From Gracilimonas sp. (GTDB taxonomy: Bacteria > Bacteroidota > Rhodothermia > Balneolales > Balneolaceae): 64,000 nucleotides of DNA. The first letter of the stretch is position 1, and the number at the start of each line of letters is the position of its first letter. Below the pieces are notes generated by a model. It did no database searches, was not told the origin of the DNA, and worked only from the letters and a program-made list of their open reading frames with translations. Shown in pieces: positions 1 through 64,000 of this stretch. Location: positions 820,894 to 884,893 of the forward strand of contig NZ_JAEPPI010000003.1 of the NCBI RefSeq assembly GCF_017641085.1, given 5' to 3'. Both the position numbers and the translations under genes were made by a program.

Positions 1-726
1 AACTTGTTTGGCGGAGAAAGCGGAAGCGCAGCTTTACAGGAGCCGAAACTGCAGGAGGTTCACCCATGGACTCAAATTGAACGCCTCAATAAGGAGCGTG
101 ATCTGATCGGGTTTTACCTGAGTGGACATCCCTTAAGCCGATTCAAAGAAGAAATTCGATTGTTCGGAAAACAGAACCTCAGTGATGAAGTTTTTGGTCA
201 GATGAATGACCGGCAGGAAATCCGGTTCATCGCTATTATTACCGGTGTAAAAAGGGTGACTGATAAAAAAGGTCGTCCGTTTGCCTTCCTTCAGGTTGAA
301 GACCTGAACAATTCCACCGAAGTCATCGCTTTTAGTTCAACCTATGATAAGTACATGGGGCTTCTTCAAACCGATAATGTGTTGTTTATCGATGGAACCG
401 TGGATACGCGAAGCGGTCAGCCCAAAGTAATAGCGAATTCGTTTGAACGGGTTGAAAATCTGCGTGAGAAATTTCAGGAACAGCTGAATCTGAGGATCAG
501 CCTGAAAACATCGGACTTGCAGAAAGACCATCTCAAGCAGATCGAAACTCTGTTTTCCATTAATAAGGGAAGCACCCAGGTTAAACTGGCCGTTTACAGT
601 GAAGAGGCGAATGCGCCGATCAAAATGAACGTCCGGAATTTTGTGGTGGAACCGAATGATGACTTATTGCGGGGTTTACGCGATGTGTTGGGAGAAGAAG
701 CGGTGCAGCTGGTGCATGGGAGTTAA
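1..726 (+). CDS. dnaE: DNA polymerase III subunit alpha, C-terminal part (partial)
   Basis: This is the 3' end of the gene for the catalytic subunit of the replicative polymerase; the start lies left of the window and the frame is open from base 1. The visible 241 residues hold the end of the finger/HhH region (the DLIGFYLSGHPL motif near residue 35, typical of bacterial DnaE) followed by an OB-fold nucleic-acid-binding domain (about residues 70-150, containing FAFLQVEDL) and the C-terminal tail. The polymerase active site is not in view. A dnaE-trxA neighbourhood is, to my knowledge, common in Bacteroidota-like genomes. The identification is firm; only the left boundary is cut by the window. 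Confidence 0.95.
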   Translation, partial: NLFGGESGSAALQEPKLQEVHPWTQIERLNKERDLIGFYLSGHPLSRFKEEIRLFGKQNLSDEVFGQMNDRQEIRFIAIITGVKRVTDKKGRPFAFLQVEDLNNSTEVIAFSSTYDKYMGLLQTDNVLFIDGTVDTRSGQPKVIANSFERVENLREKFQEQLNLRISLKTSDLQKDHLKQIETLFSINKGSTQVKLAVYSEEANAPIKMNVRNFVVEPNDDLLRGLRDVLGEEAVQLVHGS

Positions 727-914
727 GGTGGTTAAGCACCAAGCTCCAAATTCCAATGACCAATATGTACTCAGCAACTCGTAACTCAAATCCTCACCCT
801 CCAACTCATAAACCCCCGCTATTGCCCCAATAATTTAAAAGAATGTGTAATGTTGAATGAATTATTCCGATATTTGTTCAGAATTGATGAACACTCAATA
901 AAGAAATAAAAGAT

Positions 915-1241
915 ATGTCAAAACCAATCGAGTTAACCGACTCCAATTTTGATGATGAAGTACTGAATTCAGACAAACCTGTATTAGTTGATTTTTGGGC
1001 TGAATGGTGTGGACCTTGCCGAATGATAGGTCCGATTGTTGAAGAATTGGCCGGTGAATACGAAGGAAAAGCAAAAATTGGAAAAGTAGATGTGGATAGC
1101 AATCCGGAAGTATCCGTAAAATATGGTATCCGTAGCATCCCTTCTCTCCTGATTTTCAAGAATGGTGAAGTAGTAGACCAAATTGTTGGAGCTGTTCCAA
1201 AATCACAGCTTAGCAAACAGCTTGAAGCTCAGGTAGCTTAA
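915..1241 (+). CDS. trxA: thioredoxin
   Basis: Cytosolic disulfide reductase of 108 residues, the usual length of bacterial thioredoxin 1. The active site WCGPC is present with the two redox cysteines at residues 32 and 35, the buried Asp in VDFWAEW precedes it, and the conserved cis-proline sits at residue 76 (SIPS). It would be reduced by thioredoxin reductase and supply electrons to ribonucleotide reductase, peroxiredoxins and methionine sulfoxide reductases. It is a single gene behind dnaE with a 188-bp gap, and a strong terminator follows at once, so it is probably transcribed alone. Confidence 0.98.
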
Positions 1242-1262
1242 TTAAGCACTTTTTATAAATAT

Positions 1263-1298
1263 AAAAGCGATGTGGGATATTCCTGCATCGCTTTTTTT
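1263..1298 (+). terminator. Rho-independent terminator of trxA
   Basis: A nearly uninterrupted 15-bp hairpin: an arm beginning AAAAGCGATG pairs with CATCGCTTTT, and the inner U-G, G-U, G-C, G-C and A-U pairs close on a three-base TAT loop. A run of seven T follows. It sits 22 bases after the trxA stop codon. Confidence 0.9.
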
Positions 1299-1383
1299 GG
1301 TACAGTAATCAGCTATTCATGCTCTGAATTACAAACAATCTTTTACAAGGCTTTTCATGATTTAAGAATGCTGGAACCTGCAC

Positions 1384-1396
1384 AAAGGTTACCTTT
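1384..1396. promoter_or_regulatory. Small palindrome before the RND operon (candidate operator)
   Basis: AAAGGT-T-ACCTTT is a perfect 6-bp inverted repeat with a one-base centre, 32 bases upstream of the adaptor start codon. Its position would suit an operator for a local repressor, but no regulator gene lies next to this operon. It may be chance; the assignment is inference only. Confidence 0.25.
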
Positions 1397-1427
1397 AGCA
1401 ACACTTTCGAATTCTTAAACAGTATAA

Positions 1428-2492
1428 ATGAAACGCATACTTATAGTTACAGGCGTATTGATCGCTCTGGGCCTGTTAGCCATTCCAAAATTAGAGGGAT
1501 TAACAGGGTCAGCAAGTAATACGGCAGCCAACAATTCATCCAATAATACACTTTCAGTGGATGTATATGTTGCCAAGCCCGATACCATTGAAAACAATAT
1601 TTTTACCACCGGTACTTTGCTTGCCAATGAAGAGGTGGAACTGGCCAGTGAAAGCTCCGGTCTGATTGAAGAGATTTACCTGGAAGAAGGTGAGTATGTA
1701 GAAAAAGGAGAGTTGCTCATCAAAATCAATGATAGTGAATTGCAGGCGCAACTGAACCGGGCTGAGTTCAGGCTGAACCTTGCCGAAGACCGGGAAAAAC
1801 GCCAGACCCAGCTGCTTGACAAGGGTGGGATCAGCCAGGAAGAGTACGATGCTACGCTGAATGAGGTAAACGTAATGCGTGCAGAAGTTGCCCTGATTGA
1901 AGCACAAATTGCCAAGACGGAAATCCGTGCTCCGTTTTCCGGACAAGTTGGCCTTAAGTATGTAAGTGACGGAAGCTACATCACCCCAAGCACAAGAATT
2001 GCCACTTTGCAGGATATTGATCCCATTAAAATTGATTTTTCCATTCCCGAGCGATATGCGGCTATGGTAGAAGTTGGTAACAAAGTAGCATTCACGGTTT
2101 CCGGTTTGGATAAAACACTCACGGCGAGTGTATATGCCAAAGAACCCAGAATTGATACCGAAACCCGTTCTTTACAAGTTCGGGCTAAAAGTCCGAATAA
2201 AGATGGAGCATTATTACCCGGCGCTTTTGCAGACCTGGAACTTACACTTTCGACTATTAACAATGCCTTGATGGTTCCATCTATCTCCATCGTTCCTGAA
2301 CTTCAGGGACAAAAAGTATTTGTGGTGAAAAACGGGGTGGTTCAGCCTCAAACGGTCTCAACCGGACTTAGGAATGAAGCTAAAGTTCAAATTACCGGGG
2401 GCATTGCAGAAGGTGATTCGGTGCTTACAAGCGGATTATTACAGGTTCGTCCCGGGATGCCGGTTAATATTGGTAATGTAGAAACGGAGTAG
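1428..2492 (+). CDS. RND efflux periplasmic adaptor (HlyD/MFP family)
   Basis: The membrane fusion protein (354 residues) of a tripartite efflux pump, bridging the inner-membrane pump and the outer-membrane channel. It has an N-terminal hydrophobic segment (residues 4-22, probably an uncleaved anchor or signal), a Ser/Asn-rich linker, the first lipoyl half (about 60-95, with SGLIEEIYLEEGEYV), a short alpha-hairpin (about 97-160), the second lipoyl half (TEIRAPFSGQVG, about 163-175), then beta-barrel and membrane-proximal domains. It is first in an operon whose next gene starts one base after its stop. The substrate cannot be told from sequence; multidrug or toxic-compound export is the family norm. 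Confidence 0.93.
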   Translation: MKRILIVTGVLIALGLLAIPKLEGLTGSASNTAANNSSNNTLSVDVYVAKPDTIENNIFTTGTLLANEEVELASESSGLIEEIYLEEGEYVEKGELLIKINDSELQAQLNRAEFRLNLAEDREKRQTQLLDKGGISQEEYDATLNEVNVMRAEVALIEAQIAKTEIRAPFSGQVGLKYVSDGSYITPSTRIATLQDIDPIKIDFSIPERYAAMVEVGNKVAFTVSGLDKTLTASVYAKEPRIDTETRSLQVRAKSPNKDGALLPGAFADLELTLSTINNALMVPSISIVPELQGQKVFVVKNGVVQPQTVSTGLRNEAKVQITGGIAEGDSVLTSGLLQVRPGMPVNIGNVETE

Positions 2493-2493
2493 C

Positions 2494-5400
2494 ATGAGTT
2501 TATCATCACTGAGTATTCGTCGCCCGGTATTAGCTACCGTTTTTTCTATCGTAATTGTTTTGTTTGGGATTATATCCTTCAACTACCTTCCTGTCAGGGA
2601 GTATCCGGCTGTTGACCCGCCCATCGTAACGGTGAGTACATCGTATATCGGGGCGAATGCAGAGGTCATTGAATCTCAGATCACCGAACCGCTGGAAGAA
2701 GAAATTAACGGGATTGCCGGTATCAAAAACCTGACATCGGTTAGCCGGGAAGGACGAAGTACGGTAACCGTAGAATTTAACCTGGATGTGGATCTCGAAA
2801 CGGCGGCCAATGATGTACGGGCAAGAGTATCAAGAGCTGTGGGAAGTTTACCGCCTGATGCCGATCCCCCCGTGGTTTCAAAAGCGGATGCTGACGCCCG
2901 TCCAATTCTCTTTTTCAACATAAAGAGTGATTCACGAAACCTGCTTCAGCTTACCGATGTGGCCATTAACTATTTTAAAGAGCGCGTTCAAACCATTGAT
3001 GGTGTAAGTAGCGTGCAAATTTGGGGAGATAAAACCTACTCGATGCGACTCTGGCTGGACCCAATGAAACTGGCAGCCTACGACTTAACCCCCCTTGATG
3101 TACGAAATGCACTGTCCAGCGAGAATGTGGAATTACCCTCAGGCCGTATTGAGGGAGACCTGACTGAACTAACGGTTCGGACGATGGGGAGAATGACTAC
3201 CGTAGAAGAATTCAACGACCTGATCATTAGTCAGCGTAACGGAAGCAACATCAAGCTTCGTGATTTGGGGTATGCCGAATTAGGTCCGCAAAACGAACGA
3301 ACCATCCTGAAACGGGATGGGGTGCCGATGGTAGGAGTAGTGTTGATTCCTCAGCCCGGCGCCAATCAAATTGAGATAGCTGACGAGTTTTACAAGAGGG
3401 CAGATGCCATCGAAGAAGATCTACCCGCCGACATCGAAACGGCCATTGGCTTTGATACCACCGAATATGTCCGGGCTTCCATAGACGAAGTACAACAGAC
3501 TATATTTATCGCTTTTCTACTGGTAATCGCTATCATCTTCCTGTTTCTGAGAGATTGGCGAACCACTATAATCCCGGTGGTGGTAATCCCGATTGCACTA
3601 ATCGGAGCGTTCTTTGTGATGTACATGGCCGGCTTTTCCATCAACGTATTGACGCTACTGGCTATCGTGTTAGCTATTGGTTTGGTGGTAGATGATGCCA
3701 TTGTGGTACTGGAGAATATTTATGCTAAAATTGAGCAGGGACTGGAACCCACCATTGCCGGAATATTAGGTTCCAAAGAAATTTTCTTTGCGGTTATTGC
3801 AACATCGGCTGCCTTGGTTTCGGTGTTTATGCCCATCCTGTTTTTAGGTGGAATTACCGGGCGTTTATTCAGAGAGTTTGGAGTTGTGATAGCCGGGGCT
3901 GTAATTATTTCCTCATTTGTAGCTCTTACGCTCACCCCCATGCTTTCCACTAAACTGCTTAAGAAGAGAGAGCGGCATAACAAGTTTTATGAGATGACCG
4001 AGCCGTTTTTCATTGCCATGAATAAGGCGTACAAGAATTCGTTGCAGACCTTCATGAACAACCGCTGGGTTTCATTTTTGGTGATTGCAGCTTCCGGCGG
4101 CTTGATTTATCTCTTTATGATGACCCTTCCACAGGAAATCGCTCCGCTTGAAGATCGAAGCAGAGTGCGGATGTTTGCCCAGGCTCCCGAGGGGGCTTCC
4201 TACGAGTACATGGATAACTATATGGACCGGCTTATTACTTTGGTTCAGGACAGTGTTCCTGAGGCTAAATCGGTTATTTCGGTAACCTCTCCGGGTTTTG
4301 GGGCTTCCAGTTCGGTGAATTCCGGTTTTGCCTTTGCCATCCTAAAAGAGCCCGAAAACAGAGAGCGTTCACAGGACGATGTTGCCAATGATTTATCTCA
4401 GCTGGTTACGAGCCTCAGCGGAGCTCAAACCTTTGTATCACAGGAACAAACGATTGGCAGCAGCAGGGGAGGGTTACCCGTTCAGTATGTATTGCAAAAC
4501 CAGAATTTTGAAAAACTGAAGGAAGTGATACCCGAATTTCTGGAAGAAGTGCGGAACAACCCAATGTTTACCTATCAGGATGTGGACCTGAAATTCAACA
4601 AGCCGGAACTTCAGGTTTCTATTGACCGTGAACGCGCTCAGGATTTAGGAGTTTCCGTACGGGATATTGCCGAGACTTTGCAGCTTTCTTTGAGTGGTCA
4701 GCGATTCGACTTTTTTATCATGAATGGAAAGCAATATCAGGTCATCGGTCAGGTAAGCCGGGCAAACCGTAATGAACCGGTGGATTTAAAGAGTCTGTAT
4801 GTTCGAAATAACTCAGGCCGCCTCATTCAGCTGGATAACCTGGTAACGGTTGCTGAGCAAAGCAGTCCGCCGCAGCTCTATCGCTTTAACCGGTATGCTT
4901 CAGCCACTATATCAGCAAGTTTAGCACCGGGATACACTATCGCCGACGGTATTGAAACCATGGATGAAATAGCAGAAGGAGTTCTGGATGATACCTTTGT
5001 AACCAGCCTTGCGGGTCCTTCCCGTGATTTTGTTGACAGTTCGTCCAGCCTTGGCTTCATTTTTCTGCTCGCGCTGGCCTTGGTTTACCTGGTACTTTCG
5101 GCACAGTTTGAAAGCTTCCGCGACCCGTTCACTATTATGTTAACCGTACCGCTGGCGTTGGCCGGGGCTCTGTTGAGTATGTGGTATTTCAATGAGACGC
5201 TGAACATCTTTAGTCAAATCGGGATGATTATGCTGATTGGTCTGGTGACTAAAAATGGAATCCTGATCGTGGAGTTTGCAAACCAGCGACAGCGACAAGG
5301 ACTATCCATTATGGACGCTATTCTTGATGCTTCTGCAGCCCGTTTTCGCCCGATTTTGATGACCAGTATCTCTACAGTACTGGGGATTTTACCTATTGCA

Positions 5401-5601
5401 CTGGCCCTTGGTGCCGGCGCTGAAAGCCGAACCTCAATGGGTATAGCTGTAATTGGGGGATTGATTATCGGTAGTTTACTTACTCTGTATGTGATTCCTG
5501 CCATGTACTCCTACCTCTCGCCGGTGAAATCCGATGATGATATAATTGACGAAGAGACGATCAAGAAAGCTGAAAAAGAATTAGATACTGCTCCTGTTTA
5601 A
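2494..5601 (+). CDS. RND efflux pump, inner-membrane transporter (HAE-1/AcrB type)
   Basis: Proton-driven exporter of 1035 residues, the normal size for the AcrB/MdtB group. It shows the usual duplicated plan: TM1, a large periplasmic loop, TM2-6, TM7, a second periplasmic loop, TM8-12. The proton-relay residues are present: the Asp pair in GLVVDDAIVV at residues 400-401 and the Lys of GLVTKNGILIVEF at about residue 920. The start RRPVLATVFSIVIVLFG is typical of TM1. It lies one base after the adaptor gene and one base before the TolC gene, so the three proteins almost certainly form one pump. Hydrophobic and amphiphilic compounds are usual substrates; metal-type (CusA) signatures were not noticed. 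Confidence 0.96.
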   Translation: MSLSSLSIRRPVLATVFSIVIVLFGIISFNYLPVREYPAVDPPIVTVSTSYIGANAEVIESQITEPLEEEINGIAGIKNLTSVSREGRSTVTVEFNLDVDLETAANDVRARVSRAVGSLPPDADPPVVSKADADARPILFFNIKSDSRNLLQLTDVAINYFKERVQTIDGVSSVQIWGDKTYSMRLWLDPMKLAAYDLTPLDVRNALSSENVELPSGRIEGDLTELTVRTMGRMTTVEEFNDLIISQRNGSNIKLRDLGYAELGPQNERTILKRDGVPMVGVVLIPQPGANQIEIADEFYKRADAIEEDLPADIETAIGFDTTEYVRASIDEVQQTIFIAFLLVIAIIFLFLRDWRTTIIPVVVIPIALIGAFFVMYMAGFSINVLTLLAIVLAIGLVVDDAIVVLENIYAKIEQGLEPTIAGILGSKEIFFAVIATSAALVSVFMPILFLGGITGRLFREFGVVIAGAVIISSFVALTLTPMLSTKLLKKRERHNKFYEMTEPFFIAMNKAYKNSLQTFMNNRWVSFLVIAASGGLIYLFMMTLPQEIAPLEDRSRVRMFAQAPEGASYEYMDNYMDRLITLVQDSVPEAKSVISVTSPGFGASSSVNSGFAFAILKEPENRERSQDDVANDLSQLVTSLSGAQTFVSQEQTIGSSRGGLPVQYVLQNQNFEKLKEVIPEFLEEVRNNPMFTYQDVDLKFNKPELQVSIDRERAQDLGVSVRDIAETLQLSLSGQRFDFFIMNGKQYQVIGQVSRANRNEPVDLKSLYVRNNSGRLIQLDNLVTVAEQSSPPQLYRFNRYASATISASLAPGYTIADGIETMDEIAEGVLDDTFVTSLAGPSRDFVDSSSSLGFIFLLALALVYLVLSAQFESFRDPFTIMLTVPLALAGALLSMWYFNETLNIFSQIGMIMLIGLVTKNGILIVEFANQRQRQGLSIMDAILDASAARFRPILMTSISTVLGILPIALALGAGAESRTSMGIAVIGGLIIGSLLTLYVIPAMYSYLSPVKSDDDIIDEETIKKAEKELDTAPV

Positions 5602-5602
5602 A

Positions 5603-6931
5603 ATGAAAAGACTGTCCCTGTTTATACTGATTATTGGTACCGCTTGCTTCCTCCCAAAGCCCTTAATGGCCCAGGATACATTGAGCATTGAAAAGGTAAT
5701 CCGTACCGGACTCGAGAATAATTTTGCCATCCGGATTGCTGAAAACGAAGCGCGGATTTCGGCCAACAATAATTCACCGGGTAATGCCGGTTTTCTGCCG
5801 GTGATCTCTGCCGATGGTACGTTCAATGAAAGCGTTGAAGATAATAAGGCCGAATATTCAACCAATGCCATTCCCGACCGGAACGACCAGAATGCCCGGA
5901 CTACCATATTCAGTTATGGGCTGAATGCAAACTGGACCATTTTTGACGGTTTAACCATGTTTGCCACCTCTGACCGGCTCTCACTGGAAGAGGAAATTGA
6001 TGAAACGGAAGCCCGGCTTCAACTTGAACAGGTACTGGCCGATATCATCAGCACTTACTACCAGATTGTAGGCCAGCAGAATGCCTATCATGTGCTGGAG
6101 AATACCGTTGAGGTATCCAGAGAACGAATTCGTATAGCCGAGACAAGGCTCGATTTGGGGTCAGGTTCAGAATATGACCTCATACAATCCCGGGCTGATT
6201 TCAATGCCGACCGTGCCGCACTTATCCGGTCAGGAACCGGCCTGAAGCAAGCCAAGATTTTACTCACGCAGGTGTTAGCAGATACCTCCTTATCCGGTTA
6301 TGATGTAAGTAGCAATATCGTTTTGGGGGAGAAGTTGAGGCTTGAGCCACTCATTGAGGAGGCGCTGCAACAGAATAGTGAATTACAAATTGCACGTTTG
6401 AATCAAAATGCTGCCGAAGCTGAAATCCGTGAGATTTCCGGCGAGTTTTTCCCGCAGATTAGTTTAAACGGAGGCTATGGTTACCAGCGGACGGAAACCA
6501 GCAGTGGCTTTGCGGATTTTACTGAAACCAGTGGATTTACCTATGGTGTAACGGCCCGGATCAACCTTTTTGACGGAATGAATAAAAACCGGCGCAGACA
6601 AAACGCTAAGATTGCTGAGAAAAACCAGGGGCTGCGTCTGCAGGATGTACGCTTTCAGGTTACATCTCAGATTCGTCAGATTTATGCTCAGTACAGCGAT
6701 GCCCTTTCCCTGATTGAGCTGGAGAAAGAGAATCTGCAATATGCTCAACAAAGCCAGGAGATAGCCCTGGAGCGTTTCCGGTTGGGAACCATCAACTCGG
6801 TTGAATTACGTGAAGCTCAGCAGAGTTTACTTGATGCTGAAAACCGGTTGATTGCCGCCCAGATTGAAGCGAAGTCAGCGGAAACTCAGCTACTTAGATT
6901 AAGCGGTCGCTTACTTTCCGCTGCAGAATAA
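5603..6931 (+). CDS. TolC-family outer-membrane efflux protein
   Basis: Outer-membrane channel of 442 residues with an N-terminal signal peptide (cleavage probably after LMAQ, residue 24). It has two internal halves of the OEP type (about residues 30-220 and 240-435), rich in long amphipathic helices with Gln/Glu/Ala. Phrases such as RLDLGSGSEYDLIQSRAD and the related RFRLGTINSVELREAQQSL are the duplicated TolC signature. It is the last gene of the pump operon, one base after the transporter stop. No clear terminator follows; a palindromic repeat begins four bases after the stop. Confidence 0.95.
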   Translation: MKRLSLFILIIGTACFLPKPLMAQDTLSIEKVIRTGLENNFAIRIAENEARISANNNSPGNAGFLPVISADGTFNESVEDNKAEYSTNAIPDRNDQNARTTIFSYGLNANWTIFDGLTMFATSDRLSLEEEIDETEARLQLEQVLADIISTYYQIVGQQNAYHVLENTVEVSRERIRIAETRLDLGSGSEYDLIQSRADFNADRAALIRSGTGLKQAKILLTQVLADTSLSGYDVSSNIVLGEKLRLEPLIEEALQQNSELQIARLNQNAAEAEIREISGEFFPQISLNGGYGYQRTETSSGFADFTETSGFTYGVTARINLFDGMNKNRRRQNAKIAEKNQGLRLQDVRFQVTSQIRQIYAQYSDALSLIELEKENLQYAQQSQEIALERFRLGTINSVELREAQQSLLDAENRLIAAQIEAKSAETQLLRLSGRLLSAAE

Positions 6932-6934
6932 AAA

Positions 6935-7052
6935 GTCATCCTGAGCTAATTTAAGTTGAATTGGGGGCTGGTGTTATCCACGAAGGATCTTAGCCAGAAG
7001 ATGCTTGGTAATCATATCATGACTAAGATTCATCGCTATCGCTCTGAATGAC
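6935..7052. repeat. Palindromic intergenic repeat, copy 1 (GTCATYCTGAGC family)
   Basis: The element starts GTCATCCTGAGC and ends GCTCTGAATGAC, imperfect inverted ends about 118 bases apart, with AAGGATCTTAG inside. The start matches the element at 41913 (GTCATTCTGAGC). Similar GTCATTCTGAGC...AAGAATCT units are, to my knowledge, widespread in intergenic DNA of Bacteroidota. It fills the gap between two convergent operons. Confidence 0.6.
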
Positions 7053-7097
7053 TTTAGGGGGGTAGAAGAGCAGTACAAAATGACCGCTTTCCTACTA

Positions 7098-7505
7098 TCA
7101 CTCCGGTAAGGTAAAGACCAGTTTCAACCGTGTTCCATTCTCGGAATAAGAAACTTCATCGGCATATTCTTCCATCAGGAAAACACCACGGCCGCTGGTT
7201 TTTAGTAAATTTTCCTCAGCCAGGGGATCGGGAATAGATTCCGGATCAAAACCTTCCCCCTGATCTTTTGAATCAAAGATAAGCTTACTATCGTCCTTGT
7301 AGGCCTTAATGGTCACGATCTTGGATTCATCCAATTTGTTACCGTGCAGAATACCATTGGTGGCTGCTTCCGAAACGGTAAGCATCAGGCGGGCATAAAA
7401 TTCATCGTTAAAGCCGAGTTCTTCCTGAAGAGCGGTAAGCATGTGCTCCACTCTTTCAACTTCCTCGTACGTTGACTGTAGGGTAAGGGTCTGTAGTAAT
7501 TTCAT
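7098..7505 (-). CDS. RsbW-like ATP-binding protein (GHKL fold)
   Basis: A small stand-alone histidine-kinase-type ATPase domain of 135 residues, as in anti-sigma or switch kinases (RsbW/SpoIIAB, HATPase_c_2). The N box is visible (EAATNGILHGN, about 47-57), then the G1-type box DQGEGFD (about 80-86) and SGRGVFLMEEYADEV (about 103-117). Such proteins phosphorylate an anti-anti-sigma partner or act within response-regulator switches. No partner gene is adjacent. It begins three bases after the glutamate dehydrogenase stop, so the two are probably co-transcribed; the reason for the pairing is unknown. Confidence 0.85.
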   Translation of the reverse strand: MKLLQTLTLQSTYEEVERVEHMLTALQEELGFNDEFYARLMLTVSEAATNGILHGNKLDESKIVTIKAYKDDSKLIFDSKDQGEGFDPESIPDPLAEENLLKTSGRGVFLMEEYADEVSYSENGTRLKLVFTLPE

Positions 7506-7508
7506 GTA

Positions 7509-8813
7509 TTAAGCATATATACCACGCAGTTTCAGCGTCGTGGCCACCCGGTCGATGGCATACACGTAAGCCGCTTGACGGAGCGTAATACTATACTTTT
7601 CACTCACCATAAACAAGTTGTCAAACGATTCTCTCATCATGCGATTCAGGCGGCGGTTTACGCGTTCTTCCGTCCAGAAATAACCGTGCCGATCCTGCAC
7701 CCACTCAAAATAGGAAACCGTTACACCGCCAGCATTTGCAAGGATGTCAGGAATGACCATAATCCCATTCTCTTCCAGTAATTTATCGGCATTGGCGGTA
7801 ACGGGACCGTTAGCACCTTCAGCGATAATCTTGGCTTTAATCCTGGCAGCATTTTCTTTGTTAATCTGATCTTCTTTAGCAGCAGGAATCAATACATCAC
7901 ATTCAAGTTCAAGCAGATCCTGATTGCTGATGGGCTCCGCTCCGTCAAAGCCTTCCAGTGAATTTCCGTGCGTTTGGGAATAGCGAATAGCTTCTTCAAT
8001 GTCGATACCATTCTTGTTGTAATAACCGCCGCTGATATCGCTGATAGCAATTACTTCAGCTCCTTGTTCATACATGAGCTGTGCAGAAACAGAGCCCACA
8101 TTTCCGAATCCCTGAACTACCACGGTTGTGTTGCTTGGGGAAATACGAAGTTTACCTAAAGCCGCAAGCGTACAGGTTACCACCCCGCGTCCGGTCGCTT
8201 CTTTTCGTCCTTTTGATCCGCCAAGAATAATGGGCTTTCCGGTAACAACAGCGTTTTCTGTTTTCTTTTGTTTCATGCTGTAGGTGTCCATGATCCACGC
8301 CATCACCTGCTCATTGGTGTTCATATCAGGGGCGGGGATGTCACGATCGGGTCCAAAAACATCCAGCATGTTGGCGGTGTACCGTCGGGTAAGTCGCTCC
8401 AGTTCAGCCTGGGATAAGTTCTTTGGGTTTACCCGAACGCCGCCTTTTGCTCCGCCAAAGGGAACATTGACGACGGCACATTTCCAGGTCATCCAGGCTG
8501 CGAGAGCTTTTACCTCATCAATGGTGACGTCTTCAGAATACCGGATTCCACCTTTGGATGGGCCAAGAATACTGTTATGAATTACGCGGTACCCTTCAAA
8601 CACTTCGATGCGCCCATCGTCCATGGTTACCGGGATGGAAACCATGACCACCTTTTCGGGACTGGACAAATATTTAAAAACACCTTCATCTAAATCGAGA
8701 ATTTCTGCTGCGAACCGAAAGCGCTCCATCATGGAAGCAAAGGGAGAGTCGTGAGCAATATGAGGAACCGGTTCTTTGTAATAGCCGCTGGCAATAGAGT
8801 CTTTTGTGGACAT
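7509..8813 (-). CDS. gdhA: Glu/Leu/Phe/Val-family dehydrogenase, probably glutamate dehydrogenase
   Basis: Oxidative deamination of glutamate to 2-oxoglutarate and ammonia, or the reverse, in the cytosol. At 434 residues it has the length of the hexameric type. The substrate-binding Lys residues and the catalytic Lys 123 are in PFGGAKGGV, after LGPSKGGIRY and the Lys of MTWKCAVV. The Rossmann motif QGFGNVG lies around residue 235. Family members differ in substrate (Glu, Leu, Phe), but this overall sequence resembles glutamate dehydrogenases most. It is first in a two-gene operon with the RsbW-like gene. Cofactor preference cannot be read with confidence. Confidence 0.92.
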   Translation of the reverse strand: MSTKDSIASGYYKEPVPHIAHDSPFASMMERFRFAAEILDLDEGVFKYLSSPEKVVMVSIPVTMDDGRIEVFEGYRVIHNSILGPSKGGIRYSEDVTIDEVKALAAWMTWKCAVVNVPFGGAKGGVRVNPKNLSQAELERLTRRYTANMLDVFGPDRDIPAPDMNTNEQVMAWIMDTYSMKQKKTENAVVTGKPIILGGSKGRKEATGRGVVTCTLAALGKLRISPSNTTVVVQGFGNVGSVSAQLMYEQGAEVIAISDISGGYYNKNGIDIEEAIRYSQTHGNSLEGFDGAEPISNQDLLELECDVLIPAAKEDQINKENAARIKAKIIAEGANGPVTANADKLLEENGIMVIPDILANAGGVTVSYFEWVQDRHGYFWTEERVNRRLNRMMRESFDNLFMVSEKYSITLRQAAYVYAIDRVATTLKLRGIYA

Positions 8814-9165
8814 CGTCTGTATTTGATGGTTTTGTAGCTTGAATCGCTCAAAAAAGCGGTTCCAAATATAAAAGGATTATGGAAAACAAGTATAACTTTA
8901 TAGAAAAAAGACGATGAAATTTTGGCAGAAACCAGCACGAATCAGTATCGAAATGTTAATCTGTCTTCAGAAAGCCTATTCAGTTTTTGTCAAGATAAAT
9001 AATCGACCATTTGGCTCATGATGTGCTTTAAAGCCAGCCAATACTTTAGGTGAAAATCGCCATTGTTATAAAATTGTTAAGTATCGGGCAAATCGGCATC
9101 TCGTAACACTGTCTTAACATGAGCTTAGTACCCTTGGGCAAAATTCAGCACACTAACTCATATCA
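8814..9165. other. Divergent intergenic region, 352 bp
   Basis: This lies between the minus-strand gdhA operon and the plus-strand PiT-like gene and must carry both promoters. It is AT-rich. No RNA gene, hairpin terminator or coding frame with family features was seen. No promoter is called because no motif stood out above background. Confidence 0.5.
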
Positions 9166-10293
9166 ATGTCTAATACACAATCTAACGAAAGTGATCAAAG
9201 TCCGATAGAACGGTTAATCCCAACGGGTTTTTATGATGTAATTAAACAGGAACGAATTTTTATAGGCCTGATTGGTCTGTTCTTTTTTATCTCCGGTGTG
9301 GTGTTCCCATATGCAGAACTGGCCATGTGGGTCGGTTTCATTTTTGCCGGATACTCTGCTATTGCCAACGACAGTATTCAAACCATCGGTACCTTCCTGG
9401 CTTCCAACATGGATAAAAAATGGTGGATGCTTTGGTTGTGGATCGGGGGAATTTTCCTGGTCACCGTTTCCGTAAGCTGGTATATATTTGACGGGGATGT
9501 AACGTACCAGCGGCTGACATCCAAAGGGTTTTCGGAAGCACCCACTGAGTTTTCATTTCTTCAGGTGGCCGCGCCTGTATTCTTGTTGATACTGACCCGT
9601 ATGCGGATGCCGGTTTCAACCACCTTCTTATTGTTAAGCTGTTTCGCCACTTCTGCTGAGGGTATTACCTCGGTGCTCGGCAAGAGTTTACAGGGATATG
9701 GAATTGCCCTTGTAACCGGACTTGTGGTATGGTTATTAGTTACAAATACTATCGAGAAGAGATTTAAAGGAGAGCCTAAAAAATTCTGGCTTCCACTGCA
9801 GTGGATTATTTCCGGTACGCTTTGGGCTGTCTGGGTTATGCAGGATGCCGCCAACATCGCGGTGTACTTACCACGGTCGTTAGAGTTTTCTCAGTTCCTT
9901 GGCTTTGCACTCTTCATCTTCTTCGGCCTTGGGCTGCTGTTCTACCTGAGAGGGGATAAGATTCAGGAAATTGTAACCGAGAAATCCCGGGTTACCGATG
10001 TCCGTTCTGCTACCATCATCGACTTTGTGTACGCCATCTTGCTTGTGTACAAACTAACAATCAGTACCGTACCGATGAGTACCACCTGGGTATTCCTTGG
10101 ACTGCTTGCCGGACGTGAAATCGGAATGAGCATTATGGACGGAAAGGAGAAAGGGCGGCCTATGGGCAAAGTGTTTGGAATGGCCTTCAAAGACCTGACC
10201 TACGCATTGATTGGTCTGGCAGTATCTATCGTACTTGCAATTTCTATTAACGATGAAGTGCGAGATCAGTTGTTAGGAATGATTGGCTATTGA
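9166..10293 (+). CDS. Multi-pass membrane protein, possibly a divergent PiT-type phosphate permease
   Basis: A 375-residue protein with about nine to eleven hydrophobic segments and a soluble N-terminus of about 25 residues. Two half-motifs recur: ANDSIQTIGTFLASN (about 67-81) with MPVSTTFLLL (148-157), then QDAANIAVY (226-234) with VPMSTTWVFL (302-311). PiT phosphate transporters (PF01384) are built from two such halves, each with an (N)D...G motif and a P-x-S-T-T motif, so distant membership is plausible. The second N-D motif is altered to Q-D. No PhoU-like partner is adjacent, although PiT genes often have one. Substrate is unknown and the family link is inference. A strong terminator follows, so the gene is probably monocistronic. 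Confidence 0.8.
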   Translation: MSNTQSNESDQSPIERLIPTGFYDVIKQERIFIGLIGLFFFISGVVFPYAELAMWVGFIFAGYSAIANDSIQTIGTFLASNMDKKWWMLWLWIGGIFLVTVSVSWYIFDGDVTYQRLTSKGFSEAPTEFSFLQVAAPVFLLILTRMRMPVSTTFLLLSCFATSAEGITSVLGKSLQGYGIALVTGLVVWLLVTNTIEKRFKGEPKKFWLPLQWIISGTLWAVWVMQDAANIAVYLPRSLEFSQFLGFALFIFFGLGLLFYLRGDKIQEIVTEKSRVTDVRSATIIDFVYAILLVYKLTISTVPMSTTWVFLGLLAGREIGMSIMDGKEKGRPMGKVFGMAFKDLTYALIGLAVSIVLAISINDEVRDQLLGMIGY

Positions 10294-10318
10294 TATTTAA
10301 AGGCAAATACCTCATACT

Positions 10319-10354
10319 AAGGCGTGCTCACATTGGTGAGTACGCCTTTTTTTT
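10319..10354 (+). terminator. Rho-independent terminator
   Basis: A 13-bp hairpin (AAGGCGTGCTCAC paired with GTGAGTACGCCTT, one G-U-type mismatch, ATTG loop) followed by eight T. It sits 25 bases after the stop of the membrane-protein gene. Confidence 0.92.
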
Positions 10355-10426
10355 GTTTCATACTCTGCATTCTTCATGAAAGTAAACAACTGAAATATCA
10401 TCAACAGAACGTAAACCGGATGCACT

Positions 10427-10927
10427 ATGAACGCCAACGTGTTAGTTTTAAATCAAGACTACCAACCGCTTAGTATTTGTTCTGTACAGCGGTCCATGAA
10501 ACTGATCTTTCTTGAAAAAGCGGAACTGCTTCATGACGATCCGGAGAAAGAGGTGCGTACTCCCCGCGAGTCCTTTCAATTCCCTTCTGTAATCAGGTTA
10601 CGAAACTATATTCGGGTCCCTTACACTAAAATTGTGCTTTCCCGCAGAAATGTAATGCGCAGGGATGATTTCACCTGTCAGTACTGCGGGAAAAAGTCAG
10701 ATCTCACCATCGATCATATCATCCCGAAAAGCCGGGGTGGTAAAGATACCTGGGAAAACCTGACCACCGCCTGTGATAAATGTAACGTACATAAAGGAAA
10801 CCGCACGCCGAAAGAAGCCCGCATGCCGCTGAAGAAGAAACCATACCGCCCAATCCCAATCACTTTCTTCCGCGACTCCAACGGCGGCGTTCAAGAGCCC
10901 TGGAAACCCTATTTGTACATGACATAA
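10427..10927 (+). CDS. HNH endonuclease family protein
   Basis: A 166-residue protein. The N-terminal part (VLVLNQDYQPLSICSVQRS) is characteristic of a conserved family of stand-alone HNH proteins found in many bacteria. The HNH domain is intact: zinc cysteines C84 and C87 (CQYC), Asp-His at 96-97 (TIDHIIPKSRGG), the Asn of TWENL near 111, and a second cysteine pair C116 and C119 (CDKC). It should nick or cut DNA; the true role of this widespread, non-mobile family is not established. It stands between a terminator and a palindromic repeat, so it is probably transcribed alone. Confidence 0.93.
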   Translation: MNANVLVLNQDYQPLSICSVQRSMKLIFLEKAELLHDDPEKEVRTPRESFQFPSVIRLRNYIRVPYTKIVLSRRNVMRRDDFTCQYCGKKSDLTIDHIIPKSRGGKDTWENLTTACDKCNVHKGNRTPKEARMPLKKKPYRPIPITFFRDSNGGVQEPWKPYLYMT

Positions 10928-10929
10928 CA

Positions 10930-11004
10930 AACATCGAACAAAGAACACCCAACACCGAACGTATAAGTTCAAAGTTGAGTGTTCGATATTCCTTGTTCAA
11001 TGTT
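10930..11004. repeat. Long imperfect palindrome between the HNH gene and mnmA
   Basis: The left arm (AACATCGAACAAAGAACACC) matches the reverse complement of the right arm (containing GAGTGTTCG and CTTGTTCAATGTT), giving a stem of some 25 bp with a few mismatches. The centre contains GAAC-GTATAA-GTTC. No T-tract follows, so it looks like a dispersed palindromic repeat rather than a simple terminator. Confidence 0.6.
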
Positions 11005-11087
11005 CATGGGCCTCTGTCAACCGTCCTGAAAAAGCCTTATCTTTGGAGTTCATTTAACGTCAAGAAGTATTTTTAAACTTCCTTTCT

Positions 11088-12218
11088 ATGAGTAAAAAAG
11101 GCAGAGTATTAGTAGCCATGAGTGGCGGTGTCGATTCATCCGTAGCAGCAGTGATGTTGCAGGAGCAAGGCTACGAAGTGATCGGTATTACCATGAAAAC
11201 CTGGGATTATCACCGGAGCGGCGGAAATTCTGACAAGGAGACCGGCTGTTGTACGGTGGAGTCTATGAATGATGCGCGACACATTGCCGTAAATCATGGC
11301 TTCAAACATTTTATCGTTGATATCCGCGAGGAGTTTGGCGACTGGGTTATCGATCGTTTTGTAGATGATTACCTGGGAGGGAGAACGCCAAACCCATGCG
11401 TGCTTTGTAATACGCACATTAAATGGGCGGCTTTGCTTAAAAGAGCGGATAACCTGGGCTGTGATTTTATCGCAACCGGGCACTATGCTAAAGTTCGCGA
11501 AGAAAATGGCCGTTATGTAATTTCACGCGGACATGATCCCAAGAAAGATCAGTCGTACGCCTTATGGGGAGTGGCTCAAAAACATTTGGCACGAACTATT
11601 TTTCCACTCGGAAACTATCCCAAAACTGAAATCCGGCAGATTGCTGAAGACCACGGACTGTTGAATGTAGCCAACAAACCGGATTCCTATGAAATCTGCT
11701 TTGTACCGGATGATGATTACCGTCGTTTCCTCAGAGACCGTGTGGATGGACTCGAAGAGCGGGTTTCCGGCGGTAAGTTTGTAGATAAGGATGGAAACAT
11801 TGTTGGCGAGCATGAAGGCTATCCGTTTTATACCATCGGTCAGCGGCGCGGGCTGGATTTAGCCATGGGCAAACCGGTGTATGTAACACACATCGATCCG
11901 GCCACCAATACCATTACCATCGGTGAAAAGGAAGACCTGGTAAGCTCCACACTGATTGCCGGGGAAATGAATCTGATCAAGTATGACAAAATCCCTGAAG
12001 ACGATATGGAGATTACGGGCGCCATTCGCTATAACGATGACGGTGCGATTGGTCAGCTTACCCAAATCAGCGACAATGAAATGAAAGTTCACTTTCCGGC
12101 TGGAAGGGAAGCAATCACTCCCGGTCAAGCCATTGTGTGCTACGAAGGGGATGATGTGGTAGCCGGCGGCTGGATCAAAAAAGTGAGTGTAGGCATGGAT
12201 GATTTAATTCCCGCCTGA
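11088..12218 (+). CDS. mnmA: tRNA-specific 2-thiouridylase MnmA
   Basis: Catalyses 2-thiolation of the wobble uridine (U34) in tRNA-Lys, Glu and Gln, using ATP and sulfur from a relay. The 376-residue length is normal. The PP-loop AMSGGVDSS lies at residues 10-18, the catalytic cysteines are C104 (NPCVLC) and C204 (YEICFVPDDD), and the central and C-terminal beta-barrel domains follow (GQRRGLDLAMGKPVYV). The start codon follows the palindrome-containing gap. The identification is firm. Confidence 0.98.
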   Translation: MSKKGRVLVAMSGGVDSSVAAVMLQEQGYEVIGITMKTWDYHRSGGNSDKETGCCTVESMNDARHIAVNHGFKHFIVDIREEFGDWVIDRFVDDYLGGRTPNPCVLCNTHIKWAALLKRADNLGCDFIATGHYAKVREENGRYVISRGHDPKKDQSYALWGVAQKHLARTIFPLGNYPKTEIRQIAEDHGLLNVANKPDSYEICFVPDDDYRRFLRDRVDGLEERVSGGKFVDKDGNIVGEHEGYPFYTIGQRRGLDLAMGKPVYVTHIDPATNTITIGEKEDLVSSTLIAGEMNLIKYDKIPEDDMEITGAIRYNDDGAIGQLTQISDNEMKVHFPAGREAITPGQAIVCYEGDDVVAGGWIKKVSVGMDDLIPA

Positions 12219-12288
12219 TATATTCTCACGAAACAACTCTTATCCTGAGGCGTTTAACAATCCGTCTATCAAACCAAAAAATATCACT

Positions 12289-13047
12289 ATGAAAACAAGA
12301 CGACTATTCGGTACTGCATTATTTTTATTTGCCATTCTTTTCTCCTCAGCTGCTTATGCTCAGTTTGAAGGGCATATTACCATGAACCTTTATGGGGAGA
12401 ACAACGGACAGAAAGAGGTGAGTGAACTGAATCTTTACGCTACTGCTGATCGCATCATGATTAAAGGAGAGGAAAGTCTGGAGGTGATGGGCAAAGTACA
12501 TGCCGGCGGATTGCTGATCCGAAATGACATGAAAGACTTTATCATCATGACGGAGAAAGATAAAGCCCTGCAGGCAACTAAAACCGGAATAGAATCTCTT
12601 GTTGAAATGCTGTTCAGCTGGGCCGGAGAATCGGAAAGCTCTTCATCGGATACCCCTGAAGCTGAATATGAGTACACCGACCGAACCAAAACTATCCTGG
12701 GATACGAAACAACAGAACTGATTATCAGAAGTACAGATGACCCAGAAAACTACCTTTCCGTGTGGCTGACTCCCGGAATCGATATCAACTGGGGAATGCT
12801 TGCTGAGCCCTGGAAAGGAATGCCTAAAGACATTGACAAAGAACTAAACGGCATGTCTCAGGATGTGATCTTTAAAGGCAAGAACTTCCCCCTGATGATT
12901 GAAGTGGTGGAAGGAGATAAGCGGGAAGTTGTAATGGACGTGAAAAATGTAAACCGATCGAGCATTGCCAAAGCTATGGTGGAAGTTCCCTCCGGCGTTC
13001 AGCTGATCAGCCTGCAGGAATATATTTTCAGCATGATGATGGAGTAA
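12289..13047 (+). CDS. Secreted DUF4412-type protein
   Basis: A 252-residue protein with a clear signal peptide (hydrophobic 8-22, cleavage near AYAQ, residue 24). The mature part is beta-rich: a FEGHITMNLYG opening, a KMIMI/GGLLIRNDMKDFIIM-like core and a C-terminal VEVPSGVQLISLQEYI. This order resembles DUF4412 proteins of Bacteroidota, periplasmic or outer-membrane-associated proteins with a lipocalin- or LolA-like feel. Function is unknown. It follows mnmA by 70 bp and ends at a good terminator. Confidence 0.8.
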   Translation: MKTRRLFGTALFLFAILFSSAAYAQFEGHITMNLYGENNGQKEVSELNLYATADRIMIKGEESLEVMGKVHAGGLLIRNDMKDFIIMTEKDKALQATKTGIESLVEMLFSWAGESESSSSDTPEAEYEYTDRTKTILGYETTELIIRSTDDPENYLSVWLTPGIDINWGMLAEPWKGMPKDIDKELNGMSQDVIFKGKNFPLMIEVVEGDKREVVMDVKNVNRSSIAKAMVEVPSGVQLISLQEYIFSMMME

Positions 13048-13076
13048 TAATCTTTCAAGATTGAAACAGAAATTGA

Positions 13077-13112
13077 AAAGCCTGACAAAGATTTTGTGTC
13101 GGGCTTTTTTTT
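13077..13112 (+). terminator. Rho-independent terminator
   Basis: AAAGCCTGACA pairs with TGTCGGGCTTT (11 bp, one U-G pair) and runs into eight T, 30 bases after the DUF4412 gene. Confidence 0.9.
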
Positions 13113-13178
13113 GTCTACTCAAATAGAAGTAATCTTATGTTTCATGGCTTCTCCTTTTCTTTAATAGTTGGAAATCTC

Positions 13179-14264
13179 TTACGGACGTTTGGCCAATACG
13201 GTATAGCGGGGGATATTAGAAATATCATTGAATGGCTTGATCACATTAATGAGTAATCTTGTTTTTAAGTCGACAACAAGAAATCCAGCTCCTCTGCTTC
13301 CAATGACCGCGTATCGTTCTTTTTCTGTTAAATCGATAGTGAAGGTTCTGTACGGTAGTTTAGTCTCTTTTTGAGTAAGCTTAAATGAATTTACTACTCG
13401 ATTTTTTTTGGGGGTATATACCGTAATAATACCGGTAACATCATCCAAAGGATGAAATAGTCTGCCCGGATCGGTGATATACACTTCCTTTTCATCCTTG
13501 CGGGAGGCAATGATTCCAAAGTTATTGGTGGGCAGGCTACCTATAATTTCTCGGGTGCGAAGGTCAATAACCGGGCCGGCCGGCATAAACAGGTAGTTGC
13601 CACTGTAGCTCACATGAAGTTCGGCCTGCCACCAAAAGGTCGTGTCTGGGTACATGATCTCATGGTCTCCGTTAACCCAGTCTCGCTTGTTCAGCTTGTC
13701 ATTTTCATCTAAGTAATACACAAGGCTGCGTGTCCGGTCTATAGCTATCGAACGGTGATCGTAACGTCGGAAGGACACATCCAGAGAATCCAGCACCTCA
13801 AACTCCCCGGTGGTCGGCTCTATCTTTCCAAACGCCCGGTTTAACCCCGTCTCGTCCGGGGAGGTTATAAAATACAACTCATCATCATGGGTCCGCTTCA
13901 GGTAAGCCGCCTGATCGTATACCTTCCGGTACTCCCAGCTTCGGGTGTCCACTTCATACACCGCTCCGGGATTGGTCCAAAGGCGATCGGATGAAGTGCT
14001 TACAAATAGCTTGTTTCCGCTTGGTGAGGGAACCACCGTAATGATGCTATCAATTTCAGTAAATACATGCAGGACTTCTCCAGTGACCGGGTCCACCTGC
14101 CCGAGATTCTCGAACCCCCGATTGTAAGTGTAGACTACATAGTCATTTAAATCTTCTTTCTGCCAAGAAATGCCCAAACCTTGTTCATTCTCAAACAACC
14201 CACACCCACTCAAAAGAAAAGCAATGAGTAAAATAAGTCCTTGTTGGGCTGTTAATTTTAGCAT
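13179..14264 (-). CDS. Lipoprotein with probable beta-propeller fold
   Basis: A 361-residue lipoprotein: the lipobox LLSGC places the lipidated cysteine at residue 21. The mature part has repeated strands with aromatic residues and phrases such as PSPSGNKLFVST, SYSGNYLFMPAGP and VYITDPGRLF, spaced like blades of a WD40/YVTN-type beta-propeller. No catalytic motif is visible. It probably sits on the periplasmic side of a membrane and binds a ligand or protein. It is isolated between convergent and co-directional neighbours; function is unknown. Confidence 0.8.
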   Translation of the reverse strand: MLKLTAQQGLILLIAFLLSGCGLFENEQGLGISWQKEDLNDYVVYTYNRGFENLGQVDPVTGEVLHVFTEIDSIITVVPSPSGNKLFVSTSSDRLWTNPGAVYEVDTRSWEYRKVYDQAAYLKRTHDDELYFITSPDETGLNRAFGKIEPTTGEFEVLDSLDVSFRRYDHRSIAIDRTRSLVYYLDENDKLNKRDWVNGDHEIMYPDTTFWWQAELHVSYSGNYLFMPAGPVIDLRTREIIGSLPTNNFGIIASRKDEKEVYITDPGRLFHPLDDVTGIITVYTPKKNRVVNSFKLTQKETKLPYRTFTIDLTEKERYAVIGSRGAGFLVVDLKTRLLINVIKPFNDISNIPRYTVLAKRP

Positions 14265-14417
14265 GAAATCTCTCTGGTTTTTGCTGGCAGGTATGTTAAA
14301 GAGTATCTAAATCACCAATTATTACAAAATTACTTCAATTATAACAATTACTTACGAACTTTTTTGCGCATTGACAAAGGTATCGGGACTTCCTTAACAA
14401 TACAAAAGAGAAAAAAG

Positions 14418-14452
14418 AAAGGCGCTGTTCAGTTAAGAACAGCGCCTTTTTT
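14418..14452 (-). terminator. Rho-independent terminator of the CHRD gene
   Basis: A perfect 12-bp palindrome (AAGGCGCTGTTC / GAACAGCGCCTT with a six-base loop). On the minus strand it is followed by a T-rich stretch (TTTCTTTTTTCTC), 22 bases after the CHRD gene stop. Confidence 0.9.
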
Positions 14453-14474
14453 GTTGAGGTATAAGCTGTTGGGC

Positions 14475-16760
14475 TTATTTAATAAGTGTCATTTGCTTGG
14501 TCAGTGTCTGTCCGTTTGCCTGTAAGCGGTAAATGTAAATACCGGACGCTAATGCGCTGGCATCAAAGTTTACAGAATGCTCACCGGCAGTGAAGCGTTC
14601 ATTGGCAACTACGGCTACTTCTTGTCCCAGCATGTTATACACAGTCAGGGAAGCCTGGCCTGCTTCAGCAAGGGAGAAGTTAATGCTTGTAGTTGGGTTG
14701 AACGGATTCGGGTAGTTTTGTCCCAGTTCAAACTGCTCGGGGGTTCCGGAGAATGTATCTTCATTGGACGTTACCGTTCCTCGTTCAAGATTTGCTGAAC
14801 GTGGTTCACTGGTCGCTTCATCGCTGCCATCGGTGGCAATCACGCGGTGGTACACGGTTGTTGAAGCACCTACATCAATTCCAAGATCGGCAAGAAGCGT
14901 ATCCAGAGCGCCGAATGTGGTTTCAAAAGTTGTAGAAGCACCAACATTGGCATTTACAACAACATCACTGAACGCCGCATCCGTAGATAGCTGCCAGATG
15001 TAAGCCAGCTCATTTCCGTTACTATCGGTAGCAGCTTCCCAGGTCGCTTCAAAAGCGGTGGATGATTCACCTTCAAGAGAAAGCGTTACATCATCTGCCG
15101 GTCCGGTTAGCATCGGAGCCGTTGGAGTGAAGTTGGAGGAAAACAGAACTTGTCCTCTTAACTCTCCACCATTGAAATTCTCGGAATGCACATTTACATA
15201 CATGCCTTCGTCAAAAAGTGTGGTTTGTTGCTCGGCAGACAACGTAAACATGTTGTCAGAAGCAATCACGGTTCCTGCGGTGTCATTTTCACTCAGGGTG
15301 ATATCCAGCCCAAAAGCTACTCCACCGTTGGCTTCAACACTGCCTGAGTGTAAGTGACCACTGGTTCCTGCAATTTCAATAGCTGAACTGCTTAATCCTT
15401 CAAATCCACCGCTAACCATGATGTTGCCATTACTCATGTACTCTACAGCAGCAGCGCCGAAAGCATCACTCATAATAGGCTGAACTTCATGTACGCCGGA
15501 CAGATTGGTATGAAAGTATGCAGCTGCATCTCCCATCACTTGTCCGCGGATTTCGCCGGCAGGATTTTCTACGCTATGCACATTTACATACATGTTGCGG
15601 GCAAATAAAGCCGTTTTCTGCTCAGTAGTCAAAGTGTATTCGTTGTTCGTTGAAGAATAGGTAGCTGCCGAAAGCTCGGCATTCAGGTCGGCATCCAGGG
15701 TGATGGCTACGCCACCATTTTCTCCGGCATGGCCAACATGAAGATGAGATCCCACTTGTGCATTAAAGGAGGATTCCAATCCGGCAAAAGAACCGGTTAC
15801 AATCAAAGTATCATTGTGTACTTCAAGTACGGCAGATCCGGCAGCATCAGTAGCAACTGATGGAATCTCTGCACTTCCTGAAAGCTGGGCAAAAAAGGTA
15901 GTTGAAGCAGCTGGAACTACTTGTCCGCGTAATTCTCCACCTGCATACGCTGTGGTATGGATATTGGTGTAGAAATTACGGTTCATCAGCGCTGTTTTTT
16001 GCTCGGCGGTAAGTTCAAATCGGTTGTCGGAAGCCAGATAAACCCCGGAACGATTGTCCGCAGCTAATTCTGCATCCAGTGTAAGAGCAATGCTGCCATT
16101 AGACCCTGCGGGTGCAATATGAAGGTGAGAACCTCCGGCAACATTAGCATCAAATTCTCCTTCAAGATCGGAAAACGAACCTGATACGAATAAAGAATCT
16201 CCAACCAGTTCAAATACTAAGGAACCGCTGGCCATAGTTTTGGCTGCCGGTACTTCAAAAGCACCTGATAGGTTGGACCTATAGTATGCATCGGCTTCGG
16301 GTACAAGTTGTCCGCGTAGTTCACCACCGGCATAGTTTTCGGAGTGAATGTTGATGTACAATCCACGCATCATCAGGGTATCAACCTGCCCGGAACTAAG
16401 CGTGAAGGTGTTTTCAGAACCTACAAAAGCTCCGCCTTGGCTATCTCCGTCCGCGTTTATAGTTAGTGGAAAAAGTACTGCGCCGCTTTCTCCCGCCATT
16501 CCGGTATGGATATGAGCTCCACCGGCAATTTCGGTTGCAATGGCACTGCTCAGGTTATCGAACGAGCCTTCTACAACCAGTTCATTCCCGTTCAGCGTTG
16601 CGGTTACAGAACCGCTGGCCATGGAAGTAATAGGGGTGGCTTCGTTACTTCCGCTTAGTTGTGCTTCAAATACTGTTTGTGCGTTTGAGAAGGAGGTCAA
16701 TCCAAACATCAGCAAACACAAAGCAGTTAAAAAAGATGGTAACTGTTTTAGCGTCTTCAT
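14475..16760 (-). CDS. Secreted CHRD-domain protein with C-terminal sorting tail
   Basis: A 761-residue exported protein. After a signal peptide (cleavage near SNAQ, residue 28) come four tandem CHRD domains (about 29-152, 153-281, 282-410, 411-537). Each has the ASG(S/A) motif, the H-x-H-x-G motif (HIHTG, HLHIA, HLHVG, HLHSG) and a closing GGELRGQ or GEIRGQ. A fibronectin-like region (about 545-650) follows, then a Por/type IX-style sorting tail (YPNPFNPTTSINFS to the end). CHRD domains bind unknown ligands; chordin gave the name. It lies downstream of the sigma/anti-sigma pair on the same strand, which suggests it is a target of that sigma factor. Confidence 0.92.
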   Translation of the reverse strand: MKTLKQLPSFLTALCLLMFGLTSFSNAQTVFEAQLSGSNEATPITSMASGSVTATLNGNELVVEGSFDNLSSAIATEIAGGAHIHTGMAGESGAVLFPLTINADGDSQGGAFVGSENTFTLSSGQVDTLMMRGLYINIHSENYAGGELRGQLVPEADAYYRSNLSGAFEVPAAKTMASGSLVFELVGDSLFVSGSFSDLEGEFDANVAGGSHLHIAPAGSNGSIALTLDAELAADNRSGVYLASDNRFELTAEQKTALMNRNFYTNIHTTAYAGGELRGQVVPAASTTFFAQLSGSAEIPSVATDAAGSAVLEVHNDTLIVTGSFAGLESSFNAQVGSHLHVGHAGENGGVAITLDADLNAELSAATYSSTNNEYTLTTEQKTALFARNMYVNVHSVENPAGEIRGQVMGDAAAYFHTNLSGVHEVQPIMSDAFGAAAVEYMSNGNIMVSGGFEGLSSSAIEIAGTSGHLHSGSVEANGGVAFGLDITLSENDTAGTVIASDNMFTLSAEQQTTLFDEGMYVNVHSENFNGGELRGQVLFSSNFTPTAPMLTGPADDVTLSLEGESSTAFEATWEAATDSNGNELAYIWQLSTDAAFSDVVVNANVGASTTFETTFGALDTLLADLGIDVGASTTVYHRVIATDGSDEATSEPRSANLERGTVTSNEDTFSGTPEQFELGQNYPNPFNPTTSINFSLAEAGQASLTVYNMLGQEVAVVANERFTAGEHSVNFDASALASGIYIYRLQANGQTLTKQMTLIK

Positions 16761-16823
16761 TTGATTTAGTTTTTATTAGAATTATAAATATCCATTAGGA
16801 TATTCGGTCTCTTGACTAATCTA

Positions 16824-16835
16824 TACGAGGTAAAT
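16824..16835 (-). promoter_or_regulatory. Candidate promoter element of the CHRD gene
   Basis: On the minus strand this reads ATTTACCTCGTA, 64 bases before the CHRD start codon. An 11-of-12 match (ATTTACCTCATA) lies 62 bases before the start of the nearby ECF sigma gene (18415-18426). Sharing at the same distance suggests a common -35-type or activator site. This is inference from two copies only. Confidence 0.35.
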
Positions 16836-16875
16836 CGCCGCATAGATTGTTTAGTACTAAATCAAAGAAGTATAA

Positions 16876-16907
16876 GCGGATAATGTTTCGGATTTATCCG
16901 CGGATAA
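16876..16907. promoter_or_regulatory. Repeated GCGGATAA palindrome between anti-sigma and CHRD genes
   Basis: GCGGATAA at 16876-16883 pairs with TTATCCGC at 16894-16901, and the latter is also part of a perfect 14-bp palindrome TTATCCGCGGATAA (16894-16907). On the minus strand the hairpin lies just after the anti-sigma stop and before the CHRD gene. It could be a weak terminator or attenuator, or an operator; no long T-tract follows. Confidence 0.4.
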
Positions 16908-16932
16908 AATTATTCTAATTTGCTGTGGTGGA

Positions 16933-17739
16933 TTACATATTGCCAAGCAGGTACATATCACCGGTAGGCTGTGGTACCCCACCTTTAGGCTCCATGGTAA
17001 TGGCAAAGGCACCTTCTCGGGCATCGCTTTGCAGCTGCTCGATCTTGAAGAAGTTATCCCGTTGTGGGTCATCAACTGCAAACACTCCAGCACTGATGGG
17101 CTGGCCGTTCACTATAAACCACAATTGATAATCCTTATCGCTGGGAACCACCGGCATGTTGGCTACCTGAAGCAGGGCACGGCCGCCTTGTTTATCCCAA
17201 ACTACTTTTCCATAACCATTTGGGTTGGTGTTTTCCATGCCGGCCATCATTACGAGGTCCACTTCGCGGGCTTCAAGGATGGTAAGCAGCTCTTCTTTCC
17301 GCTGCACTTCGCTTTCAAGTAACTCTATAGTAGTTTCTTGCTGAGCTATAGTTTGAGACTGGCCCCGCATATCTTCTTCCAGAGATTGCGAGTAAAACAA
17401 CAATCCAATAGACGTAAAGATAAAGATGAAAGAAGCTGCTACAGCTGCCCGGTACCATCTCATAATATGGACAGGGGCTTGTGTTCTCTTTGACGATTGA
17501 TTGTCAGCCACTCCGGTTGCCATTTGCATAATGCTCTCTTTTACGGAGAGGGAAGGCTGCTCAGCCGGGGCAAGAGTAGCCATTTCTGCAGCTACTGCTT
17601 TTAATTCATCATAAAGTGTAAGTTGGGATTCATCGGCTTCAGCCAACAAGCGCTGAAATTCCTTTTCCTCACTATCGCTCAACGCATTGAGCACATGCCC
17701 GGTACAAAGCTCTGTAAATCTGTTATTGTCGTTGCTCAT
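16933..17739 (-). CDS. Anti-sigma factor (RskA/anti-sigma-K type)
   Basis: A 268-residue membrane-bound regulator of the sigma factor encoded just upstream. The cytosolic N-terminal part (about 1-95) has the zinc-less anti-sigma layout (TELCTGHVLNALSDSEEKEFQRLL). One transmembrane helix follows at about 100-118, then a coiled-coil stretch with Gln/Glu-rich heptads (about 122-150). The periplasmic RskA domain (about 155-268) contains GYGKVVWDKQGGRALLQV and DYQLWFIVNGQPISAGVF, hallmarks of that family. The start overlaps the sigma stop by four bases (ATGA), indicating translational coupling. It should hold the sigma factor inactive until an envelope signal triggers proteolysis. Confidence 0.92.
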   Translation of the reverse strand: MSNDNNRFTELCTGHVLNALSDSEEKEFQRLLAEADESQLTLYDELKAVAAEMATLAPAEQPSLSVKESIMQMATGVADNQSSKRTQAPVHIMRWYRAAVAASFIFIFTSIGLLFYSQSLEEDMRGQSQTIAQQETTIELLESEVQRKEELLTILEAREVDLVMMAGMENTNPNGYGKVVWDKQGGRALLQVANMPVVPSDKDYQLWFIVNGQPISAGVFAVDDPQRDNFFKIEQLQSDAREGAFAITMEPKGGVPQPTGDMYLLGNM

Positions 17740-18353
17740 AATTCTATTTCCTTCGCTAAAAGCTCTCTTAATTTTATCATGCCGTCTCTCATTCGTGTTT
17801 TAACAGTACCGAGAGGGATGTCGTATTCGTCTGCGATTTCACTTTGGCTCATCCCGTTAAAATAAGCCACTTGTAATACCTTCCTTTGTTTGTCAGATAT
17901 TTGGTCCAACGCATCCCGCAATTTTTTTGCGCGATCGGTTAATATGGTGTTTTCCAACGGATCTGTTTCATCTGAATACAGCGGATAAAAAACGTCCTCA
18001 TTATCCAGGCTGGTTGATTGTTTCTTCTGTTCCTTATAAACCTTGGACCGTAACCGGTCTATCGATTTATTTCGGGTTAAGGAAACAATCCAGGTGTACA
18101 CAGTTCCTCGTTCCAAATCAAACTGTTCAGCTTTTTCCCAGATCTGTGTAAACACTTCCTGAAGCGTATCTTCCGCTTCCTCTCTTTTTTTGAGGATGGA
18201 TAGAATCAGGCCAAACAACAGTCTGTTATATTGATCATACAATTCGGAGAGGGCAGAAGCGTCCCGCGCCTTAATGCGAGCCATAATGTCCCGGTCCCTT
18301 TCCTCGTCCTTTGTAAGGACTTTACCAATCGTAGATAAAATAAAAAATAGCAT
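17736..18353 (-). CDS. ECF RNA polymerase sigma factor (SigK-like)
   Basis: A 205-residue group 4 sigma factor. Region 2 (about 25-95) includes LYDQYNRLLFGLILSIL, EDTLQEVFTQIWEKA and the -10-reading segment VYTWIVSLTRNKSIDRLRS. Region 4 (about 140-200) includes QRKVLQVAYFNGMSQSEIADEYDIPLGTVKTRMRDGMIKL. It is coupled to the RskA-like anti-sigma gene, as in SigK/RskA pairs. The first about 12 residues (LFFILSTIGKVL) are unlike a sigma N-terminus; a start further in (near LTKDEERD, or Met 24) is possible, though region 1.2/2.1 would be shortened by the latter. Confidence 0.94.
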   Translation of the reverse strand: MLFFILSTIGKVLTKDEERDRDIMARIKARDASALSELYDQYNRLLFGLILSILKKREEAEDTLQEVFTQIWEKAEQFDLERGTVYTWIVSLTRNKSIDRLRSKVYKEQKKQSTSLDNEDVFYPLYSDETDPLENTILTDRAKKLRDALDQISDKQRKVLQVAYFNGMSQSEIADEYDIPLGTVKTRMRDGMIKLRELLAKEIEL

Positions 18354-18414
18354 AAATGTCTGATGTGATTATATACGCAGGCCGTTCAACATTGGATTGA
18401 CATCCTGATAAAAT

Positions 18415-18426
18415 TATGAGGTAAAT
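18415..18426 (-). promoter_or_regulatory. Candidate promoter element of the ECF sigma gene
   Basis: The minus strand reads ATTTACCTCATA, 62 bases before the sigma start and nearly identical to the element 64 bases before the CHRD gene (16824-16835). If it is the recognition site of this sigma factor, the gene is autoregulated. A GTCAA lies downstream of both copies but at different spacing, which weakens a simple -35/-10 reading. Confidence 0.35.
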
Positions 18427-18444
18427 AAAAGGAAAAACTGATCA

Positions 18445-20475
18445 TTAACCCAAAGCTTTCTTCATTTTTTTCGGATTGTTGATGGGTTGATCGCAGGCGA
18501 AATTCCTGCATATATATAACGTAGGCTCATCATCCAGTCTTTTTTGGGAAGCCACATAGTCCACAATTTCAGCCACCGATTCCTGATGCTCATCAGTAAC
18601 CCAATGCAGTACTTTGAAAGGGGTGAACCGGTTTCTGAGCAGCTCAAATACTTCCTGGAGTTCAGAAAACTCGCCACGCAGTGTTATCTCTTTTGCTTCT
18701 GCATGTAAGAACTGAATGGCCTGCATGCTGTGACAAATACTTGCCCCCGATCGGATTAAATCAGCGGAGAAAGCCCGGCCGATCTTATCTGCATAATCTT
18801 CCAGCGTAGTGTTTCCGGTAAGCCTGCTTAAACGGATCAGGTTCGTCATGGCTACTGAGTTAGAGGAAGGCATAGCACCATCGAAAATTTGTTTCTGTCG
18901 CCCATAAACCTGGTCCTCATCCGCAATGCTGAAATAGAATCCGCCTTTATCCTCATCCCAGAACTGCTCAATGAATTGATCATTCAGCTGCACGGCTTTT
19001 TTGAGGTATTCCGGCCTTCCGGTAGATTCATACAGCTCAATCAGCCCCCAGGTCAGGAAGGCGTAATCATCGCCCATAGCATCAATAGCGGCGTCGCCGT
19101 CATTGTAACGATGCAGCAGTTTGTCACTTTCTTTGAGATTTTCTTTGATGAACTGAAAGGCATTTTCGGCGAGGCGGGTAAATCGTTCTTCACCAAAAGC
19201 GAAACCGGCCTTTGCCAAAGCGGCTATCATAAGCCCATTCCAGTCGGTAAGGATTTTATCATCGAGCAGGGGATGTACCCGGTCTTCCCGTTGCTCAAAA
19301 AGCGAGGTTCTTATTTCTTCAAATCGAGATTGCTGCTCAGTATTTAATACTGCATTCAGGTGAGGGATATTCTTTCCGGTTCGCTGTTTGGTGGCTTCAT
19401 CCTCAAAGTTTCCTTCTTCGGTGATATTGAAAAGGTCCATAAACTGAGAGGCATCATCAGAAAGCAGGGATTCGATTTCACTTTTCTCCCACACATAGAA
19501 TTTTCCTTCTTCACCTTCACTGTCGGCATCTTCAGCGGAGTAAAACCCACCTTCGGGATGGAGCAAGTCGCGTTCCACGTATTCGGCAATCTCATAAACT
19601 GTTTGTTTGAAAAGCGGGTTTTGAGTGGCTTGCCATCCTTCCGTATAAGCCATCATAAGCAGGGCCTGATCGTACAGCATTTTCTCAAAGTGAGGGAGCA
19701 GCCATTCCTGATCGGTGGAGTACCGATGAAATCCAAAACCGATGTGATCCCAGATCCCGCCCAGGCGCATTTTCTCAAGGGTATCCGTCACCATATGCAG
19801 GAACCGGTCTTCTCCGGTCAGCTTCCACTGCCGAAGCATAAACATCAGGTTGTGGGGACTGGGAAATTTCGGTGCCGATCCAAAGCCGCCATGTTCGCCA
19901 TCATATCGTTGAGCTAACTGCTCGGCCGCAAAGTCGGTGGCTTCGGTTCCGGGGAATTTTCCACTTTCAAACTCCTGCGATCGGGTAAATCCTTCCCGGA
20001 TTTTAGCCGTGGCTTTCTCCACTCTTTTGGGCTCATTCTTCCACATACCCTTCACTCCCGGAATAAGCTGACGGAGGCCAATTCTGTCGTATCGTGCTTC
20101 TTTTGGGATATAGGTGCCGGCGAAAAAGGGTTCTTTATCAGGCGTCATAATGATTGTCAAAGGCCAGCCGCCTTGACCGGTAAGCATCTGGCACACCGTC
20201 ATATAGGTGCTGTCAATATCCGGCCGTTCTTCCCGGTCCACTTTCACATTAATGAACGCCTCGTTCATGAGCTCGGCTATGTCCGGGTCTTCAAAACTCT
20301 CGTGAGCCATTACGTGGCACCAGTGGCAGGTGGCATACCCGATGGAGAGGAAGATCGGCTTATTCTCTTCGTTGGCTTTTTGGAAGGCTTCCTCACCCCA
20401 GGGATACCAATCCACAGGATTTTCGGCGTGTTGTTTCAGGTACGGGCTTTTCTCGTCTTTGAGTTTATTCGGCAT
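18445..20475 (-). CDS. DUF255 thioredoxin-fold protein (YyaL/SPATA20-like)
   Basis: A protein of about 676 residues. The N-terminal thioredoxin-like domain (DUF255) has the family opening [20 protein letters not shown] and a CHWCH redox motif (C50, C53 from the chosen start). The rest is an alpha/alpha-barrel related to N-acylglucosamine 2-epimerase/glycoside hydrolase folds ([48 protein letters not shown]). The biochemical role is not established; human SPATA20 is a relative. I chose the Met of [11 protein letters not shown] because family members begin there; an in-frame Met at 20508 would add 11 residues inside mgsA. The chosen start overlaps the end of mgsA by 11 bases, so the two are probably co-translated. 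Confidence 0.93.
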
Positions 20476-20956
20476 GGTAATCTTTTTTGAATCGCTGACT
20501 GTAGTCAACGATAAATCGATCGTATTTCGTTTTCATTAGGGGTGAAGTGATAAGGAAGTCAGCTGAAGATCGGTTACAGGCCATCGGGATGTTATATACA
20601 ATACTGATGCGCTGGAGGGCCTTTACATCCACATCGTGCGGTTGGGCCTGCAGCGGGTCCCAGAAAAAGATCATGACATCAATTTCATTCTGAACGATGG
20701 CAGTACCAATCTGAAGGTCGCCCCCGAGAGGGCCACTTTTAAAAGTAAAAACCGGCAGGTCTAATTTATCAGAGACCAGCGAACCGGTAGTTCCGGTACC
20801 AAACAGGTTATGTTCGGAAAGGTGATCACGGTTGTATTCGGCCCAGTCCAGTAAATCTGCTTTGCGGTGATCGTGAGCAATCAGCGCAATATTTTTTTTG
20901 GGTTTCATGGGTTGAACGCTATCCGCAATGGATGGATGTAATTGCTTTGCAGACAT
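20465..20956 (-). CDS. mgsA: Methylglyoxal synthase
   Basis: Converts dihydroxyacetone phosphate to methylglyoxal and phosphate, a bypass of lower glycolysis when phosphate is scarce or sugar phosphates build up. The 163-residue protein carries the family motifs: [10 protein letters not shown] (His 28, matching the catalytic-site His of E. coli MgsA), [17 protein letters not shown] with the catalytic Asp 80, and [18 protein letters not shown] with Asp 100 and His 107. It lies directly upstream of the DUF255 gene and overlaps it. The first 20 residues are longer than in E. coli and look like a linker. The identification is firm. Confidence 0.96.
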
Positions 20957-21252
20957 AAGAAGATGTTGAGTTGAGTGAGTAACAATTACTCAAAGATGCG
21001 AAGTGACAGGCAATTATAAAAACGGTTTAGGTGGGGAAGGAGGGTGGAAACGATTTTAATTTTTTGAATCTTGTTGCTAAGCCTCGGTTTAGCTAAGCAT
21101 TACCGGATGCTCCAGCTTCACCAAGTAAAAAATGCGGCAGAATCAGAAAAGGAAGCAAGAGCTTCCGGGAGGGCATCACGAAGGTAGACCTTTTTTGCGA
21201 GGTTAAACAAGTTTCCATTACATCTCGTCTGCGCCCAATTCAAAACACCTTT
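20957..21252. other. Intergenic region with small hairpins, 296 bp
   Basis: No gene was found. It holds a small perfect hairpin GGAAGC-AAGA-GCTTCC (21151-21166) and a weaker GCTAA/TTAGC one near 21078. These could be remnants of a mobile or structured element next to the toxin-antitoxin pair, but nothing specific is recognised. Confidence 0.35.
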
Positions 21253-21552
21253 TTATGCCTGAGCAGCCTTAATTGGAGTAATTTCTTTGCTTGGACGATG
21301 TGAGGATAAATCATGCATAGCCTGTAAATTTAACCAAAATTCAGGGGAGGTATTTAACGCTTTCGATAGTAGCCAAGCTGTATCCGAAGATATGCCTCTT
21401 TTTCCCCGAACAATTTCATTAATTCGTTGGATGGGAACACCCAGATGGTCAGCTAATTCCTTCTGCGTTAATTCCATCGGTTCCAAGTACTCTCTCAGTA
21501 AAATTGTACCGGGATGTGTGGTTGTTCTGTTTTGTGGAATCATGGGCTTCAC
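21253..21552 (-). CDS. higA: HigA-type antitoxin
   Basis: A 99-residue helix-turn-helix (XRE) protein with the HigA/VapI pattern: HPGTILLREYLEPM, then the HTH (LTQKELADHLGVPIQRINEIVRG, about 27-50), then TAWLLSKALNTSPEFWLNLQ. It should neutralise the adjacent HigB toxin and repress the shared promoter. It lies six bases downstream of the toxin gene, the typical toxin-first higBA order. Confidence 0.95.
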   Translation of the reverse strand: MKPMIPQNRTTTHPGTILLREYLEPMELTQKELADHLGVPIQRINEIVRGKRGISSDTAWLLSKALNTSPEFWLNLQAMHDLSSHRPSKEITPIKAAQA

Positions 21553-21558
21553 CTTTTT

Positions 21559-21849
21559 CTAATGATAATCGACAATGGCTACATCAAAAGCACTGGAATC
21601 TTCCCAACGAAAAACGATTCTCCATTGGGCATTAATTCGAATACTGTAATATCCTTTATACTCTCCGCGTAATGCTTCTAATCTGTTACCCGGAGGTGAT
21701 CGTAAATCATCTAAAGAGGTAGCCGCATTCAGTATATCCAGTTTGTAAATGGATGAATCAAGGATTTGAGCAGGCAACTTTCGAACTTTACTGCTCGAAT
21801 TTCCATGAAACAGATCTGATGTTGCTTTATCTCCAAATGATTTGATCAT
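21559..21849 (-). CDS. higB: HigB-type toxin (RelE/ParE superfamily)
   Basis: A 96-residue toxin expected to be a ribosome-dependent mRNA interferase. Family features seen: the opening IKSFGDKATSDLFHG, the middle LRSPPGNRLEALRGEYKGYYSIRIN and the end QWRIVFRWEDSSAFDVAIVDYH, the last of which matches the HigB C-terminus including its conserved Arg, Trp and His. The toxin gene comes first in the operon, followed by higA. The size and all motifs look intact, so the pair is probably functional. Confidence 0.94.
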   Translation of the reverse strand: MIKSFGDKATSDLFHGNSSSKVRKLPAQILDSSIYKLDILNAATSLDDLRSPPGNRLEALRGEYKGYYSIRINAQWRIVFRWEDSSAFDVAIVDYH

Positions 21850-22040
21850 TCTTTAAATTAATGGATTAACGGTATCCATGCAACGAAATTGATTTGTGAA
21901 GGCATACCAAATTATTATAGCAATGAAGCTACCTTATTCGTCTTTAAAAGAGGGGCAGCTATTGTTCAAGTAGTTGTTCTTTTCCCGATTTAGTGTCGAT
22001 ATAAAAAGATTAATCAACACCGAAGCTCTCCGTCTCAAAA

Positions 22041-23888
22041 CTAAATAACCAGTCGCATCGGAGGGCGCTCCAGGCGGATCTGCTTCACCTTGAATTCTTC
22101 GTCGTCAAAGCCTTTGAGCTCTTTCATGCTTTCTTTCACGAAGAAGGTATCGGAGTGTTTGTCAAGATACAGTTGCACGTCGGGGTGATTGAAGACCGCT
22201 TCCGAAACCATAATCTCTTTTTCAGAGGCAATATCCACCAGGCGGGAGGCTATGTTGACCGTAGTTCCAAAATAGTCGATGCGTCCGTTCAGGTTTACGG
22301 CCGTGCAATCCCCAAAGTGGACACCGGCCTTGATTTTGAAGGCATCGCCCATAGAGGTGGAGGTCGTAAATATCTGCTGGATGCGCTGTACGGCTTTAAG
22401 AGCTGAAACCGGCTCCCAAAAAACAGCCATCACCGAATCCCCGATGGTCTTTACAATACCGCCGCGTTCCTCGGCTACAATCTGTTGTATAATCTTAAAA
22501 TGCCCCATCACTCGACCAATCGCTGATTCATCGCCTTCCTGTACATAGAGTTCGGTAGAATTCATTAAATCCGTAAACAACATGGTTACTTCCGAAGCCT
22601 TCACCTTGCTCGTTTCTTTCAGGGTTTCGCGGGAGAATAATTCTCTGAAATCGTGAGAGGAACTGACTTCGCTGGCATAAATGGCTTCTTCTTTCCAATT
22701 CATCTTATCAATAAAACAGACGGCCTTTTCGGAGGAACGGTTACTGATAATGAGGTTGGGGTTTGTGGAAATGGTGATTTCCTGTCCGTCCAGTTCCTCA
22801 TCCGTAATAAATATGGTGATATTGTCGGTTCCTTCTTCCCGCACGTGCAAAATCAGGTGGCCTTCATGGTTATGGGTCCGGAACAGGTAGGTGCCTTCTT
22901 CCAGTTGTATTTGGGGATACCTTTCGCTCCCTATATCAATACTTTGCTGGGTTACACGGTGCGGTTTGGATTGAGGTCCACCCAGAGAATACTTTTTATC
23001 GGTGATTTTACGGATCAGCGGATGGGGAGTAAACACCAGGTGGGTATTCCGGTTAAAGTCCATCATGTAATCGGATTCACAGTCGTTGCAATACAGATGA
23101 ACCCGGGCTTCCCGCATCTTGCGAAAGGTATGCTTGGGCGATTTACATTTTGGGCAACATACATCCCAGCTGAAATCCAGTAAATCCAGTTTAGCAGCAT
23201 GGAGGAAAACATTCAGTACGGAATATTTTTTCTCTCCCCAATACTCGGCAAGGGAGTAGGGGTGAATGCGTTCCAGCTCTTCATCATCGGCAAGCTGGAT
23301 GAGATCAAACAAGCGGTTTACAATCCGCTTACGCTTGCTGTTTTCAATTAGCTGGGCTTTAATCGTTTTGATTTTACGCTCAGCACCACGGACTAGTTTT
23401 TTGGGTTTTGAAATTTCGTAGGGTCTCAGGCTCTTGGAGATACTTTCATCAACCTGTTGCAGATACTTGGCTAAACGACGCTTAATTATATATTCGACGT
23501 ATGCTTTTATGATAAAGGAAAACAGGGGATTGGTAGGCTGAACCCAAATCTTGATACTGACCCGTGTTTCATCATCCAGAGAAATAAATTCAGTTGAAAA
23601 CCGGAGTTCCTTCAGGATTCCAAGTTTATAATGACGGCTCACCCCAAAACGGTAAGGGTACTCCCAGATATAAGGAGTTTGACGCCAGCTTACATACGAT
23701 TTGAGCTTGTTATGACTGAGTTCTAATGAACCTTTGGGGGTGCTTCGGGAAAGAGAGGTTTCGCTGACGGGGGTAGCACCTAAAATTCGGAATATCCGGT
23801 TGGTATCTGAAACGTAAGGCCACAGCTTTGCCGGTGACGCCGACAGGCTAAATTGCCAGTGATAAAATTGCTGTTGTCCTTCTTTCAT
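22041..23888 (-). CDS. Class III adenylate/guanylate cyclase with SRPBCC-like and zinc-ribbon domains
   Basis: A 615-residue cytosolic protein. An N-terminal SRPBCC/START-like domain (about 1-150, with LSASPAKLWPYVSDTNR) is followed by a helical DUF5939-type region. A zinc ribbon follows with C245/C248 and C267/C270, then a beta-rich middle. The C-terminal class III catalytic domain (about 430-605) has metal Asp 440 (FTDLMNST) and Asp 484 (TIGDSVM), and purine-site Lys 480 and Asp 538 (RIDYFGTTVN), a pair that predicts ATP over GTP. Asn 545 and Arg 549 match the transition-state pair. It should make cAMP in response to a hydrophobic ligand, but the ligand is unknown. No cAMP receptor gene is adjacent. 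Confidence 0.92.
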   Translation of the reverse strand: MKEGQQQFYHWQFSLSASPAKLWPYVSDTNRIFRILGATPVSETSLSRSTPKGSLELSHNKLKSYVSWRQTPYIWEYPYRFGVSRHYKLGILKELRFSTEFISLDDETRVSIKIWVQPTNPLFSFIIKAYVEYIIKRRLAKYLQQVDESISKSLRPYEISKPKKLVRGAERKIKTIKAQLIENSKRKRIVNRLFDLIQLADDEELERIHPYSLAEYWGEKKYSVLNVFLHAAKLDLLDFSWDVCCPKCKSPKHTFRKMREARVHLYCNDCESDYMMDFNRNTHLVFTPHPLIRKITDKKYSLGGPQSKPHRVTQQSIDIGSERYPQIQLEEGTYLFRTHNHEGHLILHVREEGTDNITIFITDEELDGQEITISTNPNLIISNRSSEKAVCFIDKMNWKEEAIYASEVSSSHDFRELFSRETLKETSKVKASEVTMLFTDLMNSTELYVQEGDESAIGRVMGHFKIIQQIVAEERGGIVKTIGDSVMAVFWEPVSALKAVQRIQQIFTTSTSMGDAFKIKAGVHFGDCTAVNLNGRIDYFGTTVNIASRLVDIASEKEIMVSEAVFNHPDVQLYLDKHSDTFFVKESMKELKGFDDEEFKVKQIRLERPPMRLVI

Positions 23889-24013
23889 TTAACTAACCGA
23901 ATAACTCTATTAATATAAAGGTTCGAAACTTGATGAATGAACCCGTATCTTTATCGTTACTAAATAGAGTTTCTGTTAAGTTAAATGTTACAAAATTTTA
24001 ATAGACAATAATA

Positions 24014-24445
24014 ATGGCAAAAGAACGAACACTGACTATTCTCAAACCCGATTGCGTACGAAAAGGACTGATCGGAGAAGTGACAAAACGAATTCAAGAG
24101 GCCGGATTTTCTATCCTGGCAATGAAAATGACACGGCTTACCAAAGATACAGCCGGCGGTTTCTACGCGGTTCATAAAGAGCGACCTTTTTATGATGAGC
24201 TTTGCGAATTCATGAGCAGCGGCGCTTGTGTGCCAATGATCCTCGAAAAAGAAAACGCAATTGCTGACTTCCGCGAATTGATTGGTGCTACCAATCCTGC
24301 TGAAGCTGATGAAGGTACCATCCGTGCCGACTTCGCTGACAGCGTTGGAGAAAACATCATTCACGGATCCGACTCTGTAGAGAACGGAAAAATTGAAGCC
24401 GCTTACTTCTTCGCTGAATCTGAAGTGGTAGCAAATCAGGCTTAA
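24014..24445 (+). CDS. ndk: Nucleoside diphosphate kinase
   Basis: Transfers the gamma-phosphate from ATP to other nucleoside diphosphates through a phosphohistidine. It is 143 residues, the standard length. The opening [15 protein letters not shown] is typical and the catalytic His 117 is in NIIHGSDS. It is divergent from the cyclase gene and ends at a terminator, so it is probably monocistronic. Confidence 0.98.
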
Positions 24446-24471
24446 TTAATTCCTGCATTCATACTACATTC

Positions 24472-24502
24472 AAGCCTCTCAGGTTTTCTGTGAGGCTTTT
24501 TT
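24472..24502 (+). terminator. Rho-independent terminator of ndk
   Basis: AAGCCTCTCAG pairs with CTGTGAGGCTT (one mismatch) around a GTTTT loop and runs into six T, 27 bases after ndk. Confidence 0.88.
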
Positions 24503-24523
24503 ATTTATAAATACATTCTACCA

Positions 24524-25744
24524 ATGAGAAATAGCTGCTTTTTGATTTTACTAAGCCTGATTTTGCTAGGTTGTTCTTCCCAACACCCGCAAACGGTCAG
24601 TGCCGTGAAAACCGGTGCCGAAGTGTTACTGGATGAACACCTGACTGAGTTAGGGGGGGAGAGAATCGGGTTGGTGATGAACCCGACTTCCCGGGTTGAT
24701 GGCATTCATATGGTGGATACCCTGTTGAGCCTTGGGGTGAATGTCACCGCTTTATTTGCCGCCGAACATGGTTTCCGCGGAGAAGCCGGTGCGGGTGAAC
24801 AAATAAAGGACGGAGTAGATCAGGAGACCGGGTTGCCGGTGTTTTCGCTGTACGGTTCTACCAAAAAACCAACCCCTGAAATGCTGCAAGGTGTTGATCT
24901 TTTGTTATTTGATTTGCCCGACATGGGCGTTCGGTTCTACACCTACAACTCTACGATGGGCTTGGTAATGGAGGCCGTGGCCGAGCATAATAAAGAGCTG
25001 TGGATTCTGGACCGTCCCAATCCTTTAGGAGGAAATTATGTGGCCGGATGGATTCTTCGGGAAGAGTATAAATCTTTCGTGGGCTCATATCCAATGCCGA
25101 TTGCTTATGGGATGACGATGGGGGAAATAGCTCGAATGGCAGTGGGAGAGCAGTGGCTGGATTTACCTGCCGAGCCAAACTACAAAGTAATAAAAACATC
25201 CGGCTGGGAGCGTGATATGCGCTGGCCCGATACCGGATTGCCATGGATTGCCCCTTCTCCAAACCTGCCTGCTTTTGAGCACGCATTTGTTTACCCCGGC
25301 ACGGTAATTTTTGAAGGAACAAACCTTTCGGAAGGGCGGGGAACAGCAGACCCGTTTCTCACCATCGGAGCCCCCGGTTTTGATTTCAACCCGAAAGAAC
25401 TCGAGCAGCTGGAGGTAAAACATTCTGTAGGGTTAGACCCGGTAACCTTCACACCTCAATCCATTCCCGGAAAAGCTATACACCCCAAGCATGAAGGGCA
25501 GGAGTGCACCGGAATTCGGATTTCATTCCAGGGGAATTACGATAAAACAGATCCGGTACGATTAGGGCTGGACTTGCTGAAGTTTGCTCAGGCTCACACC
25601 CCCAACTTTGAGATGAAGGCCTTTGCTAATAAACTCTATGGCATTGATCTGAAATCAATCATTGAAAACAAGGAAGAGATCCCTTCCTGGCAAGCCGAGG
25701 TCGAAGCATTCAAAGAGCAACGAACCCCATACCTGTTGTACTGA
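24524..25744 (+). CDS. namZ: Exo-beta-N-acetylmuramidase NamZ-type lipoprotein (DUF1343)
   Basis: A 406-residue lipoprotein (lipobox LLGC, Cys 17). The DUF1343 family was shown in Bacillus subtilis NamZ to release terminal N-acetylmuramic acid from peptidoglycan fragments. Family motifs seen: GLVMNPTSRVDG, FAAEHGFRGEAGAGE (with the conserved Glu-His), SLYGSTKKPTPEML, FDLPDMGVRFYTYNSTM, DRPNPLGG and FEGTNLSEGRGT. The lipid anchor places it in the periplasm, where it could feed cell-wall recycling together with AnmK at 44905. It ends two bases before a convergent rlmB gene. Confidence 0.92.
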   Translation: MRNSCFLILLSLILLGCSSQHPQTVSAVKTGAEVLLDEHLTELGGERIGLVMNPTSRVDGIHMVDTLLSLGVNVTALFAAEHGFRGEAGAGEQIKDGVDQETGLPVFSLYGSTKKPTPEMLQGVDLLLFDLPDMGVRFYTYNSTMGLVMEAVAEHNKELWILDRPNPLGGNYVAGWILREEYKSFVGSYPMPIAYGMTMGEIARMAVGEQWLDLPAEPNYKVIKTSGWERDMRWPDTGLPWIAPSPNLPAFEHAFVYPGTVIFEGTNLSEGRGTADPFLTIGAPGFDFNPKELEQLEVKHSVGLDPVTFTPQSIPGKAIHPKHEGQECTGIRISFQGNYDKTDPVRLGLDLLKFAQAHTPNFEMKAFANKLYGIDLKSIIENKEEIPSWQAEVEAFKEQRTPYLLY

Positions 25745-25746
25745 TG

Positions 25747-26502
25747 TTATGAATCAGTTGCAGGGTTTTGGCGCATCCATTCGTAACTGACAAGAGCAGC
25801 ACTCACCGAGGCATTAAGCGATTCGACATTATTTTGCATGGGGATGTGTATCACCTCATCGCATCGCTTCAGGTTTTCGGGGTGAATTCCTTCGCCCTCA
25901 CTTCCAACCAAAAAAGCCACGGGTTTCTGTAAGTCGGCTTCCCACAATGATTTCTTGCCTGACCCATCCAATCCAACTATAGAAAAGCCGGTTGCGGTAA
26001 GATCTTTAATGCCCTGGTTGATGTCGTGAATTCGGATGACGGGGATTCTACCTGCGGTACCAGCTGAAGTTTTAAATACGGTAGCATTAACCGGCGCCTG
26101 ATTTTGCATCGGAATGATGACGGCATCCATCCCGGCAGCAGCAGCTGAGCGTAATATGGCGCCAAAGTTGTGCGGGTCTTCAATTCCGTGTAAAAGTAAA
26201 ACAGCCGGGTTGTTCGACATGATCAGTGTTTCCACCCAGTCGAAGAAAGGAGTGTATGCTACGGTACTCATTTGAGCAACAAAGCCCTGATCGTTTACCT
26301 TGCCTACAAGGCTGAAAATTTTCGGGCCGGGAACCTTCACCAAAGGGACATCGTTGGTACTTGCAAGCTCAGATATATTTTGGTAGGAAGAAGGCTTGAT
26401 ATTATTCTTGACGTAAATTTTGTCAATTTCTGCTGGTTGATTTTGGAGTGCTTCCTCTACTGGATTACGCCCATAGATGAAAAAGTTTTCTGATTTCGCC
26501 AT
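25747..26502 (-). CDS. rlmB: 23S rRNA 2'-O-methyltransferase (SpoU/TrmH family, RlmB-like)
   Basis: A 251-residue SpoU-family enzyme that methylates a 2'-OH of rRNA, G2251 if it is a true RlmB. The N-terminal substrate-binding domain opens with FIYGRNPVEEALQ. The knotted SPOUT domain carries motif 1 (LHGIEDPHNFGAILRSA), motif 2 (FLVGSEGEGIH) and motif 3 (IPMQNNVESLNASVSAAL). It is convergent with namZ with a two-base gap and divergent from a small membrane protein gene. The exact target base cannot be fixed from sequence alone. Confidence 0.94.
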   Translation of the reverse strand: MAKSENFFIYGRNPVEEALQNQPAEIDKIYVKNNIKPSSYQNISELASTNDVPLVKVPGPKIFSLVGKVNDQGFVAQMSTVAYTPFFDWVETLIMSNNPAVLLLHGIEDPHNFGAILRSAAAAGMDAVIIPMQNQAPVNATVFKTSAGTAGRIPVIRIHDINQGIKDLTATGFSIVGLDGSGKKSLWEADLQKPVAFLVGSEGEGIHPENLKRCDEVIHIPMQNNVESLNASVSAALVSYEWMRQNPATDS

Positions 26503-26578
26503 AAAAAATTTTAAAGTCGTTTTAGTTTCATTATAATAAATGAGTGTCAGAAGACAGGTTAGCTAAAAAATAAAGGAC

Positions 26579-26929
26579 ATGTTTGAAGAAGAGAAACATA
26601 AAAACCCATTAGTTAGCGATGGTTTAGAGCAGTTAAATATAACCAACCGTAAAGCTACAGGCATCTCTGATTTCATGGATCGTGTGCATTCCATAAACGG
26701 ACTGCATTTTGTGTCGGCCATAACTCAGATTTTTTTAGGGACGTCTGTGGTAGCGCTTTCATTAATCAACAGTATTCAGCCATTTTGGTTAGCTACCATT
26801 ATGACGGTGTTTGGAAGTATTACCACCATGGTAGGTTTATATTTCATGTATAGTATTATTACTCACTCAGGTGCATTCGATTCGCTTTTGCATAAAGCTA
26901 TAAAGCGTGTAATAAGCTCGCAAAATTAA
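26579..26929 (+). CDS. Small membrane protein of unknown function
   Basis: A 116-residue protein with a charged N-terminus (about 1-40) and two transmembrane helices (about 43-64 and 70-93) joined by a short loop, then a basic amphipathic tail (LLHKAIKRVI). An AAAGGA ribosome-binding site precedes the start. No family is recognised. It stands alone between rlmB (divergent) and the GDPD gene. Confidence 0.7.
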   Translation: MFEEEKHKNPLVSDGLEQLNITNRKATGISDFMDRVHSINGLHFVSAITQIFLGTSVVALSLINSIQPFWLATIMTVFGSITTMVGLYFMYSIITHSGAFDSLLHKAIKRVISSQN

Positions 26930-27015
26930 TTCATTGTTAATAATTTTTTAACGACAGTAACAACTCACCTTGTTATCATAGGGTAATCTGTGCATTTCAA
27001 AAACCCTCTGCTAAT

Positions 27016-27879
27016 TTGAGATTTCTTTTTTCTTTAATCCCCTTATTATTGCTGGTACATACAACCATCAATTCTCAGCCCTCATCCGTGAACCTACCTG
27101 TGAAATTATACTCCGGTTCTGAAGACAATTTTGTGATCATCGGCCATCGGGGAGCCAGCGCTTATAACCCGGAGAACACCATGGTTGCTTTTCGTGCTGC
27201 GTATGAGCTGGGAGCCGAAATGATAGAGCTCGATATTTTGCTGAGCAAAGATGGTGTTCCGGTTGTTATTCATGATGAAACCTTAGACCGTACTACAAAC
27301 GGTACCGGACTTGTAGCCGACTATACATTGACCGAGCTACGAAAACTTGACGCCGGACTTTGGTTTGGTAGAGAACATGCCGGCGAGCACATTCCCACCC
27401 TTGAAGAAGTGCTTCAATTTGCAAAAGGTAAAATAGCGCTCAACATCGAAATTAAAACCGAAGCCGTGACGGATGAGTACCTTGAGGGCATTGAAGAGAA
27501 GGCGCTGAATCTGGTTAAGAAATATGAAATGGAGGACTATGTTTTGTTCTCCAGTTTTGATTACCGGGCTATAACTCACCTTAAACAGCTGGATGTGGAC
27601 ATCTCAGCAGCATTGCTCTACGAAAAGAAGCAATCGACCCGACGGCTTCCTTCCGAATTGGTTGAGGATTATACGGCCGATGCCTTTAATTGCAGCAGAC
27701 GTCAGTTCACAAAAAGATGGGCAGAAGATACCCAAAGGCATAATATTCCTGTTTTTGTGTATACCGTAAATAAAGAAAGGCAGATGGAAAAAATGATTAA
27801 ACGGGGAGTAAGCGGTATTTTCTCCGATAAGCCGGACCTTTTGAAGCAAGTTGTGGATAACATGTGGAAAACAAAGTAG
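27016..27879 (+). CDS. Glycerophosphodiester phosphodiesterase, secreted
   Basis: Hydrolyses glycerophosphodiesters to glycerol-3-phosphate and an alcohol. It is 287 residues with a signal peptide (about 1-20). The GDPD active site is complete: HRGASAYNPENT with His 44 and Arg 45, ELD with Glu 71 and Asp 73, and VVIHDETLDRTTNG with His 86, plus IEIKTE and the closing GVSGIFSDKPDLL. The start is TTG, giving the only reading with a signal peptide; no Shine-Dalgarno is evident. It probably acts in the periplasm on lipid head groups. Confidence 0.93.
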   Translation: MRFLFSLIPLLLLVHTTINSQPSSVNLPVKLYSGSEDNFVIIGHRGASAYNPENTMVAFRAAYELGAEMIELDILLSKDGVPVVIHDETLDRTTNGTGLVADYTLTELRKLDAGLWFGREHAGEHIPTLEEVLQFAKGKIALNIEIKTEAVTDEYLEGIEEKALNLVKKYEMEDYVLFSSFDYRAITHLKQLDVDISAALLYEKKQSTRRLPSELVEDYTADAFNCSRRQFTKRWAEDTQRHNIPVFVYTVNKERQMEKMIKRGVSGIFSDKPDLLKQVVDNMWKTK

Positions 27880-27912
27880 CTTTTCTTGGCATTCTGCATT
27901 GAATGGGGGTAG

Positions 27913-29615
<1,703 letters not shown>

Positions 29616-29616
<1 letters not shown>

Positions 29617-30053
29617 TGTCTGCTTCCTACACGAATCGGGTCCGAGTACGATCTTGTGGGTTATTGCTGAAAGACGAAAAACTGTTGCTCGTAGAACTGA
29701 TGTCTCCGGTCACAAACCAATGGACATGGATTCCACCGGGAGGTGGAGTTGAATTTGGAGAGTCGCTTGAAGATGCTCTTATCCGTGAATTTGAGGAAGA
29801 GACCGGACTCCAAATATCCGTTGGCGAGCAGGTTCATATCAATGAAGTAATCCACGGATCTATTCACGCCATTGAGTTCTATCATAGAGTGAATCAGAAG
29901 GGCGGTGAGCTGGTACTTGGTAAAGACCCTGAACTGGATCCTGATAAGCAGATAATAAGGAATATCGGGTTTTTTAACCGGCAGGAAATTGAAGAGATGA
30001 CCACGGCTCCGGATATTATCAACCCATCTCTTTGGGATCAATTAGGTCCTTAA
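29616..30053 (+). CDS. Nudix hydrolase
   Basis: A 145-residue protein with a complete Nudix box: Gly at the start of GGVEFGESLEDALIREFEEE, then TGLQI, matching GX5EX7REUXEEXGU. It hydrolyses a nucleoside diphosphate linked to another moiety; coupling to pyrG (one-base overlap) hints at a nucleotide clean-up or CTP-related substrate, but this is inference. The gene is followed by a short unpaired gap with a small palindrome. Confidence 0.92.
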
Positions 30054-30068
30054 CTATTTAGATACTGC

Positions 30069-30090
30069 TGCACTTTTTCCAAAGAGTGCA
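30069..30090. promoter_or_regulatory. Short near-perfect palindrome between nudix and amidohydrolase genes
   Basis: TGCACTTTTT-CC-AAAGAGTGCA is a 10-bp inverted repeat with one mismatch and a two-base centre. No T-tract follows on the plus strand. It may be a hairpin in the amidohydrolase leader or an operator; there is no further support. Confidence 0.3.
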
Positions 30091-30173
30091 TGGGAGAACA
30101 TCAAAGCTTGCAAAAGGCTTATCAAAGCCCGCTTCTTTCCTTATATTCAAGAAATTCTAACCAACATAAAAAC

Positions 30174-31829
30174 ATGAAGAAGCTATTCATTCTACTTTTT
30201 GCTCTCGGAATTTCAATCAGTGCCTGTACAAATACCGGGGATGTTAAAACTTTTGTAAATGCCAACGGTTACACATTCTCCGGTGATTCTCTGGTCACCT
30301 TCACAACCATGATTATCGAAGACGGGAAAATTAAAAAGGTGGGCGGACAAGAATTGTCAGATGGTGCCAGCGGAGAGATTATTGATTTAGCCGGAAAGAC
30401 GGTGCTGCCCGGTTTGATTGACGCCCATGGACACGTAATGGGGCTTGGATTTCAGGAGCTGAATGTGAATGTAGCCGGGATTGAGTCACTGGAAGCCACA
30501 CTGGATACCATCAAAGCATATGCAGAGGCAAACCCGGAGCTGGAATGGATTCAGGGACGTGGCTGGAATCAAACTCTGTGGGAGGAGAATGAATTTCCAA
30601 CCGCTGAAGACCTGGATCGTGTAGTTCCGGACCGACCGGTGTACCTTTCCAGAGTGGATGGTCATGCAGGTTGGGTGAACAGCAAAGCCCTGGAATTGGC
30701 TCAAATAAGTAAAGACACTCCGGACCCACAGGGCGGAAAAATCATTCGGGATGGAAACGGGGAAGCAACCGGTGTTTTTGTGGATGCGGCCGAAAACTAC
30801 ATCATGGAAATTATTCCCGAACCCACTGAAGTTGAAAGAAAGCGCGCTCTGGAAGAAGCCTTAGAGCAAATGGCCAGTATGGGATTAACCTCTGTTCATG
30901 ATGCCGGAGTAAGCGCTACGAACTGGGAGATTTATAAAGAGTTTGCCGATCAGGGAAAAATGACAACCCGTATTTATGCCATGATCGGTGGGATGACTGC
31001 TTTTGAAGAGCTTTCTCAAAACGGGCCGGTCGATTCGTATGCAAATGACCGGTTAGCCCTTAGAAGCGTGAAACTCTATTCGGACGGTGCACTCGGAAGC
31101 CGTGGAGCTGCCATGATTGAGCCTTATTCCGATGATCCCGGAAATCGGGGCTTGCTCTTTGCTGATCAACAAGAATTTAACGAAACCATGATGACCACGG
31201 CTTCAGCCGGATTTCAAACCAACGTACATGCCATTGGGGACCGGGCAAATCGTGTGATTTTGAATGCTCTTGAACATGTGCGCGATGAGCTTGGCAACCA
31301 GGGACTTCGTCACAGAATTGAACACGCACAAATTGTTGCGCTTGAAGACATTCCACGATTTGCAGAGCTGGATATTATAGCTTCCATGCAGCCACGCCAT
31401 GCCACCAGCGATAAGAACATGGCCGTTGACCGTGTGGGGGAAGATCGTATTGAAGGAGGATATGCCTGGCAAACATTCCTTGATCAAGGCACTATTGTAG
31501 CTGCCGGCTCTGACTTTCCCGTTGAGCCATCGAACCCATTTTGGGGCCTATATTCATCTGTAACGAGAATGGATCATGAAGGCAACCCTCCGGGCGGCTG
31601 GTATCCGGATGAATCTCTGAGCAGAGCGCAAGCCCTCAAAGCTTTTACTATTGATGCAGCCTATGCGGCTCACCAGGAAGAAGTACTTGGCTCCATTGAA
31701 GAAGGAAAGTGGGCCGATTTTGTAATTATCGATCAGGATTACTTTGAGGTACCGGCGAGGGATATTTATAAGGTAGATATTCTGGAGACCTGGGTTGCCG
31801 GCGAAAAGGTATATTCCAAGGCAGATTGA
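30174..31829 (+). CDS. YtcJ-like amidohydrolase lipoprotein
   Basis: An amidohydrolase_3-family metal enzyme of 551 residues with a lipobox (ISAC, Cys 18), so membrane-anchored in the periplasm. Visible motifs: the metal His-x-His in GLIDAHGHVMG, GWNQTLWEE, VDGHAGWVNSKAL, LYSDGALGSRGAAM, NVHAIGDRANR, HRIEHAQI and GSDFPVEP with the metal Asp. Relatives hydrolyse amides or formamides; the substrate is unknown. I chose the Met followed by KKLFILLFALG because it starts a proper signal peptide; the frame stays open for 28 codons upstream. Confidence 0.92.
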   Translation: MKKLFILLFALGISISACTNTGDVKTFVNANGYTFSGDSLVTFTTMIIEDGKIKKVGGQELSDGASGEIIDLAGKTVLPGLIDAHGHVMGLGFQELNVNVAGIESLEATLDTIKAYAEANPELEWIQGRGWNQTLWEENEFPTAEDLDRVVPDRPVYLSRVDGHAGWVNSKALELAQISKDTPDPQGGKIIRDGNGEATGVFVDAAENYIMEIIPEPTEVERKRALEEALEQMASMGLTSVHDAGVSATNWEIYKEFADQGKMTTRIYAMIGGMTAFEELSQNGPVDSYANDRLALRSVKLYSDGALGSRGAAMIEPYSDDPGNRGLLFADQQEFNETMMTTASAGFQTNVHAIGDRANRVILNALEHVRDELGNQGLRHRIEHAQIVALEDIPRFAELDIIASMQPRHATSDKNMAVDRVGEDRIEGGYAWQTFLDQGTIVAAGSDFPVEPSNPFWGLYSSVTRMDHEGNPPGGWYPDESLSRAQALKAFTIDAAYAAHQEEVLGSIEEGKWADFVIIDQDYFEVPARDIYKVDILETWVAGEKVYSKAD

Positions 31830-31894
31830 TTAAATCGGGAACATCAGTTTTAGAAGCCGGTTTAAGGTAATGAACATCTAAAAAATCAATATTT

Positions 31895-32686
31895 ATGAAG
31901 TATAGAATAACCACATTTACTTGTTTGTTGCTTTCTGTTTCCCTGTTTCTGTTTTCGTGTAACACCACCAACAGCGACAAAAACCCGCCGGAAATGCCAC
32001 CGTCTGAGTCAATGAAAGTTGATATGTCAGAGATGGAATCGGCTTCTAACAAAGTAGTTTCAAAAGCTGCTGAATCTAATTTCAATACAGCACTGTTTGC
32101 CGCCGGGGTAGCTAAAGTTATTTTAGAAGCGAACCTGGCCGTTCCGAGAGCATTGATGACAGCCGCTCAAAACAAATCAGCTGAAGCTGTAAATGGCAAT
32201 GAGTGGGAGTGGAGCTACACCACGGCTGCCAACGGTGAGAATTACGGAGTTCGGTTAACAGCCAGTGTGGAATCTACCGAAGAAGTAACGTGGAATTTCT
32301 ATGTTACCAATTCTGAACTGGGATACGACAATCAGTTGTTCTTTACCGGAACTTCAGATTTTGATGCCACTTCAGGCAGCTGGACTTATTTCGATTTGGA
32401 ATCGGGTCGTGAAGTATCGGTAGTATCCTGGGAGCGCACAGAAAGTGAAACCTCGGTTGAACTGGAAGTTAAAAGCGACCGTAATGATAACCTTGGCGAT
32501 TCCATTAGTTATGACTTTGACGGAACCGTAAAGACCGTTGTGTTTGTGGACGTTTCAGAAGATGAAACCACAACCATCAGTTATAACACTGAAACTATGA
32601 CCGGTTTTATTATTTCACCTAATTATAATGAAGGTGCAAAATCATGCTGGGATGAGAATCTCAACAACACAACCTGTAGCAGTTAA
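31895..32686 (+). CDS. Lipoprotein of unknown function
   Basis: A 263-residue protein with a lipobox (LFSC, Cys 22). The mature part starts with a Pro/Ser/Met-rich linker and a helical Ala-rich stretch (about 60-95), followed by a beta-strand-rich domain with many Ser/Thr and acidic residues (about 100-245). It ends with a short Asn/Cys tail (CWDENLNNTTC) whose two cysteines could form a disulfide. No family is recognised. It follows the amidohydrolase by 65 bp on the same strand and ends at a terminator. Confidence 0.75.
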   Translation: MKYRITTFTCLLLSVSLFLFSCNTTNSDKNPPEMPPSESMKVDMSEMESASNKVVSKAAESNFNTALFAAGVAKVILEANLAVPRALMTAAQNKSAEAVNGNEWEWSYTTAANGENYGVRLTASVESTEEVTWNFYVTNSELGYDNQLFFTGTSDFDATSGSWTYFDLESGREVSVVSWERTESETSVELEVKSDRNDNLGDSISYDFDGTVKTVVFVDVSEDETTTISYNTETMTGFIISPNYNEGAKSCWDENLNNTTCSS

Positions 32687-32718
32687 CAGCCGTTTATAGA
32701 TCTTCAAAGAAATAGTTT

Positions 32719-32749
32719 AAGCCTCGTCTTTAATTGGACGAGGCTTTTT
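32719..32749 (+). terminator. Rho-independent terminator
   Basis: A perfect 10-bp hairpin (AAGCCTCGTC / GACGAGGCTT, eight-base loop) with a T-run, 33 bases after the lipoprotein gene. Confidence 0.92.
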
Positions 32750-32818
32750 GTTTTATAAGAACTTCTGAAATCATATATTATATGTACAATATATGTAATA
32801 ATTATTCAGGAGGCATTT

Positions 32819-33877
32819 ATGGAAGGCAAACAAAATCCGTTAAGAGGGAGAGGAGCATCCGACAATCCCGTCAATCGTTTTGAAGGAAATTATATTGATT
32901 ATGATGTGGATGAAGAAACGGGCGAAAAGCCATCCCCAAAAACACAGCTCATCAGGGATGACACTAAAACTATAATCACCTACAACAAGAGTGAAGACAT
33001 CAGTTTCAATGCCAGCATCAATCCCTATCGCGGGTGTGAGCATGGGTGTATCTATTGTTATGCGCGGCCTTTTCACGAATACTTGGGGTATTCATCCGGG
33101 TTGGATTTTGAATCCAAGATTGTGGTGAAATACGACGCTCCCGAGTTACTCAGAAAAGAATTGAGTTCCCCAAAATGGAATCCTCAGGTAATTGCTATGA
33201 GCGGTGTAACGGATGTATATCAACCTTTGGAACGAAAGCTGGAATTGACAAGAGGATGTCTGGAAGTAATGGCTGAGTTTCGAAATCCGGTAGGACTAAT
33301 CACCAAAAATCATTTGATAACCCGCGACATCGATATTCTATGTGAGTTGAATGACTACAACTGCGTGAGCGTGACGATATCGGTTACTACGCTGGATAAA
33401 GATTTGACCGGGGTAATGGAGCCAAGGACTTCACGACCGAACCGCCGGTTGGATGCAATCCGTCAGCTGGCGGATGCGGGGATACCTGTTGGCGTAAACG
33501 TGGCTCCGATCATCCCGGGATTAACCGATCATGAATGTGCGGAGATTCTGGAAAAAGCATCTGCAGCCGGGGCATCATTTGCAAATTATATCATTCTACG
33601 GTTGCCTTACAAAGTGAAGGACATGTTCCAGGAATGGTTGGGACAGCACTACCCGGAGAGAAAGAAGAAGGTGCTGCGCAAGATTCTGGATATTCGGGAC
33701 GGAAAACTAAACAGTTATGAGTGGAAAGAACGGATGAAAGGGAAAGGGAATTTCTCAAAACAAATTTCCGATCTGTTTAAAGTGCAGACTAAAAGGTTGG
33801 GGCTCAATGAGAAGAAACGATATCTCACCACAGATCATTTTAAAAAAAGCACAGGCACACAATTGAAGTTGTTTTGA
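32819..33877 (+). CDS. PA0069-family radical SAM protein
   Basis: A 352-residue radical SAM enzyme. The [4Fe-4S] motif is C73-x3-C77-x2-C80 (RGCEHGCIYCYARP), as in the PA0069/SplB-like group. Other family traits: the ATPNPYRG-like INPYRGCEHG lead-in, AMSGVTDVYQPLE, LTRGCLEVM, VTISVTTLD and RTSRPNRRLDAI. The reaction is unknown; distant relatives include spore photoproduct lyase. A strong AGGAGG ribosome-binding site precedes the start. It is a single gene between terminators. Confidence 0.92.
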   Translation: MEGKQNPLRGRGASDNPVNRFEGNYIDYDVDEETGEKPSPKTQLIRDDTKTIITYNKSEDISFNASINPYRGCEHGCIYCYARPFHEYLGYSSGLDFESKIVVKYDAPELLRKELSSPKWNPQVIAMSGVTDVYQPLERKLELTRGCLEVMAEFRNPVGLITKNHLITRDIDILCELNDYNCVSVTISVTTLDKDLTGVMEPRTSRPNRRLDAIRQLADAGIPVGVNVAPIIPGLTDHECAEILEKASAAGASFANYIILRLPYKVKDMFQEWLGQHYPERKKKVLRKILDIRDGKLNSYEWKERMKGKGNFSKQISDLFKVQTKRLGLNEKKRYLTTDHFKKSTGTQLKLF

Positions 33878-34175
33878 GTGGCATTACAATTATTTAACAG
33901 AAAAAAAGAAACTATTAGGAATTTTCTTCGTCTTAATACTGTGTTAAGTAGCTTTTTATAAGCCCGATTATCTTAATAACGAGAGCGAAACCTTTAGAAA
34001 AGTAGCTTTTTCAACATATTAGCCCTCAAAACAGATATCGGGTTTTTTTCTTTCCTGATAAAGCGGCAATTCATCCAATCTTTAAATTTGTACCGTATTT
34101 CTAATTTGACATTTGACTACCTGGAAATTACAATTCAGGAGCCAATCTAAAACTCTCATAAGAGGAGGATACGTT
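33878..34175. other. Intergenic region with terminator-closed structured segment
   Basis: Within this 298-bp gap, AAG-CCCGAT-(T)-ATC at 33960-33972 pairs with GAT-ATCGGG-TTT at 34034-34045 (12 bp, one bulge) and a T-run follows, making a terminator whose loop is about 61 bases. The loop contains a smaller hairpin (GAAAAG-TAG-CTTTTTC, near 33998-34012). AAGTAGCTTTTT occurs twice (33946 and 34000). It may be the terminator of the radical SAM gene or a small structured RNA or attenuator upstream of the ankyrin gene. No known riboswitch is recognised. Confidence 0.4.
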
Positions 34176-34559
34176 ATGAATGAAGAGACAGCATTTCTCG
34201 ATGCCGCAGAAAGCGGCGATATTAAAACCATCCGATCACTTCTTCAAGATGGTATAAACGTGAACACTAAAGACAACCATGAACGAACCGCCCTGTTGAA
34301 AGCCGCCAAGCACGGGCATATGAATGTAGTTGAGCTTTTAATTAAGAACGGTGCTGAAATCGATCACCGTGACAACAGGGGAACGTCGGCTTTGTATTGG
34401 GCTTCGACGAACGGACATTATGATATTGTACAATTATTAATTGAGAACAGCGGGGATGTGGATGTTCACGACGACCGCGGATGGTCAGCTAAAGACCAAG
34501 CCATAACGCATCACCATGATGGCGTTGTAAATTTATTAAATGAAGCCGGAGCTCATTAA
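34176..34559 (+). CDS. Small ankyrin-repeat protein
   Basis: A 127-residue protein almost wholly made of about four ankyrin repeats: an N-cap repeat (TAFLDAAESGDIKTIRSLL), two full repeats (RTALLKAAKHGHMNVVELLI, TSALYWASTNGHYDIVQLLI) and a C-cap (WSAKDQAITHHHDGVVNLL). It should act by protein-protein binding in the cytosol; no partner is apparent. I chose this start because GAGGAGG sits seven bases before it; the frame is open upstream for 21 codons without family similarity. A shared terminator separates it from the convergent RsmI-like gene. Confidence 0.92.
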   Translation: MNEETAFLDAAESGDIKTIRSLLQDGINVNTKDNHERTALLKAAKHGHMNVVELLIKNGAEIDHRDNRGTSALYWASTNGHYDIVQLLIENSGDVDVHDDRGWSAKDQAITHHHDGVVNLLNEAGAH

Positions 34560-34589
34560 CCGGAAAAACGATCAGGAATAATCATTTAT

Positions 34590-34627
34590 AAAAGCTCCAT
34601 CGAAATTCGTTGGAGCTTTTATTTTAT
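34590..34627. terminator. Bidirectional terminator between convergent genes
   Basis: A perfect 10-bp hairpin (AAAAGCTCCA / TGGAGCTTTT) with T-rich flanks on both strands, between the ankyrin gene and the RsmI-like gene. Confidence 0.88.
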
Positions 34628-35340
34628 TCTTTAGCGTAAAGCAAAAAGATAGTTGGCCGCTTATCCAGATCCGGTACCTTCATAGATTCCCACTCAGAAA
34701 TATGCTTCGAAATAATTTCCTCCGAGGGCAGTGTGATATCAGTGGCAGTGCAAAGCCGGGTGGCCGGTGAACAAACGGAAATAGCATCTTTAAGCAGCTC
34801 GTTATTTCGGTAAGGAGCTTCCATAAAAATCTGGGTGCGGTCGTGCCGCCTGGATTCACCTTCCAGCTGGTTAATCATCGACTTCCTTTTCTTCTGGTCC
34901 ATTGGCAGGTAACCGTGAAAGGAGAATTGCTGGCCGTTGAATCCCGAAGCCATAAGGGCAAGCAGGATAGAAGAAGGCCCAACAAGAGGAACCACATTTA
35001 TCTGATATTGATGTGCCAGCTTCACCAATCGCGCTCCGGGATCAGCAACTCCGGGTGCTCCGGCTTCCGAAAGAATGCCTGCATCCCGACCATTAAGCAA
35101 GGGTTTAAGAAATGAGTGAATTTCTTGCTCCGGGGTATTCTTATTAAGCGGGTAGAAATCTATTTCGTACTCCGGAACGGTATCTCCAACCCATTGAAGG
35201 AAAGAAGTGGCGGTTTTCAGGTTTTCCACCATCAATACATCGAGTTTTCTTAAGACCTCCAGCGTGTACTCTGGGATGGTATTGTTTCCCGGAGTTTTGC
35301 CTAAGGTGGAAGGGATCAGATAAAGCGTGCCGGTATTCAT
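34624..35340 (-). CDS. RsmI-like SAM-dependent methyltransferase
   Basis: A 238-residue tetrapyrrole-methylase-fold enzyme related to RsmI, which 2'-O-methylates C1402 of 16S rRNA. Motifs: GTLYLIPSTLG at the start, then SEAGAPGVADPGARLV (about 90-105, the family signature), VVPLVGPSSILLALMASGF and FHGYLPMDQKKR. It is about 45 residues shorter than E. coli RsmI and lacks the C-terminal extension. Short forms like this are known from Bacteroidota as SAM-dependent methyltransferases, often beside a separate full RsmI, so the target may differ. Its start overlaps the preceding gene's stop by one base. Confidence 0.87.
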   Translation of the reverse strand: MNTGTLYLIPSTLGKTPGNNTIPEYTLEVLRKLDVLMVENLKTATSFLQWVGDTVPEYEIDFYPLNKNTPEQEIHSFLKPLLNGRDAGILSEAGAPGVADPGARLVKLAHQYQINVVPLVGPSSILLALMASGFNGQQFSFHGYLPMDQKKRKSMINQLEGESRRHDRTQIFMEAPYRNNELLKDAISVCSPATRLCTATDITLPSEEIISKHISEWESMKVPDLDKRPTIFLLYAKE

Positions 35341-35825
35341 TAATCTACCCGTTCGATTTCAAATTTCTCATCATTTTCGTCTGCGACTTTTCTGCGCACA
35401 TATCGGTTTACAAAAAAACCGGAAATAACCGTCACTACCAAACCGATGAAAGCAACACTCATATTAAAAAGGGAAGTGCTTTTTTGAATATTGAAGGTGG
35501 GGTAAAGTACAATTTCCTGAAAGGCTCCTTTTTGATAACGGATAGGGATGTTATTGGACTTCATGAGTTCCTGCGCCATTTGCACAGACAGAGAAAGCCG
35601 GCGCTCAATCAACTCATCCTCCGTTTCGAAGCGGATATCAATATAACCATTACTTTGAGCCGCAATTTGTTTGATGTCAAAATCAGTGACTTCGGCAAGG
35701 TAGGTGGTTCCATTTTCGTAGGTATCTATGGAGCTTTGGTAAACCAGCCCTTGCTGAATAACCAGAAATAAAAGATAAGCCGGAATAGCCCAGTAAAAGT
35801 ACAGCAGTCGGTAATTATTCATCAT
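35340..35825 (-). CDS. Two-TM membrane protein of unknown function
   Basis: A 161-residue protein with an N-terminal transmembrane helix (about 8-28), an exported beta-rich loop (about 30-115) containing YLAEVTDFDIKQIAAQ and DIRFETEDELIERRL, a second helix (about 120-142) and a short basic cytosolic tail. The loop pattern (a conversion or conduit domain bounded by two helices) resembles DUF3592-type proteins, but this is a weak guess. It is embedded in an operon: the gene overlaps the beta-lactamase-like gene by 11 bases and the RsmI-like gene by one base. Confidence 0.75.
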   Translation of the reverse strand: MMNNYRLLYFYWAIPAYLLFLVIQQGLVYQSSIDTYENGTTYLAEVTDFDIKQIAAQSNGYIDIRFETEDELIERRLSLSVQMAQELMKSNNIPIRYQKGAFQEIVLYPTFNIQKSTSLFNMSVAFIGLVVTVISGFFVNRYVRRKVADENDEKFEIERVD

Positions 35826-36984
35826 TTGCAGCTATTTCATTTTGAGTAGTTTCGTAGAGCGCAGGGTCCCAAATCAGCCGTTGCTGGTAATCTTCCTGCA
35901 TGTGATTTGCCGACATATGTACCCAGAATCCAACAGGTAGCTGATCAAAAAATACCGCTTGTACCGAGGTATGTCCGTCATAAATGGAAGTTCCAAAATC
36001 GATACCTCCCAGCAGGCCCATCCGGTTGTCGTAAATAGCGCCATAGTCTTCAAAACTTCGGGAAATTGGTTCAGAACCCATTGGCCAGCGTAGTTTCTCT
36101 TTAATGGCTTCAGATACTTCTTCAGAAATAACCCGATTCTCTATGAGGCTGGACATCAAATCAGCCAGTTGACTGGTGGTGGCTTGCGGAAAGTAAGTCA
36201 GAGCATCCCGTTCCTGCATAAAGGTGAGGGAAAGCCGATCATCATAAAACTGATTTTTGACCTGCTGATTATATTCTTGATCATCCCGTAGTTTTGTAGC
36301 TTCGGAAATGGATTGTTCAGCAAATTCAGTAAAACTCATACTGCTTAGCGCGGCTGTATCATTCAGAGCCGGATTGATGCGCATATACATACCACTGAAG
36401 GGAAGAGGCAGTGCTGTTTCAGGCATTCCTACTGTGTCAATCAGACTCCTGATGTTTTCTTCCCCGAGCCGGAACCAAAGATAATCGGCTGAAACCAGGT
36501 CGCTGTTTTGGAGCATGGCCAGAACCACATCATCAAGTGGGGCCGTACCGCTTTCAAATTCTTCAATTAGCTTATTGTGATTGTTCTCACTGATCTCGGG
36601 CAGGGCAAATTTCTCAATTTCTTTCAGGCTTATGGTTTCATCAGGATCCAGAAGTCCTTCAGCAACCTGCCGTTCATATTCCATTAGCAGGAACAGGTTC
36701 GAGGTGGCACCAAGGGCGCGGGGAATATCTTCCTGATAAAAAATCCCGGAATCGGGGTCGTTAACATTGTATGAAGTAATGGAAACCCACTCCGGATGCT
36801 CGCCTATAAACTCTGCCAAACCGGCAAGGGAGTAGGTATTCTCGATATACTGGCTGCCTTCAGCCATTCCTTCTTCGTTTTCAAAAAGGGTTTCAAAGCC
36901 AGAATAATTAAGGCCTATGACCAAAGCAAATACAAAGGCGGCCGCAGCCAGAAAGGTGAACAGGAACTTAAGTGCTCTCTTCAA
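35815..36984 (-). CDS. Class A beta-lactamase-like protein lacking catalytic residues
   Basis: A 389-residue protein with an N-terminal membrane anchor (about 5-25). The remainder follows the class A beta-lactamase fold: SITSYNVNDPDSGIFYQED, a helix where the active Ser-x-x-Lys should be (GATSNLFLLMEYERQVAEG, about 92-110), then LAMLQNSDLVSADYLWFRLG (about 155-174) at the SDN position, and a C-terminal strand-helix end. The Ser-x-x-Lys lysine is absent (S95-N-L-F98 here), SDN reads SDL, and no KTG triad is seen. It is therefore probably a binding or scaffold protein rather than a hydrolase. It heads a three-gene operon. Confidence 0.75.
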   Translation of the reverse strand: MKRALKFLFTFLAAAAFVFALVIGLNYSGFETLFENEEGMAEGSQYIENTYSLAGLAEFIGEHPEWVSITSYNVNDPDSGIFYQEDIPRALGATSNLFLLMEYERQVAEGLLDPDETISLKEIEKFALPEISENNHNKLIEEFESGTAPLDDVVLAMLQNSDLVSADYLWFRLGEENIRSLIDTVGMPETALPLPFSGMYMRINPALNDTAALSSMSFTEFAEQSISEATKLRDDQEYNQQVKNQFYDDRLSLTFMQERDALTYFPQATTSQLADLMSSLIENRVISEEVSEAIKEKLRWPMGSEPISRSFEDYGAIYDNRMGLLGGIDFGTSIYDGHTSVQAVFFDQLPVGFWVHMSANHMQEDYQQRLIWDPALYETTQNEIAANDE

Positions 36985-37195
36985 GAAACAGGATATTTAG
37001 TCGGATTAATATTAGCTCTAAAGATACGAAGAAGAGTAAAGCTTATCTTGAATTTTGAAAGGAATTCTTTCTTGTTCAAACTACCAAACCAAACACGGAT
37101 GAAGCGGATTATTACGGATTAGAAAACCTGGAATTAGCCTTCCAAAATCTCTACCTCATACAACTGCATTAGCCCGCAATAGCGCAAGTGTCCAC

Positions 37196-37298
37196 TTGTG
37201 CGGTGGTGTATTAAATTTACATGCTCTGGGTCAGGATCGTTTCAGCCTATATCAACAATAACGGACCTCTTCTGTCTTCTCCTTCGTAAGGAGAAGGA
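37196..37298. repeat. Direct repeat, copy 1 (about 103 bp)
   Basis: This is near-identical to 37428-37531. Shared blocks include TTGTGCGGTGGT, TTTACATGCTCTGGG, GGATCGTTTCAGC and CAACAATAACGGACCTCTT. Each copy ends in an inverted TTCTCCTT...AAGGAGAA. With copy 2 and the hairpin between them it makes up most of a 581-bp gene-free gap (36985-37565). Confidence 0.85.
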
Positions 37299-37353
37299 CG
37301 CCTGAACTATATTTTGAATAGTAAAGATAATGGTTTTTCATGGTGAGATGTGA

Positions 37354-37380
37354 AAGCCTCTCCTTGCGAAGGAGAGGTTT
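37354..37380. repeat. Hairpin between the two direct repeats
   Basis: CCTCTCCTT-GCG-AAGGAGAGG (37357-37377) is a perfect 9-bp stem extended by AA/TTT-type pairs to about 12 bp. The same AAGGAGA core recurs in the ends of both flanking repeats. It is probably part of the same repeat family. Confidence 0.7.
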
Positions 37381-37427
37381 GGAGAGATCGGAAGTTCGTA
37401 CATCTAACAAGCCTGCCAATAGTACAT

Positions 37428-37531
37428 TTGTGCGGTGGTATATCAAAATTTACATGCTCTGGGCAAGGATCGTTTCAGCGTATATCAACAATAACGGACC
37501 TCTTTTGTATTCTCCTTATTAAGGAGAAGGA
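37428..37531. repeat. Direct repeat, copy 2 (about 104 bp)
   Basis: The second copy of the 37196-37298 unit, about 230 bases later in the same orientation, differing at roughly a tenth of positions. It ends 34 bases before the DUF819 gene stop, so it lies downstream of that gene on the minus strand. Confidence 0.85.
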
Positions 37532-37565
37532 CTTCTAATCCAGGTTCAGTCCTGAAATTCCTAAA

Positions 37566-38813
37566 TTACATTCCCGCAATAGCCTGCATCATAATGGCGC
37601 ACAAGTAAGCTCCATAAGTACCTAAAGCATAACCCAGAACGGCGAGTAATACACCAACCGGGGCTAACGCTGAATGGAAGGCCGAAGCTACAATAGGAGC
37701 AGATGCTGCTCCCCCTACGTTAGCCTGACTTCCAACGGCAACAAAGAAGAAAGGTGCTTTAATAAGCTTTCCAACCGTCAACAATACGGCCACATGAATC
37801 AGGATCCACACGGCACCGATTACAAAGAAACCGGGTGCATCCAGCATGGATGCAATGTTCATTTTCATACCTATTGTCATTACCAGGATGTACAGAAAAA
37901 GACTTCCCAGTTTAGAAGCTCCGGCCCCTTCAAGATTTCGAACTTTGGTGAACGACAGGATAAGTCCGCCGGTAGTAGCTACTACTACAATCCAAAAGAA
38001 GGAAGAGTTGAGGCTTAAATCAGCCAGAGCCGGCGCATTTTCATCGATCCAAGGAGCGATGGTGTCACCGGCAAGGTGACCAAGAGCTACGATCACGAAA
38101 GCCACGGCAATTATTTTAGTGAAATCCACCAGGGTTGGAACCCGGGCAATGTTGGCCTGATATTCAGCGATGTTGTGTTTTAGTTCATCAATAGCAGACG
38201 AGTCGGCTTTAAACCACTTATCCACCTGCTCGGAGATACCCGCACCGTAGAGCAGGAAAGCCATCCAGATGTTGGCTACGATAATATCCACAGTTACCAT
38301 AGCGCCGAAAAGATCGGTACTTGGCTCAAACACTTCCAGCATGGCGGTTTGGTTGGCACCACCGCCAATCCAGCTTCCGGCCACGGTTGCAAGTCCACGC
38401 CAAACGGCATCCGGTCCGGTTCCGCCAACAATTTCAGGACTGATGGTTCCCACAATAAGCAAGGCAATGGGGCCGCCAATCATAATACTTCCGGTTCCTG
38501 CCAAAAACATAATGACTGCTTTTGGTCCCAGGTTCATAATTCCTTTGAGATCTATGCTCAGGGTGAGCAGTACCAAACTTGCCGGCAGTAGATATCGGGA
38601 AGCTACATAATAGAGATTGGAATCGGCTTCAGAAACTACCCCAAAGGTAGTCAGCAGCGAAGGGATGAAGTAGCACAAGAGCAGCGAAGGCACAAACTTG
38701 TAGAATTTCTGCCATTTGGGATTATCACTGTGAGAGGTAATGAAAATTCCGGCCAGTATAGCCATCAAAAGTCCAAAGGTAACCGCATCGCTGGTGATTA
38801 GTGCTGAATCCAT
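37566..38813 (-). CDS. DUF819 family membrane transporter
   Basis: A 415-residue protein with about ten to twelve transmembrane helices of the DUF819 (YjcL) type. Motifs: ITSDAVTFGLLMAILAG at the start, LLPASLVLLTLSIDLKGI, TVAGSWIGGGANQTAMLEVF, and MTIGMKMN and GSQANVGGAASAPIVASAFH near the C-terminus. The duplicated glycine-rich motifs (GSWIGGGANQ, GSQANVGG) suggest an inverted-repeat transporter like the GltS/BASS families. The substrate is unknown. It is monocistronic, divergent from lysC. Confidence 0.9.
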   Translation of the reverse strand: MDSALITSDAVTFGLLMAILAGIFITSHSDNPKWQKFYKFVPSLLLCYFIPSLLTTFGVVSEADSNLYYVASRYLLPASLVLLTLSIDLKGIMNLGPKAVIMFLAGTGSIMIGGPIALLIVGTISPEIVGGTGPDAVWRGLATVAGSWIGGGANQTAMLEVFEPSTDLFGAMVTVDIIVANIWMAFLLYGAGISEQVDKWFKADSSAIDELKHNIAEYQANIARVPTLVDFTKIIAVAFVIVALGHLAGDTIAPWIDENAPALADLSLNSSFFWIVVVATTGGLILSFTKVRNLEGAGASKLGSLFLYILVMTIGMKMNIASMLDAPGFFVIGAVWILIHVAVLLTVGKLIKAPFFFVAVGSQANVGGAASAPIVASAFHSALAPVGVLLAVLGYALGTYGAYLCAIMMQAIAGM

Positions 38814-38998
38814 GAAGTAAATTTTGTTCTGAATTTAATGTCGAGTGAGGATACAAAATTCTTGGGAATGAGGCATGTACTCATTCATCCCTTAAAAACC
38901 GTAAAAAAATGGTTAAATAGAGCTTTTCTATAGGGGATTGGCCGATAGAGTCTTTATTTTCTGCGCTCACTCATTCATCAATAAACTTTTTAGAATTA

Positions 38999-40327
38999 AT
39001 GATTGTATCCAAATTCGGAGGCACCAGTGTAGGCACGTTCGATGCCATGCAACGCAGTGCCAAAATCGTTGCGTCTGATCCGGACCGCCGGCTCATCGTG
39101 ATTAGTGCGACTTCCGGCACCACCAACGACTTAGTAGCCCTTTCAGCAAGCCAGCTAGATTCTACCCAGAGGGAAGAACTTCTTGGCAATATAGAGAAGC
39201 GCCATCTTGCCATTATTGAGCAATGTAAAGAGGAAGAGAAGCTCAGAGATGCATTTTATACCGAGTTTTCCGGGCTGCGCGAACATCTTGATTTTGTAGG
39301 ACGTGATAAGCGCTGGAAAGATGCCTTATACGCATTCGGAGAGTTGATGTCCACCCGGATTTTTGTTGAAGTACTAAGAGAATACGGAGTGGATGCCGAG
39401 TGGCTGGATGCCCGGAATGTGATGAAAACCGATTCCACCTTTGGGAATGCAGAGCCCATTCTCGCATCCATTAAAAAGAAGGCTGATAAACATATTCAGA
39501 AAGGGAAAACCTATCTGACTCAGGGCTTTATTGGTTCGGATGTATTTGGAAATACCACCACGCTGGGCCGGGGCGGGAGTGATTTTTCAGCCTCTTTGTT
39601 TGCTGAGACCATAGGTGCCGACACCCTTGAGATCTGGACGGATGTAGCCGGGGTGTTTACTACCGATCCTCGTATTGTACCCGACGCCTTTCCGATTAAT
39701 GAGATCACGTTTGATGAGGCGGCTGAGCTTTCGGTTTTTGGCGGGAAAGTGCTGCACCCGGCAACCTTAAAACCGGCAATGAGAGCAGGGGTAAACGTAC
39801 GGGTAGCTTCCAGTTCTGATCCCGAAAATTCCGGTACATACATCGTAAAAGATGCGGAGAAAAAGCCGCCTATTCGGGCAATTTCCCTGCGTAAAGATCA
39901 GACCTTACTGACGGTAAACAGTCTGGAGATGCTTCACCAGCATGGATTTCTGGCACATTTGTTTAATGTACTGGCAGAGCATAAAATATCAGTTGACCTG
40001 GTGAGTACAAGTGAGGTAAGCGTAGCGCTCACCCTGGATACGGCTGTAAATGCGGCCAACAAGGTAGAGTTAAATGAGGATGTGCTGGAAGAACTCGGCC
40101 GGTTTGCAGAAGTCATCGTGGAAGAGGAGCTTGCATTGATTGCTTTGATAGGGAATGATCTCCAGAAGACTTCGGGAATCGGTGGGCCGTTATTTACTGC
40201 CCTGGAAGAGTATAACGTCCGGTTAATTTGTCATGGGGCCAGCCCGAATAATCTTTGTTTTTTGGTTGAGCAGAAACAAGCTGAAGATATCGTGCGGATG
40301 TTGCACGCGAAATTTATCACTGAATAA
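38999..40327 (+). CDS. lysC: Aspartate kinase
   Basis: Phosphorylates aspartate, the first step towards lysine, threonine, methionine and diaminopimelate. It is 442 residues and monofunctional. The kinase opening is IVSKFGGTSVG, with QGFIGSDVFGNTTTLGRGGSDFSA around 175-200 and VFGGKVLHPATLKPA near 250. Two ACT domains fill the C-terminus (about 305-440), where lysine or threonine would bind as feedback inhibitors. It is first of the lysC-dapB-dapA-dapD series, 11 bases before dapB. No homoserine dehydrogenase fusion is present. Confidence 0.97.
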   Translation: MIVSKFGGTSVGTFDAMQRSAKIVASDPDRRLIVISATSGTTNDLVALSASQLDSTQREELLGNIEKRHLAIIEQCKEEEKLRDAFYTEFSGLREHLDFVGRDKRWKDALYAFGELMSTRIFVEVLREYGVDAEWLDARNVMKTDSTFGNAEPILASIKKKADKHIQKGKTYLTQGFIGSDVFGNTTTLGRGGSDFSASLFAETIGADTLEIWTDVAGVFTTDPRIVPDAFPINEITFDEAAELSVFGGKVLHPATLKPAMRAGVNVRVASSSDPENSGTYIVKDAEKKPPIRAISLRKDQTLLTVNSLEMLHQHGFLAHLFNVLAEHKISVDLVSTSEVSVALTLDTAVNAANKVELNEDVLEELGRFAEVIVEEELALIALIGNDLQKTSGIGGPLFTALEEYNVRLICHGASPNNLCFLVEQKQAEDIVRMLHAKFITE

Positions 40328-40338
40328 GAATCAGATTT

Positions 40339-41016
40339 ATGAAAATTGCAGTTATTGGAACAGGAAAGACCGGTGGAAAAGTGGTGGAGCTTTTAGGAGA
40401 TGAACTATCCGAAGCTTTTGACTCATCGAATCCCCCCACCGTAGAGAAACTTCAAGCAGCTGATGCGGTTATCATCTTTGTACCGGGCGACGCGGTGCCT
40501 GATGTAATGGACACAGTGATTGAGGCCGGCATTCCGGCCGCATGGGGAAGTACCGGTTGTGAGTGGCCAAACGATTTGGAGGAGCAGGTAAAAGCCAAGA
40601 ATGCGAAATGGATTATGGCTTCCAATTTTAGCCTGGGAATGAATGTAATCCGCAAAAGCATCGAGGCTATTTCGGCGGGATCAAACATTTTGAAAGACCC
40701 GGAATTTCATATTCACGAAGTGCATCACGTTCATAAAAAAGATGCCCCCAGCGGAACGGCACTGTCCTGGAAGGAGTGGTTGGATAAGGAAGCGGAAGTA
40801 ACCTCAGCCCGTGAAGGTGATGTGAAAGGAATTCATGAACTGACCCTGAAAACAGAAACAGAAGAAATCACCCTAAAACATAAGGCCTTAGACCGTGCTT
40901 TATTTGCAGAAGGGGCGATTTGGGCCGCAAAGCAACTGGTAAACCATTCGAAGATGGAAGCAGGAATTCGTACCTTTGGGCAGTTATTTGATCAAGTAAT
41001 GGAGGAACAAAAATAA
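40339..41016 (+). CDS. dapB: 4-hydroxy-tetrahydrodipicolinate reductase
   Basis: Reduces HTPA to tetrahydrodipicolinate with NAD(P)H in the diaminopimelate pathway. At 225 residues it is shorter than the about 270 of E. coli, the Bacteroidota-like short form. The nucleotide site is VIGTGKTGGKV. The catalytic His-His motif and Lys are in HEVHHVHKKDAPSGTA (about 129-144), the family signature. The stop overlaps the start of dapA by one base (TAATG), so the two are coupled. Confidence 0.95.
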   Translation: MKIAVIGTGKTGGKVVELLGDELSEAFDSSNPPTVEKLQAADAVIIFVPGDAVPDVMDTVIEAGIPAAWGSTGCEWPNDLEEQVKAKNAKWIMASNFSLGMNVIRKSIEAISAGSNILKDPEFHIHEVHHVHKKDAPSGTALSWKEWLDKEAEVTSAREGDVKGIHELTLKTETEEITLKHKALDRALFAEGAIWAAKQLVNHSKMEAGIRTFGQLFDQVMEEQK

Positions 41017-41900
41017 TGGAAAATTTTCCACTGTGGACGGCTATTGTCACCCCGATGAACACAGACGGGAGTGTGGACTATGACAGCTTTGAACAGCTTC
41101 TCAGAAAACAGGAGGAGGCCGGCAATGGCGTTTTGATTTTGGGCAGTACCGGAGAAGGGCTGAACCTGAATGAAGAAGAAAAAAGAGAGGTTGTCGAGTT
41201 CACCAAGGATCTGAATCTGGATGTTCCGTTTATGATTGGAGTTGGTGGCTTTAACCTTCCTGCTCAGGTCGATTTCATCCACTTTTGCAATGAAATAAAA
41301 CCTGATGCATTACTATTGGTAACACCTCTTTATGCAAAACCGGGAGCTGAAGGTCAGTTTGAGTGGTTCAGTGAATTGATGGCTGAGACGGATGTTCCCT
41401 GTATGCTTTACAATGTACCTTCCCGAACGGGGGTAAAAATGCATCCGAGTGTTCCCGCCCGCCTCAGTAAAGAATTTGATCACCTGATGGGAGTGAAAGA
41501 GGCCAGCGGAAGTGTAGAAGAGTTCAAGGCTTTCCGCCGCGAAGCACCCGATGTTAAATTCTACAGCGGTGATGATGGCATGACGCCGGCTTTTAGTAAA
41601 GAAGGCGGTGTAGGCTTGGTTTCCGTAGCTTCAAATGTATGGCCGAAAGCTACTCACAAATATGTGGAACTTTGCCTGAAAGTAGAAACCGAAGGATTAT
41701 TCCCTTTATGGAAAAATGCCACGGACGCCTTATTCAAAGCCCCGAATCCCGTTCCCGTAAAAGTTCTGCTTGGCAAAAAGAACTGGATAGCTACTGATAC
41801 CGTTAGGTTGCCATTGTCGCTGGGTGATATTTCTGAAGAAGTGGAAGCCAACCTGACGCAAGCGGATGAGGACATAGCAGCCTGGCTTGCTGAGGAATAA
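41016..41900 (+). CDS. dapA: 4-hydroxy-tetrahydrodipicolinate synthase
   Basis: Condenses pyruvate with aspartate semialdehyde, the committed step to diaminopimelate and lysine. It is 294 residues, normal length. The TIM-barrel motifs are complete: LWTAIVTPM, GSTGEGLNLNEEEK, YNVPSRTGVKM with the catalytic Tyr near residue 135, and the Schiff-base Lys in GVKEASGS. It is translationally coupled to dapB. A palindromic repeat begins 13 bases after the stop and separates it from dapD. Confidence 0.97.
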   Translation: MENFPLWTAIVTPMNTDGSVDYDSFEQLLRKQEEAGNGVLILGSTGEGLNLNEEEKREVVEFTKDLNLDVPFMIGVGGFNLPAQVDFIHFCNEIKPDALLLVTPLYAKPGAEGQFEWFSELMAETDVPCMLYNVPSRTGVKMHPSVPARLSKEFDHLMGVKEASGSVEEFKAFRREAPDVKFYSGDDGMTPAFSKEGGVGLVSVASNVWPKATHKYVELCLKVETEGLFPLWKNATDALFKAPNPVPVKVLLGKKNWIATDTVRLPLSLGDISEEVEANLTQADEDIAAWLAEE

Positions 41901-41912
41901 AATTAGTATTTA

Positions 41913-41983
41913 GTCATTCTGAGCCAAGCAAAGAATCTTCAAAGGTTTGGTTAGCGAAGATCTTAAAGACTGCTTGGAATGTC
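41913..41983. repeat. Palindromic intergenic repeat, copy 2 (GTCATYCTGAGC family)
   Basis: It opens with GTCATTCTGAGCCAAGCA and closes with TGCTTGGAATGTC, imperfect inverted ends of about 13 bp. It shares its first 12 bases (one change) with the element at 6935, and contains AAGAATCTTC. It lies in the lysC-dap operon, between dapA and dapD. Confidence 0.65.
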
Positions 41984-42016
41984 GCAATCAATGAATTCAA
42001 TAATCAAAACTATAGA

Positions 42017-42763
42017 ATGAGTTACGAAGATATTTTAGATCAACTGGAAGAAGGAACTGTAAGAGCAGCCAACAAAACCGAAAATGGCTGGGAGGCAAAT
42101 GTTGAAGTGAAAGAAGCCATTTTGGCCTCTTTTAAAGACGGTGAAAATACTTCCTATGAAGGCATTTATGAGGGGTTTGTAGATAAACACAACCTGCCTC
42201 CCCGGTATTTTGGTCCTGAGGACGGTGTGCGTTTGGTTCCGGGTGGTTCATCCGTTCGCAGAGGGGCCTACGTTTCATCCGGTGTAATCATTATGCCGCC
42301 TGCTTATATCAATGTTGGTGCTTATGTGGATGAAGGTTCAATGGTTGATAGCCATGCTCTCGTGGGTTCTTGTGCCCAGATTGGGAAGAATGTACACATT
42401 TCAGCCGGAGTACAGATAGGTGGAGTATTAGAGCCTGTCGGGATGAATCCGGTGATCATCGAAGATGATTGTTTTATCGGGGCTGGTTCAGTGATAGTGG
42501 AAGGAATTCTTGTGAAGAAAGGAGCCGTTATTGCACCCGGTGTTACGCTTTCCAAAGCCGTTCCTGTTTATGATACGGTGAATGAGAAAGTTCTGGAGCG
42601 TGGTTCAGCTATTCCTGAAAATGCAGTGGTTATTCCGGGAACACGTCCGGTGAGTAACGATTGGGCTAAAGAAAATGGCCTCAGCATGGCTTGCCCGATT
42701 ATCGTGAAGTACAGAGATGAAGGAAGTAACGCTTCCCTGGAATTAGAAGAAGCCCTTCGGTAG
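42017..42763 (+). CDS. dapD: Tetrahydrodipicolinate N-succinyltransferase
   Basis: Adds succinyl from succinyl-CoA to tetrahydrodipicolinate, committing this organism to the succinylase branch. It is 248 residues, slightly shorter than E. coli DapD. The left-handed beta-helix is plain: hexapeptides such as AYVDEGSMVDSHALVGS, QIGKNVHISAGVQIGG and VIIEDDCFIGAGSVIVEG. The surrounding lysC, dapB and dapA genes agree. The branch also needs DapC and DapE; the ArgD-like gene at 46177 is a candidate DapC, and no dapE is visible in the window. Confidence 0.95.
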   Translation: MSYEDILDQLEEGTVRAANKTENGWEANVEVKEAILASFKDGENTSYEGIYEGFVDKHNLPPRYFGPEDGVRLVPGGSSVRRGAYVSSGVIIMPPAYINVGAYVDEGSMVDSHALVGSCAQIGKNVHISAGVQIGGVLEPVGMNPVIIEDDCFIGAGSVIVEGILVKKGAVIAPGVTLSKAVPVYDTVNEKVLERGSAIPENAVVIPGTRPVSNDWAKENGLSMACPIIVKYRDEGSNASLELEEALR

Positions 42764-42775
42764 TCATGTGATAAC

Positions 42776-42823
42776 GTGTTAAAGTGTTTACGATCATGGA
42801 TAGAAACGTAAACACTTTAACAC
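42776..42823. repeat. 17-bp perfect palindrome between dapD and thrC (possible bidirectional terminator)
   Basis: GTGTTAAAGTGTTTACG (42776-42792) pairs perfectly with CGTAAACACTTTAACAC (42807-42823) around a 14-base loop. It lies between two convergent genes, ending three bases before the threonine synthase stop codon. Only TTTT follows on the plus strand, so it may be a dispersed palindromic repeat that doubles as a terminator. Confidence 0.8.
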
Positions 42824-42826
42824 TTT

Positions 42827-44533
42827 TCAGACTGCCAGAGCTTTATTCGCAATTGCCAATCCTTTCACAAACGCCTGAATTACGGCTTCCAGGGTATCTG
42901 GGGATGCTCCCTTAGAAGTAAAGCGATGTCCTTCTTTCTCAAGGGTCAGGGTTACAATTACCAGAGAGTCGGTATCCGGACTCAGGATTTCCACTTCGTG
43001 ATTTATGACTTCAAGCGGAAGAAACCCATCCGTTTCGGATTTGATAGCGGTTAGAATGGCATCAATGGGTCCCACACCCTGATCAAGGGAAATGATCTCG
43101 TCTTTGTCTTCAATTTTCAACTTCACGGCTGCACTTACCAGTCCGTGTTTACGCATGGTAAGCTTGTAATCCACTACTTCAACCGGGTACTCGAGATCCG
43201 CATCCTCATTATAAACCAATGAGCGAAGTACCTTAATCTCTTCCTCTTTAAGGGTTTTCCCTTTTCGGTTGATGTTATTCACATACTCATCATACAGCTT
43301 GGTATGTCCCTCGTCCATATTGACGTTCTCAAAGCCTGTGTTACGTGATTGACCCCAGCTGTTCTTTTGCATGTCAATAAATCCGGACTCAATATATTGC
43401 TGAATGCGTTCGAGGTTTGGTGGGAGTACCGGAGAGGAGAGAGAGTATTTGGCCACGATATGTGAACTCTTGAGCCCGGTACCCGTGAGCACGAACAGGC
43501 ATTTCTTTCCTTTAAATTGATCCAGGTTGTTTTTGAAGGTGGCAAGCGGAATGGCACAAGCCGGTTCGGTGAAATAACCTTCCTCAACGGTCATTTCTTG
43601 CATCGATTCGAGCAATTCATTCTCGGTTGCGGTAAAGGCAAGTCCGTCCGTTTCCTCAATTCCGCGGAATACCTTGTAGAAGTCCAGCGGGTCGGCCACG
43701 GCCACGGCATCCGCCATGGTATTTACCTGTTCTTTGACGATTTTATCCTTCTTAAAAATCCCTTCCACCACCGGTGAACTTTGTTCGGGTTGAACTGCAA
43801 TAAAGCTTGGGATTTTTTCAATCATCCCGGCTGCCTTCATCTCTTTGTAGCCTTTGTAGATGGCAGCAAAATTGGTTCCGGCGCCAATGGGTACAAAGAT
43901 GTAATCAAATTCAGTATCACCCTGCTCGTACAGCTCATAGGAGAATGATTTTTGTCCTTCCTGACGGAAAACATAGTCCCCGGCAAGGTAGTAATTTCCG
44001 GATTTGGCAAACTCACGACACAGTTTCTCACATGCCATAAAATCACCTTTAATCTTGATGATAGTCGCGTCATAAATGGTAGCCTGGGCCAGTTTTACTT
44101 CAGGCGTTTTTTCCGGCACAAACACGAAACAAGGAATTTTGAAATAACAGGCATAGGCAGCCACTGATGCAGCCATATTTCCGGTAGAGGCCAGGCAAAT
44201 AGCATCAGCACCCAGCTCCAGGGCTTTTTGCACTTCTATATAACTTCCCCGGTCCTTAAAGCATCCGGTGGGATGTTCAAATTCAAGCTTGGCGTACAGT
44301 TCAGCATCATATCTCTCGGAAAGACGATCGAGCTTCTTCAGCGATGTATAATGGTTCTTGAGAGGATCCGGTAAAATCTCTTTCAGCGGATACTGAATGT
44401 GCTTTTCGGATTTGTTGTACTCAATATCCAGAACGCCTCCGCAATGCGTGCAGTAGGTGCTGGTTTCTCTCTCGTCATTTTCACGGCCGCACATAATGCA
44501 GCTCATGGTATATCCGGAATTGCTTGATTTCAT
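42827..44533 (-). CDS. thrC: Threonine synthase with C-terminal LeuA-type allosteric domain
   Basis: A PLP enzyme that makes threonine from phosphohomoserine. The order of domains is: an N-terminal zinc ribbon (C12, C15, C28, C31), a fold-type II PLP domain (about 45-400) with the Schiff-base Lys 93 in GCFKDRGS, LASTGNMAASVAAYA and IPIGAGTNFAA-like phosphate/PLP loops, then a C-terminal domain (about 430-565). That domain has the LeuA_dimer pattern (SAAVKLKIEDKDEI, LDQGVGPIDAIL, GASPDTLEAVIQAF), which in isopropylmalate and citramalate synthases binds leucine or isoleucine. The enzyme may thus be feedback-controlled by a branched-chain amino acid. The fusion is plain in one frame. Confidence 0.9.
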   Translation of the reverse strand: MKSSNSGYTMSCIMCGRENDERETSTYCTHCGGVLDIEYNKSEKHIQYPLKEILPDPLKNHYTSLKKLDRLSERYDAELYAKLEFEHPTGCFKDRGSYIEVQKALELGADAICLASTGNMAASVAAYACYFKIPCFVFVPEKTPEVKLAQATIYDATIIKIKGDFMACEKLCREFAKSGNYYLAGDYVFRQEGQKSFSYELYEQGDTEFDYIFVPIGAGTNFAAIYKGYKEMKAAGMIEKIPSFIAVQPEQSSPVVEGIFKKDKIVKEQVNTMADAVAVADPLDFYKVFRGIEETDGLAFTATENELLESMQEMTVEEGYFTEPACAIPLATFKNNLDQFKGKKCLFVLTGTGLKSSHIVAKYSLSSPVLPPNLERIQQYIESGFIDMQKNSWGQSRNTGFENVNMDEGHTKLYDEYVNNINRKGKTLKEEEIKVLRSLVYNEDADLEYPVEVVDYKLTMRKHGLVSAAVKLKIEDKDEIISLDQGVGPIDAILTAIKSETDGFLPLEVINHEVEILSPDTDSLVIVTLTLEKEGHRFTSKGASPDTLEAVIQAFVKGLAIANKALAV

Positions 44534-44620
44534 AGGATAATGCTATTGGGATTGTCGCAAATAAACTGTTTTAGAAGGTATCAAAAAATTAAGAAAAAAG
44601 CGCTTTTTCAGCCGTTCTGA

Positions 44621-44866
44621 TTACAATGGAAGTATAATAATTTCTTCAAAATCCAGGTCCAGTTCACTTAAAACCGGAGCTGCAATTTCTTCAATTTCAT
44701 GCTCTTCGTAGTCATTCAATCCTTCCAGCTTCACATATAGAATATCGTTGTGTTCGTCGATGAAAAATTGTGCATCGGTCGACTCAAAACTGTCTCTCAG
44801 GGTTTGAATAAGGAATTCTACATCCTCAATAAAAGCTTTAATTTCGTCTTCGGTAGGTTCGCTCAT
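44621..44866 (-). CDS. Small acidic protein of unknown function
   Basis: An 81-residue, strongly acidic protein (many Glu and Asp) with an N-terminal helical segment and the central phrase FFIDEHNDILYVKLEGLNDYEE, likely an alpha-beta fold. No family is recognised. It lies between thrC and the divergent anmK gene; no strong ribosome-binding site is seen. Confidence 0.6.
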   Translation of the reverse strand: MSEPTEDEIKAFIEDVEFLIQTLRDSFESTDAQFFIDEHNDILYVKLEGLNDYEEHEIEEIAAPVLSELDLDFEEIIILPL

Positions 44867-44904
44867 TTTCCGTAGGTTCTTGCTTATAAATTCAGCCTAA
44901 ATCT

Positions 44905-46083
44905 ATGAATAATTATTTGGCAAAACTGTGGGAAATTTCCCGGAAACCGGAACGGCTCATTGTAGGGTTGATGTCCGGCACTTCTCTGGACGGACTGGAT
45001 ATATGCTTGTGTAAGGTGTACGGATCGGGAAGTAATTCAAAGATTGAAGTGATAAAGTTCACAACAAAGGAATATTCAACTCCTTTGCGAGATCGAATTC
45101 GTGCTATTCAATCAAAGGAACAGGTACCTGCCCGGGAATTAACCATTCTGCATACCGAACTTGCCGGACGATATGCTTCCTGCATTTTGGATTCACTGAA
45201 TGACTGGGATATTGACCCTGGAGATGTTGACTTGATTGCCAGCCACGGCCAAACCATATATCATGCCCCTGCCCAAAGTGAGGGCGAAGAACATGCCACC
45301 CTTCAGATTGTAGATGGAGATCATATTGCTCATAAGTCAGGAATTATCACTATTTCCGATTTTCGACAGAAACACACCGCTGTTGGGGGAGAAGGTGCGC
45401 CGCTGGCTGGTATATTTGATGAAGTGCTTTTTCGTCATCCGGAGAAGCACCGGCTTTTGCTGAACCTGGGAGGGATCGCCAATTTTACCTGGTTGCCTTC
45501 CCATAAAAGCGGGGACCCAATTTTGACCAGCGATACCGGCCCGGCCAACACACTCATCAATGAGGCCATGCAAAAATATTTTGATCAGCCTTTTGACAAA
45601 GGAGGTAAAGTGGCTGCATCCGGAACTGTTCATTCCGAACTGGTTAGGTATATTTTGCTTGAACCTTATTTTAGAAAAGCATTTCCAAAAACAACCGGTC
45701 AGGAAGATTTCAGGCTGGAATTCACCGAAAACCTGATGGAAGGGCATGGCATTGAACTTGCGAAGGAAGACCTTGTGGCTACGCTAACGGCGGTCACATC
45801 GCAAAGTATCAGCCGGGCCTTTGATGAGATAGTCGGTGATCAGGAGTTTGAGTGTTTTGTAAGTGGAGGAGGCATTCACAACAAAACGTTGATGAATGAT
45901 CTGAAAGAGCGAAACCCCAATGCAACATTCAAGGATATAGAAGACCTGGGAATTTCAGTCGATGCCAAAGAAGCTGCCATGATGGCCTTTTTTGGCAATG
46001 AGTTAGTGGCCGGAGAAGGATTTTCTATTCCGGGGGTTACGGAAGAAAAAGTTCATTTAGGGAAGATTAGTCTGCCGGGGTAA
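44905..46083 (+). CDS. anmK: Anhydro-N-acetylmuramic acid kinase
   Basis: Hydrolyses the 1,6-anhydro ring and phosphorylates anhydro-MurNAc, a step of peptidoglycan recycling. At 392 residues it is normal for the family. Motifs: VGLMSGTSLDGLDICL (ATP site), IASHGQTIYHAP, ISDFRQKHTAVGGEGAPLAG, LNLGGIANFTW and FVSGGGIHNKTLM. It follows the aspartate-family block that makes diaminopimelate and stands divergent to the acidic-protein gene. Confidence 0.97.
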   Translation: MNNYLAKLWEISRKPERLIVGLMSGTSLDGLDICLCKVYGSGSNSKIEVIKFTTKEYSTPLRDRIRAIQSKEQVPARELTILHTELAGRYASCILDSLNDWDIDPGDVDLIASHGQTIYHAPAQSEGEEHATLQIVDGDHIAHKSGIITISDFRQKHTAVGGEGAPLAGIFDEVLFRHPEKHRLLLNLGGIANFTWLPSHKSGDPILTSDTGPANTLINEAMQKYFDQPFDKGGKVAASGTVHSELVRYILLEPYFRKAFPKTTGQEDFRLEFTENLMEGHGIELAKEDLVATLTAVTSQSISRAFDEIVGDQEFECFVSGGGIHNKTLMNDLKERNPNATFKDIEDLGISVDAKEAAMMAFFGNELVAGEGFSIPGVTEEKVHLGKISLPG

Positions 46084-46176
46084 GAATCACTGTTTTTGAA
46101 CCCTGATTCACATGATTTTCGAATTACCCGGATTTATTTGAACATGTTCTGTAGAAACAGTTTTTTCCTTATTCAA

Positions 46177-47355
46177 CTAAGCTGTTTCTTCCAAAGCCCA
46201 AACCAGCTCATCCACAATACGCTCAATTTGTTCTTTGGTGATGACCAGAGGCGGAAGGAACCTTACAACGGTTCCATGAGCAGCATTGCCAAGTACGTTA
46301 TGCTCAAACATTTTATCTATAACAGGCCGGGCGGGGCGGTCGAGTTCCACCCCTAACATAAGCCCGAGTCCGCGTATATCTTTAACAGAAGGATACCCGG
46401 ATAGCTTCTCTTTGAGCAGCTTCATCATAAATGCGCCTTTCTCTGCTGCTTGTTCGGTGAGTCCTTCTTCTTCAATGGCGTCCAGTGCTGCATTGGCAAC
46501 ATGGCAGGCAAAAGGATTTCCGCCAAATGTAGTGCCATGATCACCGAATCCCAGTGCTGAAGCCACTTCTTCTTTTGCCAAAACGGCTCCAATGGGAATT
46601 CCACCCGCCAATGCCTTTGCGGTAGCAACAATATCAGGCATTACATCAAAATGCTGGTAGGCGTAAAACTTCCCGGAGCGACCGATCCCACATTGTACCT
46701 CATCTATAATCATAAGGATGTTAAGTTCATCGCAAAGCTGCCGGGTTTTTTTCAGGAATTCACCGTCAATTACATTCACCCCGCCGGAGCCTTGTATGGT
46801 TTCAAATCCTATGGCAATGGTATCTTCATCTACTGTAGCTTTCAGGGCTTCAAAATCATTAAATGGAACCTGATCAAATCCGGTGGGCATGGGGTCAAAT
46901 CCCTCCCGATAGCTGGGCATTCCCATCGCGATGGTAGTCACCGACCGCCCGTGAAACCCTTCACTGAGAGTAACGACATTCCCGGACTTTCCGTTTTTCT
47001 TACCCCACTTTCGAGCCATTTTTACACAGGCTTCCATGGCTTCCACACCACTGTTACAAAAGAAAACCCGGTCTAAACCGGACAATGTTGCCAGTTTTTC
47101 AGCCAGCAGACTCTGAGGCTCATTGTAAAAGAAATTGGAGGCATGCAGCAGCTTGTCGGCCTGTTCTTTAATGGCAGCAACTATTTTGGGGTGAGCATGC
47201 CCGAGGTTATTCACAGCCAATCCGCCAAAAGCATCGAGGTATTCGTTTCCCTCGGTATCCCAAAGTAATGCTCCTTTTCCATGAGAGAGGGTAACGGGCA
47301 GGCGGTTGTACACCTGGAAGTGGTATTGTTTTTCGAGCTGCTGTGCTTTGTCCAT
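46177..47355 (-). CDS. argD: Acetylornithine/succinyldiaminopimelate aminotransferase (ArgD family)
   Basis: A class III PLP aminotransferase of 392 residues. Motifs: YLDAFGGLAVNNLGHAHP, FFCNSGVEAMEACVKMAR (phosphate binding), GFHGRSVTTIAMG, ETIQGSGGVNV, IDEVQCGIGR with Asp 218, and the Schiff-base Lys 247 in ATAKALAGGIPIGA. ArgD enzymes often act both on acetylornithine and on succinyl-diaminopimelate (DapC). A dapD gene about 4 kb away makes the latter attractive, but the present gene is not in that operon. Specificity cannot be read with certainty. It ends 93 bp from convergent anmK. Confidence 0.88.
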   Translation of the reverse strand: MDKAQQLEKQYHFQVYNRLPVTLSHGKGALLWDTEGNEYLDAFGGLAVNNLGHAHPKIVAAIKEQADKLLHASNFFYNEPQSLLAEKLATLSGLDRVFFCNSGVEAMEACVKMARKWGKKNGKSGNVVTLSEGFHGRSVTTIAMGMPSYREGFDPMPTGFDQVPFNDFEALKATVDEDTIAIGFETIQGSGGVNVIDGEFLKKTRQLCDELNILMIIDEVQCGIGRSGKFYAYQHFDVMPDIVATAKALAGGIPIGAVLAKEEVASALGFGDHGTTFGGNPFACHVANAALDAIEEEGLTEQAAEKGAFMMKLLKEKLSGYPSVKDIRGLGLMLGVELDRPARPVIDKMFEHNVLGNAAHGTVVRFLPPLVITKEQIERIVDELVWALEETA

Positions 47356-47366
47356 GTTTTTAGTTT

Positions 47367-47436
47367 CGTTATTCGTTAACAGTTAATGGTTATTCGTTGG
47401 GAAACAATTCACGAATAACGATTTAACCATTAACGA
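47367..47436. repeat. Palindromic repeat between argD and tex, overlapping the end of tex
   Basis: CGTTATTCGT (47367) mirrors ACGAATAACG (47411), and GTTAATGGTT (47382) mirrors AACCATTAAC (47425), giving alternative stems. The right arm runs into tex: its last four residues and stop (minus strand) come from this palindrome. ACGAATAACGATTT recurs at 49734, upstream of the ECF module. Confidence 0.7.
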
Positions 47437-49603
47437 GTTTTAGCCCAATCCGACCTCGTTCCAGGTCCAAAGTAATGATTTCAAGACTCAGAATATCTCC
47501 AACACTTACCACATCATGAGGGTCTTCAATCTTCTTGTTTTCGGCCATGTTAGAGATGTGAAGCAGTCCGTCTTGTTTAACTCCGATATCTACAAACGCT
47601 CCGAAATCAACTACGTTCCGAACGGTACCTTCCAGTTTCTGACCTGCTTTAAGGTCTTCCATCTTCATCACATCGGTGCGAAGTAACGGCTTTTGAAGGT
47701 TTTCACGAGGGTCACGTCCCGGTTTCTGCAAGTTTTCTATAATCAGCTCCAGGGTAGGAACCCCAACGCCGATTTGCTCAGCTGTTTCTCCGAGGTTCAC
47801 ATTTTTGAATTTGGATGCAATCTTATCCTTCTCTGAAGAAAGGTTTTCGAGATTGATGCCAAACAGATTACAAAGCTTCTCAGCAGCCTCATAACTTTCG
47901 GGGTGAATGGCGGTGTTGTCCAACGGATTCGTGGACTCGGGAATCCGCATGAATCCGGCCGCCTGCTGGAAGCGGAAATCACCTACACCGTCAATACCAC
48001 GAATTTGCTCGCGGTCCATAAAAATCCCCTTTTCCTCCCGATGTTTCACGATGTTGGTAGCCACCCGTTTGCTTAATCCGGAGATGTGAGACAGCAAAGG
48101 AGCAGATGCCGTGTTCAGGTTCACCCCAACTTCATTCACGCAACTTTCAACCACATCGTCCAGTTTGCCGGCCAGCTGATTCTGATTCACATCATGCTGG
48201 TATAAACCGACCCCAATCGATTTTGGATCAATTTTTACCAACTCCGCCAATGGATCCTGAACCCGTCGGGCAATGGAGATGTTTCCACGTTGTGCAGCAT
48301 CCAGCTCTGGGAATTCCTCCCGGGCAACTTTAGAGGCCGAATAGACCGATGCTCCCGCTTCATTCACAATCAGGTAGTGAAGTTCTTCATCAGGGTGTTT
48401 CTCTTTTCGTTTTTGGAGGAAGTCGGCCACAATCTGCTCGGTCTCGCGACTGGCAGTTCCATTACCGATGGCGATCAGGCTCACCCCGTACTTATCAATC
48501 AGCTTTTCGAAAACAGCTTCTGCTTCTGCTACTTTTTTCTGTGGAGGAGTTGGGTAGGTGGTGGTTCCTTCCATGTATTTTCCATGCTCATCCACTACAG
48601 CGACTTTACAACCGCTTCGGAAAGCGGGGTCAATGCCCATTACTACTTTTTTGTCGAGCGGGGGCTGCATAAGCAGGTTGCCAAGGTTGGTTGCAAAGGT
48701 TTCGATAGCATGTTCATCGGCTTTGTCGGTAAGCTCACTTCTTAGTTCCCGTTCCAGTGATGGGAACAACAGGCGTTTGTAAGCATCTTCTACAGCATCC
48801 TGCAGGTATTCCGTGAAAATACTCAGGTCGTTGTTGATCACCAGGTCGTCAATATTCTCGAGCGTTCGTTCTTCCCAAAGTTCCACATTTACGAACAGGA
48901 CGTTTTCCTTTTCGCCGCGGTTGATGGCCAGAATTTGGTAAGGCTTCATTTTGCTGGCACGGTAGGAGAACTCGTAATAATCTTCGTAATTCGTTCGGTC
49001 TTTGATCGCCGGGTTTTTCTTAGTAACGATATTGGCATGCTCAGCGAATACCTTTCGCAGCATTTCCCGCACTTCCAGGCTTTCGTTGATCCATTCCGCT
49101 ACGATGTCGGTAGCTCCGCCGAAGGCATCTTCAACTGTCTCTACTTCTTTTTCTTTATCGATGTATTCCCTGGCGTATTCAACCGGATCACCTTTCTCAA
49201 TTTTCTGATCCCAGATAAGCTGAGCCAATGGCTCTAATCCTTTTTCCTTGGCTTTATCACCCCGGGTTTTACGCTTTTGTTTATAGGGAAGGTAGATGTC
49301 TTCCAGCGTGGTAATGTCGGTGCAAGCTTTGATCTGCTCTTCCAGCTCAGGAGTAAGTTTATCCTGCTCTTTGATGGATTTAAGAACCGTTTCTTTACGG
49401 GCTTCGAGTGTTCGCTGGGTCTCTAAGCCATCCCGGATAGCGCGGATTTGTTCCTCATCCAGTCCATCGGTGGCTTCCTTACGGTATCGGGCCAGAAAAG
49501 GGACCGTAGCTCCCTCATCTAAAAACTTGGCTACGGTACTGATTTGCTTAGGTGAAAAATTCAGTTGCTTCGCTAAAAAACTAAAAATAGAAGTATCGCT
49601 CAT
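47423..49603 (-). CDS. tex: RNA-binding transcriptional accessory protein Tex
   Basis: A cytosolic nucleic-acid-binding protein of about 726 residues, a homologue of Tex/Spt6 with roles in transcription and RNA turnover. Domains in order: an N-terminal HTH-rich region (FLDEGATVPFLARYRKEATDGLDE, the hallmark), central helical part, YqgF/RNase H-like domain (MGIDPAFRSGCKVAVVD), helix-hairpin-helix motifs (ISGLSKRVATNIVKHREE, GIDGVGDFRFQQA), and a C-terminal S1 domain (LEGTVRNVVDFGAFVDIGVKQDGLLHIS). I chose the Met of MSDTSIFSFLAKQL; an in-frame Met six codons earlier is possible. The last codons come from a palindromic repeat. Confidence 0.95.
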   Translation of the reverse strand: MSDTSIFSFLAKQLNFSPKQISTVAKFLDEGATVPFLARYRKEATDGLDEEQIRAIRDGLETQRTLEARKETVLKSIKEQDKLTPELEEQIKACTDITTLEDIYLPYKQKRKTRGDKAKEKGLEPLAQLIWDQKIEKGDPVEYAREYIDKEKEVETVEDAFGGATDIVAEWINESLEVREMLRKVFAEHANIVTKKNPAIKDRTNYEDYYEFSYRASKMKPYQILAINRGEKENVLFVNVELWEERTLENIDDLVINNDLSIFTEYLQDAVEDAYKRLLFPSLERELRSELTDKADEHAIETFATNLGNLLMQPPLDKKVVMGIDPAFRSGCKVAVVDEHGKYMEGTTTYPTPPQKKVAEAEAVFEKLIDKYGVSLIAIGNGTASRETEQIVADFLQKRKEKHPDEELHYLIVNEAGASVYSASKVAREEFPELDAAQRGNISIARRVQDPLAELVKIDPKSIGVGLYQHDVNQNQLAGKLDDVVESCVNEVGVNLNTASAPLLSHISGLSKRVATNIVKHREEKGIFMDREQIRGIDGVGDFRFQQAAGFMRIPESTNPLDNTAIHPESYEAAEKLCNLFGINLENLSSEKDKIASKFKNVNLGETAEQIGVGVPTLELIIENLQKPGRDPRENLQKPLLRTDVMKMEDLKAGQKLEGTVRNVVDFGAFVDIGVKQDGLLHISNMAENKKIEDPHDVVSVGDILSLEIITLDLERGRIGLKLVNG

Positions 49604-49678
49604 TGATGATATTCGTTTCAAAATTAAGACGCTGAAAATAAGAACTCGGCTTTAGAATTATGAATTTTAAATGATAAA

Positions 49679-49763
49679 ATTTTCGTTATTTGCTGAATCT
49701 ATATCCAAACTTCCAATCGAGAGGGCGACCAAGAACGAATAACGATTTCCGATTAACGAAAAT
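49679..49763. repeat. Inverted repeat upstream of the second ECF module
   Basis: ATTTTCGTTA (49679-49688) is matched by TAACGAAAAT (49754-49763), and ACGAATAACGATTT (49734-49747) repeats a segment of the element at 47411-47424 next to tex. It is probably another member of the same palindromic repeat family, here between the divergent tex gene and the sigma gene. Confidence 0.6.
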
Positions 49764-49768
49764 AAATA

Positions 49769-49813
49769 TGTAACCTTTTCTATTATCATCAGTGTATAAG
49801 GTTGAAAACATAA
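49769..49813 (+). promoter_or_regulatory. Candidate ECF promoter of the second sigma gene
   Basis: TGTAACC, a 16-base spacer and GTGTATAA resemble the -35 and -10 of an ECF promoter. AACCTT and AAGGTT also form an inverted repeat. A very similar element, with CGTCTA in the -10 position, precedes the DUF5916 gene (52903-52946): the copies share AACCTTTT at the left and AAGGTTGAAA followed by CATAA at the right. This suggests autoregulation and regulation of the DUF5916 gene by the same sigma factor; it has not been tested. Confidence 0.55.
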
Positions 49814-49832
49814 AGCTCGGGAAATTTACACG

Positions 49833-50396
49833 GTGGATTCAACTTCGGATAAGGCATTGATGATGAAAGTAAAGAACGGTGACCTGGATAAGTTGGGGCT
49901 GTTGTTTGAGCGATATAATCGACCGTTATTCAGTTTTTTCTACCGGATGTGTAAAGAAGCAGAGCTTTGTGAAGACCTGGTTCAGTCTGTTTTTGAGCGC
50001 ATGTTAAAATACCGGGACACTTATACCGGCGACGGTAAGTTCACCACCTGGATGTTCAGTATTGCCCGGAACGCTCACATCGATCATTACAGAAAGCAGC
50101 AGCGGGAAGGAATTCCGGTAGAAATTGATGAAGAACGACTGGAAGTGGAGCAGGAAGAAACGAAGGTAGTGGTCAATAAAAAAGAGAAAAAGGAACTGCT
50201 TGAAATTGCACTGAGCCGTCTTGATGAAGATAAAAGGGAGATTATTGTATTGAGCCGTTTTGAAGGCTTGAAGTACAAAGAAATCGCCGATATTCTGGAT
50301 ACTACCGAAGGGGCGATTAAAGTAAAAATGTTTAGGGCCATGAAAGAATTAAAAGATTTGGTAAATACCTTAAATGAGGAATGCAGCCATGAATGA
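49833..50396 (+). CDS. ECF RNA polymerase sigma factor
   Basis: A 187-residue group 4 sigma factor starting at GTG. Region 2 includes LLFERYNRPLFSFFYRM, CEDLVQSVFERMLKYRD and FTTWMFSIARNAHIDHYRK; region 4 includes LDEDKREIIVLSRFEGLKYKEIADILDTTEGAIKVKMFRAM. An acidic linker (about 92-115) joins them. Its stop overlaps the start of the anti-sigma gene by eight bases. The upstream element at 49769-49813 suggests it controls its own expression. Confidence 0.95.
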   Translation: MDSTSDKALMMKVKNGDLDKLGLLFERYNRPLFSFFYRMCKEAELCEDLVQSVFERMLKYRDTYTGDGKFTTWMFSIARNAHIDHYRKQQREGIPVEIDEERLEVEQEETKVVVNKKEKKELLEIALSRLDEDKREIIVLSRFEGLKYKEIADILDTTEGAIKVKMFRAMKELKDLVNTLNEECSHE

Positions 50397-51177
50397 ACAA
50401 CACGAACAATTAATAGCCGACTACCTGGCCGGGAATCTGGATGATGCCGGCAAGACACAGGTGGAAGAGCTGATTGCCAACGGCACTATCGACTTTATGG
50501 AGTTTCGTGAGCTCGAGAAACTGCACGAAGACCTGGGTTCTATATCTGCCCCGGCTCCCGGAAAGGAAATGAGTTCGAAGTTCTACACAATGTTGGAGAA
50601 GGAAAAGCAATCCGTTAAAGAGCCCTGGTTGAAGATAGCGCAGAATCAGATTCAGCAATTTATCGCAGAGCTTACCATGCCACGACTAGCGTATGGGTTA
50701 GTGTTGCTGGTTATCGGTGGTTTCATCGGTTCACAACTAAATAGCAGTGACTCCGAAATTGATCAGCTTAGCCAGCAGGTGCAGGATATGCGCGAAATGA
50801 TGATGGTGAATATGCTGGAAGGGGCTTCAGCTGCCGACCGGCTTAAAGCGGTTACCATCAGCAGTGAAATGACTTCTGTTGATTCAGAGGCTATTCATGC
50901 ATTGCTGTTTACACTGAATAACGACCCTAGCGTAAATGTTCGGGTTCAGGCTATTGAAGCTTTAAAGCGATGGGGTGGTAATGAACGGGTACGGCAAGGA
51001 TTGGTGAAAGCCATAGCCAAACAACAATCACCCATTGTGATTGTAGAGCTGGCCGATGCTATGCTGGAGCTGGAGCTGAGAAATTCTGCCCCTGAATTCA
51101 GACGCCTGATCGAAGAACGTGACCTTGATTTTACGGTTCAACAAAAACTGGAAAGCAGTATAGCTGCGCTAATGTGA
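50389..51177 (+). CDS. Anti-sigma factor with periplasmic HEAT repeats
   Basis: A protein of 262 residues. The cytosolic N-terminus (about 1-80: EQLIADYLAGNLDDAGKTQVEELI) looks like a zinc-less anti-sigma domain. One transmembrane helix lies at about 96-113 (LAYGLVLLVIGGFIG), followed by a coiled-coil stretch (SEIDQLSQQVQDMREMM). The periplasmic end (about 150-262) has HEAT repeats (DPSVNVRVQAIEALKRWG, SPIVIVELADAMLEL). The start at Met within ATGAATGA overlaps the sigma gene and has a GAGG ribosome-binding site. It probably tethers the upstream sigma factor, while the HEAT domain senses a partner in the envelope. Confidence 0.85.
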   Translation: MNEQHEQLIADYLAGNLDDAGKTQVEELIANGTIDFMEFRELEKLHEDLGSISAPAPGKEMSSKFYTMLEKEKQSVKEPWLKIAQNQIQQFIAELTMPRLAYGLVLLVIGGFIGSQLNSSDSEIDQLSQQVQDMREMMMVNMLEGASAADRLKAVTISSEMTSVDSEAIHALLFTLNNDPSVNVRVQAIEALKRWGGNERVRQGLVKAIAKQQSPIVIVELADAMLELELRNSAPEFRRLIEERDLDFTVQQKLESSIAALM

Positions 51178-51185
51178 GAGAGATT

Positions 51186-52076
51186 ATGAAGACATTATTG
51201 TTACTTGGGATATTTTTGGTGAGCACTTCAGCTGAAGCCCAGACATCGGTTTCATCCCAACGGGCACAGGAAGATATCGAAATCAAAATACCGGCCTCAG
51301 AGTTTAATGCAGAGACCTTCTTTCATATGAAGAATATTAACGGGGATTTAAATGCTGAAGGGTATGATGGAGATGAAATCATTATCACAGGAACAAAAAT
51401 AGTCACAAGTAAGCCGAGGTTAATCGGTGATTTTAATCCCGATGAGATTTACCTGGACCGGCTTGATGGGGACAACAGTATTTTCATATTTGTACATCAA
51501 CCCGGAATGGAGGTAAAGATCGAAGGGGACAAACTCCATTACAATTATCAAAGAAGAAAGAAAAACAGGTATGGAGATGATGACCGGCTGAATTTTGAAT
51601 TTAATCTTCAGCTTAAAATTCCGCACTATCTCATGTCAGAGATTTCAACCATCAACGGCGGGGAGGTTGTAGTTTCCGGTATGACTACGGGGGTAAAAGC
51701 GAATAATGTAAACGGAAGTGTTTTTGTGAATGATGCGGCCGGCAAAGTGGATGCCAACACCGTGAACGGTAATATCCGGGTTGAATTTGCGGAGGCCCCC
51801 GAACAAGATTCTGAATTTCATACGGTGAATGGTACCATCGAAGTGTACGCACCAAAAAATTTGTCTGCTGTTGTAACCTTCAAAAGTTTACACGGTGAAC
51901 TATATACCGACTTCAACAATATTGAATACTTGCCTAACCGGGTAAATAAAAGTCAGGATGGGACAACCCGGTACAGCATCGAGCAAACATCTCCTATTCA
52001 AATTGGCGAAGGCGGTCCTGAACTGCGGTTCCGTCTTTTAAATGGAAACGCTTATATCAAACAAAGAAAATCATAA
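51186..52076 (+). CDS. Exported DUF4097 family protein, first copy
   Basis: A protein of 296 residues with a signal peptide (about 1-19, cleavage near AEAQ). The mature part is a DUF4097-type beta-solenoid: repeated strands such as FFHMKNINGDLNAEGYDG, ISTINGGEVVVSG, ANNVNGSVFVNDAAGKVDANTVNGNIRV and HTVNGTIEVYAP, with NG-turn periodicity of 18-20 residues. I chose Met at 51186 because GAGAGA lies just before it; a GTG 12 bases upstream is possible. It is third in the sigma/anti-sigma operon and probably acts in the periplasm or on the cell surface. Confidence 0.88.
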   Translation: MKTLLLLGIFLVSTSAEAQTSVSSQRAQEDIEIKIPASEFNAETFFHMKNINGDLNAEGYDGDEIIITGTKIVTSKPRLIGDFNPDEIYLDRLDGDNSIFIFVHQPGMEVKIEGDKLHYNYQRRKKNRYGDDDRLNFEFNLQLKIPHYLMSEISTINGGEVVVSGMTTGVKANNVNGSVFVNDAAGKVDANTVNGNIRVEFAEAPEQDSEFHTVNGTIEVYAPKNLSAVVTFKSLHGELYTDFNNIEYLPNRVNKSQDGTTRYSIEQTSPIQIGEGGPELRFRLLNGNAYIKQRKS

Positions 52077-52087
52077 AGAGAAAAATC

Positions 52088-52894
52088 ATGTATAGATCAT
52101 TTAAAAAATTGCTTTTCATCCTTACTGTTGGCCTTATTTCCATCCCGGCCCTTGCTCAGAATAACCTGGAAATACCGCTATCGAATCCCGGTGAACCCGG
52201 AAAACTGATTGTGGCGGCAAACTTCTCCGATGAAGTTGAGATCAGAGCGCACGACAAGAATAATGTAATTGTGAATTATGACAGTGATCATGCCGATGAC
52301 GAAAGAGATGCTATGAGAAACGGCATGCGCCGAATTTCAGGCGGAGGGGTAGGTATTGAAGTAACCGAAGATAATAACGAGGTACGGGTAAACACCGGCC
52401 CAATGCCAAATGATGATCTGGAAATGATCATCTACGTTCCAAGAAACTTCTCTCTTAAGCTGAATACGGTACAGGGTGATGTAACGGTATCCGGGCTTTC
52501 GGGTGAGTTGGAAATTAGTGCCGTGAATGGTGATGTAGAGCTAAGTGACATCTCTGGTACGGTGTTGGTTAATAGCGTAAACGGCGACATTGAAATTGAT
52601 TTCAATGAGATTACCGCAAACGCACCCATGTCTTTTACCGGGGTGAATGGAGATATCGAAGTATCCTTTCCGGCGGATGCCAAATTCACCGCAAAAATGA
52701 AAACGGAGTGGGGCGATGTGTACACCAATTTCGATATGGAGATCGACCGGACTTCTTCCAAACCGGAAGTGAATACCAAAGACGGAGAGTACCGTGTGGC
52801 CGTGAACAAATGGATATTTGGGAAAGTGAATGGAGGCGGACCCGAATTTCTGTTCAAAACATTGCATGGAGATATTTCAATTCGTAAAAAATAA
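52088..52894 (+). CDS. Exported DUF4097 family protein, second copy
   Basis: A 268-residue paralogue of the preceding protein, 11 bases downstream. It has a signal peptide (about 1-24, cleavage near ALAQ) and the same NG-turn solenoid (LNTVQGDVTVSGLSGELEISAVNGDVELSDISGTVLVNSVNGDIEI), ending GPEFLFKTLHGDISIRKK. Both copies end with a related GGPE(L/F)...FR/FK tail, so they arose by tandem duplication. Function is unknown; envelope adhesin or scaffold roles are suggested for the family. Confidence 0.88.
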   Translation: MYRSFKKLLFILTVGLISIPALAQNNLEIPLSNPGEPGKLIVAANFSDEVEIRAHDKNNVIVNYDSDHADDERDAMRNGMRRISGGGVGIEVTEDNNEVRVNTGPMPNDDLEMIIYVPRNFSLKLNTVQGDVTVSGLSGELEISAVNGDVELSDISGTVLVNSVNGDIEIDFNEITANAPMSFTGVNGDIEVSFPADAKFTAKMKTEWGDVYTNFDMEIDRTSSKPEVNTKDGEYRVAVNKWIFGKVNGGGPEFLFKTLHGDISIRKK

Positions 52895-52902
52895 TTTTTT
52901 AC

Positions 52903-52946
52903 AGCAACCTTTTTAGAATCAAATCGTCTAAAGGTTGAAACCATAA
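52903..52946 (+). promoter_or_regulatory. Candidate ECF promoter of the DUF5916 gene
   Basis: AGCAACC, a 15-base spacer and CGTCTA, followed by AAAGGTTGAAACCATAA. This closely matches the element before the ECF sigma gene (49769-49813). It also forms an inverted repeat (AACCTTT...AAAGGTT). Nine bases earlier is the DUF4097 stop, so it gives the last gene of the module its own sigma-dependent start. A further hairpin (CTGTAAGCC/GGCTTGCAG, 52953-52983) lies in the leader. Confidence 0.6.
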
Positions 52947-53016
52947 CTGGAGCTGTAAGCCATTTAAGCCAAGAGGCTTGCAGGGATAGGACTCCTCTTT
53001 AAAAATCCCCAAAACT

Positions 53017-55731
53017 ATGAAGCGCGTATATACTACTATGGCAATGGTATGTCTTTGTGTCAACTTGTTTGCACAGACTTCCTATCAAAAACAAACAGAC
53101 ACCATTGCCATTAAAACAGATGATGTAAGAAGAGGAACGGTAGATAATCCTGCCATGCAGGCCATCAGGATTGATGGTGAAAATGAAATTGTGTTAGACG
53201 GACTTTTAAGTGAGTCTATTTGGAAGAACGTCCCGATTGCAACTCAATTCACGCAGCGCGCGCCGGACGATGGCAGTGCGGCTTCTGAAAATACAGAGGT
53301 TCAGCTGCTATATACCGATGAATATATATTTGTAGGAATTATGGCCTACGACTCGGCTCCGGATTCCATTAATGCCCCACTTTTTCGGCGTGATGGTGAT
53401 GAGGCCAGCGACTGGGTTTATGTACTCTTTGACAGCTACAACGACAAAAGAACGGCTTTTACCTTTGCAATAAATCCACGGGGTGTACAAAAAGATATCC
53501 TGCTTTATGATGATACTGATGAGGATCAGCTTTGGGATGCTGTTTGGCAGGCAGAAACAAAGATTTTAAAAAACGGCTGGTCAGCAGAGATGAAAATTCC
53601 CCTTTCACAGTTGCGCTTCAGCTCTAACGATGAAGAGCAATCGTGGGGGGTTAATTTTCAGAGAAGGATTGCCCGTAATGGCGAAATATCCTTCTGGGCA
53701 CCTACCTCACAGAACGAAACCGGTATTGTTTCAAAGTTTGGAAGACTTAATGGCATTCAAAACCTGAAGGAGCCGCGCAGGCTGGAGGTTACTCCTTACG
53801 TTTCGGCCGATTTAACCCGGGTTCCTTCCTTAAATACTGATAATCCCTACTACAGCAGAAATGAATTAGGTGCGGGAATTGGTGGCGACATCAAATACGG
53901 ACTTACTTCCGATCTTACACTCACAGCTACTATTAACCCGGATTTCGGACAGGTGGAGGCCGATCCGGCCGTTATCAACTTAACGGCCAATGAAAACTTC
54001 TTCTCCGAACGCAGGCCTTTTTTCCTTGAAGGGAATGATATCTTTCAATTTGGCAATACCAAGACATTCAGCCGCTTTGGAAATCCCGTTACCTTTTATT
54101 CCAGGAGAATAGGGCGGGCTCCACAGGGCAGTTCTAACAGGGCCGGGGTTAATGCTGAGTATGTAGATCGTCCTGATTTTACAACCATTGCAGCGGCCGC
54201 CAAAGTGAGTGGAAAAACCCAAAACGGATGGTCTATTGGTTTTCTTGACGCTTATACTTTAGAAGAGGAAGCCCTATATACGGCGCCTTCCGGAAATGAA
54301 AGCTCTTTTGCTGTTGAACCGGCCACCAACTATATGGTGGCACGAACCAAGAAAGATTTTAACTCAGGCAACACCTATTTCGGAGGTTTTGCCAGCGCTG
54401 TAAACCGCAGTATTGATGGAACCTACTTCGAGGACTTCCTACGCTCATCCGCCTATCTGGGTGGTGTGGATTTTGAACATAGTTTCAACGACCGCAACTG
54501 GATTACCAGCGGTGCTTTTTCCTATAGTGTGATAAACGGTTCAAAAGAAGCTATTCAGCGAGCCCAAACTTCACCGGTCAGGCATTATGACCGCGTAGAT
54601 TCGGATCAGCTTTCGGTAAATCCAAATAATACAAGCTTGTCCGGTTTTGCGACAGAAATTAGTATCCAGAAAAGAGGAGGAGATGATAACTGGATGACCT
54701 CTTTAACCTATTCGGATGTTTCTCCCGGATATGAGACAAACGACATCGGCTTCCAAAACCGAGCCGATTACAGGTCTATCAATGGAGGGGTGGTGTTCCG
54801 GGAAACTGATCCTAAGTTGTTGCAGTACTTTGAGACATGGTTGTTTAAGGGGAATGCCTGGAATTATGATGGAGATATGATTAACAACTGGTATGGAACC
54901 GGCGGCTTCATGCGCTTTGATAACCTCTGGACGTTCAACTACAACGCAAATGTATCCGGTGATCAGTTAATGGATCGCACCACCCGTGGTGGCCCTGTAA
55001 TGGAGCGGCCGAGAGACTGGAATTTTAATCTGAACCTGAGTACCAATCAAAATAAAGATGTGTCGTTTCATTTTGGCACTTTTCAGCGACAGGATGTTTC
55101 CGGTGAATTTGATAATAATATTTGGATGGGGGTTACCTTTCTGCCTACCACATTTATTCAAATATCGGTTTCCCCGGAGTTTGGTTATCAGCGGGATACG
55201 GATCAGTACGTGACCAAAGTTCAAGATGTCAACGCTACCTCCACCTATGGCAACCGGTATGTATTTGCGGATATAAAGCAGCGAAGTTTTATGACCAGTG
55301 TAAGGGTAAACTGGACCTTCTCGCCTACCATGAGTTTACAGACTTATGTGCGTCCGTTTATAGCCAGCGGTGAATACACGCACTTTAAGGAATTTGCTGA
55401 ACCGCGAACCTATAATTTTGACCGCTATGGTGAAGATAAGGGAACCATCAGCAAGGCAGGAGACGAGTACTCCGTAGATCCCGATGGAGCAGGAGGTTCG
55501 CCGGCTTTTAATTTCCGTGATCCGGATTTTAACTTCCGCTCAGTACAAGGTAACGCGGTATTCCGATGGGAATATGCCCCGGGATCAACTCTGTTTCTTG
55601 TGTGGCAGCAACAGCGGGATGATTTTGTTAGAATGGGTAATTTCGATCTCGGCAGAGATCTGGATGGCCTGTTCAGTGCCAAACCAACCAATGTATTTCT
55701 CGTGAAACTGAGCTACTGGTTCGGTACCTGA
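53017..55731 (+). CDS. DUF5916 outer-membrane protein with CBM9-like N-terminal domain
   Basis: A 904-residue exported protein with a signal peptide (cleavage near LFAQ, residue 20). A CBM9-like domain (about 45-240: IDGENEIVLDGLLSESIWKNV, TEVQLLYTDEYIFVGIMAYDS, GWSAEMKIPLSQLRF) is followed by the DUF5916 domain (about 260-904), a likely beta-barrel with alternating aromatic strands. Typical phrases are NPDFGQVEADPAVINLTANENFFSERRPFF and a C-terminal strand ending VKLSYWFGT. Function is unknown. It is the last gene of the sigma module and seems to have its own ECF-type promoter. A strong terminator follows. Confidence 0.92.
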   Translation: MKRVYTTMAMVCLCVNLFAQTSYQKQTDTIAIKTDDVRRGTVDNPAMQAIRIDGENEIVLDGLLSESIWKNVPIATQFTQRAPDDGSAASENTEVQLLYTDEYIFVGIMAYDSAPDSINAPLFRRDGDEASDWVYVLFDSYNDKRTAFTFAINPRGVQKDILLYDDTDEDQLWDAVWQAETKILKNGWSAEMKIPLSQLRFSSNDEEQSWGVNFQRRIARNGEISFWAPTSQNETGIVSKFGRLNGIQNLKEPRRLEVTPYVSADLTRVPSLNTDNPYYSRNELGAGIGGDIKYGLTSDLTLTATINPDFGQVEADPAVINLTANENFFSERRPFFLEGNDIFQFGNTKTFSRFGNPVTFYSRRIGRAPQGSSNRAGVNAEYVDRPDFTTIAAAAKVSGKTQNGWSIGFLDAYTLEEEALYTAPSGNESSFAVEPATNYMVARTKKDFNSGNTYFGGFASAVNRSIDGTYFEDFLRSSAYLGGVDFEHSFNDRNWITSGAFSYSVINGSKEAIQRAQTSPVRHYDRVDSDQLSVNPNNTSLSGFATEISIQKRGGDDNWMTSLTYSDVSPGYETNDIGFQNRADYRSINGGVVFRETDPKLLQYFETWLFKGNAWNYDGDMINNWYGTGGFMRFDNLWTFNYNANVSGDQLMDRTTRGGPVMERPRDWNFNLNLSTNQNKDVSFHFGTFQRQDVSGEFDNNIWMGVTFLPTTFIQISVSPEFGYQRDTDQYVTKVQDVNATSTYGNRYVFADIKQRSFMTSVRVNWTFSPTMSLQTYVRPFIASGEYTHFKEFAEPRTYNFDRYGEDKGTISKAGDEYSVDPDGAGGSPAFNFRDPDFNFRSVQGNAVFRWEYAPGSTLFLVWQQQRDDFVRMGNFDLGRDLDGLFSAKPTNVFLVKLSYWFGT

Positions 55732-55763
55732 TAACCTAATTCATGTATACATAGATATATCAG

Positions 55764-55790
55764 AAAGGGCGCACAAATGCGCCCTTTTTT
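55764..55790 (+). terminator. Rho-independent terminator of the DUF5916 gene
   Basis: A perfect 10-bp hairpin (AAAGGGCGCA / TGCGCCCTTT, CAAA loop) with a T-run, 32 bases after the stop codon and before the convergent DUF2892 gene. Confidence 0.92.
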
Positions 55791-55826
55791 ATGCTGATTT
55801 GGATCAGTTCATGTGATGTAGTTGTT

Positions 55827-56036
55827 TTACTCCACCGATGTCTTACATGTTTTTAGCCCAAATGGTGCATACAAAGGGCAGAAGCTTACCAGGCTTGTAA
55901 GCACAAATACTCCGGCTAGTACCAATAATACGATGCCCCATGTGCCGGTAACCGTTCCGGTGAAGTAAAGAGCAACAAATATAATCGCTAAAACAAAGCG
56001 TATAATTTTATCAGCAGAACCCATATTCTTTTTCAT
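55827..56036 (-). CDS. DUF2892 membrane protein
   Basis: A 69-residue inner-membrane protein (DUF2892, YgaP-like): KKNMGSADKIIRFVLAIIF opens it, followed by two helices and the CPLYAPFGLKTC tail with conserved cysteines. I chose the Met preceded by GAGG (TGAGGTTACT); the frame is open upstream for 11 codons. The role is unknown; relatives are linked to rhodanese domains and sulfur stress. Confidence 0.88.
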   Translation of the reverse strand: MKKNMGSADKIIRFVLAIIFVALYFTGTVTGTWGIVLLVLAGVFVLTSLVSFCPLYAPFGLKTCKTSVE

Positions 56037-56056
56037 AGTAACCTCAGTTTTTTTTG

Positions 56057-56149
56057 TTAGATAATCCATTTAAATAAAAAAACTAAACCTGTAATTATTA
56101 GTACACAGAGTACACAAACGGCAAGAAGTTTTAGTATTTTCACCCGCAC
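56057..56149 (-). CDS. Candidate small single-helix membrane peptide
   Basis: A possible 30-residue peptide starting at GTG: VRVKILKLLAVCV followed by an uninterrupted hydrophobic helix (LCVLIITGLVFLFKW). It lies 20 bases upstream of the DUF2892 gene on the same strand and could be its operon partner. No ribosome-binding site is evident, and the frame extends upstream without family traits, so this may be chance. Confidence 0.35.
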   Translation of the reverse strand: MRVKILKLLAVCVLCVLIITGLVFLFKWII

Positions 56150-56231
56150 AATAAAATTTATTTTTGAAGGTTTTGTGAACTTGTTATCACAGGTGAATAG
56201 TAACTGAACTAATTCTTTATTAAAAGCAGCA

Positions 56232-56924
56232 ATGAATACACAGCATCTAACAGCAGAACAGGTAAAATCAATACAATCCAGTTTCATTAATAAAGTTTAT
56301 GGCTGGATGGCCCTTGCCCTTGCCATAACCGGATTTGTGGCCTTGAGGGTAGTCGATTCCGGCTTTGTGGAAACCATGGCACAAAACCAGATTTTGTTTT
56401 TCGGCATTATTATAGCTGAACTGGGTCTGGTAGTTTGGTTGTCAGGAAGAATCAATAGTATGAATGCAAGCATGGCTATCGGGCTTTTCTTGTTATACTC
56501 CGCGCTAAACGGGCTCACATTCTCTATTTTATTTCTGGTTTATACCTCGGCTTCTATTGCTTCAACGTTTTTTATAACAGCTGGTACATTCGGGGTGACG
56601 AGCGCCTACGGGTATTTCACCAAAAAGGACCTCTCCAGCATTGGTAATATTGCCTTTATGGGGCTGATTGGGATTATCATTGCCACCGTTGTGAATATAT
56701 TCGTTCATAGTGAGATGCTCTACTGGGGCATAACCTACATCGGTGTGCTGGTTTTTGTGGGATTGACTGCCTACGACACACAGAAGATGAAAAAGATGAG
56801 CCTGGAAGTGGATGTAGAATCCGAGGAGGGAAGTAAAGGCGCTATTATGGGAGCCCTTGCCTTGTACCTCGACTTCATTAACATGTTTATTTTCTTGTTG
56901 CGAATTTTCGGAGACCGGCGGTAA
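56232..56924 (+). CDS. Bax inhibitor-1/YccA family membrane protein
   Basis: A 230-residue protein with seven transmembrane helices of the BI-1/YccA/TMBIM family. Motifs: FINKVYGWMALALAITG at the first helix, LNGLTFSILFLVYT, FGVTSAYGYFTKKDLSSIG, and the C-terminal GLTAYDTQKMKKM and ALYLDFINMFIFLLRIFG. YccA interacts with FtsH; other members leak calcium. The gene is convergent with the creatininase gene with a two-base gap. Confidence 0.95.
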   Translation: MNTQHLTAEQVKSIQSSFINKVYGWMALALAITGFVALRVVDSGFVETMAQNQILFFGIIIAELGLVVWLSGRINSMNASMAIGLFLLYSALNGLTFSILFLVYTSASIASTFFITAGTFGVTSAYGYFTKKDLSSIGNIAFMGLIGIIIATVVNIFVHSEMLYWGITYIGVLVFVGLTAYDTQKMKKMSLEVDVESEEGSKGAIMGALALYLDFINMFIFLLRIFGDRR

Positions 56925-56926
56925 TT

Positions 56927-57691
56927 TTATTCATATAAATCGTCTTTATCTGCCCGGGCGAGCTCAATCATGAACCCGGCCATTTTTTGGGTAACCGCTT
57001 TGAAATACTTTTCGCCCTTTTCGGCAGAAGCTTTTTTTGGATTACCTATTCCGGTATCGTCGGTTACCTGAGACCATGGCCGTTCAGCCCATGCCCAGTC
57101 TTCTGTCAGTGCTTTTATTTTGCTCTTTCGTTCACTGCCCGGACCTGCTTCATCGAGTGATAAAACCAATTCGGGTCTGAGATGTAAGAGTAAACTGGTT
57201 TCAAGTTCATCGGCATGATCTCCATCTTCATCAAAAAACTGCTTTTTGTCGAGCGATTTAAACCAATCGGCCACGCAAAGAAACATGTCGGGAAATTCCA
57301 GCCCAAGTTCCCTTACTATCGGTTTGAAGTTATTTCCTCCATGGCTGTTGAGGATCAATAGTTTATGAATTCCCTGACGGTTTAATACCGTGATCACATC
57401 TTTAAGAATGGTAACCTGGGTACTTGGGTTTAGGTTCATATCAAGGTAAATATCGGATTGTCCGGTGTTCACCCCGAAAGGGATAGTTGGCAGAACGATG
57501 ACTTTGGCATCTTGCTCCCATGCCAGCCGGGCCGATTCTGCAGCGATATGATCTGCTTCAATGACATCGGTAGCGTAGGGTAGATGGTAATTATGTGCCT
57601 CGGTTGCGCCCCAGGGAAGGATGGCGAGCTCGAAGTTGGCATCTTTCAGGTTCTTCCAGTTGGTCTCAGCTAAAATGTATGGTCTGATCAT
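56927..57691 (-). CDS. Creatininase family protein
   Basis: A 254-residue cytosolic metal-dependent amidohydrolase-like enzyme. Metal-binding motifs are present: LPWGATEAHNYHLPYATDV (Glu and His), EADHIAAESA, ILNSHGGNNFKPI and DGDHADELETSLLL (His, Asp, Glu). The family includes creatininase and mycofactocin MftE; this member's substrate is unknown. No mycofactocin genes are nearby. Confidence 0.92.
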   Translation of the reverse strand: MIRPYILAETNWKNLKDANFELAILPWGATEAHNYHLPYATDVIEADHIAAESARLAWEQDAKVIVLPTIPFGVNTGQSDIYLDMNLNPSTQVTILKDVITVLNRQGIHKLLILNSHGGNNFKPIVRELGLEFPDMFLCVADWFKSLDKKQFFDEDGDHADELETSLLLHLRPELVLSLDEAGPGSERKSKIKALTEDWAWAERPWSQVTDDTGIGNPKKASAEKGEKYFKAVTQKMAGFMIELARADKDDLYE

Positions 57692-57863
57692 CTTAAAAAA
57701 GGAGTAAGGGTTACACGGTTAATCGCAAAACGTTGAGCTCAAAAGTATGGAACAGCAATTGATATTGGAAACCATGAAGCCGATTTCTCAACTAAGGATA
57801 TATTTTGCTTCAGTATGGATTGAAATGACCGTCTAAATTGTATTGCTGACAAAAGCATAAACC

Positions 57864-58118
57864 ATGGCAGACTTCAGTAACCTAACTCAATCCGACAAAA
57901 GCAGAATTATAGAAATGGCATGGGAAGACCGAACTCCCTTTGATGCTATCGAATTTCAGTTTGGCCTTACCGAAGATGAAACTATTGAGCTGATGCGCTC
58001 CGAAATGAAACGCTCCAGCTTTAAAATGTGGAGAGAACGAGTCTCCGGTAGAGATACCAAACACCGCAAAAAACGCAAAGAGGATGTTAAGCGGTTCGTG
58101 AGCCCCAATCAGTATTAG
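57864..58118 (+). CDS. TIGR03643/DUF2805 family protein
   Basis: An 84-residue basic protein matching TIGR03643: IIEMAWEDRTPFDAIEFQFGLTEDETIELMRSEMKRSSFKMWRERV is the family core, with a Lys/Arg-rich tail (KHRKKRKED). It looks helical with an HTH-like part. The function is unknown. It is followed 14 bases later by the end of the convergent amidohydrolase gene. Confidence 0.9.
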   Translation: MADFSNLTQSDKSRIIEMAWEDRTPFDAIEFQFGLTEDETIELMRSEMKRSSFKMWRERVSGRDTKHRKKRKEDVKRFVSPNQY

Positions 58119-58132
58119 TAATGGGGTGATGG

Positions 58133-59542
58133 TTAGTCTTGAGTTTGGGGCAACTCGTTCAAAGATTCGGACGTCAAAAGCTCTCCATTGGAAACAACAG
58201 CGTGAATATTCGTAGTGTTGCGTATATCGGATAATGGATTGGCATTCAGAATAACCAAATCTGCTTTTTTACCGGCATCGATACTTCCAACCCGTCCGTA
58301 ATCACCAAAGAAATGAGCACCATTATATGAAGAGGCCTGAAGGGCCTGCAACGGAGTCATTCCTGATTTCACAAAAGCTTCCAATTCACGGTGGAGCGAT
58401 ATTCCCGGATATACATACGAATTATAAGCTCCCGCATCCGAGCCTGCCAATAACTTCACACCTGCTTGTTGCATATCGCGGGTTACTTTTTTGAAAAGGT
58501 CATTCAGCTCTTTCTCAAACTGTATGGCTTCAGCATCTCTTCGCTGTGCCGAGCGAACCCGGCGCTGATATGTTTGGCGGATGTCATCAGGAATATATTG
58601 CAAGTACTCATCCCCCGAGTGATCTTCTTCTTGAAGAAAGCTCAGAACATCATCAATATGAAGAGTAGGTACCACATATACATTTTCATCGGCTAATGTC
58701 TGATAAAAAACACGGGCGGTATCTTCGTTATAACTGTCTTTCAATTCAGCTACGGCATCCCAAAACCCAAGCTGACCATTATACACCTTACTGGTGATTT
58801 CTCCTTCCCGGTCAGAAGTGCCCTTTAAAACATAATAGAGATGTTCAATTCCATCCAAGCCGGCCGTAATGGTATCATCAATAAAAATGCTCATAGGCAT
58901 ATGGCCCGTAACGGTAAGCCCGCGTTCCTCAGCGTGACGAATAATTTCCAGGTAAGCCTCGCCACTTAACGTGCTCTCATAGATCTTTATGTAATCGACA
59001 CCCATGGATTGAAGAGAGTCGAGAGCTTGGGTGATATCCTCACTACTCTGCACTTCAATGGAGCCTTCCCAGGTTGGATCGGGCCCGTCAATTTTTGGCC
59101 CCGATGTATAGATATAGGGTCCGGTCAGCGTGTCAGCCTTAATTTCAGATCGCCATTCAAAAATAGAGGAGGTTAAGTCACCACCGGCATACCGAACAGT
59201 TGTAACTCCGTTGGCCATATAAAGAGGCAGCATTTCTTTGTTTGAACCGATAAGATCCTGCCCACCGCGTAAATGAATGTGCATATCCCACAAGCCCGGA
59301 ATGGCAAAATTACCTTGCATGGAGACCGATCTCGCGCCCTCAGTATTTTTACTTCCATCTTCAAAAATATCCTTAATGGCGTTTCCTTCAATAAGTATGG
59401 AATGATTTTCAGCGATATCACCGGTTTCTATATCAATAACATGGAGGCCGGATAGAAGAAGCTGATCGGATTGGTTTTGAGTAGTGCAGGCATTCAGGAT
59501 AATGAATGCGAGTAAAAAAGCAGAAAATAGGAAGGTCTTCAT
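58133..59542 (-). CDS. Amidohydrolase family lipoprotein
   Basis: A 469-residue metal-dependent hydrolase with a lipobox (LNAC, Cys 19), so periplasmic and membrane-anchored. Metal-site motifs: GLWDMHIHLRGG (His-x-His), IKIYESTL (candidate bridging Lys), TVTGHMPM (His), GIEHLYYVLKG (His) and LLAGSDAGAYN (Asp). The C-terminus carries the usual GSIDAGKKADLVILNANPL. Relatives include imidazolonepropionase-like and prolidase enzymes; the substrate is unknown. It is the second amidohydrolase lipoprotein in the window (the other is at 30174). Confidence 0.92.
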   Translation of the reverse strand: MKTFLFSAFLLAFIILNACTTQNQSDQLLLSGLHVIDIETGDIAENHSILIEGNAIKDIFEDGSKNTEGARSVSMQGNFAIPGLWDMHIHLRGGQDLIGSNKEMLPLYMANGVTTVRYAGGDLTSSIFEWRSEIKADTLTGPYIYTSGPKIDGPDPTWEGSIEVQSSEDITQALDSLQSMGVDYIKIYESTLSGEAYLEIIRHAEERGLTVTGHMPMSIFIDDTITAGLDGIEHLYYVLKGTSDREGEITSKVYNGQLGFWDAVAELKDSYNEDTARVFYQTLADENVYVVPTLHIDDVLSFLQEEDHSGDEYLQYIPDDIRQTYQRRVRSAQRRDAEAIQFEKELNDLFKKVTRDMQQAGVKLLAGSDAGAYNSYVYPGISLHRELEAFVKSGMTPLQALQASSYNGAHFFGDYGRVGSIDAGKKADLVILNANPLSDIRNTTNIHAVVSNGELLTSESLNELPQTQD

Positions 59543-59730
59543 AGCTTGGAGGAATTGTTATTAGCTAACATTGAATTTGAATGGTATCACATCAAGGGGA
59601 TGATAGGAAGAAGCACAGACATTCTTTTACTTCATTTATCACCATGAAAGTATGAATGATTGCTCGGTCATATTCAAATAACCGGAAGAGACACAAACTG
59701 TTGTGTTGCCTGGAAGTGGAATAAGTCGTA

Positions 59731-59753
59731 TTATTGCAACTTAGTCGCAATAA
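59731..59753. promoter_or_regulatory. Palindromic Fur-family operator upstream of the Zur-like gene
   Basis: TTATTGC (59731-59737), a nine-base spacer and GCAATAA (59747-59753) form a perfect 7-bp inverted repeat of total length 23 bp, centred 18 bases before the Fur-family start codon. Its size and AT-rich arms are like Fur/Zur boxes. It is the obvious autoregulatory site. Confidence 0.6.
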
Positions 59754-59759
59754 AGAAAT

Positions 59760-60134
59760 ATGCCGAGAAGAAAAACACAATCAAGTACGGAAATCTTATC
59801 AACACTGAAGGCAGCCGATTCGGCCATGAGTCATCAGATGATCGAAGAAGCCCTGAGCATCGAAGTGGACAGGGCTACGATATACCGGGTATTAAACCGG
59901 TTTTATGAGGACGGATTGGTACATCGTGTAATCGGGGAAAACGGGAAACAGTATTTCGCTTTATGTGAAAACTGTGAAAAGAACGATCACAGCCACGATC
60001 ATTTCCATTTTCGGTGCAAGAACTGTGGGAAGGTAGAATGCCTGACCCGGGAAATTCAGATTAAGCTGCCCGAGGGTTACATGGCCGAAAATTTCAATGG
60101 AATGGTTTCCGGATATTGCTCCGGTTGTGCCTAA
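59760..60134 (+). CDS. Fur family transcriptional regulator (Zur-like)
   Basis: A 124-residue metal-sensing repressor. The winged-helix part includes MSHQMIEEALSIEVDRATIYRVLNRFYEDGLVHRV (about 23-57). Metal-site residues: C69 and C72, a His cluster (H77, H79, H81, H83), and two structural-zinc pairs C86/C89 and C120/C123. The His cluster is typical of zinc or iron sensing. It lies in the same operon as merC, which points to zinc or mercury rather than iron; the assignment is inference. A perfect palindromic operator precedes it. Confidence 0.9.
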   Translation: MPRRKTQSSTEILSTLKAADSAMSHQMIEEALSIEVDRATIYRVLNRFYEDGLVHRVIGENGKQYFALCENCEKNDHSHDHFHFRCKNCGKVECLTREIQIKLPEGYMAENFNGMVSGYCSGCA

Positions 60135-60156
60135 TGTGACTCAGGAAAAGTATTTC

Positions 60157-60540
60157 ATGCAGAAGAAAATCATAAATTTATCAAAAGGGTTCTGGGATCG
60201 GTTGGGCATAGGTTTGTCCGGTTTATGTGCCATCCATTGTTTGCTGGTGCCGGTTTTTGTTTCGCTGATTCCACTGTGGCCTACCCTGGATAACTTTCAC
60301 GAATACACGCACCTGGTGTTTTTTCTGGCAATAGCCCCGGCGGTCATTTTGTCTGTCAAAAACCGTAAGAACCTTAAATCTATCTCCGGTTATTTATTCG
60401 TGGGGCTTGCCATCATATTTGTAGCCTGGTTTTTTAATCACCAGCTTGGAGATTACGGTGAAGCAGGGGTTACATTGGTGGGCAGCTTGCTGTTGATACG
60501 AGGACATTGGCTGAATTATAAAACCAAAAGTATCAGCTGA
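60157..60540 (+). CDS. MerC-domain membrane protein
   Basis: A 127-residue protein with four transmembrane helices and the MerC signature CAIHC (C24, H27, C28) in SGLCAIHCLLVP. MerC proteins carry mercury or zinc across membranes. I chose the Met preceded by AGGAAA; the frame is open for 20 codons upstream, overlapping the Fur-family gene. It lies 22 bases after that regulator and is probably controlled by it through the 59731 operator. Its end overlaps the convergent oxidoreductase gene by eight bases. Confidence 0.9.
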   Translation: MQKKIINLSKGFWDRLGIGLSGLCAIHCLLVPVFVSLIPLWPTLDNFHEYTHLVFFLAIAPAVILSVKNRKNLKSISGYLFVGLAIIFVAWFFNHQLGDYGEAGVTLVGSLLLIRGHWLNYKTKSIS

Positions 60541-61645
60541 CATTCTTCTGAAGCAATTGCAGAACTTTTTCTGCACACCCCCAGCTTAGGGTTACCCCGG
60601 CGCCTCCGTGCCCGTAGTTATGGATGAAAAGCCTGTTGTGCATTTGTTCGGCTTCAAGTCGTAATCCATCTTCATTTTTACGAAGATACCGGTAGCCAAT
60701 CTTCACCTTTCTTTTGGTGAATCGGTCGATTTCCATCCCAAAGCTTTCCTGCAGAATATCTTTATGAAGAGTGTACATCTGTTCGGGAATTACAATGCCG
60801 TCAATTTTCTTATTTGGGGAGATGGTTTGTTCTCCGGTCCATTTTCCATGTTTGTCCAACCGTCCTTCCTGTCGACTCCCCCCCAAAATCCAACCATCGC
60901 TTCTGGGATAGAAATAAACATCCTGCGCATTCCCTGATTCCGTATGGTAGATTTCTGTTCCCTGTGAAAAATTATAAGAAACGATATCTCCATTGGGACT
61001 CTTCAAAATGGGAGCGTCTAAAATTTGAAGAAGATGCCCGCGATATAGAAGTCCATTGGGGTCATTAAAGAGTTCTACAGACCCAAGTCCGGAACAGTTT
61101 ATAACGATATCGAAAGGAAGACCCTTTAAATCTTCTTTTTCCAGTGATTGAATTTGAAGCTCGGCTCCGGCCTTAAGTACCGAATTCAAAAGGGCCGGGT
61201 AGTACAGTGACCAATCGCAGAAATAGCAGTTGAATTTCCAACCCGCCTGAATGGCAATTCTGGAATGTGTGGGGTGAAAAGAATCCCGAAATTCTTCAAG
61301 AGGAGAGAAGCCTTCCATGTATTGGGCGTAGCCGGGGCAGTCTTTCACGAAAGCAAAAAGCTCGAAGTGTTCGTGAACTTTCAACCCGGGGAATTGCCGT
61401 TCATATAGTGCATCAAAATGGGAGAGGCTTTCTTTGAATATGGAATCAATTTCAGCGGAATTGACACTGCGGGGAATCACCGAAGCAGCCGGAAACAGGC
61501 TGCTGAAGGTAGGGTCGTTCCGGGCTATTCTTGGATCAGATTCCGATAGTATTGTGACCTTCCAATTGTGTTGTTGAAGAAGTTTAGCAACGCTTAATCC
61601 GCTTACTCCGCAACCAATAATACAGACGTTTCTTTCTTTACTCAT
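60533..61645 (-). CDS. D-amino-acid oxidase-like FAD oxidoreductase
   Basis: A 370-residue flavoprotein of the DAO family. The Rossmann motif is IIGCGVSGLSVAKLL (about 9-23), the NCSGLGSVELF motif lies mid-chain, and the C-terminal HNYGHGGAGVTLSWGCA is the classic D-amino-acid-oxidase signature. It should oxidise a D-amino acid to the imino acid with H2O2 formation; the side chain preference is unknown. No signal peptide is present, so it is cytosolic. It converges on merC. Confidence 0.9.
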   Translation of the reverse strand: MSKERNVCIIGCGVSGLSVAKLLQQHNWKVTILSESDPRIARNDPTFSSLFPAASVIPRSVNSAEIDSIFKESLSHFDALYERQFPGLKVHEHFELFAFVKDCPGYAQYMEGFSPLEEFRDSFHPTHSRIAIQAGWKFNCYFCDWSLYYPALLNSVLKAGAELQIQSLEKEDLKGLPFDIVINCSGLGSVELFNDPNGLLYRGHLLQILDAPILKSPNGDIVSYNFSQGTEIYHTESGNAQDVYFYPRSDGWILGGSRQEGRLDKHGKWTGEQTISPNKKIDGIVIPEQMYTLHKDILQESFGMEIDRFTKRKVKIGYRYLRKNEDGLRLEAEQMHNRLFIHNYGHGGAGVTLSWGCAEKVLQLLQKNVS

Positions 61646-61757
61646 ACCAAAATATAAAGGCTTTAAAGTTGGAATAAATTAATTTTCAGCCCGGCTAATA
61701 TGTTGTTTCAAGTATCTAATTTTGGTAATTTTAATTATCAACAGACAGGCTTTTTAC

Positions 61758-62615
61758 GTGCAAAAAACAATATCATCAGTTTTATTCACTGTTCTTTTTA
61801 TGAGCATGGTGTCCTGCAATTTGCTCACCGTGGATGAAGAAGCTTCCGACTATCCCACCACCTTTCCGGCTATTGAGTTATCTGAACTTGATAAGATGAA
61901 TCAGGAGTATCAAGCCGCTAATGACGGCCACATTTGTTCAACACTCAACAAGTATGGGTTCACCGGATATAGTGAAATATTTTTTAAAAATGGAGAAAGT
62001 CCCTGCGCAAACCGGGACGTTGTGCGGGTTGAAATTAATCAAACAGACTCCCTTATTACGGCGGCAAAAGCAGCTTTGCTAAATAATAGCACCTATACCG
62101 GGGTAAATGATACTTCAAAACTTATGATTACAGAATTATTGCCGATAAATGGATGTACCATCTGTGAAGGCCCCGGTCTTAACAATGTACCGATAGAGTT
62201 GAAAATCACTTTTGCTGAGCAGAGGATAGATTCAAATAAAGTAGTTGGAACCGATATCACGGTTGTTGCAGATGCAGAGGGAGTAAGCAGAATTTGGGGG
62301 AATTGGTATTCCGATTTTGAAAGCCCTGATTTTGTGAACTTTGGATACGAGGAAGTACAATCCGGAATGGTAGGATGGCAGATTGATATGCGTCGTTTTA
62401 CCGGAGAGGAAGTAATTTATACAGTGCAGGAAGATGATATCAGCGGGAAGCCCGAGCGGGTGTACCTGCCGATAGAAAATGAGAGTGAACAACAACTGGA
62501 AATTCGTACATGCTGGGCAATCCCTGTGTCATACAGCGGAAATTCAGCCTTTAACGGCTGGATAGCGTATGTGGATATAGAAGAAGGATTCCTGGTAGAT
62601 ATGAGAGCCCGTTAG
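61758..62615 (+). CDS. Lipoprotein of unknown function
   Basis: A protein of 285 residues with a signal peptide and lipobox (SMVSC, Cys 20). The mature part begins with a short acidic linker and has a DGHICSTLNKYGFTGYSEIFFKNGESPC segment of secreted type and a beta-rich remainder with paired cysteines (CTIC, about 135-138). No family is recognised. I chose the GTG because it begins a proper lipoprotein signal; an in-frame Met 12 codons upstream (61722) is the alternative. Confidence 0.7.
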   Translation: MQKTISSVLFTVLFMSMVSCNLLTVDEEASDYPTTFPAIELSELDKMNQEYQAANDGHICSTLNKYGFTGYSEIFFKNGESPCANRDVVRVEINQTDSLITAAKAALLNNSTYTGVNDTSKLMITELLPINGCTICEGPGLNNVPIELKITFAEQRIDSNKVVGTDITVVADAEGVSRIWGNWYSDFESPDFVNFGYEEVQSGMVGWQIDMRRFTGEEVIYTVQEDDISGKPERVYLPIENESEQQLEIRTCWAIPVSYSGNSAFNGWIAYVDIEEGFLVDMRAR

Positions 62616-62709
62616 TTCAGAAATCTGGTATCACGAAGGATATTATTTTCTTTACGGTACCTGATTATTAAGATTAGTAACATTTGTTAATCTCATTACT
62701 CTTAACTTT

Positions 62710-63120
62710 ATGAGCAATGACTATACAAAAAGCATAAAGGACGAAACATTGACTGAATCGGCAAATAAGAAAATACTTATTGTAGAAGACGACATGATTA
62801 TCTCATTGGTCGTTGAGAACATGATCAAGAAACTTGGCCATACGTTGGTGGGCAAGGCTGCCTCCGGAGATGAAGCCATTGAGTTAGCCAAAGAGCATCA
62901 ACCGGATATTGTGTTGATGGACATTCGCCTTAAAGGAGAAATGGATGGCATTGAGGCTGTCACTCAAATCAAAGAGCACATCACCACGGAAGTGATCTAC
63001 CTGACCGGAAACTCCGATAAGGTAAATTACGAGCGCGCCAAAGCAACCGAATGTGTGGATCTTATCTCCAAGCCCTTTACGATTGGTGAATTGACCCGGT
63101 CTTTAGAGCTGGTTCCCTGA
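62710..63120 (+). CDS. Single-domain response regulator (CheY-like)
   Basis: A 136-residue receiver domain with no output domain. The phospho-acceptor site is complete: acidic pair D27-D28 (IVEDDMI), Asp 71 (LMDIRLKGEMDG), Thr 99 (YLTGNS) and Lys 121 (ISKPFTI). An about 20-residue tail precedes the fold. No histidine kinase lies nearby, so the cognate kinase is elsewhere. The LKGEMDGIEAV motif is common in receiver domains of hybrid kinases. Confidence 0.95.
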   Translation: MSNDYTKSIKDETLTESANKKILIVEDDMIISLVVENMIKKLGHTLVGKAASGDEAIELAKEHQPDIVLMDIRLKGEMDGIEAVTQIKEHITTEVIYLTGNSDKVNYERAKATECVDLISKPFTIGELTRSLELVP

Positions 63121-63187
63121 TAACTTTTTGTGCATCTTTTCGGGGATTTTATCGTAGGTTAGTCCGAAATAAAGATGGGCAAATACT

Positions 63188-63877
63188 ATGAGTACAAAAT
63201 TCAAAAACCTTCGAAACGATTTAGAAGATCTGGAACAAGACGGGCAATTCGATATTGATGAAATCTCCTCTTCATCCGGTAGCAAGTCAAGCTCAAAAAT
63301 TGCCAATTATATACTGCTTTTCGCATTTATAGCCACACTTACTTTTTATGCCGGCTCGCAGTTTAATTCTTCAGGCATAGATTTAAATCCACTGGATAAC
63401 ATCGTTCAGGAATTCAATCAGCCAAATGAAGATTTGCTGAATAGAATGGGAGCCTGGATGGAAGAGATGGGCTACGGAACTCTTACGCATGAAGAACTCA
63501 TCGCCCTGAGGGCAGAAGGAGTTACAGCTACCTACACCTCGCAAATCAGAGATGCCGGATACCCTGATGTAACACTGGAGCAGTTGGTGGAGCTTCAGGA
63601 CGCAGATGTAAGCAGCACCTTCACCCGTATGATGGCCGAGCTGGGCTATGAACTCACGGTTCAGGACTTGATTGATCTGCGCCGAGCCGATGTAACAGCG
63701 TTCTTTACCAGCAATATGATGGATTTAGGTTATACGATGGAAGAACTTACCCAGGAAAACCTGATCCGGATGAGAAACATCGGGGTCACCCACACACTCG
63801 CTGAGAGGTTGACAGAAGAGCGGGGAGCACGACCCACCGTTGATGAACTGATCCGCTATCGCATTAGTAATCAATAA
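63188..63877 (+). CDS. Membrane-anchored protein with about 30-residue helical repeats
   Basis: A 229-residue protein: an acidic cytosolic N-terminus (about 1-36), a transmembrane helix (about 37-54, IANYILLFAFIATLTFYAG), and an exported part (about 85-229) made of about four repeats such as LTHEELIALRAEGVTATYTSQIRDAGY, VTLEQLVELQDADVSSTFTRMMAELGY and LTVQDLIDLRRADVTAFFTSNM. Similar 'Leu-x-x-Leu...Gly-Val-Thr...Leu-Gly-Tyr' repeats occur in the extracytoplasmic parts of BlaR1/M56-like proteins and anti-sigma-like regulators. No known partner is adjacent; function is unknown. Confidence 0.8.
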   Translation: MSTKFKNLRNDLEDLEQDGQFDIDEISSSSGSKSSSKIANYILLFAFIATLTFYAGSQFNSSGIDLNPLDNIVQEFNQPNEDLLNRMGAWMEEMGYGTLTHEELIALRAEGVTATYTSQIRDAGYPDVTLEQLVELQDADVSSTFTRMMAELGYELTVQDLIDLRRADVTAFFTSNMMDLGYTMEELTQENLIRMRNIGVTHTLAERLTEERGARPTVDELIRYRISNQ

Positions 63878-63954
63878 GTAAGAAGGTTTTAAGGGAACAT
63901 TTTCTTCTTAATTTTCTTTACAGGTAGTGAATAGAAACAACTAAACAACTTGTA

Positions 63955-64000
63955 ATGAAAAAATTACTATCACTTTTTTCTTTAATAATAATTTCAACAC
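63955..64000 (+). CDS. Start of a secreted protein (partial, runs off the window)
   Basis: An ATG followed by 15 codons reading MKKLLSLFSLIIIST, a typical signal-peptide start (Lys-Lys then Leu/Ile). The rest lies beyond the window. It follows the helical-repeat gene on the same strand; no family can be assigned. Confidence 0.5.
   Translation, partial: MKKLLSLFSLIIIST

Follow-up and report, generated by a model that had tools for sequence, protein, structure and literature searches.

Short-type threonine synthases (ThrCs), such as those of B. subtilis (6cgq) and Thermus (1v7c), are fold type II PLP enzymes with their catalytic lysine in an FKDRG motif, an ASTGN loop and an EGQK motif. Isopropylmalate and citramalate synthases (LeuA and CimA) are Claisen-condensing TIM barrels with a C-terminal domain (PF08502; 3fig from Mtb LeuA, 3f6h from Leptospira citramalate synthase, CMS) that carries a GxGPxDA motif and, in the Leptospira enzyme (LiCMS), an isoleucine pocket with Asp, Thr and Val residues. 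The protein described here, encoded by a Gracilimonas genome of the order Balneolales, combines features of both. It shares the PLP domain and all three motifs with the short-type ThrCs at approximately 30-35% identity; unlike them it lacks the Thr, Asn-Ser and GNxGN residues, falls outside their clade and has an extra C-terminal domain. This domain has the GxGPxDA motif and the Asp, Thr and Val of the LiCMS pocket in common with LeuA and CimA, but its partner is a PLP enzyme and not a TIM barrel, and an invariant His takes the place of the pocket Tyr. IlvA, the biosynthetic threonine deaminase, follows the same layout, a PLP fold II enzyme (PALP) with a C-terminal amino-acid sensor made of ACT-like domains, although the regulatory folds are unrelated and, in members of the order that derive isoleucine from threonine, IlvA has a gene of its own. 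Of the unfused homologues compared, those that score best (to 34% identity) are ThrC-like proteins of xanthine-dehydrogenase/aminohydrolase clusters, which resemble the fusion in their zinc-ribbon N-terminus and differ from it in having no LeuA domain, other active-site loops and another gene context.

A PLP enzyme and a LeuA-type domain in one frame

The window, i.e. the whole stretch of 64,000 nucleotides of Gracilimonas DNA that was analysed, encodes the protein in a single uninterrupted frame (44533->42827) of 568 amino acids starting from an ATG. The features of the locus are as follows:

42827..44533, minus strand: ThrC-like PLP enzyme plus LeuA-type allosteric domain, single ORF of 568 aa (ORF reading, Pfam, homologues)
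44402..44506, minus strand: N-terminal zinc-ribbon-like segment, residues 10-44 (Zn_Ribbon_TF below cut-off; invariant cysteines)
43481..44350, minus strand: PALP catalytic domain, residues 62-351, with Schiff-base Lys93 (Pfam PF00291, E 6.9e-62; Foldseek)
42857..43228, minus strand: LeuA_dimer domain, residues 436-559 (PF08502, E 1.8e-16; AF2 pLDDT 84; Foldseek LeuA/LiCMS; profile match to 3f6g)
44621..44866, minus strand: small acidic protein of 81 aa, upstream of the fusion and co-oriented with it (no significant Pfam or NCBIfam match)

The sequence-only reading of this DNA had proposed a zinc ribbon, a full PLP domain with Lys93 and a LeuA-type regulatory domain in one frame, and its core has held up well. 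Both Pfam domains score above their cut-offs, LeuA_dimer with 60.6 bits against a gathering score of 24.9; Lys93 lies within PTGCFK93DRG, as befits a PALP fold with its Schiff-base lysine in FKDRG, and the three C-terminal motifs that had been quoted, including GVGPIDAIL, are all present. The zinc ribbon is only suggestive, since Zn_Ribbon_TF matches with an E-value of 0.011, below the cut-off; in 21 aligned fusions C12, C28 and C31 are invariant while C15 is variable.

Structural comparisons agree with the domain assignment. The top Foldseek matches of the catalytic part are short ThrCs with 30-35% identity, led by B. subtilis ThrC (6cgq, 35%). The C-terminal 144 residues were modelled with a pLDDT of 84 (AF2) as a strand-strand-strand-helix repeat, and the best Foldseek matches of this model are Mtb LeuA (1sr9, 3fig) and the Ile-bound domain of Leptospira citramalate synthase (3f6h); a sequence profile of the fusion C-terminal domains found 3f6g (E 0.001). 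The fusion is not an assembly artefact, because the full-length gene is present in many independently assembled genomes of Balneolales, and the joining of a ThrC-superfamily PLP enzyme to a LeuA-type domain in one chain is real.

Active site and phylogenetic position

The catalytic part had been read as a threonine synthase, and here the evidence points elsewhere. In the genuine ThrCs aligned for comparison (B. subtilis, Aquifex, Mtb, Thermus, Arabidopsis, two short ThrCs from Bacteroidota and four E. coli-type ThrCs from Balneolales), G-N/D is always followed by Thr, and an Asn-Ser motif (NS-x-N) and a GNxGN loop are present throughout. At the same positions all 31 fusions examined have GNM (M120), LAGD and G[AC]GTN, and the residues that replace those of ThrC at the presumed phosphate site are nonpolar. 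Still present are Lys93, the glycine loop for PLP and, on the substrate side, one arginine (Arg190). In Thermus ThrC the substrate-phosphate contacts at the replaced positions presumably include Thr88, Asn154, Ser155 and Asn188, and we take Arg160 of that enzyme to be the equivalent of Arg190. Because the ThrC residues common at the substrate-phosphate site are lost, with the exception of Arg190, the substrate is probably not O-phosphohomoserine.

In the maximum-likelihood tree a long branch leads to a single clade of fusions (100/100). The short-ThrC clade excludes them (99/96), and their neighbours are PRK08197-like proteins, threonine deaminase and ThrC-like paralogs of purine/hydantoin-type catabolic clusters; both tree and motif alignment were made without characterised archaeal zinc-ribbon ThrCs. 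The fusion narrowly passes the curated thrC model TIGR00260 (172 bits against a cut-off of 167.1), as do the catabolic-cluster and PRK08197-like paralogs, whereas genuine ThrCs reach 304-323 bits; judging from these scores the model does not discriminate ThrC from ThrC-like paralogs. Among NCBIfam models the fusion matches archaeal zinc-ribbon threonine synthases best, though without reaching their cut-offs, a caveat that counts against moving the protein away from ThrC.

The CapA2 structure 9k3c is also among the Foldseek matches and raised the idea of a CapA-like cysteate synthase involved in sulfonolipid formation. This reading was rejected as scarcely credible: the NCBIfam CapA model fits another gene of this genome, the CBS-like L003 (with 466 bits, short of the cut-off of 600), and does not appear in the list of the 25 best models of the fusion, which scores 42 bits on the archaeal cysteate synthase model.

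Some further ThrC-like genes were encountered. Zinc-ribbon ThrC-like proteins of Bacteroidota (L153-L161) occur in xanthine dehydrogenase/aminohydrolase clusters, whose genes were read by eye; some of them adjoin a YgeW-like carbamoyltransferase and may perhaps stand in for the diaminopropionate ammonia-lyase YgeX. A second zinc-ribbon ThrC-like protein, of the PRK08197 type (L148:5739-6926 and L149:5918-7123, the latter with 518 bits), adjoins a LysR-like regulator in two genomes without ThrB.

Pathway genes, neighbourhood and distribution

The window genome (G000) is 98.4% complete and has four PALP genes, namely a Thr/Ser-dehydratase-like gene, a CBS/CysK-like gene, TrpB and the fusion. Its one homoserine dehydrogenase adjoins MetX and MetY, and its single GHMP kinase reads as IspE, leaving no ThrB among the GHMP kinases. 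Nor were a ThrA fusion, an E. coli-type thrC, IlvD or any HMGL-like protein found in this genome; the lack of an HMGL-like protein means that LeuA and CimA are missing as well, and the only LeuA_dimer copy is that in the fusion itself. An APH-type homoserine kinase was considered and dismissed, because the matches of the two APH-family members examined are to fructosamine kinase and EcKL. With neither ThrB nor IlvD nor LeuA/CimA, the genome has no visible source of O-phosphohomoserine and no isoleucine pathway for feedback, which runs counter to the proposal that the fusion exerts feedback at the step feeding threonine and isoleucine synthesis. The same pathways are missing in other genomes: among the 45 fusion-bearing genomes that are at least 90% complete, ThrB is lacking in 10, IlvD in 14 and both in 9.

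In the four relatives in which the thrB neighbourhood was read (G250, G089, G026 and G302) a thrA (~815 aa)-thrB-thrC operon encodes an E. coli-type ThrC (428-439 aa), and the fusion is a separate gene; the operon-encoded ThrC of G250 has Thr_synth_N in Pfam and scores 304 bits on TIGR00260. A comparison of two genomes is instructive. G026 has ilvA-thrA-thrB-thrC, about 6 kb, between ilvC and a GNAT gene (L146:10646-18137), whereas in the sister Gracilimonas relative G061 ilvC and the GNAT gene are 9 bp apart (L147:12414-13975). Despite this clean absence of the ilvA-thrABC cassette, G061 has kept a fusion that is 91% identical to that of the window. A Thr/Ile auxotroph would be expected to have this gene content.

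Short LeuA proteins without a LeuA_dimer of their own (388 aa, L146:3473-4639; 385 aa, L147:5210-6367) were observed in the Balneola/Gracilimonas relatives, where the only LeuA_dimer is that on the ThrC-like fusion; long HMGL-type proteins elsewhere in the order are CimA-like by eye.

The loss of the signature residues, the position in the tree and the retention of the gene in G061 together make it improbable that the fusion enzyme serves as the threonine synthase of the pathway. It could still be a genuine second threonine synthase of the archaeal zinc-ribbon type, controlled by Ile, Leu or Thr via the LeuA-type domain, and the TIGR00260 score, the Foldseek matches to short ThrCs, the retained Lys93 and Arg190, and a location next to dap or, in Fodinibius-like genomes, thrABC would all suit such an enzyme. 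We nonetheless regard this as unlikely: in addition to the active-site and tree evidence, a substrate source is not visible in a genome without GHMP-type homoserine kinase, a canonical ThrC is present wherever the thrB neighbourhood was read, and the fusion outlived ilvA-thrABC in G061. A threonine synthase that uses O-acetylhomoserine from MetX in place of O-phosphohomoserine, with the sensor protecting the methionine branch, would account for the homoserine dehydrogenase adjoining MetX and MetY in the absence of ThrB and for the nonpolar replacements at the presumed phosphate site. Such an activity would be redundant in the many genomes with thrABC, G061 has lost ilvA along with thrABC as a Thr/Ile auxotroph would, and we know of no precedent for a threonine synthase acting on O-acetylhomoserine, all of which makes this reading very unlikely indeed.

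The fusion faces the DAP cluster in G000, G089, G042, G081 and G250; more generally it adjoins the DAP/lysine cluster in the genomes of family f1 and thrABC in Fodinibius-like genomes, an adjacency that suits an aspartate-family role and counts against reassignment. Wherever the neighbourhood was read, the fusion follows the small acidic ORF or is missing after it; G092 has the DAP cluster, the small ORF and anmK but no fusion. Of 124 Balneolales genomes, 108 have the small ORF (~81 aa); where its surroundings were read it is mostly oriented divergently from anmK, and it lies directly upstream of the fusion if the latter is present. The two could possibly form a two-gene unit with the small ORF as its first gene; as a dedicated partner it was discarded, since it is order-wide and occurs without the fusion, and it is considered a neighbour only. 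Two other genes near the locus deserve mention. A DUF819 membrane protein (window 37566-38813, minus strand) adjoins the aspartokinase-dapB-dapA-dapD cluster, and DUF819-like proteins adjoin dapB also in G250 and G081. The DapB of the window (40339-41016, plus strand) is short (225 aa) and scores 98.9 bits on TIGR00036 against a cut-off of 122, yet it is part of the dap cluster.

The fusion was found in 45 genomes of at least 90% completeness (in two of them cut at a contig end), all from the order Balneolales, and nowhere else in the searches made. Among 296 genomes drawn from the phylum, full-length fusions with 55-95% identity were confined to this one order, and the next best matches are PALP domains at no more than 35% identity. 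Across 84,980 species genomes, scanned with patterns narrow enough for more distant fusions elsewhere to escape, 32 loci matched; 29 of these are labelled Balneolales, Balneolaceae, Balneola, Gracilimonas, Fodinibius or Aliifodinibius, another is labelled Rhodothermia bacterium (family f1) and two are labelled Bacteroidetes bacterium, of which one belongs to the same order (as G223) and the other is without order placement. A search of plasmids and viral contigs found no fusion.

In pairs of related species pN is 0.025-0.13 and pS 0.63-0.88 for the catalytic and regulatory parts alike, values that are given separately because synonymous sites are near saturation and the dN/dS ratio is unreliable. 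The pN values are equally low in genomes that lack threonine and branched-chain synthesis and in those that keep both pathways. Both domains are thus strongly constrained, also in Thr/branched-chain auxotrophs, and the protein and its sensor domain must both matter independently of these pathways.

The sensor pocket and the proposed enzyme

We take the isoleucine pocket of LiCMS to consist of Y430, D431, L451, Y454, I458, T464, V468, P493 and Q495, a numbering that fits the 3f6g sequence. The corresponding positions of the fusion are I/M/L490, D491, V509, H512, I516, T521, V525, P545 and T547, with D491, T521 and V525 each conserved in 31/32 sequences, H512 in 32/32 and P545 in 29/32. From this comparison an alpha-amino acid is a plausible ligand of the C-terminal domain. 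The His in place of Tyr, and an excess conservation of pocket residues over the rest of the domain that is not significant (p 0.09), render ligand and function less certain. The same two observations would suit a ligand-free dimerisation module kept for stability, while the near invariance across Balneolales of the equivalents of LiCMS D431, T464, V468 and P493, and a constraint on the C-terminal domain that equals that on the catalytic part, speak against a purely structural role; we consider this explanation rather improbable, albeit the strongest of the competing ones.

Our preferred reading, to which we give about an even chance, is that of a new Balneolales family of amino-acid-gated fold-type-II PLP enzymes that originated in the ThrC superfamily, no longer act as threonine synthases and use another substrate, independently of threonine and branched-chain synthesis. 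The LeuA-type domain would most likely dimerise the protein and most likely bind a free alpha-amino acid at the dimer interface, and by analogy with isopropylmalate and citramalate synthase we infer that this binding gates catalysis. The likeliest chemistry would be an elimination on an unphosphorylated amino acid, perhaps similar to that of an ammonia-lyase, a guess based on the cluster context of distant relatives with at most 34% identity.

A search of the available literature found no description of this domain combination, which is real and conserved. Because the curated thrC model calls the fusion a threonine synthase, predictions made from genomes could score Balneolales auxotrophs as capable of completing threonine synthesis. 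The presence of a LeuA-type allosteric domain on a PLP enzyme indicates that the sensor is able to pass from one catalytic fold to another, unrelated one, and in the Balneolales a sensor of the branched-chain type has been retained by species that are apparently unable to make branched-chain amino acids.
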